Made by a program: the position numbers and the translations under genes
Origin: Brachionus plicatilis
Taxonomy: Eukaryota > Rotifera > Eurotatoria > Ploima > Brachionidae
NCBI GenBank assembly: GCA_010279815.1
Contig: QEOQ01000508.1
Location: forward strand, 1,573,129-1,637,128
Direction: 5' to 3'
DNA: 64,000 bases
Part shown: positions 1-64,000 of the stretch, one piece after another
How the letters are laid out: each line of letters opens with the position of its first letter
Numbering within the stretch: position 1 is the stretch's first letter
The notes under the pieces: model-generated
Database searches by the model: none
Seen by the model: only the letters and a program-made list of their open reading frames with translations
Told to the model about the DNA's origin: nothing

Positions 1-3000
1 TTGGCCAACTACATGGACGACGGTGAGTTTAAACAAGGAATTAATGTAAAATTCCAATACGAGCACATATTGGCAGATTATCGGCCTGGCTCGTGTCTCA
101 TAATCGTAATCGCCCAGGTACCTTGCCGGCTTCTTTTGAATACTTTAATCACATTTTAAAATAAACTCAGAATTATGTCTTGGAGTTTGACAGAAAAAAA
201 AAGAATTCCTGATGTGATTAAACAATTGTGCAATGGGCTTTATTGTTTTGTTCAAGTGCTACTTGAACAACAAACGTTAACACCCCTGGGTTTCGGAAAT
301 CACGCGAGTTTTAACCAAATATTTAAATAACAACCTCTTTATAGGATGCGTTCTCCGGCTAAACATTTCATATCATCTTCCATATCTTAATGAATTTTGG
401 CCTTTCTTATTTACTTTCTCACAAGATCAAATCGGAAACCCTCAGCTATTTACCTGGTTGGTCCACTTGATCGGCCTCTCAAGCTAAATTAAACTTTGTA
501 TGACTTTTGGAAAAAAAAATATTATATAGTTTTTACAAGCTCTTACTGAGTACTATTGAAGAGAAGCATGTTATTATAAGAAAAAAATTTTTTTTTGTTT
601 AATTTTGTTTTGATTTAATCAAACTTAAAGCTTGAGAAATCTTTTAAGTATTGATAGTTTGCTTATATCAAGATTTATTGATGTTTTAACGATTGTAATC
701 AAACATCAAAGATTTACGGGTAAGCTCTTAGAAATTTTAACATTTTAATAGTCGATCATTGAAATGCTCTTAGTTAAGACACTTCAATTTTGTGGCCAAA
801 TGTGTCTTTATTTTAGCCATTTTGAATTTATGTCATCAAAATTTAAATGAAAAAAAATTAGAATTTTTCTTTGTCCCCCAAAAGAAAACAATAATAAAAT
901 AAAATTTGATTTTAACAATATCTTAAACATTTTTTAATTCTGGAAAATAAATTGCCAATCCCTTTTTTTAAATGAATTTTTTATTTTGGTAAATAATTTT
1001 TTTATATTCGAATAGATATTTGATAATTAAATTAAATTAAATTTTTAATAAAAAGGTTCAAGTAACAATCAGGTTAATTCTTTCATTTAACTCATCCAAA
1101 TTAAAAAAAAAGAAAAGTTTTTCGGATACCATACTTTCACTTTAATTTCTAAAAAATTTAAGAATATTAAAAAAAGTCGAATTTCGAATTTTTATTTAAA
1201 AATAAGGTGATCAAAAATCTTAATTTTTTTGGCACTAATTGAGTCCAAAGTAGCTCAAAGTGTGTCTACAATTCCAATGAACTATTGCTTAATCAATTTT
1301 GCTTTTTTTAACCCGATGGATAAGAACTAAAATAATTAGATTATTAACACAACTATTTACTCGATTCTTAATTATTTCTTTGATGATTTAAAGAAAGTAA
1401 ACTGATACTGCAAAGAGCTAAATGAGTTATTGGCAAACATGGTCCACAAATAAATTATTGCAAAATTTTAAATAAAACTCGGGTCTGGAGATTAGCAAAT
1501 CGCTGATTATTTGTAGTAATTTTGTTTCTTTAGAAAAAAAAAATTTAAAAAAAAAAACTAGATTTTCAGAATTAAAAGCGAAGTAATTATGAAATAAAAC
1601 AAATATTTAAACAAGAAACAAGAATTCATCGTCAGAAATCGCCTTCTATTATATCATTTAATATGTTTGTTCAAAATTAATTTTAGAAAACTAACCCCCT
1701 CTGACCAAGTTTTAAAGACATGGAATATGAAAATACCGAAGAGACTCCAAAAACAAACAAAAACATTCCGAACCATAAAAACAACAATTGCTAAAGAGCT
1801 TTACAAACTTATGATTCAAGTGTATTCGTTCCAATTCTCTTTTCAAATTTTCTTCTCTGCTCTTAGATGATTTTAAATTCAGTGTTTTAAATTTTCCCTA
1901 CTAATATAACAATCATTATGCAACTAAAACTCGATTAGAGCTCAAAGCATTTGAATCAAATGAGGCTTTTAATCTAGTTGTTGAAAATAACCACTAATTA
2001 ATCTAAATCAGTTGAAAAATCGATTGCTAAATTAAATTTTTGAAATTTTTTTTGAAACTTGTTTATCAAAACAAAATTTTGTAAAAATTTTTTTTTCTTG
2101 TTTTATTATATTCATTCTTTATCATCCAAAAGGTGTTCACTGAAATAAATAGGAATAAATTAATCAAAACCTTTAACTGTTGCCTTCTACTTTTAAGAAT
2201 AAGGCAAACATTAACTTCATTTGATTTAATTTTAGAAAAATTAAAAATTAGCTCTTTAATATGGATCTTAATTTTAATTTTAAACAATCATTAATCTATC
2301 TTTAAATTTTATTTTTTCATCATAAGAAATTAAGTCAATAGGCTAAAAGAGGGGACCGTGATTCATTCTGAAAAGTTTCGATGAGATTTCACCAATTATT
2401 TTTAAACTGATAATAATTATTAATTATTATTTTATTTGTGATAAAAAATTCAAAAAAATATTTATAATAAAATCTAGCTCATGTTCCACGTTCGACTTTT
2501 TTCTAGCCGTAAACTAAATTTTAATAATTAGTTTACAAACCAGTAAAACCTAACACTCAGCAAAAATCTTGCCATTAATTTGGACATTATTAATGGAAGA
2601 TTAGCTAAAATTTCATTTTAAATATTTATTATAATCGTATATACTTGTCTTTTATTCTTAAGAATAAGGCAATAAACATCAAGTTCATTTATTTTGAAGC
2701 TATTACCTTCCAAATCATTTTAAAATGAATTTTAATTTTTTTTTTAGATATTTAATCTACGTATCTTAAAAAAAAATTTAAATCAATTAAGTTAATCGGC
2801 TGAAAAGAAGCACTGTGAAACATTCTCAACTAAATGGGAGATTTTTTTTATTATTTTAAAAAATAATCAGAATTATTTCAAATTTTTTTGTAATATAAAA
2901 ATCAAAAAAAATATTTACAATAAAATTTAGCTTATCTTCCATTAATAATGAAAAAAAAAAATTATTCTAAGTGTAAGTTTTATTCTTTTTTTTAGATTAT

Positions 3001-3495
3001 TTCTAAAAATTTACTTTACGTCTAGAAAAAAGTCGAACATGAAACATAAGCTAAATTTTATTTTAAATATTTTTTTGAATTTATTTTGTTAAAATAGTTA
3101 TTAATAATAAAAAAACAAAATTTATTCTAAGTGTTGAGTTTTATTCTGATTATAAATAAATTCTAAAAATTCCATTTACGGCTAGAAAAAAGTCGAACAT
3201 GGAACATAAGCTAAATTTTATTTTAAATATTTTTTTGAAATTTTTTTTATTAAAATAGTTATTAATAATGAAAAAAAAATTCTTTAAATCCCAGACTATT
3301 CTGAATGAATCACGGTCCCGGTTTCAGCCGATTGACTCAATTTCTTATGATGAAAATATAAAATTTAAAGTTAAATTAATGATTGTTCAGAATTAAAAAT
3401 TGTATCTATGCAAACTAATTACAGGTCTTTGGACTCAAGAGGCCGAAGCACTCATGGTGAAACAAACAAAAACCGTGTCAACATTTAAAAGATAA
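1..3495 (+). CDS. Probable 3' end of an unidentified gene (two exons)
   Basis: The proposed model joins exon 1-22 (partial, LANYMDD plus one base, strong donor GTGAGT) to a terminal exon at 3425-3495 after a TTACAG acceptor. The phase-1 junction makes a Gly codon. The last exon then reads LWTQEAEALMVKQTKTVST and ends FKR with TAA. An AATAAA lies at 3526-3531. The last exon is stop-free in this frame and looks coding. I do not recognise the family. An alternative is a longer exon 1-117 (donor GTACCT) spliced to 345-362, adding DAFSG and a stop. The 3.4 kb intron would hold the foldback repeat at 2258-3418. The gene continues left of the window. Confidence 0.4.
2258..3418. repeat. Foldback repeat with inverted arms and internal copies
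   Basis: The left arm (about 2258-2520) and right arm (about 3170-3418) are imperfect inverted copies. Both contain CATCATAAGAAATT, GGGACCGTGATTCATTC and, further in, TCGACTTTTTTCTAG or its complement. Related internal copies lie at about 2640-2960 and 2990-3060. The motif CTAGAAAAAAGTCGAACATG occurs at about 3022 and again at about 3182, 160 bp apart. No coding potential was seen. It is probably a non-autonomous DNA element that has inserted into or duplicated itself. The family is not identified and the boundaries are approximate. Confidence 0.65.
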
Positions 3496-3980
3496 TTTGC
3501 TAAGAAATTCGAGTCCAGTGTAAACAATAAAAAACATTTTTGACTCGATGGTTTCGGTTTCCAAACCGAGTTTAGCTGAGAGAAAGAGAAAAAAAATAAA
3601 GAGTGGAATTCGAGCCAACTAATTAAGAGTAAAAAATAAACAATTTGAAAGCTCTTTTTCTCGAAATCGAATACAGGAAGGACTGTTTCGATTCATTTAA
3701 TAGTATTTGCTCGACTAGCAAATAGCCAAAAGCTACTAGTATGGCTAATTCTGAAAATTCTTAAAATGTAATTAGAAATTTTTAAATAAAATATCCAAAA
3801 ATCCTGCGCCTAATTACCACTATTCGAATTCAAATGAGGAAAATTAGATTTGAATTAATTGTGAATGGGCCAGCAACAAACAGAAAAGAGAGATCATTTT
3901 TGAAATAGAGGCCACCTTGATTTCAAAATTGATTGATTGACATAAATTCGGTTAAGTGAATCGATTAGAATCACTACCCC

Positions 3981-4035
3981 TTCTTCTTCTACTATCACTA
4001 CTACTACTATTATTATTATTTTTATTATTATTATT
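3981..4035. repeat. Trinucleotide microsatellite
   Basis: The tract runs (TTC)n, then (ACT)n, then (ATT)n. Confidence 0.85.
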
Positions 4036-5514
4036 CACGAATCATGGGTCTCGAACGGATGTGTGTATATTCACGCGAGAACTAGGCCTTATGTACTCCA
4101 CAATTAAATTTTTCCTCAATTGAAATAGAAACTGAAATTAAAACTATTCTAAATTAAAAAAAAATATACTCTCACATGCTTACTTATTGAATTTTATCAT
4201 GCAAATAACAAAATCGATTTTGTATCGATTAGCTGCTTATCTATTTCAAACTGTTCTTGCATGTCACGGGGCTGTTTGCCCGTGCAAACTTTAATTAAGT
4301 CAATTAACTTAAATATGTTCCTCCAAGACTATTATCGGTCACAAAAGCGAATCAATAAGAGAATTTTGGAGCCTACTCTTTCCATTTAACTTGCTGAATA
4401 TCGATCATATCATAATGAATAAATTGTGCAATCTTTCGAGTGCTTAATTGTTTCAATTGTTTTTTTTCCTAGAGCATTCTGAATCCTAAAAGAAAAAAAA
4501 TTGGAAGTGCATTTAAGCAAAAGCATATTTTGCCCTTTTAAACAACCAAGTCTTATGCAATTAATTGTTTGGACATATTGGCAATTGCCTCCCCCCCTGC
4601 TGAAACACTTGTTTAGTCCGAAAACAACTATAGCAAAAAAAACAATAAAAATATTTATTAAAATTTAATTTTAAATGAAAATTAAGCTGACATTTGCATC
4701 GAAAGCCATATTTTTAATTGATCACCACTTGAATCTCTCTCTCTGCAGGGACTGCAGCACATTTGTAACATTTGATTATTTATTTATTTATTCATTCAAT
4801 AAAATTATGTAATAAAACTTAGTATTAATTAGATAAACTCTTTTCGAATTTGTGAGAAGATTTGCTCGTTCAAGTCAGCTTTAGCTAATATGAGAACTGA
4901 AAATAGTGTTTTTAGGGGCTTTGGATCTCAAGCCTAAAATTATATTTAGAAAAAAAACTGCTACGGAATAATGTGAATTATCCTAAATGCTAATTAAAAG
5001 ATTTAAAGATTTAATTACAGTCAAGAATTCAGGAAGGACTAGATTACTTGAATCTAATCTCTAATTATGATGTTTAAATGAGTTGATAAGAAAATTAAAT
5101 CTAATCAATGTCCATTTTATTTTGTTTAATATACGCTCGATTTAATTATCCTCCATTCGATAAGATTTAAATCAAATTTTTAAAGATAAAATAAAATTCA
5201 TGCTTTTTCAAATACCTTTTATTCACTTCAGCTGTTTTTTTTTGTAAATAAATATTCATCATATTAGAACCATGAAAATAAATGGGTAATTACATGGCTT
5301 TAATTGCCTATTACAATCAAAATTTTTTTAATAATAGAAAAATCTTTAAATTTCATAAAAAACTTTCAATACAAAAAGAAAAAAATTTATAAGTTTTATT
5401 CCAATTGTCAAAAACTTGATATGCAGATGAAAAAAGTGAACAAACTTTTCTTTCCAGCTACTGCTAAATCTGTGCCAATTAATTGCATTTATTTTTGAAT
5501 ATTTTTATAAAGCG

Positions 5515-5665
5515 TGCATTTTTGCAGAATTCGCACACATATTGCAGACTTCCGCAGAAGGTGGAACAAAAGTTTTTTCACTTTTTTTCATCTGCAAAAC
5601 AAGTTTTTGACCATTTGAACAAAAATCATATTTTTTTTTTTATTGAAAGTTTTATATGAAATTTC
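5515..5665. repeat. Dispersed repeat, copy 1
   Basis: It shares TGCATTTTTGCAGAA, GGTGGAACAAAA, GACCATTTGAACAAA and ATGAAATTTCACAATGCC with the sequence at 11470-11600 plus 12113-12145. It shares the GCAGAA and TTGTGAAATTT motifs with the inverted element at 42325-43200. This copy lacks the 0.5 kb insertion that splits the 11.5 kb copy. Confidence 0.6.
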
Positions 5666-6778
5666 ACAATGCCCATAATCATCATTTTTTCATTTTTATT
5701 TTTTTATTCTTTTGTATTTCTAAAATTACCTCTTCATAAACTAGTTCTTATTGGTACATTTAAATATAATTATCTCTCATCACAATTTTTAAATTTATGC
5801 TTAGTGATCCCCCTTCTAATAAATATATTTTCTCAGATTTTGTACTTATATCCAAGAATTTTAAATTTGAACCTCAAAATTACAGTGAATATAAACCAAC
5901 TTAAAGAAAATCTCAAGAGTATCTGATTCAATTTGATTAGGGGTTAACAATTTAAAATTTAAATATTCCAATTCAAAATAAAAGAAATTAATGGAAATCT
6001 ATTTCAAACTATCGTTTTTTTATTTTTTATTTTTTAGGTATTTTTTTCAACTTCTCCTTAAAAAAGGTAAATAAAATTCAATAAATAATAAATAAACGAA
6101 GTTTAATGTTGATTGAATTAATTTTAAAGAAATACCGTTACGCATGTGATGTGACCTGTCAATTCAGCTATTGATCTCCAACCGGAATAAAAACAATTTG
6201 TAAAAAGTCATGCAAATTATTTTAGATTTTGACTTTTTGAAAATTTTTATCAATAAAAAAAAACAAAAACAAGGTTTTAAATCAGCGCTATTTTGACATC
6301 ATATGATATCGTATTGGCAACAAAAACTATCAGATTTTTTTTATACTAAAGATATTGTGTAACGCTAAATGATAGTTGCTTAGACTACAAAGTTAAATTT
6401 TGATACAAAATAAATTAAATTTTTGCTAAAGAAAATTCAAAAATTGTTTCAATATTTATGCTCAATTTGTTATATAATTAAAATCAGAAAAAGATTCTTA
6501 AGTAAAACATGATCCAATTTTAAAATCTAACTTTGTTAATTTATTTGAATCCTCTTAACATGAATATAAAAATAAAGTAGATTAAATTGTTTGATAAAAA
6601 AGTCATTAATTGTCAATTTTTTAATTCAAAAATTGAACATTTATTGATCCAAAAACTTTTAATTTAATTTCTAAAGTAAATTAGCAATAAAATTTTATTA
6701 ATAATAGATAAAAATTAATTTTAAATAAAATTTTTACAACTAAATGTATTTAATTTTTCAATCAGCGTAAATAAAGAA

Positions 6779-9163
6779 TCAATATTTAGATTTGAACAGT
6801 TCATCCAGTTCGTGAGACAATTTCAAAAGATCAGCAAGACTAAAATCGCTCATTGAATAGGACCCGTTTGGCTTGTGTTTAAGTGTGTGACTGTTGTTTG
6901 CTAATTTTGATTTTATCATTGAATAAAAAAATTCCGGCGCCTAAATAAAATAAAAAATAAAAAACATTCAAATATTAAAATTAATATTTACAGATTTTTT
7001 TATTTCATAGAGCTCCTTTAATAAATTTCCATTAATATTATCAAAAATATCCGAGTCGCCTATCCAAGGTGACATGTTGAGTGATATTAGCCATGATTTA
7101 ACATCTTTAGTGGACCATTCAATTACATTCGATTGTTTTGAATTGATAGAGTCATTAGATTGTCTGGTCGAAAATGATCCTCCTTTGCGATGGTACTCAA
7201 TACCATTTGACCCGTTCAGATTGTTATTGTACGTAATGGACAGGTTATTACACACTGAGCTGGAATTGTTCGAGCTGGTTGATTGGCGCGACTTTGGTTT
7301 TTCTTCTTGGTAATATCTATTTATTTCTTTTATAGCACTAGAAATCGTATGCTCAAAATTTAGCCTTGGACCATAAAATTTATAGAAAATTTTTCCTCCG
7401 ATTATGATGCCTAACCACCCCAAAGGCGTATAATCTTGCTGCATTATTAGTGGTATAATTGGCTTTTGTAACTTGACTGCGTACTCTGCCTCTAGTCTAC
7501 AATTCGGACTTTGGTAATATTTTTCGCTAACGCACATCAAAAAAACACTGGCGTTCTCCACCGCTTCAGCCATACTAGACAAAGTGCTTCCATAGATCTG
7601 TTCTACATCAATCCAAACCTGGATCCCTCTTGCCTAAAACAAAAAATTTAGAAATAAACTCAAAATGAACTTCATTTTAGAAAAATATATATTTAAAATA
7701 AAATTTTAATTGTTTACTTTTAATTCATCTTTAATTTTAATGCACATATCTCTTGAAGCCCAGTTATAGCTGATCATTACATGGTTATTTTTTAGTTGGA
7801 CTTTGGGGTCTATTTTTTTTCCAAGATCGTTCAGGGTGAACATTATACCATCGGCTTTTTTTTGCATTTGTTCACATGGTGATATATTTTGGATATTTCC
7901 TACAATTTGATTCAGCTCTTTATCTTTTTTGAGCACCTCGCATACTTTTTCGTCAAAGCATAAATTCCATAAGCATGTGAGCACATGAACTTGTTCATCA
8001 ACCAAACTAGAGCTGGACAATATTTGCTTCAGAACACTTAGTATGCCAGTTTCATAGATCTTCAAAATAAATTTTAATTCAAACCAGAATAACTCATTCC
8101 AAATTGGCTAGAAATACTTTTATTTTATTAGATTTTGTTACTGCTAGTTTAGCTAGACATTCCAAGTATTCGTTTGTGCTAATGCCTTTATAGCGTCTAT
8201 CTTTCTTGAGAGAATCTTTTATGTAAGACGTAATTGATTCGATTACCTCGCCTTTATTTGATGAAATTTTATTTTTATAAAATTCATTTTTTAAAACCTA
8301 CTTGAAGGATCATTTAGTTTGTCGAACTCATTTTCATTCACTATTTGTGCCAAAATTAGGTAAATCAAAACTCTTAGATGCTCACTATCAATTGTTTGCG
8401 TTAAATTTTTCAATATCTTTTGTGAAAAAATTTAAATAAAAATTAATTTTTTTTTTTATACTAAATTTTTTTTCTCTTTGATTTACCTTGGAAGTCTGGT
8501 TATGCTGAAAAGCTATTTTGGTCTCTGGCTGATGAGCAATGTTGTTCATAATATTCAACGATAATTTGAACAGCTTTTCATCCTTTAAATAAAGCCCGCG
8601 TAATTTAGACGATTTTATAATCAAAGATTTATATTTATCACTTAAATTAACCTCTTCATCCGACGACAAAAGACATTCGTTGGTCAAAAAGTCGAGTAGA
8701 ATGGGAATAAATCCAGTGCAGGCCTTGGATAAATAAAATTTTGAAAAAAAAAATATTTAAATTTAAAAAAAAGATTAAATATTACAATAGCCAGGTCGGA
8801 GTTGATGTCCGAATAGTTCCAAATGGACCTGAGTAAGTAGAAAGAGCATGGCCAAGTCTGTTCATTTTCGAACAGGTTCTTACGAGTGTAAAATTTAAGA
8901 CATTTAAGAGCGATTTCTTTTTTAGAATAGATTAATGAAAAAAAAATTTAAATAAAGTTTAGTGATAATTTACCAGGGTACTGATGCTCGACCATAGTCT
9001 TGGCAATATCGGCCCGCAAACTTTTTTCATCATTAAAAGAGTTGTCTATTTTTTTTAGATATTCCAAGCACTGGTCACTTTCGTATTCACTTTCAGGAAG
9101 TTTTTTGAGCGATTTTAAAATATTTCCAATTTTAATGACTGTAGTTAGTGATTGGGAATTCAT
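6779..9163 (-). CDS. ARM-repeat / TIR / SAM protein, candidate NAD-cleaving enzyme
   Basis: Eight exons were reconstructed: 9163-8974, 8916-8786, 8723-8487, 8416-8302, 8251-8118, 8059-7718, 7633-6992 and 6940-6779. All junctions are GT-AG and phase-consistent, giving 650 aa. Residues about 1-350 are armadillo-like helices (for example LHRSIWNYSD-type exon 2 and VHVLTCLWNLCFDE). A TIR domain (about 363-475) starts HVMISYNWASRD. It contains VWIDVEQIYGSTLSSM and SPNCRLEAEYA, where E431 sits at the C-x-x-E position of the catalytic Glu in NADase TIR domains. A Ser/Asn-rich linker follows, then a SAM-like domain (about 545-615, WSTKDVKSWL ... NLLKELYEIKKSAPEFF). SARM1 has the order ARM-SAM-SAM-TIR, so this is a different layout. 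NADase activity is inferred from the retained Glu. A scaffold role in innate signalling is the alternative. Confidence 0.85.
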
Positions 9164-12100
9164 TTTGAAAATTTTTTTTAATCGCTTTAAAATTTGTAAC
9201 TTCAGCTTGATTTTTTACTCTATTGAAACAAATGGCATCAAAACTCGAACTTTTGTTTTAGAATACAATTCCTTAAATTAGGTTAATATTGGATTAATTC
9301 GATCATGTATGATTTCTTTAAAGAATTAAAAAAAAATTGGAACAAAAATCAAAAGGTAAATTAGCTTTTTTGTTTAAATTAACCGTTCTAAACGAACAAA
9401 ATCGACGTACTAAAAGCCCATAGTATGTTTGTTTTGTTCGCTTTGAATAATTAAAAATTGACCTTTAGATTGATGAATCAAAATTGGCTAAAGATTGGAT
9501 TTAGACTATGATTTTAAGGTTAGAGACAGAAATGAGAGTATGCTTATTTGTTTTGTATTAATTGTGGTAATTAGAGTAGTGTTGGAAAGAAATTTTTCTT
9601 GTAGAGTTTGGTCAAACAGTCAGTCGTATTGCAATTAAACAAACTTTTTTAAATACGGAAATAATTAATACTCACAAAAAGATTAAATTCTCTAGATCTT
9701 TGTTGTTATTTTTTGTGACGTGTGCCCTATTGCCAAGTTGCCATTAAATATTAAAGATTGTTTTTATTTTGATTACTTTCTTGTTTGTGAATAGAGCAAA
9801 AATTGAAGTTTTATTATGATTGTTTTATTAGAAAAATTACAAAAGATTAAATGATGAATTTGGTCAAATAGATAAAATGGATATGTTTGTCTATTAAGCC
9901 GACTAAAAAAGTAACATCACTTGACTTTTGCTCTCTAGTTATTTAATATTAATTCAAAGATTTATCGACCACGTTTTAATCTTTTAAGATTTTATTATTA
10001 GAAAAATAGTCTGAAGATTTATTGGCTTTTTTATTTTTATTTAATTTAATTAATTTAAAAAAAAAAATTCATTTTTCACAAATATTTAAAAGTATTTATT
10101 CATTCAATAATTGATTGATTTGAGAATAATTTCAGTGACTTGGAGATTTTCGACGAGCTAATGTAGCGTGACGTAATGTAGCACTGACTGATTGAAATAA
10201 GTCGATTCAGTCATGTGAGCAAAATTTTTATGATTGATTTTTTTTGGCCTTGTTTAAAGTGACTTTTAGAAAACAAAAATGTCATCAAACATTGTTTTTC
10301 AATTCAGAACATTGGATTAAGTTAGAAACGAAAAACATATGCTGTAAATTATTGAGCACTGATTTAAATAAATTTAATTCATTTTTCGTTATTAACAATT
10401 CAGCTAGAATTTATTCAAGTTTTGTCTCTAAAAACAATGAATTGATGATTTTTTCCTATAACCACTTGATCTAAAATATACTACTATGTTCTAAATTATT
10501 CATATGATTCGAATTGCATTAATTATAAAACCGATAAATTAAATAAAAATTAATTTAAAATAAAAAAAAAAATTCTTAATTTAAAAAATAAAATTTTAAA
10601 AATAAACATTTCTTTTTCGATTTAAATAAAATTTGTCCTGTTTTAAATAAAATAAGTTTGATCTATTCATATTAATATAAATATTGGACAAAAAAATTAA
10701 ATTAAACAAGTTAAAATCAAACAGATTTTCAGATTTTGTAAACAAATGTATTTTGATGAGTTTTATAGTGGTTACGGATTTAAATTAAAAAAGATTTAAA
10801 AGACTAATACTCACAAAAATCACAGATAAAGAATTAGAGACAGAAATGAATCAATGATGGTGGTGATAGTCTCAAGCAGAGTTGGTCAAAAGCCAAATAA
10901 ATTTTATTTTTTCCAAAACAAGTCTGGACTTTAAATATTTTTTTAGTTCTTTTTGTTTCTTTTTGTAAGAGAAATTGATTGATTTCGATTAAAATTATTT
11001 TCATTACCGAAAAAATAATTTTTTTTTCAAATTTATTTTTTTCAATATTCTTGTCTTTATTGAAATCTAAATATCAAATTTTAGTGTCTAAGTTAGACTT
11101 TAAACTTTGACTTTTGACCAAGCCTGGTCTCAAGATTTGTTAAGAAGCCAATTTATTCAGAATAAGCTATTTTCCAGCTCTAAGTCCAGTTTGAGTTAAT
11201 CCATTTTTTGAGAGATAATTAACTTGCACTGTTTAAACTGATACAAGGTATTGAAGCTTAAATAGAATGGAATCTGTAAGCATATTGTGGCTTTTTGAAA
11301 TCAATTGCTAGTTATTGGAAAACGATCGAGAATTTATCCAAGTGGAAGAAAATAAATATTACTCAAAACTAAAAATGGTGCCTTAAACAAAAATTGAAAA
11401 ATGATAATTTTGAACAAAACGATTTTAAGAATTTAATATTAGGATTTTTTGAAGAGAATTAATTGGCACAGATTTTTTAGAATTTCGCAGTAGGTGAAAC
11501 AAAAACAAATTTTGTTTCTTTTACAGGACAATTTTTTGACCATTAGAACAAAGTCATAAAAATTTTTCCTTTTTGTATTGGATTTTTGTTATTTAATTTT
11601 TCTTTCTTTTAGTTTTGGGGTGAGAATAAAAACAAATAAAAAGAGATAAAAATACATAAAAATTTTGATTCACACATTAAAAGAAAACCCTTTGATTAAA
11701 ATGACTAAAAACGCATAAAATTAATTAATTTTAATGTGAAAATCACTTAAATTAAATTTTTAACTCTAAATTAAATCATAAAAATTAAAAGCCAACAATT
11801 TTAATAAAATATTCTTCCTTTTTGAAATTAAAATGAATTTTTTGTTATATAGCAACATAACCTTTCAATTGAAAGTTTCTAGGTATTTTTTTTATTTTTA
11901 AATTCATCTTTTAGATTTTATTTTCTTTATTAAAATGAGTTTAGATCACAAAAATTAAAATTAAAGTCAATTAGAAAAAGCTAAGAACACATTTGGCATC
12001 ATAAAAATGAATTTTTATGTGTTGATTAACATTTAAAAAAATATTTTTGACAGATTTAGTTGTATGTGCTGTTTTTCATGTTTCTATATTTTTAATTGTT

Positions 12101-12910
12101 TTTAATCCTCACCCAAAGTTTTGTATAAAATTTCACAATGCCTCCAAATTCAAACCCGTATATTTTGAAACTTTTTAAACAATTTTCCAGGTCAATAATT
12201 GTGTAATTTTACAGTAGAGATGTATATTCTGATTAAACATGGCTAAAATTCTTTTTCTGTTAAAAATAAATATTTTTCATTTATGTGGAGAAGAGAAATT
12301 CAAATTAAAAAAAAAACTGTTTTTTTAAATATAGATGTCCGAGGAATAATTATCTGTGATTTGTTTTTCAAATTCCGATAAGAATTGTAGATTTGCATTT
12401 TATTTCATTTTATTAATGATTTTTGAACTTACGTTCTTGGTCAGTTCAAAATAATTAATTAATTTTCTTTTCAGTTTTCTTTTCGGTCTTCATTCAAATA
12501 AAATTCTGATACTTGTTTTTAAAATTAAAATAATTTGGTTGTGAAAAAACGACATCTTTACCCAAAAAATTTTTTTTATTTATTAATTGAATTTTAGAAT
12601 GATTTGTTTGAAAGTTGTTTTAAAAATAAACTTAAATTTTCAATTAATTTTAAAAAACAAAGAAAAATATTAACATAAACAAATAGATTCAACATCTGAT
12701 ACTTGAATAGCTCTAAACAAACAAATTAATACCCATGGTGCTCTTATTTGCTCATTAGGTGATCGATTTTTTTTAAGAGAAGCAGGTGATATAAATAAAA
12801 CACTGAAAAAAATTATCAAATTAAAACAATAATCTGTTATAACTATTGACCTGTTAAACTTAAAAATCATTCAAAAGATTTAATAATTGATTGAAAAAAT
12901 ATTACATATA
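9164..12910. other. Intergenic, AT-rich; repeats only
   Basis: No convincing exon was found. The open frame at 10244-10474 and similar ones have no domain and AT-driven composition. The upstream region of the ARM-TIR-SAM gene should lie just above 9163. Dispersed repeat copy 2 and its inserted MITE lie at 11470-12145. Confidence 0.5.
11611..12120. mobile_element. MITE-like insertion inside dispersed repeat copy 2
   Basis: The ends are inverted: left AGTTTTGGGGTGAGAATAAA, and right read in reverse AACTTTGGGTGAGGATTAAA. The flanks (GACCATTAGAACAAAG on the left, ATAAAATTTCACAATGCC on the right) are adjacent in the copy at 5515-5665, which acts as an empty-site comparison. No coding capacity. 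The superfamily is unknown and the exact borders are approximate. Confidence 0.55.
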
Positions 12911-13083
12911 CAGTCAATAACCGGTTATCCGGAATGAGATTCGAGTTTTTTTTTTCAAAGTCGTCCGGATAATAAATTTTCCGGATAACACGATTTGCTA
13001 ACGAAAAGAGGGGTAAACACAGTGATAATTGATTTAGAGTGTTTATTTAGAACAAAGAAACAATTAACGAATAAAAACAACAA

Positions 13084-13333
13084 CTATCTGTTGCGAAGGA
13101 AAACTTGAAGATCAAACAGGGCCTGTACTTGTTCACTTCCTCCAATCTTGTGAATCAAGTCTGAGAGTTGTGTGCACAATATTTGGGCAGTACCCATTCT
13201 TTTTCTTAGTGATGATCTCCTCCCGCTGAACAAAGTTAAGAACAACCTTCTTGCGTTTTGCAATCGGAGTATCGATAACTTTTTTACTAGCGTTCTTGCG
13301 AGGCTTAGGGACTTGATACATAGGTCTTGTCAT
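13084..13333 (-). pseudogene. Transposase remnant: pogo-type N-terminus joined to a C-terminal scrap
   Basis: From ATG at 13333, the frame MTRPMYQVPKPRKN... reaches the HTH-like KVVLNFVQREEIITKKK at about 13200. After about 13205 the better frame shifts by one base and reads ILCTQLSDLIHKIGG, then SEQVQALFDLQVFLRNR, and stops at 13084. The abrupt HTH-to-tail junction with a frame change suggests an internal deletion of the DDE domain. Assigning the tail to the same transposase is an inference. Confidence 0.6.
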
Positions 13334-13373
13334 TTTTAATGAGAATAACATCATTAAAATTCGTTTATGTTTA

Positions 13374-14022
13374 CAGTACATCTTAAAACTAACTTCATCG
13401 ATTTCTTTCCTCTCCTCTTCCTTTCCTCTTCCTCTCTTCTTCCTCACTTATTCCTTTCCTCTTCCTTTCCTCTTCCTTTCCTCTTCCTCACTTCTTCCTT
13501 TCCTCTTCCTCTTCCTCTTCCTCTTCCTTTTCCTCTTCCTTTCCTCTTCCTTTCCTCTTCCTTTCCTCTTCCTTTCCTCTTCCTCTCCTCTTCCTCTCTT
13601 GAAAAAAAGAAAAATAAAGAATATAATAAATTATGCTAATTTATAATCTCCAATATTTAAATGAAACTATTCCATACGGCAAGCAACTAACAATTGAATC
13701 GTTATTTTGATCAATTTATTTTACTTAATTTTATTTGCCTGTGATAGCCAATAGGTTCATCTAAATATATGAATTAGCATAATTTATTATTTTCTTCAAT
13801 TTCTCTTCATCCTAGTGAGGAAGAGGAAAGGAAGAGGAAAGGAAGAGGAAAGGAAGAGGAAGAGGAAGAGGAAAGGAAGAAGTGAGGAAGAGGAAAGGAA
13901 GAAGTGAGGAAGAAGAGAGGAAGAGGAAAGGAAGAGGAAAGGAATAAGTGAGGAAGAAGAGAGGAAGAGGAAAGGAAGAGGAAAGGAAAAGAAAGCGATG
14001 AAGTTAGTTTTAAGATGTACTG
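13374..14022. mobile_element. Nested palindromic element with CT/GA microsatellite arms
   Basis: The two ends are perfect inverted copies of CAGTACATCTTAAAACTAAC and the next seven bases, flanked by TA on both sides (13372-13373 and 14023-14024). This suggests a second mariner-like or pogo-like insertion. The arms (13374 to about 13641, and about 13768-14022) continue as a CTCTTCCTTTCC microsatellite on the left and its complement on the right, then a shared ATTAGCATAATTTATTAT. They enclose a loop of about 126 bp. No coding capacity. The whole unit could fold into a very long hairpin. Confidence 0.75.
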
Positions 14023-14201
14023 TATATATTAAGGTTTAACAGGAAGTAATACGGAAGCAATGATGTTCTAATTAGCTCAAAGCCTAAAAAGTAGGAAGTT
14101 AAAAAGTTCAAAGTAAAAAATCAAAAAGTGCTGGTCCGAAAATTGATTCCGGATAATCGAAAATTACGGATAAAAAATTACGGATAACCGGTTATTGACT
14201 G

Positions 14202-15599
14202 TATAACAATCGAATTTATGAAAAAATAGAAAACACTTTATTTTAATTAAATTCTATTATGTTATATTTTTAAAATATTAAAAAGTCTTAATTAAAATAA
14301 TTTGATTTAAAAAAAAATGAAATGAAGTTAAATAGCTGACCGGTTTTTTAGCTTTTCTATCAATTATTAAAGATTGGGTTGATTTTTTTAGATCACTTAA
14401 AAAATGAATTTATTTAAAAAGCTTTAATTAACTTGAAATTACATTTTTTTGCTTGTCTCATTCGACAAATGATTTAAGTTATCAACTTTATTTAGCATGT
14501 ATATTTTTCCTATTCTAGCTATGAGTCTCACTAGAATATATCTGTTTTTAAGATATTTAATGGATTTTTTCTAGTAAAGATCTCAACGAATTTAAAAAGT
14601 TTCAAAATTCATTAAATTAAAAATTTTTGTTAAATAAATTTTTTGGATATTAAAATAATTTACATTTATCCAATTTCAAAATTATATAATTAAAATTTAG
14701 TTATGTTGACTGAGAAACAAAAACGCATTTAATAATGTATGACGCTTTGTCAGCTCCTTTTTTGATTACCATCTTTCCAACTTAGCTGTAAAGACACTTA
14801 TAATCTTGGTCTCCTATACAAAGTCTATCCAATTACTTGATATTCTATTGATCAAAAAAGCTAAAGACTTCGTCAGGTCTTAAGACATTACTTTTTATAA
14901 TTTTCAGCACTAATCCAAATAATGCAGAAAAATAAAAATATTAATTTTCAAGTTTTTATTATTTCCCAACTGAGAATATGTATTTTGAATAAGACGCGCT
15001 TCAGACATAAATTTCGTCTTTTTTTTTTTTTTAATATGATAAATTATGATAAGTTTAAAAGAATAAAAAAAATTTAAAAAATTTATTTGAGAAATTTGAA
15101 AAGAGACGAAGTTTTTTTAAAGTTAAAATCGATTTTTTATCAACTAAAAATTATAGTTTATCCGTAAATATATCCGCTATTAAACTCAAATGAAAACTAT
15201 CGAATTATTTTTTCGACTCAATTTGATCAAGCTTTATTTGCATAAACTCTCGGCCAATTTTACCTCAAGTATTTTTCTGAAAATAATTAAGTATAAGAGA
15301 AATCATCTGATTTCGAGCCAGTGAAATCTAATTCGTTTGTTTCTTGTTGTTTTTAATAAATAAATTTTAGTTATTTTATGAATAGAGTTCAGTTCTAAAA
15401 CCACTTTCAACAATTTACTAGCGTTCTAAATAACTTAAGAGGCTGAATAATTCCTATAGTTTAATTATAAATTGAAACCTGAACACAAATTGAGTTGTAA
15501 CTAAGCAAAAAGACTAGAAAAATCACAATTTAAAGCATTTATATTCAAAAATTTTACCGTAAAATTTTCAGATTTTAGAAAAAAAGGAAAAAATTCACA
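14202..15599. other. Intergenic, AT-rich; upstream region of HSBP1
   Basis: No exon was recognised. A TTTTAG sequence (about 15573-15578), followed by A-rich leader sequence, sits about 20 bp before the HSBP1 ATG. It could be a 5'UTR splice or spliced-leader acceptor. Confidence 0.4.
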
Positions 15600-15882
15600 A
15601 TGACTGATCACGTTTCTTCATTTCAACAGCCAACTGATCCCAAGAATGTACAAGAATTGACCAATTTTGTTCAATTGACACTTCAGCAAATGCAAGACAA
15701 ATTCCAGTCAATGTCAGATCAAATTATCAATAGAAATATCCTTTTTTAAATTTTTATTTTTCTAAATTTAAATTATTAGCCTTAATTCTTTTGTACTCGA
15801 TGAAATGGGTCATAGGATCGATGATTTGGAGAAGAATATTGCTGATTTGATTAATCAATCAGGCGAAGAACACCACAAATAG
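15600..15882 (+). CDS. HSBP1: Heat shock factor-binding protein 1 (HSBP1), isoform with exon 2a
   Basis: The two exons are 15600-15735 and 15797-15882, encoding 73 aa (human HSBP1 is 76). The sequence [20 protein letters not shown], then [18 protein letters not shown] and [17 protein letters not shown], follows the family almost residue for residue. The protein is a small coiled-coil trimer or hexamer that binds the HSF1 trimerisation region and dampens the heat-shock response. A second known role is in WASH complex assembly at centrosomes. The intron is not GT-AG: it begins ATATCCTTT and ends AC, the U12-dependent AT-AC class. The codon A|TC (Ile) is rebuilt exactly across it. A second possible exon 2 lies downstream at 15951-16063. 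The short N-terminal extension [11 protein letters not shown] is lineage-specific. Confidence 0.95.
15736..15796 (+). other. U12-type AT-AC intron of HSBP1
   Basis: The donor is ATATCCTTTT, matching the U12 consensus RTATCCTTT. The branch-site motif CCTTAAT at 15780-15786 is about 11 nt from the 3' end, within the 10-20 nt spacing of U12 introns. The acceptor is TTTTGTAC. No GT-AG alternative restores the conserved HSBP1 reading frame here. Confidence 0.9.
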
Positions 15883-15950
15883 ATTCCATAAACCCATTAA
15901 AATCAAAATATTAATCAAAGATTTAATTTTTCTTAACCTTATTTTTTTAC

Positions 15951-16063
15951 TCGGAGACATAGATTCTTCATTAAATGAATTAGAAAAAAATTTAGACATG
16001 AACATCAAACAATCCAAATCAGTATCAATAGAAACAAATGAAATGCAGTCATCTAACAACTAA
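15951..16063 (+). CDS. HSBP1: HSBP1 alternative terminal exon 2b (duplicated exon)
   Basis: The exon begins right after ATTTTTTTAC at 15941-15950. That AC acceptor is preceded by a near-consensus U12 branch motif (TTTTCTTAAC, 15929-15936). Joined to the same donor at 15735/15736, the split codon A|TC is again Ile. The frame then reads GDIDSSLNELEKNLDMNIKQ, followed by a Ser/Asn/Glu tail, and stops at 16061-16063. This gives an 82-aa isoform. RIGDIDSSLNELEKNL lines up with [16 protein letters not shown] of exon 2a and keeps the hydrophobic heptad positions. Tandem exon duplication is the simplest reading. A decayed duplicate is possible, but there are no stops or frame breaks. An AATAAA follows at 16133-16138. 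Confidence 0.7.
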
Positions 16064-17868
16064 AATCATTTGATTTAAAATCATTAAATGAGTCGGAAAT
16101 TCAATTTTTTTTAGATTAGAAAATTTTTCAACAATAAATAAATTTTTTTCAAAAAAAAAAATTAATTCTTTTTAAGTTAAATAAAATTTATACAAAATTT
16201 TAAATTTATTAGATTTTTAAACTTTATTTTAATTCAACAATCAATTAATAATAATAAAATTTATAAACTAAGTTAAATATTTAATTCTAATAAATTTTCT
16301 TTTTTAAATTTTTGGAAATCACCCCTTATTTTTCTAATTAATTTTGTAAATTATTTGTTTTATCATTTTTTTTTATTTTTACAAATTATTCGATGATATT
16401 TTCTCTCTAATGATCTCGAAAGTATTTAACAAAAAAGGAATAAAAATTTAAACAAAACAGAGTTTTTAAGTCGATATTTCTGTCGATTTTTTGTTATTTT
16501 TTCTTTTAAAATAAAGCATTTCGAAAAAAAAATGATTTGAATTTTTTTCTTTTTTAATTTGAAATTATCCTTTTGAACAATTTAAATTTTTTTAAATTTG
16601 CTAGTAACAGTAATGGTGATTCTGTTTTAAGTTAATTTATAAAAAAAAATGGTCAATGTTTTGTGAGGTGCATACTGACATCAGATCCGTTTGATTTCTG
16701 CTGATCCAATACTTAAACCTGTTTGAAAATTATTGAATGAAGGTTATCTCTTTTAATCACACAAATATTTATTCTAAAAATAATAGCTTTCTCCAAACCA
16801 CTCGTATATTGGACAAATTCAAAATTTGAATTTGAAATTATTCAAATTCTTAAACTAAAATGATCCTTTTTTGAAATTGCATTAAAAGAATTTTTTTGAT
16901 AAAATTTTTTGTTTTTAGCATATTTAAAGGCGTTCATAATTTAGGAAAAAAAGGACTGTATTGAAGTTTACTGAGAATTTTAAGTAAATGATATCAAAAG
17001 TTATATTTTTATTTTTAGAATAAGTTACTATTTTAATTTTGAAATTATTCGATGATTTTTTCTAAAAATCACATTTTATATCAGATTTATTTATAAAAAC
17101 AATAAAGTTTAATTTTTTAATTTATTTAGCTTATTAAGAATTAGTTTTGAAAAATGCTGACAATAAATTTTCATTATTCATTGGTGATAAGTACCAAATA
17201 CATGTCTACTAAAAAAATTAAGGATGCTTTGTCATACTTACTTAGAAACTTGTTAAGTTTTGAATGAATTAGAATGGATCGAATCATCAAAAAAATTAAT
17301 TCCGAATATTATAAAAATAAACCTTTTTTCTTCAAAATTATATCAATGTTTTAGATTTAAAATTAATTAAAATTATAAAAATAACTTAAAATAACAAACC
17401 TAAGCATCTTTCACTGTTTTTTTACTAATGTTCTGTTGAAAATATTTTTTAGTTTTTGATTTAATTAGAAAAAATGTTTTTTTAAGCTTTGTTTTCACAG
17501 TGAGATCAGTTTTAAATTTTCATTAAAAAATTCGGATTTTTAAAATTATTATTTCATTACGCTAAGTAAGAAAAATTAGTTAAATTTTTATTTCGAAGGT
17601 CCAAAAACTAATAAAAATATGGTCGATTGATCAAATATTCATTGACTAGTTAGCTTAAATATTTTTACTCAAATATTAAGCTTAAGTCATAGAAAATAAA
17701 GTTAAAACTTCTTAATTCCATAATCTCTAAGAAGAGACCTTTAAAAAAACTTAGTTCATTCGAGAAGCCAAAGTTTTAATTATTAACAATCAATTTGTTA
17801 CTAAGGTATTAGTTGAGCTTAAATTTGCCAATTTAAAATAGAAAATTATTTTTTCGCTAGTTTATAAA
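16064..17868. other. Intergenic; no gene seen
   Basis: Contains the HSBP1 poly(A) signal at 16133. The remainder is AT-rich with homopolymer runs and no coding-like exon. Confidence 0.5.
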
Positions 17869-19167
17869 ATGGAAGATAGACTAAGCACTGGTTTTGTAGA
17901 TATTGACAATTCTAGTCTCGAAAATACAAAATCAACCAAGCTAGATGTGTTAACTTTGAAATTGGCAATAATTCAATCAAAACGTGATTTAGAATCGTGC
18001 CAAAACCGGCTCTCGGAAAAACAAAAAAAATATGAAAATTTCGTACCTAGAAAAGATTTCCTTGTATTAAAAGAAAAATACGAAAATACTAAAACTTCTA
18101 TGATTGATCTTAAACAACATTTTAAAAAATTTAAAGAAAATTTGATAAAGCTTTATGACGAATGTTTAAGCTTAAATAATGAAAAAAAAATACTCGAAAA
18201 TAATTTAAGTAAAAATAAACGATCAAGAACACCTCGGCCTGATTGGAAATTTTACTCACAATATTTTGACAACTCTGACACTAAAGAACTTAATTTAGCC
18301 GAAAATTTACAGAGTGAATATTTGTCAACTGGCGAAAAAATAAGTTTAATATCAGATACATTTTATAACCATTGTCTAATTAAATCAAATAATTTAGAAA
18401 ATCTAAAATTTACCAATGTAATGAAACATTCAAATTTTCGAAGCGTTAAAGCAGAAAATTTAAGCAAAATAAAAAAAATATCTTTTACCAATCGAGATTT
18501 TTTTGTTATAGCTGAAAATTTAGTTTACAAGAAAATTCTTCAAGACAATGAGAATAAGAAGATTTCAAAAATGGCTGATTTTTTGCATAAATATTCTGAA
18601 GCTTTTCACAATCAAACTGAACTGAATTTATTTGATTCCACCAGTTGGTGTCTTAGTATAATTTACAAATCTCAGGATACAACAATGCCAAAGTATTTGA
18701 CATTTCTTGGTCAACTGATCAACGAAACAATTGATTTGAATTTATTTATTCAATTTCATAAAACTGTTCTGGCATTATATGCAGAGCTTGAGAAAATTTT
18801 AAATATAGAGAACGATTTTGTTAGAAAAAAGACTTATGATTTTTTTAGTAACTTCAAATCGCATGAAAAAGTCGAAATTGGGGAGAAATTTGAAATTTTT
18901 TTTGATCTTGAAGAAGAGAACGAAAAATTTTTTGCTTGCTATGATCATCTTGAATCTGCTCTAAAAGTAAACCTGAATTTTATGGGAGACGACGATTTTC
19001 TTAGATTAAAACTTTTGGCTATAAATGATGTTGAGAATTACAGGAATCGCAATCAAAAAGATCATAAATTGTTTGATTTTAGAATATTATTCACTCGAAG
19101 TTACTATGGAAAATTGTCAATGTTTATGGACCAAATTCTAGACCAAATTGTCAAAACTAAAACATGA
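17869..19167 (+). CDS. TSNAXIP1-like coiled-coil protein (translin-associated factor X-interacting)
   Basis: Single exon, 432 aa, from ATG at 17869. Residues about 22-115 are strongly helical and charged (KQKKYENFVPRKDFLVLKEK, positions 51-70). The stretch ends in SRTPRPDW (119-126). A coiled coil with VPR-D-F followed by TPRPDW is what I recall from the N-terminal domain of TSNAXIP1 orthologues. The rest is mixed helical with acidic patches and no catalytic motif. In vertebrates the protein binds TSNAX and is enriched in testis and motile-cilium tissues. A retained single exon beside intron-containing neighbours may mean retrocopy origin or intron loss. The identity rests on remembered motifs, so it is moderate. 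Confidence 0.55.
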   Translation: MEDRLSTGFVDIDNSSLENTKSTKLDVLTLKLAIIQSKRDLESCQNRLSEKQKKYENFVPRKDFLVLKEKYENTKTSMIDLKQHFKKFKENLIKLYDECLSLNNEKKILENNLSKNKRSRTPRPDWKFYSQYFDNSDTKELNLAENLQSEYLSTGEKISLISDTFYNHCLIKSNNLENLKFTNVMKHSNFRSVKAENLSKIKKISFTNRDFFVIAENLVYKKILQDNENKKISKMADFLHKYSEAFHNQTELNLFDSTSWCLSIIYKSQDTTMPKYLTFLGQLINETIDLNLFIQFHKTVLALYAELEKILNIENDFVRKKTYDFFSNFKSHEKVEIGEKFEIFFDLEEENEKFFACYDHLESALKVNLNFMGDDDFLRLKLLAINDVENYRNRNQKDHKLFDFRILFTRSYYGKLSMFMDQILDQIVKTKT

Positions 19168-19882
19168 ACGAATAATTTTTTTAAACTACTAAAAGAAATT
19201 AATTTTTAAAGAAAAAAAAACTAATTAAAGGATGCACATTAATTATGCCGACTTTTTTAAATCAAAAAGTATTTTCACGATGCTATTCTCGTTATTATTT
19301 TCAATTTGACTCCTTGGTCATTTCTTCAAAAATTATTTAATCATAAAATTAGATTTTATTGCTAATATTAAATCTAATTTATAAGCTCAGTTAAATATAT
19401 TGAATTTCTATAAAAATTAATTTTATAATTTTTTAAAAATAAAAAATTGATTAATTATGATTTCAAAAATTTAATCATTTTTTTCGTTTTTTTTTCTATT
19501 ATCATTTTTTGATATTAAATAAGCTTATTCTTCAAGAAATCACTTATAAATAAATTTAAAAATAAAAATTTTTTATATTCACTTTATCCTCACTATATAT
19601 TAGAAATTTTTATTGCTCTATAACTGCAAAAATGCAAATTTATTGAACTTAAGGGCTATAGCTCCTGAATCTTTTGAGATTTTGAAGAATGAACACATGA
19701 TCAAATAACCAAATTTCAAATTTGGTAGAAAATTTATCTTTGGCATTCTTGATGAATATTTATTCGGGCTATGATTGATTTATTTTCATTGAGCACTGTC
19801 TAATTTAGAAAAGAATTTTGAAAGAATTTAAAAAAAAAATCCAAATTAATTAAAAGAAACAAAAAATAGATTAGAAAAAAAT
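19168..19882. other. Intergenic; no gene seen
   Basis: AT-rich sequence. 19874-19880 carries the T-run (on the minus strand) that should terminate Pol III transcription of the adjacent tRNA. Confidence 0.5.
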
Positions 19883-19955
19883 CGCCCGATAAGGGGCTCG
19901 AACCCTTGGCCTTGAGATTAAAAGTCTCACGCTCTACCGACTGAGCTAACCGGGC
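19883..19955 (-). tRNA. tRNA-Lys (UUU)
   Basis: On the minus strand a 73-nt cloverleaf reads GCCCGGT...ATCGGGC with discriminator G. The acceptor stem pairs over seven positions, including one G-T. The D-arm holds the A box TAGCTCAGTCG and the T-arm holds the B box GGTTCGAGCC. The anticodon loop CTTTTAA gives anticodon UUU. There is no intron. A run of T follows directly and should act as the Pol III terminator. Confidence 0.98.
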
Positions 19956-21030
19956 ATATTTTTATCTGTTACTAAGGTATATTTAAAAAAAATTTCATTC
20001 ACTAATCAATTAATTCCTTTTATCTGAAACAAAATATTCAAACAGATCTAATTGTTTTTTTTTAATTTTATAAAATTTTATTTAATCTTGATCAATATTG
20101 TCATTATGGCAATTGACAGGAAAATTGATTGAAAATTTTACTGTTACAGGCTTTTTATCACAATACATTTCCCATTTTAATTTAATAACACAAATATTTA
20201 TAAAAATATTTAAAAAAATATTCATATAAGATTTAGAATATTTAAACATACAAGAAAAATATTTTACTTTTTAAATCCTTTTATTAAGAAGCATAGAAAA
20301 GAAGCTTCAAATTAATATAAAATATTTTATTTGATTTTAATGGCATGTGCTAATTCACTAAATAAAATTACTGATTTTTCACCCATTTTACTAGATGAAT
20401 ATAAATGAATTACTTTTCATAAAATTACTTAATTAATTTAAAAATGTGAATTTTGTTTAAAATCAAGATTGATGTAGTTAACCTAATTTTTAATTAAATT
20501 AAAAAAAAAACAAATTTTTATTTAATTTTTTTAGAATCTTTTGTTTAACCTTTATCACTTTATGAACCGAATTGTAATAAACAAAGAATTATTGAGATTC
20601 AAATTAGAAACCAGATTACAGAACTTAAATTTTTCATCAAAATCCATACCATAATATTCTAAATTATCCAAATAAAAATTTTTAATTGCACAAAACATCC
20701 TTCTCTGGCTCAAAAATTGCTAAATATCATTCAAACATCTATCTGCTGATTTTTAGTTTTTTTTTTAAAGTAAAATTATGTTTAATTTAAAATTTTAATA
20801 CGATTTAGAAAAATTAATAAGAATAATATTATGCAAATTTTGAATCAAAATTTTTTTTAGTAATTTTATTTAAACAATAATAAAAATTCCAATTTTAATC
20901 AAATAAATAAAAAATGATCGATAAGGTAAAAAATTTTTCCAAATAAAAAGCTTTTTTTTTCACTCAAATTTTTTCTAGCGACGCATAAAAAAATTAATTG
21001 GTAAAAAATCAATATCATTACAATTAAAAT
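19956..21030. other. Intergenic; no gene seen
   Basis: AT-rich sequence with no exon or recognisable repeat. It ends at the 8-bp target duplication of the hAT element (21023-21030). Confidence 0.5.
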
Positions 21031-22280
21031 TAGGGTTGTTAATTGAACTGGATTTCAAATTTTTGAAGTTTTTGAGAAAACTTCAAGTTTATTTTTCAAC
21101 ACTTCGAAATTTTTTGACAAAGGAAAATTGAAATTGAAATATTAAATATGAAGTGAAATTTTAAAAATTTAAAGCCGACAGAACTTAATACTTCGAAATT
21201 TTATACTTGAATCAAAAGTTTTAAGTATAAAATTATCAAGTTTAAAATTTAGAAGTTTGAAATCTTGAGGTCTGAAATTTCTAATTTAAAAAAGTTCGAT
21301 CCTGAAATTTTCAATTTTAAAAATTTCTTTTCTAATTAAAATTGACAAATACAAAGTAAATATAAATATCTACATTTACAAAATTTAATAGATAATTTTA
21401 AAATTTTTGAAATGCTTTCTGATTTAACAAATACGCCTACTAGCCAGACGGATTCAACTCCGGTCTCAACATTGAAAAGGCGCAAAAAAATAGAACCAAG
21501 ATCGTGGGTTTGACAAAGCCAAAATGTTGTCAAAATAAATGAATCGTCTGCCAAGTGTAATATATGTCAACAAGTGATAACTATTTAAAACAGTTCAACA
21601 ACTGAGTTGGTTCAACATTTAGCCGAAAAACATAAAATTTTAAAATTATCACATGAAAATATTAGACCAAGTAAACGTTTTTGCTTAGATTTTTAGGAGA
21701 TGGCGAATGAACCAGAAGAAAGTCAAAAAACAATTAAAGAGTAGCTTGCACCAGATTTAAAAATTGAAAAAATAAACGAGAAACTAATTAGCTTTATTAT
21801 TGCCAATAATTTGCCTTTTAACATTGTAAATTCCGAAGAATTTCAAGAGTTACTTGACACAAAAAAATCTCATTACTACAAATTACCTTGTCGTGAAACG
21901 TTGAGATATAAGTTGTCACCCAAGACGGTATAAAAATTTCAATACTTTTAAAAAAATTTTTCAATTATTTTTAACTCCAAAAATGTAATATTTACAATTT
22001 CATATTTTATAATATTGGACTTTATAATTTTTAAATTTATTATTTCATTCTTCAAAATTTTAAACTTCGAAATTTTAAATCGAACCCATTTTTTTGTATT
22101 CGAAATTATTAAAAATATTTAAAAATAAATATTGAAACTCAATTTTTTCAAAACTAAATTTAATTTCAAGTAAGAATTTATTTCAATTTAAAATTTTAAA
22201 ATTTTAAAGCTTTTAATTTTACCTGAAGTCGAAAAGTATGAAAAAATTTCGAAGTTTTGAAACTTCAATTAACAACCCTA
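21031..22280 (+). mobile_element. hAT-family DNA transposon, non-autonomous
   Basis: Terminal inverted repeats TAGGGTTGTTAATTGAA are perfect over 17 bp. The 8-bp target duplication ATTAAAAT occurs immediately on both sides (21023-21030 and 22281-22288). Both are hallmarks of hAT. The body encodes only the N-terminal part of a BED-finger transposase with stops and lacks the DDE/dimerisation core. The subterminal regions are rich in GAAATTTT-like repeats in both orientations. Perfect ends and TSD suggest insertion more recent than the coding decay. Confidence 0.9.
21412..21932 (+). pseudogene. hAT transposase N-terminal relic with BED zinc finger
   Basis: One frame from ATG 21412 reads RRKKIEPRSWV, stop, QSQNVVKINESSAKCNICQQ, stop, then TELVQHLAEKH. 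This is a C-x2-C...H-x4-H BED finger. It continues FIIANNLPFNIVNSEEFQEL and KLPCRETLRYKL, the conserved region after the finger in ZBED/hAT transposases. Four internal stops (TGA, TAA, TAG, TAG) interrupt it, but no frameshift occurs over about 170 codons. The rest of the transposase is missing. Confidence 0.8.
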
Positions 22281-22543
22281 ATTAAAATAATATAATATAA
22301 ATTTAACTCATTTAATTAATTAATTGTAAAATAAAAGCTCACATAATTATTTTGTAAGAGTTAAAGACAAATTATAATGGTTTGTGTTCTATTGGAAAAA
22401 TTTCAACTTAGTTTTGATTAAAATTTTGAATTATTAAAAAAAAATTCTGTTCCAGAAAAGTCTCCCCTAACCCAGAAAAATCTTCCTAGATATTTAAAGT
22501 AAAATATTTCGATATTAATAGTTAATTGATTAACAACAAAAAA

Positions 22544-23422
22544 ATGGATGATAGTAAAATGACATTTCTACAAAATGTGCTCCGGTTCACAACATCTAAC
22601 ACCGACGAAGCAAACACTGGAGAAAAACTGGAGCGCGATATGAGTCCTGAGCGCAAAAAATGGCTCTCTGAAGCACTCGATTCAATTTCTATCAATCCAG
22701 TTGACGAAATTAAAAAATGCATCAAAGTGTCTGAAAACGAAGAAGAAACTGAAGAGCGACGCATAGAAGCTCTGGAGACCCTAAGAGATTGGTGCGAGGA
22801 TTTAAATTTTGCCATTGATTTCCACAAGATAAACAGTTATAATTTGATCAATCAACTTTTGAATGACAAAATCACCGAAATACGAGCTCTAACTTGTGAA
22901 CTAGTTGGGACATTGGCTCAAAATAATCCATATTGCCAAGAGACATTAATCAATGCCAAATACTTGCCTATTTTACTTTATAAACTTGACAAAGATTCGG
23001 ACAGTGTCAAAGTAAAAGCTTTGTTTGCCATATCTTGCCTAATTCGAGATTATGAGCCAGGTCAGCAAAAATTACTTGAAGGAAATGCCCTTGATATTTT
23101 GATCAAAAGTTTAAGCTGTAAAATTGAAAAAGTTAAAATCAAATGTTCTTTTTTGATTTCATCTATTTGTAACAATAAGGCCATTAAAAATGCTCTCACT
23201 CAAAAAAGACTTATCAGTGATTTGATCCATATTTACAGACAAGATGACCATCAAATTCATGAGCATATCCTATCAGCCATTAATGTTCTAATTGATGATA
23301 ACCCGGAAGCGATTAAGCAAGCAAAAGAGTTAGAAAATATTGATTTTAAAAAATTATTGAAAGATCGCTTACGAGCAATTGAACAAGATCCGAGACATGA
23401 TGTAATTTTAATTTTGAATTAA
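22544..23422 (+). CDS. HSPBP1: Hsp70-binding protein 1 (HSPBP1 / Fes1 family)
   Basis: Single exon, 292 aa from ATG 22544. The in-frame sequence before it lacks an ATG. The N-terminus carries MSPERKKWLSEALDSI (33-48) and an acidic EALETLRDWCEDLNFAIDF segment, both typical of HspBP1. Four to five armadillo-like repeats follow, with VKVKALFAISCLIRDYE (155-171) and KVKIKCSFLISSI (196-208) as family signatures. The protein binds the Hsp70 ATPase lobe in the cytosol and acts as a nucleotide-exchange factor, modulating refolding and degradation. The length fits, since human HSPBP1 is about 360 aa with an extra Gly-rich N-terminus. The hAT element ends 264 bp upstream, within the likely promoter. 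Confidence 0.92.
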   Translation: MDDSKMTFLQNVLRFTTSNTDEANTGEKLERDMSPERKKWLSEALDSISINPVDEIKKCIKVSENEEETEERRIEALETLRDWCEDLNFAIDFHKINSYNLINQLLNDKITEIRALTCELVGTLAQNNPYCQETLINAKYLPILLYKLDKDSDSVKVKALFAISCLIRDYEPGQQKLLEGNALDILIKSLSCKIEKVKIKCSFLISSICNNKAIKNALTQKRLISDLIHIYRQDDHQIHEHILSAINVLIDDNPEAIKQAKELENIDFKKLLKDRLRAIEQDPRHDVILILN

Positions 23423-25101
23423 AGATTTATTTTATTTATTTTTTTCTTTTAGGAAGAAAGAAATATGGCCTCAACAATATACCGAAATTTGTTTGAAAAT
23501 TAAAATATTGTAATTTTCTTGGTTAAAATAAATTATTTTGTTAATTTAATAAAAAAATTGTTTATGAATATATTCGAAAAATTTTAAATTGGTAAATAAA
23601 TATTTTTAGCTAATAAAAAATTGATCGGTTTACTCGATCACAGAATTGTGGTAATTTCCTTAACAGGCTTTGGTGAACAATCATGATCACCAAGTTTCAG
23701 ATGACAAAATTTTTGATCTTAAAAAATTAATAATGTATCGAATTTATTTACTTATTCATTTTATTTGAAAAAATTTCAGCCCCATGGACAGTTCAATTCA
23801 AAATAGCTTGGATTAATCAAATTATTAATTCAGCAGACAGATTATGCTTAGATTTTCTTTTTTAATAAAAATAAAAATGGTTAATTATAAAAATTCTTTT
23901 AAATATAAAATTAAAAAATTAATTGTTTAATTTATCAGTCTTTAACATATTTTACTAGCAGGTTTTGACTAGAACATAATCAGAATTAAACAAAAAGAAA
24001 TTTAGAAAAGATTTATCTGAATGGGTTTTTTCTTTCTTTTGGCTTTCTTCAGCGTTTTAGAGTATATTTGAGTTCGTTTTCATCTTTTGATTTAATATTT
24101 GATTCTAATAAATGACTGATTTCAAAATTGGTCTTTATTAAGTTTAAAAAAATATATTTTATAATTATTTAAGAAAATATGAATAAATAAATAGATAATG
24201 TAATTTTTGTAATTAACTTATTCCTAATTAATTAGAAAAATTTAAAGTCAACTCAGGAAATGACTTTGAAGAGTTTAAAAATTAAAATGACAGATTTATT
24301 TTGATAAAAAAACTGGGACAGTCAAATTTTTTCAAAAAATAGTTTATTCTTCTAGATAATTGAAAATTTAACCCTAAAATTTAAGACTGAAATGATCATC
24401 AAATTTTTATCAGCTCTATTTCATTTGAATAGTAAAATAGTGTTTAAAGACGGTGTCATTACTTCTAGCTGTTTAAATACTTAAAAAAATATAAAAGTTA
24501 AAAAACAAAGCCTGGAGTTGGACATGACTTTAGACTTGTGACTTTTAAAAAAATTTTGCTATAACCTCAAAAATTCAATGGGAGGATACCATTAATAAAA
24601 ATTAATAAAGATGAAATATTTTAAATACGGTTTAAGTTAGGTGATATTTTATCTTATTAAAGGGCAAAAATTCGTCTTATAAATTTTATTAGCTGTCATA
24701 CTCAATGTATCATCTATTTCCAGACTCGGCATAAAAATTTAATCGGAAAAGTTTTTTGACTATTAAATATTTATCAACTAATATTTAAAATAAAAACCTA
24801 TTTTAACTTTAAAACGTTCTTTTAATTTTCTAATTTTTGAAAAATTTTTAGGAATTTATTCTAAGAACTCTCCGAATGCATATAGCATAACAACAGAAAT
24901 TTTGAAAAATAATAAAAAATTTACATTATAAAAATTGAAATTTTTGAAATAAGATTTTTTTTATAAATATTAAAATTAGTATTGATAAACCGCGTTTTTA
25001 TTATTTCTAATTATTTTAAGACAGTAATCTATTAGATAAATTTTAAAGCTAAAAAAAAGCAAAAAAGTAAATTTTTTTTAGAAATTAATTTAGATAAAAG
25101 T
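23423..25101. other. Intergenic between convergent HSPBP1 and CCDC191-like genes
   Basis: No exon was seen. A short hairpin TTGGTGA...TCACCAA lies at about 23673-23696. At about 24512-24545 there is GACTTTAGACTTGTGACTTTT, a scrap of the CAGACTTG MITE family found elsewhere in the window. Confidence 0.45.
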
Positions 25102-28100
25102 TTATTGATCAGAGACCTGGTAATCAGGTATCATTTCTTTGACTTTGTTTCTCAATTGATCCAGTCTTTTTTGGCGAGCTCTGTATTTTTTTATCTCTTC
25201 AGGATATTCTTTAAACATTTTAAAATATTTCTTTCTAATTCTTAAAGAATTATGTTCAGCTATCATAATTTCATAGCATTGGGATTTTTCTCTTTCAGTG
25301 TTTGCATAGATCTGCCAGTTTTGAAACAATTTTAACTTGATACTGTAATTATAAAACCTAATAGCCTTTGCATTTCCAATCACTAATGACTGTTTGAATT
25401 GCTTTAAACCATTGAAAAATGCATTTTTCAACAAAATTTTGTGATAAAACTGATCGGCTTTTTTTTGCTTCACTATTAATTCTCCTCTTATCAAAATATT
25501 CCAATTTGAAAATACCAGCTTCATTATTTTCTTACCATAGTGACCATTTGCCAAAGCCATTTTTCTATCTCTTTGCTCAATTAATTTTTTAAATCCATTT
25601 AAACCATAAAATCTCAACAGATGTTTTCTTTAGAGAAAATAAAAAACACATATTTTAGATCAGAATTAAATTTTTTAAAATACCTATAAAATTCGTCTGC
25701 TTTTTGATTTAATTCTTTGTCCTTTAGAAGTTCTAAATTCTTCTTTTCTTCTTGTATTTTTTGAAGTTTCTTCTTTTCTTTAAGTTCTTCCATTTTTTTT
25801 TGTTTTTCTTCTTCTTCAATTTTTATTCTCTCTTCCTCTTGGGCTTTAATTAGCTCTAGTTTTTGTCTTTCAGATTGTTTCCTTTTTTCTTCCCTTTCTT
25901 TTTTCAACTTTTCTCTCTGTCTGGCTCTTTCGTCCATTTTTACTGCTATCGGATTAAAAATTTGTTTAACTGATCGGTTGGATTCAATTTTGCTTTCATC
26001 TGGGTGATGTTTATTTGAATTTTCATCATCAGTTTCTCTTTGAGAATTATTGTCATATTGGATTTCAATTTTGTTAGTTTGAGATTTAATTTTCAAAAGT
26101 TTTTTTTCCTGGGCATATTCAGCTTTTTGTAATTTTTCTAATTCAATTTGTCGAGCTTTAATTTCTTCCAAAAGAGATATTTGTTCTTTAAAAGCGAGCT
26201 GATTTTGTTGGAATTTGAGTTCCTCAATCATTCGTTTTTGTTCTGAAATTTAAATTTTTTTAACAAGTTCTATTCATAAAATAATTTACCTTTTATCATT
26301 TTAGACTGTTCGTTTAAAATTTTTTCCTGTGCTTTAAAGCGATTATCAAAAATTTCAGCTGTCTGATTTTTAAGCCAAGGTTGCAGCATGTTCTTAACCT
26401 TTTTGTCATAATCAACAGGTGATTGATTTGCCTTAAACTTTTCCAATTCGAATTGGTCATTATTTAATGCTTTATTTTTGGCAATTTTTTTTTGTAAATT
26501 TATTCTTGATGCTGGTCTCTTTTGAATATTGGAAATTGTCGAATTAACTGTTCGACTAGTTGAATTACCATTATCGTCAAAAGTTGTATCATCAACAAAA
26601 GACCTGTCATCTTTAGCTGCTTCCAAAAAGTGCTGCATTCTATTTTTAACATTGTTTTTGTCATTATTTATTTTTTTCTTCAACAGTTCATTTTTTATGT
26701 ATTTTTTCCAACAATTGAAAAATCTTGAAAAAAAATTTAATTTTTAAATAATAATTTTTTTAAAAATTAAAAAAAAATACTTTTCTCTCAATGTTTTTTG
26801 ATAGAATTCAACGGCTCTCCGATTCGCTAGACTTTCGTTTCTTATTTCATTTTGGTGATTTTGATGTTCTTTACGATACTTTTCAATAACCACAAGTTTT
26901 TTCCATCCATTAAAAGCTCTTAAAAAATTTTTTTCATTTTTAAAAGTATTCAAATAAAAAACTTTTTTGCTAGAATATATCAATATTACTCAAATAATTG
27001 ATTATTAGAGCTTCATCACCGGAAGAGTTAGAAAAAAACACATAAAGAAAATACTAAAACATAAAGACTTGAGTTATTCAACAAAACTATTCCCTATTCT
27101 AAAACTAATAAATTTCTTGGTCTGTACTTTGATAAAAAAATTAAAGAAGTAAAGACTAAATGCATGAATAGACTCAATATAATAAAAATTTTGTCTTCAA
27201 AAAATTGGAAGCTCAACCACATTATACTAGCTAGTCTTTACAAGGCACTTATTGGCTCAATTCTGGATTATAATTTTCCATATTTTAACTCATTCTCCGA
27301 ATCAGGTTTACAAAAGTTACAAGTTATTCAAAATACTGCTGTTAGATGCATTCTAAAACTTCCACTCAGAACCTCTTCTGGATCATTATTCTATGAAGCA
27401 GAAAATAAATTAAATATCAGTAAAATTGACCACAGATTAAGCAATCTCTTAGAAAATTACCATCGTAATGCTCTTGATTATTCAGTTCCATTGACTAAAA
27501 GACTTGTTTCGGAGTATCAAAGAGGCTTCGATTCTAGATTTATAACGAATCCCACTCCTCTATATAGCTGCTACCTAATTATTCAAAATTTTTCTGACTC
27601 TTAAGATCTTATCTATNNNNNNNNNNNNNNNNNNNNNNNNNNNNNNNNNNNNNNNNNNNNNNNNNNNNNNNNNNNNNNNNNNNNNNNNNNNNNNNNNNNN
27701 NNNNNNNNNNNNNNNNNNNNNNNTATCTTGTTTTATTTTATTATTTTTTTTTTTATCTGAAGGAGCGTATGCTCGAACAGAAAACAAATAAATAATAAAT
27801 AATACTAATAAAAAAAGAGAATGTCACATAAAACAATTTGTTTTATAAAGATAAATATACATAAGTAAAAATGAGAAAAATTATTTTTTCAAATTTCTCT
27901 TAATGTTTTTTTTTTGACTTTACCTTTTTAAATGTTTTTTTCTACATCGTCTCTTCATCACCACAATAAAAATAATTTCCTACAAATTTTAAAAGAACAC
28001 TAAATGTTAGAATTCTTAAATAAAATCTTAAAATAAGAATAATTTAAACGATTAAAATCTTTCAAAATTGGCAATATGCCGAATTTTTTTGACTCTTTCT

Positions 28101-30765
28101 TGAAACAAAATATTAGTTCTAAATATTTAATGAAACATATTTTGTTTCGTTTTGTTTCATCATTAAAGTCTAAAAAGCTCAATTTTGTCATTTTAAATTA
28201 ATTAAAAAGAATTTTGTTTTGTAATTTTTGGAAAGACTGTATGAAAATTCATAATGCAACTAGAAAAATTAATGAAAACAATTATTAGCTTAAACTTTTG
28301 CTACTACTATTGGAAATGTGGCAAACTTCAACTTAATTTTGTATTTGATACCATCAAAACCATGTTATAAAGATGTTTTAATTTTAAAAACATACATAGA
28401 TTAAAGGTGTCCCTAAGTCCTTAAGTTACGGATCCTGATTTTTAAGTTAAAAAAAGTTAAAAAAATAGAAATTCAAAAATAAAAGTAAAAATTTAATTTG
28501 AGCTTAAACAGACTTGTTTTTAAGTCACAAATCTTAAGTCAAGTCAAGTCAATGACTTGACATAATTTTTTTTTTTTAAGTCAAGTCAATGATTTAATAA
28601 ATCCACATTTGATACCAATAAAGTAGTTGCTTCCAAATTCCTGTCTGTTAATCTTAATCTATGTGGTCTGTTAATGTAACCAGATTATGAAAAAATTCTT
28701 TCAACTGGTCCAATTGAAGCAGATATTGATAAAAATTTTAAGTCAAGTCATGAATTTGACTTAAAACTGTGACTTACAAGCAAGTCTGAGCTAAAATGAT
28801 ATAATATTGAAAATACAAAGCCTGATTTTATAGTAGAATTTCAACTTTCTAGGAGAAAAGCAAATTAAAATAAGCTATCATAGCTCTTCTTACCTTACCT
28901 TGATAGCATTTTCGAAATCCTCAGAATATTTTATTCTCAGCATTTTTTCCAGAAAAAATTTTTTAGCAAACTTTCAATCATAAAACAAAAATTCCACCCT
29001 CTGTAATAGGTTCAAACTTTGACTGGCCTAAAAATATGAAAAAAATAAATAATTAGCAAAATTTTGCATATATTCTTGATCAGCGCATCGAGTTCTGCAA
29101 GAATATACCAACAAATATAAAGATTTAAGTGCTGAGCTATTTTATTTTCTGATTGTCCCGTTACGTGTAATTTTAAAATAATTTTAAATATTGTAATAAC
29201 ATGTTTTAGGTGATAATAACTTCAAGAGAAATTAATTTGAAGTTTGCTTTATTTTTTTTAGAGTTATAGACAAGAGTTTATGCTATAAATTAAAATTTTT
29301 TTTTGATCTTTAGCTCAGGAAAAAATATGATTCATTAGGGAAAAAATACCAAAAAAAAACAAAAAAATACATTAAAGCATTCTAAAATTTGACGACCAGA
29401 AATTGCATTTTTGGAATAGAAAAAAACTTTGAATTTATGGGAAATTTTACTTGTACGAAGCTTTCCAATCTGAAACTGCCTTGGCTTTACCGCTTTTTAA
29501 ACGCAAATCTAAAATCATTCCATACCAGGTTGAAAACGCTTTTTGCTGCAGTCTCAATTGTCTTGTTTTAATTAAAGAATCTGCGAGATCATTAGCCCTT
29601 TTTTCAGCAATTTCTTTACGCTTCAACTCAATTAAATTCTCTGATGCATCATTTTCAATATTTTTTTTTAAATACAATAACTCTTGCTTTTCTTGTTCTC
29701 TTATTTTTTCTAAAATCCTTAAAAAATATATAAAATATTCAAAATTAGCCTAAAAGATGATCAAACATACTCCTTTCTTTTTTCCTCATCTTTTTTTCTT
29801 TTTTCGTTTATTTCGGCACGAATTTTTTGAGCCTCTTGCTCAATTAGCTGTTTGTCTAAATTTTCGCGCATTTTTTTTTCGTTTTCTTCCTTTAGAACCA
29901 TTTGTCTAGCTTCAAACTCAATTTCTTTTCGCTTTAAATTTTCCTTTCTTTTATTTTCCAGATCTTTTGCACGTTTTTCTCTATTTTCCTTGACTGCCTG
30001 GTGTCTCATTTCAATTTGCATCCTAAAGTCTTTAGTTTTCGGCTTGTGGTTATCCATATAAATTAGCTTTTTGGGATCAACTAAATTCTTTTTCATTAGA
30101 TTATTTAGAATATCTTTGGCTATATAATTTTCGTCATATTTGTCATAATCGATGCCTTTTATGTCCAAAGAAGAGTAGTCTTGGTCCAAAAGTTCGGCTC
30201 TTATTTCACCCAGAAATTTTTCATTATTCGAAAATTTGTTAACTTCTGTAATGTTTACATAGTCGTAGAAATCATCATCCAAATCAAGTCTAATTTTATC
30301 CGTCATCCATTCATTGATCAGGTCATGAGCATCTTGAAAAACAAGAATAAATTTAAAATAATTTAATTTATAAAGATTTAATTTAAAAAAATTAATTTCA
30401 AAAAATTTGATTTTAAAATATTTAATTCAAATAATTTACCGCAATAAGGGTCATGTTTGATTTGAACAGATTTTTTCTTATCACCAATATTCAATGAAAT
30501 GGTAGACTTTAAATTTTTTGTCTGATTTTCACATGGTGATTTTGTATTTAGAGTTTGATTGATTGCTGCTTCTGACACATCTTCAATTTTACGCAGCCAT
30601 TGGTGAATCAGCTCTTGGAAAATCATAAGAAGAGTTATAAAAATTTTAATTTTTCTTACGGATATTGTCAGATTCCTTGATTTTTGAATTTAATTTGGTG
30701 CTATGCTTATCTGGTTTGTTCCATTTATATAGTTCCTGGTTTTTTTTTTCTATTTCGTTCATCAT
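25102..30765 (-). CDS. CCDC191-like coiled-coil protein with Sfi1-like F..W motifs
   Basis: Eight exons: 30765-30660, 30613-30440, 30332-29771, 29717-29451, 26969-26781, 26723-26290, 26242-25684 and 25627-25102. All are GT-AG with matching phases, giving 938 aa, close to human CCDC191 as I recall it. The N-terminus has repeated helical WL/W segments (LIHQWLRKIEDV, DAHDLINEWMTD). Long Glu/Lys/Arg coiled coils follow (exons 3, 4 and 7). Five aromatic-x-x-Trp motifs are spread through the protein: AFSTW, AFNGW, FFNCW, VFSNW and LFQNW. These resemble Sfi1 centrin-binding repeats. The likely site of action is the centriole or basal body. Intron 4 (29450-26970, 2.5 kb) carries a LINE relic and an assembly gap. 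The domain layout is seen directly; the CCDC191 name is a memory-based assignment. Confidence 0.65.
27065..27604 (+). pseudogene. LINE reverse-transcriptase C-terminal fragment
   Basis: The frame reads LELFNKTIPYSKTNKFLGLY, then LASLYKALIGSILDYNFPYF, then LQKLQVIQNTAVRCILKL. This is the conserved end of the RT domain of Jockey/RTE-type non-LTR retrotransposons. The fragment is 5'-truncated (stop at 27062), as is usual for LINE insertions. It lies antisense in intron 4 of the CCDC191-like gene. It runs to a stop at 27602-27604, then a gap, then a LINE-type 3' tail. Confidence 0.85.
27617..27723. other. Assembly gap (107 N)
   Basis: The run of N lies between the RT fragment and its probable 3' tail. 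The true length is unknown. Confidence 1.
27724..27815 (+). repeat. LINE 3' tail with hairpin and AATAA repeats
   Basis: The sequence CTGAAGGAGCGTATGCTCGA forms a small GGAGC/GCTC hairpin followed by ACAGAAAACAAATAAATAATA. Two similar tails occur at about 53795-53845 and 53928-53960, which suggests a 3' recognition hairpin of one LINE family. Confidence 0.6.
28509..28788. mobile_element. hAT-like MITE (CAGACTTG family)
   Basis: The ends are CAGACTTGTTTTTAAGTCAC and, in reverse, CAGACTTGCTTGTAAGTCAC. The flanking octamers AGCTTAAA and AGCTAAAA match at seven of eight positions, consistent with a hAT 8-bp target duplication. The interior may hold a weak scrap of a hAT C-terminus (about 28600-28730), not firmly recognised. 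Relatives lie at 46559-46914 and from 63404. Confidence 0.65.
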
Positions 30766-32284
30766 TAGTAAAAATTCGAATTTGAAATAAATTTTTTATT
30801 AGATGTGCATATTAAATGTGTTAATTAGAGGACAGTTTGTTGCTAAGATACAAAATTTTTTTGATAGATGTTAAAATTTTATTCTTTATTAAGAAATAGT
30901 TAAATTATTGCTAATTTTATATTCTTCGATTATTTCTCGTAGATTGGTAATCGTTTAATGTTCAAATTGGAAAAATTACAAAATCAATTTGAGAAGAAAT
31001 TTATTACCAGAAAAATTTTGAAATTCACTAAAATTTCTTCATAAAAAATCTCATTTTTGACATGACATCATGACATCAGCAACCGGTTAAAAATATCCAA
31101 CATGTAACATTGAATAAGCAAAATAAATTATTTAGTCTAATTAAACAACATTTTGTAAAAAATAATACTCTTTTTAAAATTAACTAAATGAGAAACTTAC
31201 TTCTCAATTTATTAATTTAGTCTTAGTTAAGGTTATTTAATTCAAGAAAAATTTTCTTTTATAAAAAACAATTAAAAACAAAAAAATCAATTAATAAATT
31301 TAAATTTTTTTTAATTTCATATTTTTTCTTTATTAAATTATCTTTTATATTGAACATTAAAACCACCTTTATGACATCTTGAATTACAAAACTCCATTTT
31401 GTTTACATTTACAATGTTTTTCACATTTTCCTTACATTTGATTATTCCATGTTTTGTTCCGAATATGTAAATATTTTGTTGATTAAAATAATTCTAAAAT
31501 AAAATCAAAAACGAATACCTCAATTTAATATTTGGTGAAGTGGTTTTTACCAAAGGGTTCCAGTTTAAAAACAGCTTAATTTTTTTATTTTTTTAAAATA
31601 CAACACAAGCAAAGATCTTTTAAAAAATATAAAATAATTTAATTTTGAGATGCTGATAACAGTAATCACGATTAATATTTATATAACTTATGGTGTAATT
31701 AATTTTCAAGTTTTATAAATGAATTTTATTATTAATTTATCCTTAACCAGTATTGGCTCTTTCAGATCAAAATTTAAAAGAAGTTAATCTTGGGTATAAA
31801 GAGAAAAAATGTGCATTATAACAAAAAAATCGAATCTCGTCCTGTAAAATATCTTTTATCCCTAAATTTTATTATTTATTCTAAAACTGGACAAAATTCT
31901 GTTTTATTTTCCAAATAATTTTTGTCAAAAAAATAATTATTTTTGCTAAAAAATATAAAAAAAGTTCAAATGAAATTAAGCTAAAGTTAATTTATTGTTT
32001 TAAGTTGGTGTGCTAGATTTTTGAGCATTATTATCAAATTCTAATAAAAGTTATTTTGATCGATGAGAAAAAAATAAAAATTATTAATTATTTGTTTAGC
32101 TCATTAAAATAAAAAAAAAAGTTATTTTTATGTTATAAATCATGCGACTAGAGTCTTTGATTTTTATTTTTGATTCATTTTTTTTAAGCCATTAATTTTT
32201 ATCTTAAATTAATGCACCAAATTTGGTTGAGTATAATTTTATTAAGTTAAAATTTAATTCAAAATTTGTTCTCTATATTTTAAG
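30766..32284. other. Intergenic; no gene seen
   Basis: AT-rich sequence between the start of the CCDC191-like gene and the PTCD3 stop codon. TGACATGACATCATGACATCAG near 31058 is a short direct repeat. No exon was found. Confidence 0.45.
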
Positions 32285-35089
32285 CTAGATCTTTAATTGA
32301 TCCAGAATTGCTCTCTTGTCCGAATCGAGATTCATGGCTTTGATTTTTAGTATTAACTCTTTAATATTCGGTAACCTTATGGACACTGCTAGGTTCAATA
32401 CTTCGAAAGCTCGATCACTTTGATTCGCTTTAATGAACGATTCACAAAGACTTGTGACACATTTTTCACTTAATTCCCCTGCTATTTTGTTTTGGTTTTT
32501 CATAAAATTTTCAAATTCGGCATAAGCAATGTCTAATTTGTCACATTTTAAAAGTATTGTAAACAAATTGCTAAGCATTTGAGAATTCCAATAATAAGTC
32601 ACTGGGACGAAATTGCTTAAAAAATAATTTAGAAAAAAAAATTATAAATTATAAATTCAAATCTAACGATTCTTCGTCCGATTCCACTTTTTCAATATGA
32701 TACGGATATTTTTTTATGATTATCTCACAAATTGTTCCATATTGCGAAATAAACTTTAATTTAATAAAAATTAGAAAATTAAACTTTAAAATTTTTCAAT
32801 ACCTCTAAATTGCTTTCATTGTATTCTACCATTGTCTTTAAAATAGTTGCAATAAAATTGGAGCAAAAATCGCTTGATCTCTTTGCTCTCAATTCTATAA
32901 AGTTTGACCAGATTTCAGGAACAAAATCAAAGCACCTATTTTGGTATACAAATTCGATCATTTTTTCAACAATAAATATCGACCTGTTGAAAATCTAAAC
33001 AAATTTAGAGAAATTTCAGAAAAAGTTTAAAAATTACATAGGGTGTAAATGTTCGCCATTCATTAATTACATTTTCTGGATTATCAAATTTAATCAAATT
33101 ATTTAGATACAATTCACTTTTAAAGATAAAAAATTATAAACAAAAAAATATTCAAAATTCTAATTAAGTTCTTACAAATATCTGTTAAACAAATAGCTAT
33201 CATTTAAAAATCTAATGTTGTTGTCTTTGAGTAAAATTGAGTGCAATTTTGAAACCAGACGCAAGTTTTTAGGATTTCCAAACGAAAGTTTTTCCATGGC
33301 ATTTTTAAAAAATGTCCCATCGTCCACATCTTTCCATTCAATACCATTTTGTCCATTAGCCATCGCTTCAACTTTCTCAATTGCTTGTCTCAAAATTTCT
33401 GTTTTGGCACCAGTGTCTTTGTTTGGATAAAATATTGATATTATATGACTAAAAGTGGCTAAACTTGGTTCAATTTTTAAATTTTGCATTTCTTTATACA
33501 AATTTAGTGTCAATGGAACACTATTTTGAAACAAGTTGAACGACTTGATTAATTCAAAACATGAATTAAATGTTTTTAAATTAGGCATCATTTCATAATT
33601 TTTAATATCATTTAATTTTTCCATCATTAGTTCAATTTTTTTTTCACTAGAAATCTCATTGGGAGCCATTCTGATCAATTTTATCATGGCATTTATAGTA
33701 TTCAAGTCAGGCACCAAGTTATAATGCTTCATTTCATCGTACATGTTACAAGCACTTTGGTAATCCTTATACATTGCCATGCCTTTAATTAATGAACAGT
33801 AAGCTTGGGTCGTTTTGGACCTTAGTTCATTAAACATTTGCTCTGCTTCAGCGCCCTTTCTGAAAAAAAATTGTATTTTTTAAACTAAAATTAAATTTAA
33901 AGCTTTTACTTCCATGTGTTTTGTGGTACAAATTTAGGTCTTGATTCCATGTCCCTGGTTTGTCCTTTTACAAACCAACCTTCTTCAATTGGCACCCTTT
34001 CTTTAATATCTCCACTATTGTTAATACTTAATAAATCCAATAAAATGTGTTTGCACTCTTCAGATACTTCGATATCTTCGAAAAAAAAATTAAAATATTT
34101 TGCAGACAATTTTTAAAAAAATCATTTGAAATCATTAAATCAGACAATTACGAATTTAATTTATAAATTAGATAGAATTTCAGAATATGAATCTTAAATA
34201 TTTCAGAAACAATACTTAAATTTTATATGTTCAGTATCTAGGAAATGGTGTCTTTTTTTTACCCAAAAATCTTCATGACTTACTCTTACTTGCTCGAGCA
34301 ATTAAAGCTTAAAAAAATACATAATATATCACTCAGTTTTTATTAATCTGTATTTTTTTCATAAGAAATTTAATCCAAATATTTTGAAAAATTTTATCAG
34401 GTTTTAAATATTTGTTTTAAGAAAATATTTTTGTATTTTTGAACTTTTCTTTTAACATTTTTTTGACCAATTTTAAATGAAAAATAGAAAAAAGGATTTT
34501 AAAATATTTAATGCCAATTTTAAAATTGATTATTTTTTGTTTGAAAGAGTCTTTCACTTTTCATTGGAATTTTTTTTAAGATTAAAATATTTTGAATCCT
34601 TAAGTTGAAAATATTTATGAATATTAAAATTTTATTACTTTGATCTTTGCATTTTAAGTATGTATCGTAAGCTTGAAAAAATTTTCCCCAATTCATCAGA
34701 GAATAAATAAGGTCTTCGCTTGGGTATTTCAAATCTTGTTCGGTAAATTCTTTTTCCGGAAAAAAACTCTACAAAATATTAAATTTTTCTTTTTTTATTC
34801 AAGGTGATTAGTAATTGTTTACTTGTACGTGTGGTTCGCAGTCATCTTTCATAAATGCTTGGGGATATTTTTGAATCATGAAGCGAGCAGCTTTTATGCC
34901 CGAAGCTTTAGCCAAAATAAAGCGTCGAGTTTCATTAGGATTCAAAGGCGTTAAAATTGTGTCATCAATTAATGCATAATTTGGTCTGTTTGAGTCCAAT
35001 TTTACTGTGTTTGACAGAGCCTTAAGCAAGTCAGTTGGTGAACGTTTTATTTTAAAAGGAATTGAGACAGTTTTGGTCAAATTGCTCAT
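32285..35089 (-). CDS. PTCD3: Mitochondrial small ribosomal subunit protein mS39 (PTCD3)
   Basis: Eight exons: 35089-34823, 34768-34639, 34075-33910, 33859-33176, 33116-33038, 32994-32803, 32753-32668 and 32615-32285. Phases match at every junction, giving 644 aa (human 689). PTCD3 features appear in order: RSPTDLLKAL...DDTILTPLN...LAKASGIKAA near the N-terminus, QAYCSLIKGM and TINAMIKLIR pentatricopeptide helices, TFNSCFELIK...IEPSLATFSHII, and a C-terminal RAFEVLNLAVSIRLP. The protein is a PPR subunit of the mitochondrial 28S ribosome that helps mRNA entry. The first ATG gives MSNLTKTVSIPFKIK, with no obvious targeting peptide, and an in-frame stop lies just upstream. Either a 5' coding exon was missed or import uses another signal. 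The exon 7 donor is the less common GTTAGA. Confidence 0.93.
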
Positions 35090-35238
35090 TCTTTAAGGCA
35101 AGAACTTTTTTAACACTTAGAGATTGGAATTAAGCTTTTAAAGGTTGATTAGGACCCTTTAAAAATAAAACAAAAAAATTCTATAATTTTATTTTATTAA
35201 GTCTAAAACTTTATTATAATTAAAAAAAAAGTGGCATT

Positions 35239-35767
35239 TTAATGATCATCTGATTTTAGGAATTCTTCGTATTGACTTTGGTCCATCAGCTTTTCGATTT
35301 CAGCTGGGTTTGCTAATTCTACTTTTGCCAACCAGCCCTCATCTAGTGGCGATGAGTTAATAGTAGATGGATTATCGCTTAGGGATGAATTTACTTCAAC
35401 AACTTTACCACTAACTGGTATGTAACATTCACTGACAGCTTTTACACTTTCCAATGTAGCAAATTGGTCTAGAAAAAATTACCAATTTTTTTTTAATATA
35501 ATTTGTTGAATTTTTACTTGATTGTTCAAACTCAGCCCCAACTTCTGGAAGTTCTAGATAAACAACTTCTCCGAGTTTGTCTTGAGCATAATCGGTGATT
35601 CCAATGGTTCCAACATTTCCCTCAACTTTTACCCATTCGTGCTGATTTGTAAATTTTAATTGGGCAAGTCTTAGAGAAATGGAAAATTGTTTGTTCTGTA
35701 CGAGGTTGGATTTGGCTAGTTGTGTGCCTAAAGTCAACAATCTTGTCGATCGGAGAAGTAGAGACAT
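35239..35767 (-). CDS. GCSH: Glycine cleavage system H protein, mitochondrial
   Basis: The two exons are 35767-35518 and 35468-35239, encoding 159 aa. Residues about 1-34 ([20 protein letters not shown]...) form an Arg/Ser/Leu-rich, acid-free targeting peptide. The lipoyl domain follows with [32 protein letters not shown] and LESVKAVSE, where K93 is the lipoylated lysine. [19 protein letters not shown] matches the family C-terminal half. The H protein shuttles the aminomethyl group between the P, T and L proteins in the mitochondrial matrix. Its stop lies 149 bp upstream of the PTCD3 ATG on the same strand. AATAAA-like signals fall in that spacer. Confidence 0.97.
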
Positions 35768-37586
35768 TTTGGGTCTAAAAAGTATAAATTTTCAAAGAAA
35801 AATTCAAACAACTCATAAGAGTCTCTGTATCTTAAATATTATCAATATAAGCAAAATTATGGCGAGGTATTGCAAGGTATGAAATTTTTAATTTGAAAAA
35901 TTTAAGCATTTTATAAAAATTTAGCTTGAAAACAAAACATAAAAAATTTGTAAAACCTTCTATGCAAATTAAAAAATTGATGATAAGCATTTTTTCTTGA
36001 CTTTTTTTCATAATTAAGTTGTTTTTTTGGCTAACTGAAATTTTGGCAATGGTTCATGGCTAATTCGGACAAATTTTAATTTAAAATTGCCAAATAGATG
36101 ATATGCCAGAATGGTTTTCTACACTATTCAAAATTTTGATCATAGTTTCGGTTAAGAAAAGTCAATTTAAAGAAATTTTAACATCTGTTGAAGATATCAT
36201 GCACCCCTGGGTAATGTAAAATGAAAATTGTTTATGCTAAAAATTTTGAGACAAAAAATGATTTTTTAGCAATAAAATAAAGCGTCGATTGAGAAAGATT
36301 GCCGATTCTAGCTTACATAAGTTGAATTTTTCTAATTCAAAATTGAACTTTGCTGACTTGGCCATTACTTTTTTTCTTGATTAAAAATTTTTTCAAAATC
36401 TAAATTTAGCAAGCTAAATTTCAAATTTTTAACCATACTTTTAATTTTATTTTAACGCACAATATAATAAAAAACGAATCTTAGTAGGTGTGTATTTCAC
36501 CTTTTTTAAACAATCTTTTAACTTCAAGTTAAATAATGATTGCCTTTAAACATAATTAAAATAAATGAATAATTAAGTAATTACCTTGTAATTTTCTCTT
36601 CATTGATTTCAATCCTAAAGCTTAAAGGCAATATAACGTTAAATTTTTAATAGTTAAGAGTATTTTTGCAAAGAACATGTCTACCGTAGCCATAGAATAT
36701 TAAAAAGCGTCAATTTTAAATATAAAAAAAATATTAAACTTAGTTTCATACCTTCATGTACGCTTACGGATGAAAATTCGTTTGAATAACATTATAAATA
36801 CATTTATTGACAAAAACTTAAATTATTTTCTAAAAGAAAAAATTGAAAATTGATTAGGTTTTTTAAAATTTTTTATTTTTATAGATTTTTTTAATAGAAT
36901 CTAATGTTAACTAACATTAATTTAAAAAAAAAATTAATTTTTCTCTTCAAATTATTTTAAGTTAATAGAAATAGAATAAAAAATTTAGCATAAGTTCGTG
37001 GGCCTACTTATGACATTAGGCTGAATGGATTGAAAATTTAGAATAAATTATTGCAAATTTTATTTGAAAAAAAGTAAAAATTTAAAATATAAGTCGTGTT
37101 TTGTTGAGAAAACTTTTTTTTTTAATATAAAAATAATTACATAAAAGATAAAGCACTCAAGTTGATCCAACAAACAGTACTCCAAATACCCATGTTCGAT
37201 TGAAACACATTTTGGACCCAACAAATTATCTCATTGTAGCAACTCTCAAATTAACATTTTATCATTTTAAAGACAGAGCAAAAAAAAAATTTCACAACAA
37301 ATAATCAAAAGTTAAAATTTTAAAATTTGAGAAGAATAAAGTTTAATAATAAATATAAATGTAAGACTCATGAAATTGCTTGATTTATTACGAGCAAAAA
37401 AAAAAAGAAAAAAGGAAAAAAAAGTTATAGATAGCTTTATCAATTAATTTTTTTAGTTTATTTAAAAAAGCCAAATAAAAAATGATCACAAAAGATTTAG
37501 AAAAAAAATAAAGAATTATTTTTTAAATAAAGTAAAGAGAGCATTAGGCGAGTTTATGGAGTGTTTTAATGTTTATCTCGAATTAT
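35768..37586. other. Intergenic; no gene seen
   Basis: AT-rich sequence between the GCSH start and the PPP2R5 stop. No exon was recognised. Confidence 0.45.
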
Positions 37587-40500
37587 TCAAGTCTTTGGTG
37601 CTGTGTGGTCAAAAGTTGAAGTGATTGCTCGTTTTTGAAATTTGTCAATAGCTGCTGTTGTTGTTAAATCTTGCGGTAATTCAGATTTCCGTCGAAATAT
37701 TTGAGATTTTCCTTTTCCGATTAATTTACTTGCCTAAAAATACAAATTTTAAATTAGACATTTTTTTTTGCTTTGTATTCATATTTATATTGAATTTAAG
37801 CAAGCGCAACAATTATAAATTCAGAGTTCCGAAACTTAAAACCAAATAACTTAATCATTGATTTCTTATAAATAGTTTAAACACTAATTTCGAAACTCTG
37901 ATAGAAAAAAAAAATTCGATTTGCAAAAAAAATATTTTTTTATAATTGATATTTTAAAAACTAATAAAAAGTGCACTTAGTGTGGTGATAATTTAAAGAT
38001 TAGAATTAAGTAAACCAATTTTATTTCTCTAAAGCATTAATTGGATTTTTTAGAATTGTTTTTTGTTTTAAGAATTTAAAAAAAACAACAAGAGAATAAC
38101 AAAAAAATCTGAAAATTCAAAAATTCTAAAAACTTGAAAAAGCAAAAATTCGAATAAAATTTATGGGAAAAAATAGAATTTTTTTAACTCAGAAGTAACG
38201 CTTTCAAAATTCTGAAAAAAAATAAATACAAAATACTGTAATTTTTCCAAAAGCTACCGAAGAGTTTGTGAGTACAAATTTTGTGTAATATCGCTAAATT
38301 TGGCAACGAAACCGAAATTTATTATCACTTGTAACAAATATTTGGAATTTTTTTATTGATCTTTATTTTTCATTCTTCATTGAAACTCACAAAGTTATCA
38401 ATTAAACCAGAATTAATTTTTAAGTTTTTTTTTAAAACTAACCTGTCTTTAAATTTTTTTCTAGTTTTTAGATTTTTTTAATGCAATATAAAATATCCAA
38501 TTAATAAAGTTGACCAAAAATAATTAATTTGAAATTGATCTAAATTTTTTAGTTGTATTGAAGATAGACTAAAACAGGTAAAAAGTCATTTTTTGGTGAT
38601 GCTATTCTAAAAAAAGATGCAAATTTTAAATATTGGTAAAAAAATATTCAAGAGTTTAGAATAGAATTAGGGTTCATGGTTAACAAATGGACTCAAATTT
38701 TCTACACACGGGCAATGAAACACAAAAATTATTCATTAAAATCAAGGATTTTGAACACCTATTTTATCTTGATATTATAATTCATTATTCCTGCTAGTAA
38801 AAAACATGAAAATTTTTCTAATTATCAGATATCAATCAAACTGAGTCCAGTTTTTCATGATAATGACGTAAAAAAACTTAAGTTTGCTAGCAGAAATGAA
38901 TTAGAATATTTAAAGTAAAATTTATGTCATTGATTTAATTGTGGACAATAAACAAACTAAAAATTCGTAATAATTTTTTTTTTTAAATATTTACTTTTAA
39001 TATCTTTGAAAAGTTGTCAATATTTACGAAACTGGATTATTTTTCCTTTGAAAATTGAAAAAAAAATTAAGGCGACTGTTAGTTTAAAAATTAAATGGTT
39101 TTATTTAGAACTTGGTTAATGTTAATTAATAGATTTTATAAAATCAAAAAGGAAGGCTGAAACTCTAGTTCCATTCAAGCAAAACAAATTCAAATTCCAT
39201 GCATAAGGAAATAATAAAAGGTATTTTTCAAATATTTAATGATTATCTTTTCTATTTAAAATAAATTTTTGATTAATTAATAGAAAAGTATGTTTAAAAA
39301 AATTAATAATTAGTCTATTTTAATTAAACAATTTTTGATAAATATATTTGATGATTATCGATTGTGCACATAAGTTAATAGATCCAATTAATTAAAATGT
39401 AATTTTCATCTCAAATTCTTGATTAAGTTTTCTAGGGCCCATTCTAAAATTTATGTAATTTTGCGTCAAAAAATGTACTGCTGTAAGTGCAAAAAAATTA
39501 AGGTTTTAAGATATTATCTCAAATAAAACAAAACTTCAATTATTTTTTTCCTAAAAATAATATTCGATTATGACAATTGAAATGGTGATTTATTTTTTGT
39601 GACTAGATAAAGAACAAGGATCAATTAAAACATGTCAAAAATTTTTTTAAATAAACTTCCATTAAACTATTGAATGAAGTTTCCAGTTATCTAATAAAAA
39701 TTTTTCAAAGAAAACAATTTATCAGTAAGGAAACATTAACGATAGAAAACCCATTTTTATTTGAAAACTGTAAAACCCGAAAATCTGAACATCTTCTTTT
39801 AAATAAAAAACAATTTTTTTTAGTTATATTTTTTAACTGTTCTATGTCGTTGATAGTTCACCTTCTATTTAACTCATAATAAATAAAAAAAAAATGTACC
39901 TTTACTTCTGAGGTCTATGAGTTAATTTTTTATTCTAATTTTGTTTCAATAAAATTATAATCTAAAGAATTGATAATTCCCTTTTTGGAAACAAAAATTA
40001 GGAAAAATAAAGAAAATTAACCAGAGCGCTTTATTAATTGTCAAAAGCGAAAGAAATGTGAAAATTTAGTAAAAAAATTACAGTAAAAAAAAAATAAATT
40101 TATAATTATTTTTCAAAAATGGTTCTATACAGAGTACAATATTGAACAAATTTGTACAACATTGTACTTTTTAAAGAACCATTTTCCCGCAATTAACGTA
40201 ATTAATCGAATTTATTGACATGTCTTTAAAAAAGAATAGTCTATTTTAGTAACATGCTATTCAAAATTGAGCACTGTTTTTGAAAAAAATAAAACTTCAT
40301 TATTAATGACATGCAATTAAATTTGAATAAATTTAAAAATTAGTTAAAAAAAGTTTAAGCTTTTATGAAATTTTTTTTAAATGAAAATTTAATTATGTTT
40401 TTAATCCGAATTTCATTAAAACCGGATGTATTTTTTAACGTAAGTTAAATTATTCTTTTTTAAGACATGTCGTTTAAATTGAACATTGCTCTTTTTGAGT

Positions 40501-43500
40501 CTATCTGATTCTGTTGGAGTTTAAAAAAAAAAAAAAAAAAGAAAAAGAACACAATGAATAATAATTATCAAAATTAAAAAATTAACATTTCAAAATATAG
40601 ATCCCTTATTATATAAATACTAAAGCGTAATTTTTCTTGATCCCTCAACCAAAAAACCTTAATAAACATTTACAAGTCACTAATTCGATCGATCTTGGAC
40701 TATTACCGTATTACCTCAAATAGAAGTAACCACAAATAGAAGAAAGTTGCTACTATTTGAGGCAAAAATTTTCTTTTATTTGAGTTGTTTTTCTCAAAAA
40801 ATGTGTCTCGATTAAAAGAAAATTCACCAGTCATTTGACATGTAAAACATGCATTTTTTTGTTTCTTTTAGAAGGAAAAAAATGGATAAATTTCTTTTAT
40901 TTGAGTCACTTTTTTGAAGTGAAAAATTTTGAAATAAAAGAAACCCTTTGATGACCGAACTTTCTTTTATTTGAGGAAATACGGTAATCATTTATACACT
41001 CAAGGCTATCAAAGACAAGAAGCAAAAATCTCAAGCAATTCAACAATCAGCAATTCGTGTTATTTACAAAAAAAAATGAGAAAGATGAGAAAATGAAAAA
41101 ATTACAAAAAATATCGGATCTTTGTACTATTCAAACAAGATTTCAAGACTTAAACAAATCATACCTCTACAATTGCATCATAAACAACAACCCTCTTTTA
41201 AACAATTTAATGGATGAATACATTTCCAGTGGTGAACATGCACCGAAAAAATCAATGAAACTTTATTATGCAGATTTTTTAACTCGGACCAAATAAGTTA
41301 ACTTCTGCTTTTTATTCTTATTGTTCATTAGACCTTTTGTTTATTTCGTTAGACTTTGACCAAAACGGTTCACACTGGTGCCAATTTAAATAAAATAAAA
41401 TTAATTCAAAAAGACTTTCTGACGATAATTTGTAAAAAGTATCAAAGTTTCTTCATTATAAAAAATTAGTTCTGAATCCAAGTCCTCTACTAATTCAATT
41501 ATTCGTAGAGAAGATTATGATGAAGTGAATCTAACAGACACCGATGTTGATGAACCAGGGACTTAAAAATTTAGAGATTCTTCAAGGAGGTATACATAGA
41601 AACATGGATAAAAATATAGATGACAAAATATATAGAGTTGCTAAAAAAAAATAATGTAGAATAATCAAAACATAGAAGAATCAAAATAATATAGAAAAAA
41701 TAAATAATTTAGGAAATGTGGAAAAAAATAAAAATTAATTTTTTTGAAGAATTGAAGAATTGATTAAAAACAATAAAAATATTAAGCTAAATTAGAAAAA
41801 AATCAAAAAATCAAATAAAAATTGTTTCGCAATACGAATCAAAAACAATTGAATTGCATATTAATGGTATTGCTTGTTTATTTCTAGATAATTAATTAAT
41901 TATATATAATTTAAGAGTAAGATTTATAGTTTAAAAATATTCTATTTTACATTTTATTTTTCAACATAATTGACATTTGAATATTTTTACAATTCTATAT
42001 TTTATTTTTCTTCATATTGATATTTATATATTAAATAAAATGCTATATTTTTTTTCTATGTTTTGATAGATCGCCATTCTTCAAAGCCAAAAGACTTGTA
42101 CAAAACTTATCAATCACTTTATGCTTGTACGAACAAAAGAAGGGTGCAAAAATTATTTTAACTCACACGGCCCTGGGAATTCTATCCTTTAAATTTACAA
42201 ATATTTTTTATTAAAAACTGACATGTAATTTTTTTAGTAAATTAGTATTTTGGTATGACTACTTTAATTTTTGTACTAAATTTCCACATTGGCAAAGCGA
42301 TTTGGTTCGGGTCTTGTAGCGTAGATCAAATTTTCGGTTTTGTGAAATTTAGTACAAAATGATAAAAAGAACAGAAAAAATGTAAAAAAAATTGAATAAC
42401 TTGGCAAATTGAAGTTTCAGATCAAATTTTAAGATCAAAACGATCACTTAAAATTTTAAAACCTAAATAATCTAATGATTTTAATAATTTCTAAGAAATA
42501 AATACTAAACGTTACTAGAAATGTTATGTCTAATACTGTTTCATTATCAAATTAACATCAAAATAATCGATCTCTAATTTATTTAACAAAAACAATCAAA
42601 AATTTAAATAATTCAGGTTAAGTTAATTCACAAATTCAAATTTATAACTTTTATATCCATTCATTCAAACTGAAATAATTTTTTATTTCTCTACTTTAAT
42701 AAATTTTAAATTTTAAAACAGTTAATTTTTTTGTCTTTAAAGTAAGTTTTCATTAAAATCAATTAAAATATTTAAACCTAATAGAGTTCAATAAATAGGG
42801 ACATTTTAAAATTTTAAATATGAAAATAAACTTGACATGACATGTCAAGTAATTGCTTTTGAAAAAATTTATTTTTTCTCTTTTATTAAAAAAAATATTA
42901 CAATTTATATTTTGATCTTTTGATCTTGATCTCAAACTTCAATTTGCCAATAACTTTTTTTCTAAAGGTTTAAACTTAATTCTGTAAATGCAATATAATG
43001 CAACATTCAAAGTTACATCAAATATCAAGGTCTGCTAAATTTGCAGAGTTTAGCAGAATTTAAATTTCAATAAAATCGAGCGTAGTGCATTTTTGCAGAA
43101 ATTAATTCTGCATTCACAGAATTAATTTTAAAATTTTAGAAAAAAAGTTATTTAATTTTTTTACAATTTTTTTCTTTTGTACTAAACTTCACAAAACCAA
43201 ATTTTCAAAAAAAAAAAAAAGACTTAACAAAAAAAATCCGAACAAAAAAAAGAGGTTGGTGGGGGAGGGGGATAGTCGCGGCGACAGAAAGGTGCAACAG
43301 TGCGCTTTTAAGACAAAGATTACCTGATAGATTAAACACATTTCTACTATTGGATTTTTTAAACTTGATTACACAATTAAAAGAAAAAAAAACATAAAAA
43401 AATTTACAGACAAACGCTCACCTCTTTGGCCTCGTTTTCAATGTCCTTTTTGGACACAGCGGTCAAATCGTCGACGTCGTCGGCGTCTATCTTGGCGCCA

Positions 43501-44823
43501 CTCGATAGCGAATGTGCGTGTGGGGCAGTGTGCGCAAAGTCCTTGTACTTGGGATTCTTTCTGGCCACATTTTCAATGCGGCTCCACAGCTCGTCCCGCT
43601 CTCGCACCTTTTCCTTCTCCTTCTGCCTCTCGGCCTTGTACTTTTGCGAGCACTCGTCGAACAACTTCTGGTTCATCTCCATGAACAGCTTGAGCGCATT
43701 GTAGATGAGGCCGTGAATGGTCTTGTTCCAATGGGACTTGGTGTTTTTGTACAAAGCGGGAAACATGATGGGCAAAATGACAGTGGCGTTCTCGCCGATC
43801 AGACTCATGATGTACTCGTTGTTCCAGTAGTAGAGGGCGCGCTCGGCCACCTGAAAGTGGGGCGAGGAGACGCAGCGGGCCAGCTGCTTGAACAGCGGCA
43901 CCATCACCTTCTGGAACTCGACGGGCTCGATCACGTCCAGTATCTCCTCGAGCTCGTTGAGGAACATGACCTCCTTGGGACTGTGCGTCTTGGGCCAGAA
44001 CTTGAGCAGGCCCTTGATCACCTGCTCGGTCAGACTCGGGTCCTTTTCCAAAAACTGGACGACACAGTAGGCAAGCTGCGGATGGTAGACGTTGAGCAGC
44101 TTGGCCTTGTGCAGCGGCAGCAGCACCCGCACCAAAAAGTGCTTGTGCTCTTCTTTGAGCGGCAGCGCGAACCCGTTTATGATGCTGCCGAGTATTTCGA
44201 GGAGCTCGGCGATGCCGTTGTGCCGCTCCGTCTCGTAGATGAACCGGTGGAACGTGTGGTTGATCTGCTTGCGGATGTAGGCGCGCAGGCCCAAAAATTT
44301 GCCGTAGATGCGGTGCAGTATGGTCTTGAGGAAGTCGCGTTCGCGCGGGTCCTCGCTGTCGAACAGCTCGAGCAGCTGCAGCAGGAACTTTTGGTCGATG
44401 TACTTTTTGGCCGTGTTGGGCTGAAAGTCGGCCGACTCGAGAAAACGGAGAAAAAAGTCGTAGATTATTTGGAGGTGAGGCCACGCGGCCTCCAAGTTCG
44501 GCTCGTCCTCCTCCGGGTCGAACTCGGTGCCCGTCGGATTCGAGCACGGCGGCAGCGTCCGGAACATGTTAGTGGCGAACATGCGCACAATCTCGTCGTA
44601 GACGGCCTCGGTGAGCACGCCCCGGCTCACCGTCACGTACTCGACCAGCTCGTTCAGCGTTTGCCGCTTCACCTCCTTCGACTTGAGGTCGCTGAGCGGC
44701 TCGCTGAAGTCGAACAGGGTCGCGCACTGCTGGATCTTGTCGACGAAGAGCCGCTCGCGCTCCCCCGCCGCCGCCTCCTTCAGGCCCGGCAGCTTGCTCA
44801 GCTCTTTGGCCGCCGCCAGGGGC
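37587..44823 (-). CDS. PPP2R5: PP2A regulatory subunit B56 (PPP2R5), 5' end in gap
   Basis: Two exons are solid: 44823-43422 (open into the gap) and 37733-37587 (stop TGA), 515 aa visible. The large exon spans nearly the whole B56 HEAT-repeat domain: [59 protein letters not shown] and [16 protein letters not shown]. Its donor AAAGAG|GTGAGC joins in phase 0 to [22 protein letters not shown]..., the RRKSELPQD tail of the delta/gamma group. Without this splice, an intron read-through would end SVCL. B56 subunits target the PP2A catalytic dimer to substrates in mitosis, Wnt and Akt signalling. The large exon is very GC-rich (55-75%) in an AT-rich setting, while the terminal exon is AT-rich. Intron 43421-37734 is 5.7 kb with TE relics. 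Confidence 0.96.
40640..41296 (+). pseudogene. LINE reverse-transcriptase C-terminal fragment, interrupted
   Basis: Left of the MITE the frame reads [14 protein letters not shown]. Right of it come SFIHSRLS, then in another frame [15 protein letters not shown], and in a third [20 protein letters not shown] and [12 protein letters not shown]. These are consecutive parts of the RT C-terminus seen at 27065-27604. At least two frameshifts and the insertion break it. Confidence 0.75.
40706..40984. mobile_element. MITE with TA target duplication
   Basis: The ends are CCGTATTACCTCAAATAGAA and, in reverse, CCGTATTTCCTCAAATAAAA, flanked by TA on both sides (40704-40705 and 40985-40986). Internal repeats of TTTATTTGAG occur in both orientations. 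There is no coding capacity at 279 bp. It is probably mariner/pogo-related and inserted into the LINE fragment. Confidence 0.8.
41470..41566 (+). other. Orphan coding-like stretch (possible terminal exon)
   Basis: After a possible acceptor AAATTAG, the frame reads [20 protein letters not shown], then [11 protein letters not shown], and a stop. The acidic, Ser-rich composition is unlike random AT-rich DNA. No partner exon was found. It may be a transposon relic or part of a gene nested in the PPP2R5 intron. Confidence 0.25.
42325..43200. repeat. Inverted-ended repeat related to the 5.5 kb and 11.5 kb copies
   Basis: The left end GGTTTTGTGAAATTTAGTAC and the right end, read in reverse, GGTTTTGTGAAGTTTAGTAC are near-identical. 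Internal GCAGAA motifs (43035-43115) match the dispersed repeat at 5515. It contains a perfect 19-bp palindrome, CTTGACATGACATGTCAAG, at 42831-42849. Confidence 0.55.
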
Positions 44824-45522
44824 NNNNNNNNNNNNNNNNNNNNNNNNNNNNNNNNNNNNNNNNNNNNNNNNNNNNNNNNNNNNNNNNNNNNNNNNNNNNN
44901 NNNNNNNNNNNNNNNNNNNNNNNNNNNNNNNNNNNNNNNNNNNNNNNNNNNNNNNNNNNNNNNNNNNNNNNNNNNNNNNNNNNNNNNNNNNNNNNNNNNN
45001 NNNNNNNNNNNNNNNNNNNNNNNNNNNNNNNNNNNNNNNNNNNNNNNNNNNNNNNNNNNNNNNNNNNNNNNNNNNNNNNNNNNNNNNNNNNNNNNNNNNN
45101 NNNNNNNNNNNNNNNNNNNNNNNNNNNNNNNNNNNNNNNNNNNNNNNNNNNNNNNNNNNNNNNNNNNNNNNNNNNNNNNNNNNNNNNNNNNNNNNNNNNN
45201 NNNNNNNNNNNNNNNNNNNNNNNNNNNNNNNNNNNNNNNNNNNNNNNNNNNNNNNNNNNNNNNNNNNNNNNNNNNNNNNNNNNNNNNNNNNNNNNNNNNN
45301 NNNNNNNNNNNNNNNNNNNNNNNNNNNNNNNNNNNNNNNNNNNNNNNNNNNNNNNNNNNNNNNNNNNNNNNNNNNNNNNNNNNNNNNNNNNNNNNNNNNN
45401 NNNNNNNNNNNNNNNNNNNNNNNNNNNNNNNNNNNNNNNNNNNNNNNNNNNNNNNNNNNNNNNNNNNNNNNNNNNNNNNNNNNNNNNNNNNNNNNNNNNN
45501 NNNNNNNNNNNNNNNNNNNNNN
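44824..45522. other. Assembly gap (699 N)
   Basis: The gap starts inside the PPP2R5 coding exon, just where GC content peaks. It must contain more of that exon and possibly its acceptor. Confidence 1.
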
Positions 45523-46385
45523 AGCTTAATTTAAATACAGTTTTATTGATTTTTAAAAATGGCTTTTTGTTAGCAAGACGAAATAAGAAAGTGTAACAAA
45601 TTGTTGGCGGAGCTGTAAGCTTAGGCTGACTCTACTCCCTGGTCATATTGGACCTTTCATACTAGTTATAATTTGTAACTAGTCTTGTTGCTAGAATTAG
45701 ATTTAAACTAAACTCGTAGTTACTAGGCTTTATTTATAACTAATAATTGGTTAGAACTTGGAACGAATTTAGAAAATAGAATGATATTCAAAGGATATAT
45801 AGGAGAGAATACTTTGATTTGAAAGAGCAAGTTTATATTTTTAGCTCAAGATTTGATCTAAAACTAGTCTATTCTTTCCAATGCCAAAGTCTAAGTCCAG
45901 TCCTAAGTTAACTTTTTTGATTGAAAACATTATTATTCCTCTAATGCACAATTGAATACTTTGGGATGGTCGACCGGTTTGGTTTGGACCGGTGGTTTAA
46001 TAAAATATATTTATTTTTCAGAAATTTTGATTTATTATTTTGATATTTTCTGTAAAGTATTATTTTTATTAATCAGTTTAAACTTTTTATTAAATCTAAA
46101 GATTTAATATTGATTCTGTAAAATAATTTAATAAGGGGTCATATTTATTACTAAAAATGGACTCATTACTCATTAGCAACATTTAGTAATTTGGTCTCAT
46201 AATTTAAATAAAATGAAATACTATCTATTTTTTCTATAAAAATGATTACTATACATGTCCTCAACTCATTGTCTGTCTCAATTATTACTTTAAATAACTT
46301 ATTAATTACTGATATAATATGCATAAATTAATTAAAGTGAATCAGATATTAAATTAAAATAAAAAAGTTCTTTTTTTAAAATATT
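45523..46385. other. Noncoding; probable PPP2R5 intron
   Basis: AT-rich sequence with no exon seen. TAACTAGT-type motifs repeat loosely at 45650-45730. Confidence 0.4.
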
Positions 46386-46558
46386 GAACTTCCATTTGAG
46401 CTTTTCCAAGATATTTTAAGGAGTTCTAGGAAATTTATAAAAGGAGGTGATCTCAACGCGAAGACTAAAAGTTTAGGTTGTCTGAGGGAAAATGAGAATG
46501 GTCTTATCTTAGAAAAAATTCTTAGCAAGCTCAGCATCTCGGCAATTAATGATAAGAA
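46386..46558 (+). pseudogene. LINE endonuclease fragment
   Basis: The frame reads FELFQDILRSSRKFIKGGDL, then NAKTKSLGCLRENENGLILE, then KLSISAINDKN. The GGD-NAK...N-NG...ND pattern is that of the APE-type endonuclease of Jockey/RTE retrotransposons. It is cut off on the right by the MITE at 46559. Confidence 0.75.
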
Positions 46559-46914
46559 CAGAGTTGTATAAAAGTCACAAGTCATGACTTTGACCTGTTA
46601 TAAAAATTAAAAAAAAAACAAATCAGAATTTTTACTTATTTTAAGAATAGAATTAAAATATATAAAAAAATTATAAGTATTGAATTTTTTATCCAGGAAA
46701 AATTAAATTATTAGTTTAAATTTTTTTTCAATGCAAAAATTGAAACATGATTTTTTAAACAACTCACAATGTCGTTTTTTTTAAAGTAATTTAAAGAATA
46801 TAAAACGAAAAAATATGTTTGCTTGAAAAAAATTTTAGAAATAAATTTAACACAAACTTTGAAATTAGTCAATGTCTTGACATGCACTTGACTTGTGACT
46901 TTTATTCAAGTCTG
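46559..46914. mobile_element. hAT-like MITE (CAGACTTG family)
   Basis: The ends are CAGAGTTGTATAAAAGTCAC and, in reverse, CAGACTTGAATAAAAGTCAC, both followed by AAGTC. The flanking octamers GATAAGAA and TAAATTAG do not match, so the target duplication has decayed or a deletion removed one side. It adjoins the LINE endonuclease fragment. Confidence 0.7.
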
Positions 46915-49900
46915 TAAATTAGACACAAATTACTCTCTTTGTTATATTTATTGAATTAATTTATTTTTAATTAGTAAAATTCACAAAAAAGCTATCTTAA
47001 AAGTTGTACATTTTAGTGTTCTTTCAAATTATTGTACAATCAAGTCAATAGAAAAAAAAAAATTATTCACAGAAAAACTGTATTTTCCAAACATAAATGA
47101 ATTCCATAATTTAATAATTTTTTTCAAACATAATTTTTTTTAATTATAAATTAATATGTGTAATACCAGTTTTTTAAGATAAGGTACAAAAGATTGGACC
47201 TCATCGCTTACAGTTTAGATATCTCACTTATATAGAAAATCTTTTAAATAGAAATTCGAAAAATCCTATTGATAATTTACTTGTTCTAGATTAAATTTTA
47301 AAAAGCAACTCTTAATTGAATTCTGAATAACTTAATTAATCTGTCTTTTAATTGATGTATTTTCAAAGACTTAAAACATTTTTGTATTACAATCCACTTC
47401 AATCTTGTTCTTTCTTTTAAAAAAGTTACCAATCTCTTTGAAATTCTCAGCGTCGAAAATTGGATTTGTCAAACTTTATAGCTAATTTGGCAAAGTATGG
47501 ACCAACTTAATGATGCAAACGATCCTGGCTTTAGAATACTATCAGATAAAGTTATTATTATTGAGAGCAAAACTCTTCTTTATCAAAATGAAAAAGTCTT
47601 AAGCTACGAATTAAATAAATTTCTTTTTTTTTAATTATTTAAAATATATTTTTTTTTCAAAATGCTAATATGAGTTTTAATAATAGCCTTAACTAAAAAA
47701 TAAAACCTAATTTTTTTTATATTTTGAATAGAAAAAAAATATCATAATCCATATTGACTTTAAAGAAAATTCTTTTGTAGAAATTTTTTCATTCCATATA
47801 GCCAAATTTATACAGTTAATTTTTAGTTAGTGCTGCTGTGTGATCGTTCGTAATGTGTACATGAATGGGTTGATTTGAATGAGAATGTGGAGTTGTTTTT
47901 TTATGTTTTTTCTTAGTTATGGTGTTTTTATGTATGGGTGTTAAGTGTTTAGTCTTAAATTTACGAATGAATAGACAGTTGGCGGCTGTCAAATGATACT
48001 AACGAAAATTGATCAGGAAAGAAGAGCAAAATTTTGACATGATATGGAAAAAATTTGAAAATTTTTAGATTTAAAATTATTTACAACTGATGTTAATTTG
48101 AGAATTAAAAAAAAAATTTAATTTTCGAATTTATTTTATGCTAATTTTTAAATTAAATTTGCATTCAACATGAAAACTAATTCGAGTTTTATTAAAACTG
48201 CTATATTTTTTAAAAATCAAAATAATTAAAAATAATACTGCAATATTAAGAAAAGGCCCCATTTTTCTCATGCTCAAATTTTGTCCTACAGTTAGAAGAC
48301 AAGGTTATTTTGAAGCTCTTGTGAACAAGATCAATTCAATTTTTTGATCATATGCATCAAAAACGATAAACAAAAAAAAAATTGAAATACAATTATTGAA
48401 TATAAATTTAACTAAATATATCTATAAATTGTTATTTTAATTATTAATTATACATTTTCTTATAAAATATTCTTAATTTATTTTTTTTTGATAATTATAA
48501 AAAATTTAATTTGATTTATTGTCCTAAAATTTATGTTTTAAAGAATCGATTTAAAATATTTAATCGATTATTATTGTTGGAAATCGATTATCAACACTAG
48601 TCTAACTAAATAATTTACATTCTTATAATATTTTAAGAAAATATGCAAACATTGGTTTCCGGTCTACAGATTAATCTGTCCAGACTCATATCACGTTTCA
48701 TTAAAAAAAAAAACCTCTAAAAATCATCTTAATTGCTTTTTCTTTTTTTCAATTAATTTTCAAATTTATATTCCTGAATCATATACATGTATTTTTTAGC
48801 AAAATCTGAAAAATTGATCTAAAAATCATTAAGGAAACTCAACTATTTGTTTCCTGTATCTTTTTTTTTTTCCTATGGAATTTATTGGTCTACATAATTG
48901 AACTTTTTTTGACATTGTTGTGCATTTTTAAAACCAAATAAAAACCAAATAGATTTAATTGTGAAATTGATTCAGGAAATGTCCATTGGTCATATACTAT
49001 GAAGATTTATTAAGAAAAATTATGACTCATAAAATAAAGTTATTGAATAACTTTATTTTTAATTAAAAAAAATTCGAAAATAAAATTGAAATTATGAATC
49101 TTTAAAAGCAATCGAAATTCATTAATTAATTTTTTATTTATATTTATTCATTAATTTTAGAAAGATTTTATAAAAAATTATAGATTTTGTCAACGAACAA
49201 AAATTTTATTTATTTCTTCTTAGAATATTGGAATTTAATAATTAAATAAAAAATTGATTTACGAAAGATTTATAATAAATAAAACTAGAAAAAATGAGTC
49301 TTTTATTTTCTCTAATCTTCGATTTTTTTCACCAATGTTAAAAGTAGATTGAAAAAAAATATTTGATTAAGTAAATAAAAATTTATCTAACTCAACAAGT
49401 CTTTATTAAACTATTATTTCTGATCATTTTAATGAAATTTTTTAAAAGAAAATGTTGATTCTAAGAAATCATAAACACTAAGATTATAAAAAAAATTTTG
49501 ATCAATATTTTCTCTTTTTTTTAATACAAAAATAATTTTACCTAACGTTTATTATATTTATTAATATCTGACCAAATAATTAAAAATAAGTCATTAATGA
49601 TACTTTCATTATTTCGAAAGCCACTAATTATTTTTTTTTGCTCAAAAAATTTTACCAGTCATTTAGAAATGACATGCAATTTACTCTTTACTGAAAATTA
49701 AAAAAATTAATTGAAAAAAACTTTAATTTGAAAATTATTTATTTTACTAAATGATTTACATCAGAAATTTTTATTTTTTTTTAATTTATCCTTAAATTTT
49801 CTCTTACACGTAGGATTAATTCGTCTCTTGATAGAAATCTCAGTTCTTTAGTTTAAATTTTCATTTAGAATTTTTTTTAAATCCTAAATAAGTTATTAGT

Positions 49901-52900
49901 TATTACCTTCTTATATATATTTTCATCAAAATAATAGTAATTGAAAACAAAAATAAGACAAATTTTTTTTCAAAATAAATCAAATTAACGGTATCCATAT
50001 CAGAAAATATTATTCCAAAATTTTATTACAAATAAAAATCGCGTTTATAAGATTTTGCTAGGTTACACTCAAACATTTAGGTAAATATGATGAACACACA
50101 ATCTCGCGCAAACAATCTCGGGGTTTTAAAAACGAAAATTCTTTTTTTTTTTCTTGGCACTTAAAATGCGTTTTGCATTATTTTCAAATATAATTTTAAG
50201 GACGAGATAAAACTGAAATTTAAATTTCAGTGTCTCATCAAATGTAAAAAATTAATTTAAAAAAAAATTTTTTAAATTTTTTATTTGAAAAAAATACATT
50301 TTGGACTTAATGCACGGATTAATATTTGATTTAAAAAAAAAATTAAAATTCTAAGAATACTAAAAATTAATTAATTAGTTAATTCTTTTAGAACTCATGA
50401 CTGTCTCTCTTCAGTCGTCTTTTAGACTCTGTATCTTGAGATGATCTTTAATTTTGCGTGGATGTTTTTAAAGAAGCTGTATTGAATTTGAACCAAATTA
50501 AAAGCCCGATTGTAGCCCAACAAAATAAAAAAATAGTTAAGTATTTGGCATTACAGCTATATCTCCGCCACTAGCTTATAACACAAACCACTTCAATTAA
50601 GAGGTCGCCTCCAGATATAGAGTCAGATATTTAATGCCAGAAAAATAATAGACTCTTCGATTCCCTGCCTTATGAAACATAAGATTACGGTAAGAAAAAA
50701 AAAAGCAATTACGTGTTATAGAAAACTTTTACTATTGTGTAAGTTTCCTGAACAGTCTACTGAACTGTTAAATTCTAAAGTAATTTAAAATAATTAAGTT
50801 ACTAAAAAGTAATCTGTTAAACAATTCAGAGATTTAGAATTAGATTTTAAAGAAAACTATTTCTATTCAAATTAAAAATAATTGTATTAAAAAATACCAT
50901 CAAAGTGAGTATAATGGCTGGTAAATGTTGATAAATGTAAAAGTAAATGCAGAAGATTCATGCTTAAAAAGAAGATTAAAGTCTTAAGATTAAAGAATTC
51001 AATTATAATTGACGCATTCTAGGAAATATTTAAATATTTTACTATTTTTAGTAAATCAATACAAAAAAAAATATTAAAAATTTAAGAATCTTTCATATTT
51101 CAAAGAAAGTTCAATAAGAAGATTATTTTTGAAAAAAAATTTTTAGTAACTAGTTTTCATCTAATAGTTATTTTTTTATAGAAAGAGTATTTTTGAATAA
51201 GTTTTTAAGTGCAAAACTTACATTTTTGAAAAGAATCTAACAGAAGTTCTAAAGATCGTTGTTTTTAGCGACGATTCAAAAGATTAAAGTGAAATTATTT
51301 CTAGTGATTTTAATGGCGATTTCTCAGAGTAAGATATAAAAAAGAATTAAAAATATGGAAATTGCAGTCAAAAATATTACTACGGGTACGATATATTATA
51401 GACCTGTTTCTAATCGAGATGGTTAAGCATTTGAATTCTTAAAAGCAGTTTCAGCCAAAATCGGGATTTAAAAATTATTAAAATTGATTAAAATATATTT
51501 AGGAACACAACTCAGGTCTAATAAGTAGAAATAACAATTTAAGAGAAAACATTTGTTGGAATAAATTTTTTTTTGCATACAAAAATTTCCTAAGAAAATT
51601 ACTGTCTATGAACAATTCGGACATTTGCACTCTTAGAAAATGTTAAATCTAATACAAATATTTAATTAAATATCAAGCATTCTATTTTTAGATAAATTTG
51701 TATTTTACGGTTGTGTCAAATTTTAGATTTAAACTAATTTAAATTATATTACTTTATCAAAAAGATTTCTTTTTGAAAAAATAAGAGACGGGATCTTGAA
51801 AATTTAATTAAAAAAATTTTCAAGGGCATTGATTAGGTAAATAAGCTTGATATTTTACTAATTATGTCTGGTGGTGAAGTTAGCAGCATTTCTAAAAGAA
51901 AATTTTTTTATCGTTTTTTTTTAATAAATTCGATTCATTGTTTATTATTGTCGTACGAACGATAAATTTTCTAATTTAACCCAAACTTAAACATTAGTTA
52001 GTTTCTAAGATTCTGATTAAAAAAATGCAGAATTTTTTAAAACAGAACATTTAACTTTACCTGACTAAACTATTAAAAAAATAAAATTTGAGCAAAAAAA
52101 AATTCTAAATTATTTTCTTTTCTATTTTTTTATATCAACTATTAGCAAGTGCAACAAATAATTATAATTTATAATCAAAACCTGATTTAAGTTAAACACC
52201 AAGTGCCAAAAGTTTAACTTTTTTGTCTCAAAAGTCAAAAGAGTCAAAACAAATTTTTAAAATACTTTAACTTTTTAAAGAGTTAACCATCGTCTACTTA
52301 ATTTGTATATAAGAATTTCCTATAGTTAACCAAAAAGCTTCATAAATAAATTATAAGATTTATTCACTTAACTTAATTTAGCGTTTAAAATAAGGAAATT
52401 AATCTTGAATAACAAAAATTAATGACTTTTTTCAAATTGTTTTATCTAAATGAATCATTCATTTTATTTAACTTCATTTTGATTTTTAATTTAATATTTT
52501 GTACAGAAAACACATAAATAATAAATAAAAATGCAATGATGATGCCCTTGTTCCATAATTTATTATTTACCACAATTAATACCAATATCAGGTTCAGACA
52601 CTTTCAAAGACACCTTCAAAAAATTTTTAAAACTTTAAAAATTAATCTTTGAAAAAAAACGTACTAAAATAAGAACAATATTATTTTATGACTAGTTTTG
52701 TTAAATTAAATTTTTCGAGAAAATTAAAAAATGCGTCTAAAATTTAATTCAGATTTAAAAATCAAAAGTTCTAAATATTCTTATAAACAGTTTTTTTGAT
52801 AATATCCCTGTTTTAAATTTCAGATAAAGTAAATGAAAGTTACTTGGTCTTTTGGGCTGTAGGCTTTTTTGAGTGAAAACAGATTTAATTTTGCCAATTT

Positions 52901-55552
52901 CATCATGGAATATAAAAATTATAATTCACATAAAAAGTCAATAAATCGTTAAATTTATACCAAAAAAAATATAAAACTAAATTTATTTCAATTACAAAAA
53001 TTTATTTTTAAGCATTTAGTTTTTTAATACACCAACAATTTATTTAAAAATTTCTATCACTACTCCAAACAATTGATAAACGATTCATGTCGTTATCTGA
53101 TTCACATTCTTTTATAATACATTTTCATTAATGACTGAATGATTAAAATATTTTCTAAAGATATATTGTATAGAATTCAAGTTTTTTGCCAAGTCTAAAC
53201 GAAAAAAAAATGAATTAGCTGTTAACATTCTCAAATGCAAATTTCAATAAAAAATAATGAAGACTGATTTATTATGACATATCTAAAATTCATGATAAAT
53301 CGGGTAAGATTAAATTATTTCAAAATTTTATAAAAATTGTTTCCTTTCATTAAGAGTCTCATTTGGTTAATTAAACTAATAAATCTGGAAAATTAGTTTT
53401 TTTTTCAAATTAAAAAAAGTCAACTAAAATGATGAAATTTTATTAGACATAAAATTTTTTTCAATTTGCTCAAGTTTTGTTAGATTTTAAACATTTCAAA
53501 TGATCGCATGACACATTATGAATGATTTTTTTGGCCCTCATGATATAAAATTTTGTTTTTTTTTTGTAACAAATTTATTATGAATATAGCAAGTTTGATG
53601 TTAATCGAACTATTTAACATTTCTTGGAATTAATTGATTTTAAATAAAGCACTTTGATTAGGAATGAAATTGATTTAATACTCAATAGTTTATTTTAGAC
53701 CTATAATTTTTTTATCAATAATTTAACTTCACCTGTATTAACTTATATAAATATAAAGCCCCCACAAAAATTAAATTTTTATTTTATATTTTATTCAGAA
53801 GGAGCTTTAGTCGGTACAGATAAACAAACAAAAGCATTTATTTTTCTTTTTGTTTATTTTCTTCTTTTTGATTTTTATATTTTATCTCATTTAACTTTAT
53901 TTTAATTTTCTTTTTATTTATTACTCTGATAGAGCATTAGCTTGGTACAATTATTTAATTCAAAAATCTAAATATCTCAAAATAGCTTCTTTATTTCAAA
54001 ATTCTAATAAACATACATATAATAAAACAATAAAAAAATTTAAATTTATTCATAAAAAATGAAATCTCAGGCTAAATCCATAAAAAAGCTTTCTTGAGAA
54101 TCCGTGTAAAGATACACTAATTAGACTAGTGGACCAATTCTTTATTTTACAAGTGGTTGCAGGTGAAAATAATAAATTTATCTGTGTTTTTTTAAATTAA
54201 ATTATTCAATTTGTAATAAGAAAATTAGTTTTTTGTTAACTTAGAGATGAATTCATTCATTTTGTATAAATTCTATTAATTATGTTAATTTTTATTTAAT
54301 AAATTACATTAAACTTAAATTAGAAATTTTCATAATAAATTTGTTAATATAATTGAATTTGTGATAACTTTTAAATTTGTTATTGAAAAATATTAAAATT
54401 CGATTTTGTTAGCTTAATTAATTTATGTTATTAAAAAAAAGAAATTAATTAAATAATATTAAATGTTAGAACAGTTCTACCAGCATTAAGCATCTCTATC
54501 AAATTTTATTTTTAGATCTACGATCGAGACTTAGTGTCTTAATGAAATATAAAGCCACCTAATAATCTAAATAGAAATAGAAAAGTCACGAAAATTTTTT
54601 AGAACTTCAAATGATAAAAGATTTAATAGATATTCTTTTTTATGATAATAAAATAATGGGTGATTTGTTTTATTCTTAAATTTTGAACCTTCAAAAATCA
54701 ATATTATGAAATTTATATTTTTTAATATTTTTATTATTAATTATATCTAAAAATAAACTTAATATAAAAAATATATAAGAAAACAATTCAAATTTTAAAA
54801 TTGGAAACTGGGTATTGATAATCATTCAAAAAATAAGCATAATTATTAAGGAAAAAGATTTAATGCCAACTTTATTATTTTAGATGAAAGGACCATTTTA
54901 TTTAAAAAAAATGCATTGTTTGCTAAGTAAGGGTTTAATTTCTGTTTGTGCTAAAATTGTTTTGTTTCTTCAGAAAAAGTGACCTTTACTTAGATAAAAT
55001 TTGAATTCAAAAGTCTAGAAAAAATTTAATTTTTATAAATTTTAAAACTTAACTGAGTTGTTACTATAGTTGCACAAAAATCAAATCACTTCAACCAAGC
55101 TAGGTGTAATGCTAGGTGTAGTGACAAAGATGTCGCTATATCACACTTGAATCAAAGATGTTTAGCCAATTATAATACAAAATTACTGTCCAAATGTAAT
55201 AATAGTAAGTTTTCTCACATTTTATCACAAATTTTTAATAACTTATGCTTTACGTTTATAGGAAATAAAAATTTAACATACCAAGATAAGATTATTTTTT
55301 GTCAAATAATCAGTTTAGAAATTTTTTTCTACTAATAAATAATAGAAGACTATGATGCTAATCAAAAATTGTTTGTAATTATTTGGTTTATCAGCAATCA
55401 TATATTTAGCTAATTGGAAGAAAACCTCATGATGCACTAGTTTAAATTTGCATTTGAATTCAGCTAATATCTTTGAATAGTTTGATTAATTATTTAAAGT
55501 ACTAAAGTTCATGAAGCTTAAAAATTATTTAAAATAATTCAAAAAAACTTAC
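46915..55552. other. Long AT-rich stretch; probable PPP2R5 5' intron, few signals
   Basis: No supported gene. Noted within it are a strand-asymmetric A/C-rich open frame at 47816-47998 on the minus strand (YHLTAANCLFIRKF... HTAALTKN) that could follow the phase of the exon at 55553, LINE-like tails at about 52500-52540, 53795-53845 and 53928-53960, and a more complex unassigned patch at 50395-50700. The frame at 55147-55335 looks like chance. Confidence 0.45.
53795..53960 (+). repeat. Two LINE-type 3' tails in tandem
   Basis: CAGAAGGAGCTTTAGTCGGT is followed by ACAGATAAACAAACAAA, and CTGATAGAGCATTAGCTTGG is followed by TACAATTATT. Both share the hairpin-like GAGC...GCT core and the ACAG/ACAA spacer of the tail at 27757. 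They are short and their bodies are not recognisable. Confidence 0.45.
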
Positions 55553-55781
55553 ATCGTCATGTAAATTGGATGAGTTTGATGAAAGATTATATGCATTAGG
55601 CAAGCCGTGGTTTGACTTGGTAGACTTGGACTCGTGACCAAGCGAGGAAGAAGATAGATTGGATTGCTAAAATAAAATAATTTTAATAAAGAATACTTCC
55701 TGAAAACAAAAAATCTGGTACTTTTTTGAGCTTAGAAGCGTCAAATTTAGATGATTCGCTAGCACTTGATGTTTTGGGCAT
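55553..55781 (-). CDS. Candidate first two coding exons of PPP2R5
   Basis: Exon 55781-55722 reads MPKTSSASESSKFDASKLKK. Exon 55666-55553 reads QSNLSSSSLGHESKSTKSNH and ends SSNLHDD before a perfect GTAAGT donor. Both junctions are phase 0. The Ser-rich, basic, disordered composition suits the N-termini of B56 subunits. The next recognisable downstream coding exon on this strand is the PPP2R5 exon that opens into the gap, about 10 kb away. The splice partner is not visible, so these could instead be the start of another gene, for example one using the open frame at 47998-47816. Confidence 0.5.
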
Positions 55782-57984
55782 TTTTTCCCCAATTTTTTCT
55801 TCTTTGATCAAAGTTTGATGTTTAAAAAATCATTTCAGGTGATTAAATCGACTTGGACATAAAAAGCATTAGATTTATCTATAAAAAATCAAGAAAAAAA
55901 TATGCTTAAGTCGATGATTGTCCAAAGCTAAAAATTTAAAATCATCATTGATATGTTCTAGATAAATTTACAATTAGTTCTAGGATCATGTACATGCAGC
56001 AAAAGTAAAAAAGTTTATTTGAATAAACAAAAATGGGTGTACGCAATTAAATAGGTATGTGCTTGGATTAGAATTTCCTGTTAGCCTTAAGCCAAGTCGT
56101 TGTTAATTGAAAGAAAATTTTGATTATTTAGAAATTTTGGCTAACTGGTCAATATTTTACCTATTTCTTTAAACTTGCTATTGACAACACTGGTTTTAAT
56201 TTTAAACGACGAAACTAAACAATATATAAAAAGCTACGAAAAAAATAAATAGAGAAAGGCCCAAACATTATGCTTAGAATTTAAAATAAATTTTCTTTGA
56301 ATTAATAGTGTTACTATGTTAACAAGAACAGAACAACCAAAAAATAAAGCTTAAAAATAAATTTTAGAATTTGTTTCAACTAAATTTCACACATATACTC
56401 GCGTTTAGAATGGTTTAGAACTAACGGGATTTAATATGCTAGGTGCCTTATCCGAGCATATATCATTAAAAAAATAAAAAAAATTAAAAGAAGCAAGATA
56501 GAGATAAATTTTAATTTATTTTTAACGATGATTGAAAAGCGAAAAGAACATGTCAAATGGCTTAATCGTTAGAGAATAAAACCCTTAGAAATGCGATACC
56601 TTTCAATTTTAGTATAAATTTCTCCAAAATTAAATTAGTTTTAACATTAGAAATTTGGTAAATTATAAATTTTTAATTTATTTTTCTTAAAAGTAATTGA
56701 TAAAATGACCCACTTGAATTTTTGTCTACAAAAATAAAATTAATTAATTTAATTCGATAAATTTGCTCAATTTTAAAGAATAATCAATAAAAATTTAGCT
56801 AAAGATTATTTCAATTAAAAAAGTGTTTTAAAAAATTTTAATTTTAATTTTATTTAAATTTTTTTTAAGAATGGCTTGATAAATTAAATAGTTTAAATTT
56901 TTGAGAAAAAAATTGCTTTGATTTTTAAGAGATAATAATGATAATTTGAGAAATAAAAATAGATCTAAGTTAATTAGCTAAAAGTAGAAAAAGCTTGAAA
57001 TTTTTTAAATGAAATTTAATATTTATTTTAAACAATGTTTAATCCATAAAGCAAAGCTATTTTTTTTAAACTATGAAACCTGTTATAATCAGGATTATAA
57101 ATTACCAATTTAAGACTTTAATCGTTAAAAACTCAGTATTTGGATTATAATAAAAATTTTATATTTTTAGAATGTTTTTAAAATTTTGACTTAAGCCTTT
57201 ATCTTGTTTGAATATATTAAGTAGATAATCTTAAGTTGGAATCTTAGGTTTAAATAAACTTACCTTACTTTCTATTTAAAATTTTAATTTAACTTAAAAA
57301 AATTATCAATGATCATCAATTCTTCCTTTATAATCCTTCCAATTCTTTCTTTATTTTTTCTTTGTTTTTTCTTTTTTTTCTTTAATTTTTCTTATGATAT
57401 TTATTAACAATTTATTGTCGCTACCAAAAATAAATAATCATTTAATAAATATTAATCCTGATGGCGTTTAGTCATATGCATCTCCAGTAATTTTTATTAT
57501 TAATTTAGCTTTAGACTATTCTTTAATGAAATTATTTCACGAATTGATAATTAATATTGATAGTTTAGCATTTATACTTCTAAGTTTACTTTTTTAAAGT
57601 AATAATTACAATTACGAATTGTCTGTAAACTACTATCTCTACTCAGCTTTAATTGGATTTTTAGTGTTATTTCGTGATTTTTTGAAAAACTTGAATATTT
57701 AGAAAAAGTTTATTCATAAGCGAGGAGCAAAAAAAAATTAATTAAATAATCGCAAATTATAAAATACTTGTACGTAATTTAACTACGTCAGAAACAATTT
57801 TAAGTTCAATGTTAATTTTTCAAAAAGATAGCTCGGTTTAACATTAAACATAATTACGAAATTTATTTTTTGCGTCTATATCTTAGATTCAAAATCAAAA
57901 TTAAATTTAAATTTAAAATTTTTTATTTAACAAATTTTAATACAAAAAAAAAGTGATAAAGAATTTACATAAATGAAAAATTTT
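55782..57984. other. Intergenic; upstream of the 55781 start
   Basis: No exon was found. The sequence is AT-rich with long A/T runs. Confidence 0.45.
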
Positions 57985-59556
57985 TTAACTAGCATCAAAT
58001 TCGCTTTCAATTAGATTTGTGTAGTTGGTAAATTTATACTTCATTTCCAATTTAAGGCGTAAATTTCGCCTATAAAAGTAGTGCAGCAAAAAGGCAATCG
58101 AACATAAAATAAATGTGACAGTTAATACAAAGAGAGCTATTTTGGTATACTTTACATCCGAAGGTCTAGTGTAATAAATGTCAGGTACCATTTTTGATTT
58201 TAGATTTAGACCGAAATTTTTGTTCAAAAATTCAATACGGTGATTGTAGACCCGTTCGAATGCATCATTGTGATTTTTTACAAATTCAAATTCATCAATG
58301 ATACTCTCATTTGAATGCACATAGAACCACTTTAAATATGTGTTATTGACTATTTTAAGCATTCCATAAGTATAGTCATTTAAAGGCTGGTAAAGGAAAC
58401 TAGTCCAATTTCTTGGCTGTAAGCTCTCGCGGCTCTTGTTGAACAATTTGTTTGGCAGCGATATTTTAAAAGGCATCTCTGGTTCATCATAGGTTAGCTT
58501 GTATTTGCCGATTGATTCCAGTACGGGAAATGAGCGTTCGTAAAAAGAATCACTCGTCACAATTACCAAATCAACATTGTATTCAAACAAAACAGCTTCC
58601 ACTTTTTCACAAACAAAATTTTTTGGTAGATACAAAATAATCCATGGTGTAAAGAGGCGATTCTGATTAGCCTTTATTAAATCATTTTCGATTTCTTCGA
58701 TGATTCCATCTGAGTCCGAGCTTTGGTCATAAGTGAAAAAATGAACTCCGTTTAAATCAACACTATACACTAGGCTCTGCTTGGCGCCAAACATTGAGTT
58801 GTGCAAGACTGTTTCTTTTCTTTGGTAAACATTTAAAATTGGAGCTTGACTTAAAATTTCATTGAAAAAATCCAAAAAATCTTTTTCATAAGAGCCTTGT
58901 TGTGTTGGGTCCAATTTTGGACCATCAGCTCGAGCATAATCACTTAACTTAATGCTCGACTGAAGATCAATAAATGATAAAATTTTTTTATTAAACAATT
59001 GGTATCGAATGCTCTCGATCAAAAAAGAAATGCTTTCTTTGTCCTCCTCATCTTTAAAATAGTCCTGTTTAATTTTGTTTGTTTCGAAATTATTTGAATT
59101 GACTATGAAGTAAGAATTGACAAAATCTGGCTCATCACTTTCAATTTGGTCTGTTGTTCCAATGTTAATGGACATTTCCGAGGTTCGAAACGTGTAAATA
59201 TGACTACTTGCAATGCCGGACTGAATTTCATAGCAGTAGCGGCGACCAGGAACTAAATTATAGAGCCTAACTCGGTGTATAAACTTTCCAAAAGTGTCTG
59301 TCCGACTTATAATGCCTTTTTGTGATTGTTCATGCCGGCAAAAAAGAGAATCGCTAGCAATGTGATCATCATTCAGGTCCACAAGACTATAGAATACAAT
59401 GGCAGATGTAATTGGACCCTGCGTCCACCATATTATGTCGACTTCTGTTCGATTTGCCGCTAATAGATGAATGCCTTTGGGCTCCTGGTCCTTTATTTGT
59501 TGCAGTAGAATTAATTTAAAATTTGTTAAAATTAAAAAATTGACTAATAAATTCAT
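57985..59556 (-). CDS. Purple acid phosphatase-like membrane pseudoenzyme
   Basis: Single exon, 523 aa. An N-terminal hydrophobic segment (1-20) suggests a signal peptide. Residues about 24-124 match the fibronectin-like PAP N-domain (GIHLLAANRTEVDIIWWTQG, SAIVFYSL, RRYCYEIQSG). Metallophosphatase landmarks keep their scaffold but not the ligands: SDYARADG (205-212) where GDxxY is expected, ILNVYQRKE (240-248) for GNHE, PWIILYLPK (304-312) for PWIIxxxHRP, and VDLVIVTSDSFYERS (328-342) for GHxHxYER. YSVDLNGVHFF (264-274) and YGMLKIVNNTYLKWFYV (397-413) are family-like. A transmembrane helix (about 473-494) precedes a 29-aa cytoplasmic tail. I infer a catalytically dead type I membrane protein. 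The relation to ACP7-type PAPs is based on these motifs. Confidence 0.82.
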   Translation of the reverse strand: MNLLVNFLILTNFKLILLQQIKDQEPKGIHLLAANRTEVDIIWWTQGPITSAIVFYSLVDLNDDHIASDSLFCRHEQSQKGIISRTDTFGKFIHRVRLYNLVPGRRYCYEIQSGIASSHIYTFRTSEMSINIGTTDQIESDEPDFVNSYFIVNSNNFETNKIKQDYFKDEEDKESISFLIESIRYQLFNKKILSFIDLQSSIKLSDYARADGPKLDPTQQGSYEKDFLDFFNEILSQAPILNVYQRKETVLHNSMFGAKQSLVYSVDLNGVHFFTYDQSSDSDGIIEEIENDLIKANQNRLFTPWIILYLPKNFVCEKVEAVLFEYNVDLVIVTSDSFYERSFPVLESIGKYKLTYDEPEMPFKISLPNKLFNKSRESLQPRNWTSFLYQPLNDYTYGMLKIVNNTYLKWFYVHSNESIIDEFEFVKNHNDAFERVYNHRIEFLNKNFGLNLKSKMVPDIYYTRPSDVKYTKIALFVLTVTFILCSIAFLLHYFYRRNLRLKLEMKYKFTNYTNLIESEFDAS

Positions 59557-60300
59557 TTTAATCCAATAACTGATTCATGCTCTAGTTTATGTCTATGAAA
59601 AAAAAAATAAAAAATAACTTTAGTAATGAAGCAATTAATAAAATAGTGAAAAAAAAAAACAAAAATAGACCAGATAAATATAAAATTTAGAATTGTAGAC
59701 ATGGTTAGCATTAATAGAAAAGCTTGATTTAGAAACGAGTCGAAACATAATCCTATTAATATCCGTCGAAAAACTATTTCATCAATTGAAACAATTTAAA
59801 TAAATATTTAACTCATATTCATTAATCATTTGAGCTAAATCTGACCATTCTTATATATTTTTCTAATCATAGTTTATAATTATGCAAAACTTGCTTCAAT
59901 TAAATAAAATCGCCTCATTTTTAAAAGTCTAGTCCAGGACTATCACTAAACGAAAATTTATCATCCAAATCTAAATATTTATTAATTCTAGTCATCCAAA
60001 TCAAAATTAATAACAAAAATAAAATTTGATAGACTAGTCAAATTAAATAAATTATACAGTACAAATTAAAATTAACTTGTACGCTTATTATTTTTTTTGC
60101 TTTCCTTCTTTTTCATCGACTTTTCCTGTCCTGAAGTCAATGAAATGAATGAGGAGAGGAAGGAAAGAGAACATAAAAGTTAATTTTACAATTTTTGCTG
60201 TATGAAACTTTATTTATTTTGCTAATCTGGAAAAATAATTGTATCTGGTGTTTTAATTAATAAATAATTTATTTTCTAATAAAGTCCAATAAACAATAAG
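59557..60300. other. Intergenic; no gene seen
   Basis: AT-rich upstream region of the PAP-like gene. It ends in the 9-bp target duplication (60292-60300) of the MULE relic. Confidence 0.45.
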
Positions 60301-60925
60301 GGGTCTACCTTTTCAACACAAAAAAATAACCATTCAACACAATTTCAAAACGCTCAGCACAAAATGATTTCTTCTCAACACAAAAATCGAAATTTGAAAA
60401 AAAATACTTTTGGCACAAAAATTAATGGCTTGATGAGAAAATTTTAAAAAAATTTATTCAAGAACAGTTATAAAGTTGAGCTTAACTGTAAGAAATGTTC
60501 TTGCAAGTTTTTCACTAGATTAGAATATTGTACACATTTATTGGCATTAAAAGAATTTTTTAAAAAAAAAGACCAATTTGTCAATAAACCTAAAAGAGGT
60601 AGAGCAAAAAATGCGGGAAAATGGTTTTCTAGAGACTAATTTTTTTAATTTCTTTTCTTTAAGCTTCGAAATTTGCTTTATTTACCTAATTTCCACTTAT
60701 AAATATCATTAAATAAAATTTAAAATTAAAAAAAAATTAATTTTTTTATAAATATTTTTGTGTTGAAAAAAAATTTCCTTTAAGAATTATTTTCAAACAC
60801 AATTTTTTTGTGTTAAACGTTTTTTTTTTTAAACATAATTTTTTGTGCTGAGAAGAAATCGAATTGTGTTGAATGTTTTTTTCATTGTGCTAATCAGAAA
60901 TTGATTGTGCTGAAATAATATTACC
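60301..60925 (+). mobile_element. MULE-like transposon relic
   Basis: It is flanked by a 9-bp duplication AACAATAAG (60292-60300 and 60926-60934), the size used by Mutator-like elements. The ends are inverted and rich in CAACACAA/CAGCACAA motifs. The left end begins GGGTCTACCTTTTCAACACA, and the right end in reverse begins GGTAATATTATTTCAGCACA. The interior encodes a SWIM zinc finger. Most of the transposase is missing. Confidence 0.7.
60454..60639 (+). pseudogene. MULE transposase C-terminal scrap with SWIM zinc finger
   Basis: The frame reads LFKNSYKVELNCKKCSCKFF, then TRLEYCTHLLALKEFF, then KPKRGRAKNAGKWFSRD and TAA. C-x-C...C-x-H is the SWIM finger found near the C-terminus of MULE transposases, and a KRGR-K-AG tail is common there. 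It is open for 61 codons with an upstream in-frame stop at 60445. Confidence 0.75.
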
Positions 60926-63900
60926 AACAATAAGATCATTGATAAAGGATGGATAAATTTTGTTATCTTCTTTAATTTATTAACTCAGAATAACTTATTT
61001 TTTTAAATTTAACTTCAATCAAACTTTTATTGCTCACCCTTCATCTGCCATTAATTCCTTCTTCTTCTTTGACGTCATTTAGATACGAGATAATTTTTTT
61101 CATCTTTAATCCAAAATTTAAGATTAAAAAAAAATTATACAAATATTATTAAACAAAACAAAAAAGTAAAACTAGGAGCCTTGAAAAAATTTTTTTTTTT
61201 TTATTTTCAAAAAAAAACTTTCTATATTTCTACTTTATAAACAATAATTTTTTTTAGTTTTTTCTTTTTTCACAAACATATTTAACCTAAAAAAAAAATA
61301 ATAAAAAGTAAATCAATTAATAAAAGAATCAAGAAAAATTTTTAATTTTTTTTTAATCACATTTCTATCTAATTTACTATAAGATCCTTTAAATAAATAA
61401 AATTTTCAAAACAAAAAGTGTTTAAATTAAATATCATAGAATATAATTGCTAATTTATTTATTAATTTTAAAACAAAAATAAAACCATACTTAAAAAACC
61501 CTTTATTAATCCCACTCAAAATTGTAAAAGTATATGTCCAATTATTCATTAAACTTATAATCTTTCCTCATTGTCTATAAACAAATAGTTCGCATGCCCT
61601 AGGCATAAACTTAATGGATTATGATTAAACATCCGGATAAACCACACGGAAGCTACCCTCTATTCTTTTCTTCGCAATTCCACTAAATTATTAATCTAAA
61701 AAAATGCTGATTTATTTGATAAAAAAAAGGAAAAAATTCTCAAAATCAGACATAAATCGACCAAGTTGAATCAAAGCACAATCGATTGACCAAATGAATT
61801 AAATGCAAATCCGCTCCAATTTCCATAAATTCTGAAAAAAATCTTCATTTCAGGCAAAGGAAAACCGGTTTAAATAGGCAAAATTGGCTCTCAATTTGAA
61901 GACTGATCAAAAGATGAATAAATTGCTCAAGTTTTCAATGAGCTCTATCGAACTGTTCACTCGTCTAGAAATTCTTAGACCAGATTTTGGAATAGCTCAA
62001 TTGAACGCTAATTTAAATTAAAAGTTTTATGACCTGAAACACTTATTAGTAGTAGACTTATTGGAATTCGAGCTAAAAAATATTTACACAGTAAGAAATT
62101 ATACGCGCTAATTACCGAGTTCTTAATCGAATTTGCATTCAATAAATGATCGGATGCATATTTCGAATGTTTCACTTCAAGTGCAATTTAAGAAGAGCGC
62201 CGAGCGAAATTTAAGAGCTTATTTTTCTAATTAAAGACCCATTCTACTTGCACTCTTTTAAATAGTTTCTCTCTGGTGGCTCTAAGTTTTATCAATTAAT
62301 CGATTGACACCAAGTGACAGCAAGCAATCTCAAAATTGCTCATGGAGCATTTTAAAGTGATAAATCAATTGGTGTCGCTAGTGCTCGACCAAATAGTCAG
62401 CTCATACTTTCTACTTTTTTTTTTCTAATAAGGTCAATAGAAATTAAGATTTGGATTGAAATAAGATTTCAATAAAATTTCAAATTGTGTTTATGAATCA
62501 AAACAAATGAATGGCTAATTTTTCACTAATGTTGAATCTAACCTAGATTGTTTTGCTCACTTTGCAGCCATCTACGGGTCCATCACTCACATGTTTTCAA
62601 TTGTTCACCTCGCTTAATTATTAGCACGCCGCAGCCTTAGGTTGTTAGTTTGTGAAACAAATATTTTTCATAAATTATTGTTAATCATTAATGTTTTTTT
62701 TTCTCGGTCAAGTAACGTTGGTTTTAGAGAAAAAAAAAAGCTTTTGTTTTGGTTTTCATGTCATTATTTTTAGATTCATGAAAATTTATGAGATTAAAAG
62801 TGATATTAAAAATTAACCTTTAAAATTGCTTATTTTTTTGTTTTGAAATTTTTATTGATCACATTAATCTTTTTCAGAGGATGAATATTTGATCAAGTCT
62901 TAGGTTTTGTTTTCTATTTTCGATTTAAATTAGGAGTTGGATATATTCAAAGAGATAAATGGCTCCCCACAATTAAAAAATTATTTCCCACAAACCAAAA
63001 ACTTTTTAACACAAATCACTACTAAGCACAATTTTTTTGTGCCGAATTCAAAAAAATTTTTACATAATAAAACAAATAAATGGTTAACACAATTTTTTTA
63101 TGGTGAAAAAAAATTTAATAAATATGTTATATAATTTATTCAAATAGTGTTTATAAAAATATATAAAAAAAAATTAAATATTAATAAAATAATTAAATTA
63201 AAATCTATTTTAAGGAAAACCAATTTCCAGCTAATTTTGGGACGGCCTTTTTTTAGGTTTATTATCAAATTCGTCGGATTCTCATATAATATTGTCTCTG
63301 CATCATTCAATGAATTGTCATTGTTTTTTCTTTTTCTCTATATTTTTTTTGATTTTTTAATTTCCAAAAATTCGAGATTTTTTTTTATTACGTAAAATCA
63401 AAGCAGAGTTGTTTAAAAGTCACAAGTCTTAAGTCAAGTCAAAGTCTTGATAATGTTGGAAAAAATTTAAAAAGTACAAGTCTTGACTTTGTAACTTTAA
63501 AGTTTTTATAAATTTATTTAAAGAAATTAATTATTGATTAAGAAATATTATTAAATAAAAAATATTTTCATTTCATATACTTATTTCATTTCATATATTT
63601 TATTAAAATAAAGTAATTAAGAATTTTAGGAATTTTTTATTTTATTCGTTTTGTATTCAAAAAAAAAATTTTAATATTTCGTAATTCTAAATGAAATTTA
63701 TTCGTAAAAATTTATTTTTAATTATGTCCCATTTTAATTATGTCCCATTTTAATTATGTCCTCATTTTTCTTCAGAACGGATGGGATGATATAATCGATC
63801 TTTTACTGTTCTTCTATTTTATTCTTTTATTTAAAAATTTATTTATTCCATTGTGTTTTAAAAACAAATTTTAAATTTTAACAGTTCATAAAAAGTTCTT

Positions 63901-64000
63901 ATACAACGGTCAAATAGTTAATTAACAATTAACAACCTAGTGTTAATTTACACACATTTTATTATCTTCCATGACTTCACAAACATAATTTTCTGTATAG
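60926..64000. other. Intergenic to window end; no gene seen
   Basis: About 61560-62650 has fewer homopolymers and more complex sequence than its surroundings but no open frame, so it may be regulatory. About 62955-63100 repeats the AACACAA-type motifs of the MULE ends. The frames at 62937-63134 and 63147-63395 appear to be chance. The sequence ATTATGTCCCATTTTA repeats in tandem at 63721-63765. Confidence 0.45.
63404..63490. repeat. CAGAGTTG MITE end (partial copy)
   Basis: CAGAGTTGTTTAAAAGTCAC followed by AAGTC matches the left end of the element at 46559. An inverted AAGTCTTGACTTTG lies about 65 bp further on. The right end is not found, so the copy is truncated or diverged. Confidence 0.55.

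What the first reader, a model, noticed from the sequence alone, without database searches (positions are those of the whole stretch)
15736..16063. One U12 donor facing two AC acceptors: HSBP1 with duplicated, mutually exclusive last exons
Seen: a second AC acceptor at 15949-15950 with its own U12 branch motif (TTTTCTTAAC) precedes an open exon. Its start (R-I-G-D-I-D-S-S-L-N-E-L-E-K-N-L) aligns with the exon 2a coiled coil, including the split Ile codon and L-E-K-N. Each exon has its own stop, so splicing choice would swap the C-terminal half of the coiled coil and its tail. Inference: tandem duplication of exon and U12 3' splice site created two HSBP1 isoforms that could differ in HSF1 binding or oligomerisation. 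I know of no described case of alternative terminal exons chosen by AT-AC acceptors in HSBP1.
Basis: partly seen in the sequence, partly recalled or inferred. Interest (0 to 1): 0.92.

Follow-up and report, generated by a model that had tools for sequence, protein, structure and literature searches.

The report
HSBP1 with two minor-spliceosome endings
In a genome that is likely that of the rotifer Brachionus plicatilis, the gene for the small stress-regulator protein HSBP1 has one rare AT-AC splice donor followed by two AT-AC acceptor signals, each leading into its own version of the last coding exon, so the minor spliceosome would likely make two HSBP1 proteins with different coiled-coil ends; no RNA has been examined.

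Summary
HSBP1 exon 1 (15600-15735) ends at a U12-type AT-AC donor (15736) that faces two acceptors in the same phase: AC 15795-15796 into exon 2a (73-aa protein) and AC 15949-15950 into exon 2b (82-aa protein). Among about 4,550 AC sites in the window, 15949 ranks second (after 2a itself) for resemblance to exon 2a and second for a U12 branch motif. Adding 2b to exon 1 raises the Pfam HSBP1 score from 44.3 to 62.1 bits; 2a raises it to 93.1. The 30 nucleotide differences between 2a and 2b fall 7/7/16 over codon positions, and simulated neutral decay rarely keeps that much protein similarity. U12, U4atac and U6atac genes are present; U11 was not found. By their letters, 35 of 69 homologous proteins read through the same donor. 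Correction: anatomically these are two acceptors into one composite terminal exon; 2b would stay in the 3' UTR when 2a is used. Not shown: any RNA junction, or 2b in a relative. The duplicated-exon cases I found in print (JNK, TMEM87) pit U12 against U2 sites; here the choice would lie within the minor spliceosome.

The parts
15600..15735 (+). HSBP1 exon 1: start codon, N-terminal half of the coiled coil, and first base (A) of the split Ile codon
   Evidence: Translation; PF06825 44.3 bits on this exon alone; 38.2 bits to PDB 3CI9
15736..15746 (+). U12-type AT-AC 5' splice site ATATCCTTTTT, shared by both predicted isoforms
   Evidence: Sequence; 35 of 69 homologous proteins read on past R as N-I-L, which fits read-through of the same donor (their DNA was not seen)
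15780..15796 (+). Proximal U12 acceptor: branch-like CCTTAAT 15780-15786 and AC 15795-15796 (11 nt)
15797..15882 (+). Exon 2a coding part (canonical HSBP1 ending, stop TAG 15880-15882)
   Evidence: same ending as public B. plicatilis protein P0004
15928..15950 (+). Distal U12 acceptor: branch motif TTTTCTTAAC 15928-15937 and AC 15949-15950 (14 nt)
   Evidence: Rank 2 of 4,564 AC sites by branch score
15951..16063 (+). Exon 2b coding part: 37 codons including the split Ile, alternative coiled-coil ending with a polar tail, stop TAA 16061-16063
   Evidence: Adds 17.8 bits to PF06825 over exon 1 alone
16133..16142 (+). AATAAA signals at 16133 and 16137, possible shared poly(A) signal
   Evidence: Motif scan only; such motifs are frequent in AT-rich DNA

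Best explanation
HSBP1 here has a single U12-type AT-AC donor followed by two AT-AC acceptor signals, the second leading into what is likely a diverged, functional copy of the last coding exon, so the minor spliceosome is predicted to choose between two HSBP1 endings. Shown by sequence: donor, both acceptors with branch-like motifs and spacing of 11 and 14 nt, matching phase, open frames, protein similarity of 2b to 2a, and U12, U4atac and U6atac genes in the genome. Inferred: an old tandem duplication of acceptor plus exon; joining of 15735 to 15951 in RNA; choice set by competition between a near acceptor with a weaker branch site and a far acceptor with a stronger one. Inferred effect: both proteins share the N-terminal coiled coil. 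Form 2b keeps hydrophobic residues at I1, I4, L8, L11 and L15 of the 3-4 repeat, has Asn where 2a has Leu (position 18), and ends in a longer polar tail. It would therefore likely mix into trimers with 2a but with a shorter core, tuning exchange with partner coiled coils such as CCDC53 of the WASH complex, or HSF1.
For: Coordinates, phase and ranks. Profile gain: PF06825 44.3 bits for exon 1, 62.1 with 2b, 93.1 with 2a; PDB 3CI9 38.2, 54.6 and 66 bits. Differences between 2a and 2b by codon position 7, 7, 16 of 22; 30, 92 and 239 of 20,000 neutral simulations (three transition weights) stay open over 22 codons with as high a protein score. Coding score. Minor spliceosome RNAs over the Rfam cut-off: U12 84.1 bits, U6atac 91.5 and 78.9, U4atac 70.4. 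Other AT-AC introns in the same genome join open frames in a Na/Ca exchanger gene (branch TTTCTTAAC, as in 2b) and a cullin, with the Pfam match crossing the junction. HSF and CCDC53 domains are encoded. HSBP1 homotrimers mix with CCDC53 homotrimers in vitro (PMC8047104, passages).
Against: No RNA evidence for either junction. No 2b-like ending among the 69 homologues (by the patterns and tails) or in two searches with the 2b frame. These are weak negatives: no correctly joined HSBP1 close to this one, of either kind, was in the list, and gene callers would hardly call a 37-codon exon. 2b alone matches no Pfam family. U12 pairing energies of the two branch sites do not stand out (57 and 164 of 4,558 AC sites are as good). 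U11 was not found with the Rfam model (the 14 control genomes were silent in this and in the other family searches). RNA folding shows no special structure. The 2b tail is nearly matched by an unrelated one on the homologue profile. The nearer acceptor could win almost always.
Confidence: 0.7

Rival explanations
1. Exon 2b is a relic: a duplicated exon once used, now part of the 3' UTR of the single canonical HSBP1 message, with rare or no splicing to 15949.
For: No transcript or protein evidence for 2b; the nearer acceptor suffices for a normal HSBP1; 2b alone matches no Pfam family.
Against: At 30 differences in 65 nt a simulated neutral copy seldom stays open and this similar (30-239 of 20,000); the branch motif of 2b is closer to the U12 consensus than that of 2a (recalled weights); the codon score of 2b exceeds that of 212 of 215 control open stretches.
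Confidence: 0.2
2. Coincidence: AT-rich intergenic DNA that happens to hold an open frame, a U12-like branch and an AC.
For: About 6% of AC sites outside long ORFs stay open for 37 codons (215 of 3,580); one unrelated acceptor tail scores almost as well on the homologue profile (85.4 against 86.0); U12 pairing energy is not special.
Against: The same site ranks second of about 4,550 on two unrelated measures and lies 154 nt after the 2a acceptor on the same strand in the right phase.
Confidence: 0.05
3. The 2b isoform is made but mainly as a regulatory switch: choosing 15951 lowers canonical HSBP1, the 2b protein being weak or unstable. This overlaps with the best explanation, since 2b is spliced here too.
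For: 2b has Asn in place of the last core Leu and lacks the A-D-L of 2a; it adds 17.8 bits against 48.8 for 2a.
Against: Third-position excess of differences and the kept hydrophobic repeat point to selection on the protein.
Confidence: 0.15

Closest known systems
JNK (MAPK8/9) exons 6a/6b and TMEM87A/B exons 11/11a
   Same: Mutually exclusive alternative exons involving a U12-type intron (PMC8329584, passages; PMC6717393, passages)
   Different: [quoted passage not shown] Here one U12-type donor faces two U12-type AT-AC acceptors and the choice sets the C-terminus
prospero and Urp twintrons of Drosophila
   Same: Alternative splicing that involves a U12-type intron changes the product (PMC3584512, passages)
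   Different: Overlapping U2 and U12 introns, not two U12 acceptors and not duplicated exons
Alternative 3' splice sites of U12 introns
   Same: More than one acceptor used by a U12 donor; PMC3584512 (passages) calls it unclear whether these are regulated or errors, while PMC6717393 (passages) reports tissue-dependent alternative splicing around minor introns in many categories
   Different: Here each acceptor has its own branch motif and leads to its own homologous coding exon with its own stop
Canonical HSBP1 (PF06825; PDB 3CI9)
   Same: Exon 1 plus 2a is an ordinary HSBP1
   Different: Second ending 2b, not seen among the 69 homologues

Membership tests
HSBP1 family (PF06825) | Profile match over the curated cut-off of 28.6 bits, by the whole protein | tested here: met
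   2a form 93.1, 2b form 62.1, exon 1 alone 44.3 bits; the 2b form would pass through exon 1 alone, 2b adds 17.8
HSBP1 family (PF06825) | Coiled-coil trimer that binds HSF1 or exchanges with CCDC53 | not testable with these tools
   Needs protein work
U12-type AT-AC intron | 5' splice site ATATCCTT | tested here: met
   15736; note that the bare octamer is expected 3.7 times per window by chance
U12-type AT-AC intron | Branch motif near TTCCTTAAC (consensus recalled) about 11-13 nt from an AC (optimum from PMC3584512) | tested here: met
   2a CCTTAAT at 11 nt; 2b TTTTCTTAAC at 14 nt, one past that optimum
U12-type AT-AC intron | Minor spliceosome RNAs present in the organism | tested here: met
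   U12, U4atac and U6atac genes; U11, the fourth, not found with the Rfam model
U12-type AT-AC intron | Excision by the minor spliceosome | not testable with these tools
   No RNA data
Duplicated mutually exclusive exons | Homologous neighbouring exons in the same phase | tested here: met
   homology is inferred from similarity
Duplicated mutually exclusive exons | Transcripts with one or the other | not testable with these tools
   No RNA data
Duplicated mutually exclusive exons | Each exon separately excisable, with an intron between the copies | tested here: not met
   2a carries a stop and runs on into the 2b acceptor region; no further exact U12 donor octamer on the + strand of the window. 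Weaker or U2 donors were not scored
JNK-type U12/U2 exclusion | U12-type 5' splice sites competing with U2-type 3' splice sites | tested here: not met
   Both acceptors here are AC with U12-like branch motifs (topology)

The most novel reading that the evidence does not exclude
A switch that works wholly within the minor spliceosome: one AT-AC donor, two AT-AC acceptors with unequal branch sites, and two homologous coiled-coil endings of a stress-response protein. If minor-spliceosome capacity changes with stress or stage, the 2a/2b ratio would change too, giving rotifers a built-in dial on HSBP1 trimers and so on HSF1 or WASH assembly.
Probability: 0.35. Interest if true: 0.8.

Novelty: new variant of a known kind. 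Interest (0 to 1): 0.6.

Why it matters
A 2012 review calls alternative splicing of U12 introns almost absent and leaves open whether alternative U12 acceptors are regulated or errors (PMC3584512, passages); a 2019 survey finds alternative splicing around minor introns in many tissues (PMC6717393, passages). A duplicated acceptor-plus-exon kept under coding constraint would be a clean natural test of U12 acceptor choice, in a 464-bp region small enough for a minigene. It also shows how AT-AC introns can hide exons: the public B. plicatilis model of this gene is reproduced exactly by a GT-AG intron that costs 14 residues, among them S-D-Q-I-I-N-R, and does not hold the alternative exon.

Tried and rejected
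2b homologues: none; the only other own-genome match of the 2b frame had E 1.9. RNA structure between the acceptors: 98 of 100 shuffles fold at least as well (z +2.14), rejected as a mechanism. U12 pairing energy as a ranking: weak. Genome-wide AT-AC pattern: 37 matches against 59 for the reversed-pattern control, so the bare count means nothing. 30 of the 37 became loci (L019 and L020 are the same place) and all 30 were examined. Four of them were given to Pfam: in two the match crosses the junction (L010, L029); in L022 it does not; in L023 the left exon fits, by my reading, only with an AT-AA intron. L012 and L016 were left undecided. Reading 2b as part of a minus-strand gene: one antisense frame is open but has a codon score near zero. 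One search used an acceptor off by one base and is superseded. One search was run on 11 bases and tells nothing. Structure prediction was not tried: a spliced protein is not contiguous in the window.

Full report
What is there. The window lies in a 102.9 Mb assembly and has 21-28% G+C in 4-kb steps. HSBP1 exon 1 runs from 15600 to 15735 and ends in the middle of an Ile codon at an AT-AC donor, ATATCCTTTTT. Joining to AC 15795-15796 gives a 73-residue HSBP1; joining to AC 15949-15950 gives an 82-residue protein with another ending. No second copy of the gene was found in the assembly. The public protein P0004, named heat shock factor-binding 1 of Brachionus plicatilis, is reproduced letter for letter from this window by a GT-AG intron at 15713-15815. 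So the genome is likely B. plicatilis or very close, and that public model is likely an artefact: it lacks S-D-Q-I-I-N-R, which the other 17 rows of the alignment share, and does not use the AT-AC intron.

The donor looks old. Of the 69 homologues, 35 read on as R-N-I-L, which fits read-through of this same donor; 28 carry I-x-R-I-D, the joined form; 6 fit neither pattern. Of those six, P0039 and P0040 look joined by their tails, P0041 reads through as S-R-N-I-L, P0004 is the public model, and P0038 and P0052 say nothing. I saw proteins, not DNA, and none of the 35 is listed with an organism name, so I cannot say how many species they represent.

Is exon 2b more than chance? Over the first 22 residues 2a and 2b share 8 identities and 14 positive pairs; 37 of 100,000 shuffles do as well. 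Among 4,547 AC sites read in the same phase, 15949 is the best match to 2a after 2a itself. Among 4,564 AC sites it has the second-best U12 branch motif (matrix weights recalled). Against Pfam HSBP1, exon 1 alone scores 44.3 bits, with 2b 62.1, with 2a 93.1. Against human HSBP1 (3CI9) the scores are 38.2, 54.6 and 66. A profile built here from 27 homologues gives 86.0 for the 2b tail against 70.3 for exon 1, best of 5,075 scored tails apart from 2a and tails that re-read exon 1. The runner-up at 85.4 is unrelated (it lies in a glycine cleavage H gene), so this test alone is weak.

Is it under selection? 2a and 2b differ at 30 of 65 nucleotides, distributed 7, 7, 16 over codon positions. Simulated neutral decay of 2a to that distance keeps an open frame over 22 codons and an equal protein score in 30, 92 or 239 of 20,000 runs, depending on the transition weight. 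The codon score of 2b is reached by 3 of 215 control open stretches, and only 215 of 3,580 AC sites outside long ORFs are open for 37 codons at all. These are within-gene arguments; dN/dS between species could not be computed, because no relative's DNA was reached.

Machinery. U12 (84.1 bits), U6atac (91.5 and 78.9) and U4atac (70.4) genes are in the genome, each over the Rfam cut-off. The Rfam U11 model found nothing. The 14 control genomes were silent in all four of these searches, so they do not calibrate the miss. The U12 copy keeps GTAAGGAA, which can pair with both branch motifs; calculated pairing does not single them out. Other AT-AC introns exist: a Na/Ca exchanger gene (L010, branch TTTCTTAAC) and a cullin (L029) are joined in frame with the Pfam match crossing the junction.

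How it would work (inferred). The minor spliceosome pairs the donor once and then picks the near or the far branch site. The near one (CCTTAAT, 11 nt) is weaker by consensus; the far one (TTTTCTTAAC, 14 nt) is stronger. No intron is needed between 2a and 2b, so a 2a message carries 2b as 3' UTR unless it is cut early; CATAAA and ATTAAA at 15887 and 15896 are possible but unproven early poly(A) signals. In the 2b protein the hydrophobic positions I1, I4, L8, L11 and L15 are kept, position 18 is Asn instead of Leu, and the tail is polar. Mixed trimers with a shorter core are the simplest consequence. HSBP1 trimers are reported to mix with CCDC53 trimers and to promote WASH assembly, and HSBP1 to inhibit HSF1 (PMC8047104 and PMC8634480, passages). 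HSF and CCDC53 domains are encoded in this genome.

What is known. JNK and TMEM87 have mutually exclusive exons set by competition between U12-type 5' sites and U2-type 3' sites (PMC8329584, passages; also PMC6717393, passages). A 2012 review says alternative splicing of U12 introns is almost entirely absent and that alternative U12 acceptors may be errors (PMC3584512, passages). A 2019 survey reports alternative splicing around minor introns in all its tissues, which tempers that (PMC6717393, passages). A survey of over 3,000 genomes names bdelloid rotifers as a case of extreme minor-intron loss; the words Brachionus and HSBP1 do not occur in its main text (PMC10639083, passages). PMC6865273 and PMC2831892 (passages) name no HSBP1 case either. 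Searches pairing HSBP1 with 'U12-type intron' or 'minor intron' gave 0 papers, and Brachionus with HSBP1 and heat shock factor gave 0. Two wider searches on duplicated or mutually exclusive exons and U12 introns held 53 and 85 papers, of which 20 and 15 were listed; I opened passages of eight papers in all. Supplementary tables and subscription papers were not seen, so novelty is a claim about this search only.

Verdict. The anatomy is real, exon 2b is very likely a diverged exon copy under coding constraint, and use of both acceptors is likely but unshown.

Noticed in passing
15713-15815: The public B. plicatilis HSBP1 model (P0004, 59 aa) is reproduced exactly by a GT-AG intron here, so AT-AC introns may be mis-modelled elsewhere in that annotation too (only this gene was checked).
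   Followed up: partly
L023 (XPG_N gene), around 1501-1573 of the reverse strand: The U12-type intron of an XPG-like gene fits the reading frame, by my reading, only if it ends in AA rather than AC (AT-AA), with branch TTTCTTAAC.
   Followed up: partly
22526-23422: A gene with a Fes1 domain (PF08609; Hsp70 exchange factor type) lies about 6.5 kb downstream of HSBP1.
   Followed up: no
6968-8065, minus strand: TIR-domain ORF (PF13676) with an ORF upstream that matches V-ATPase_H_N below the cut-off; SARM1-like by recall.
   Followed up: no
19882-19956, minus strand: tRNA-Lys (TTT).
   Followed up: no
about 43400-45600: Gene reading like a PP2A B56 regulatory subunit (by recall) next to a stretch that reads N.
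   Followed up: no
G000:C95:64400-65366: Two HSF DNA-binding domain matches side by side, with two and one stop codons inside the matched stretches (introns or broken copies); a third match on C12 has none.
   Followed up: no
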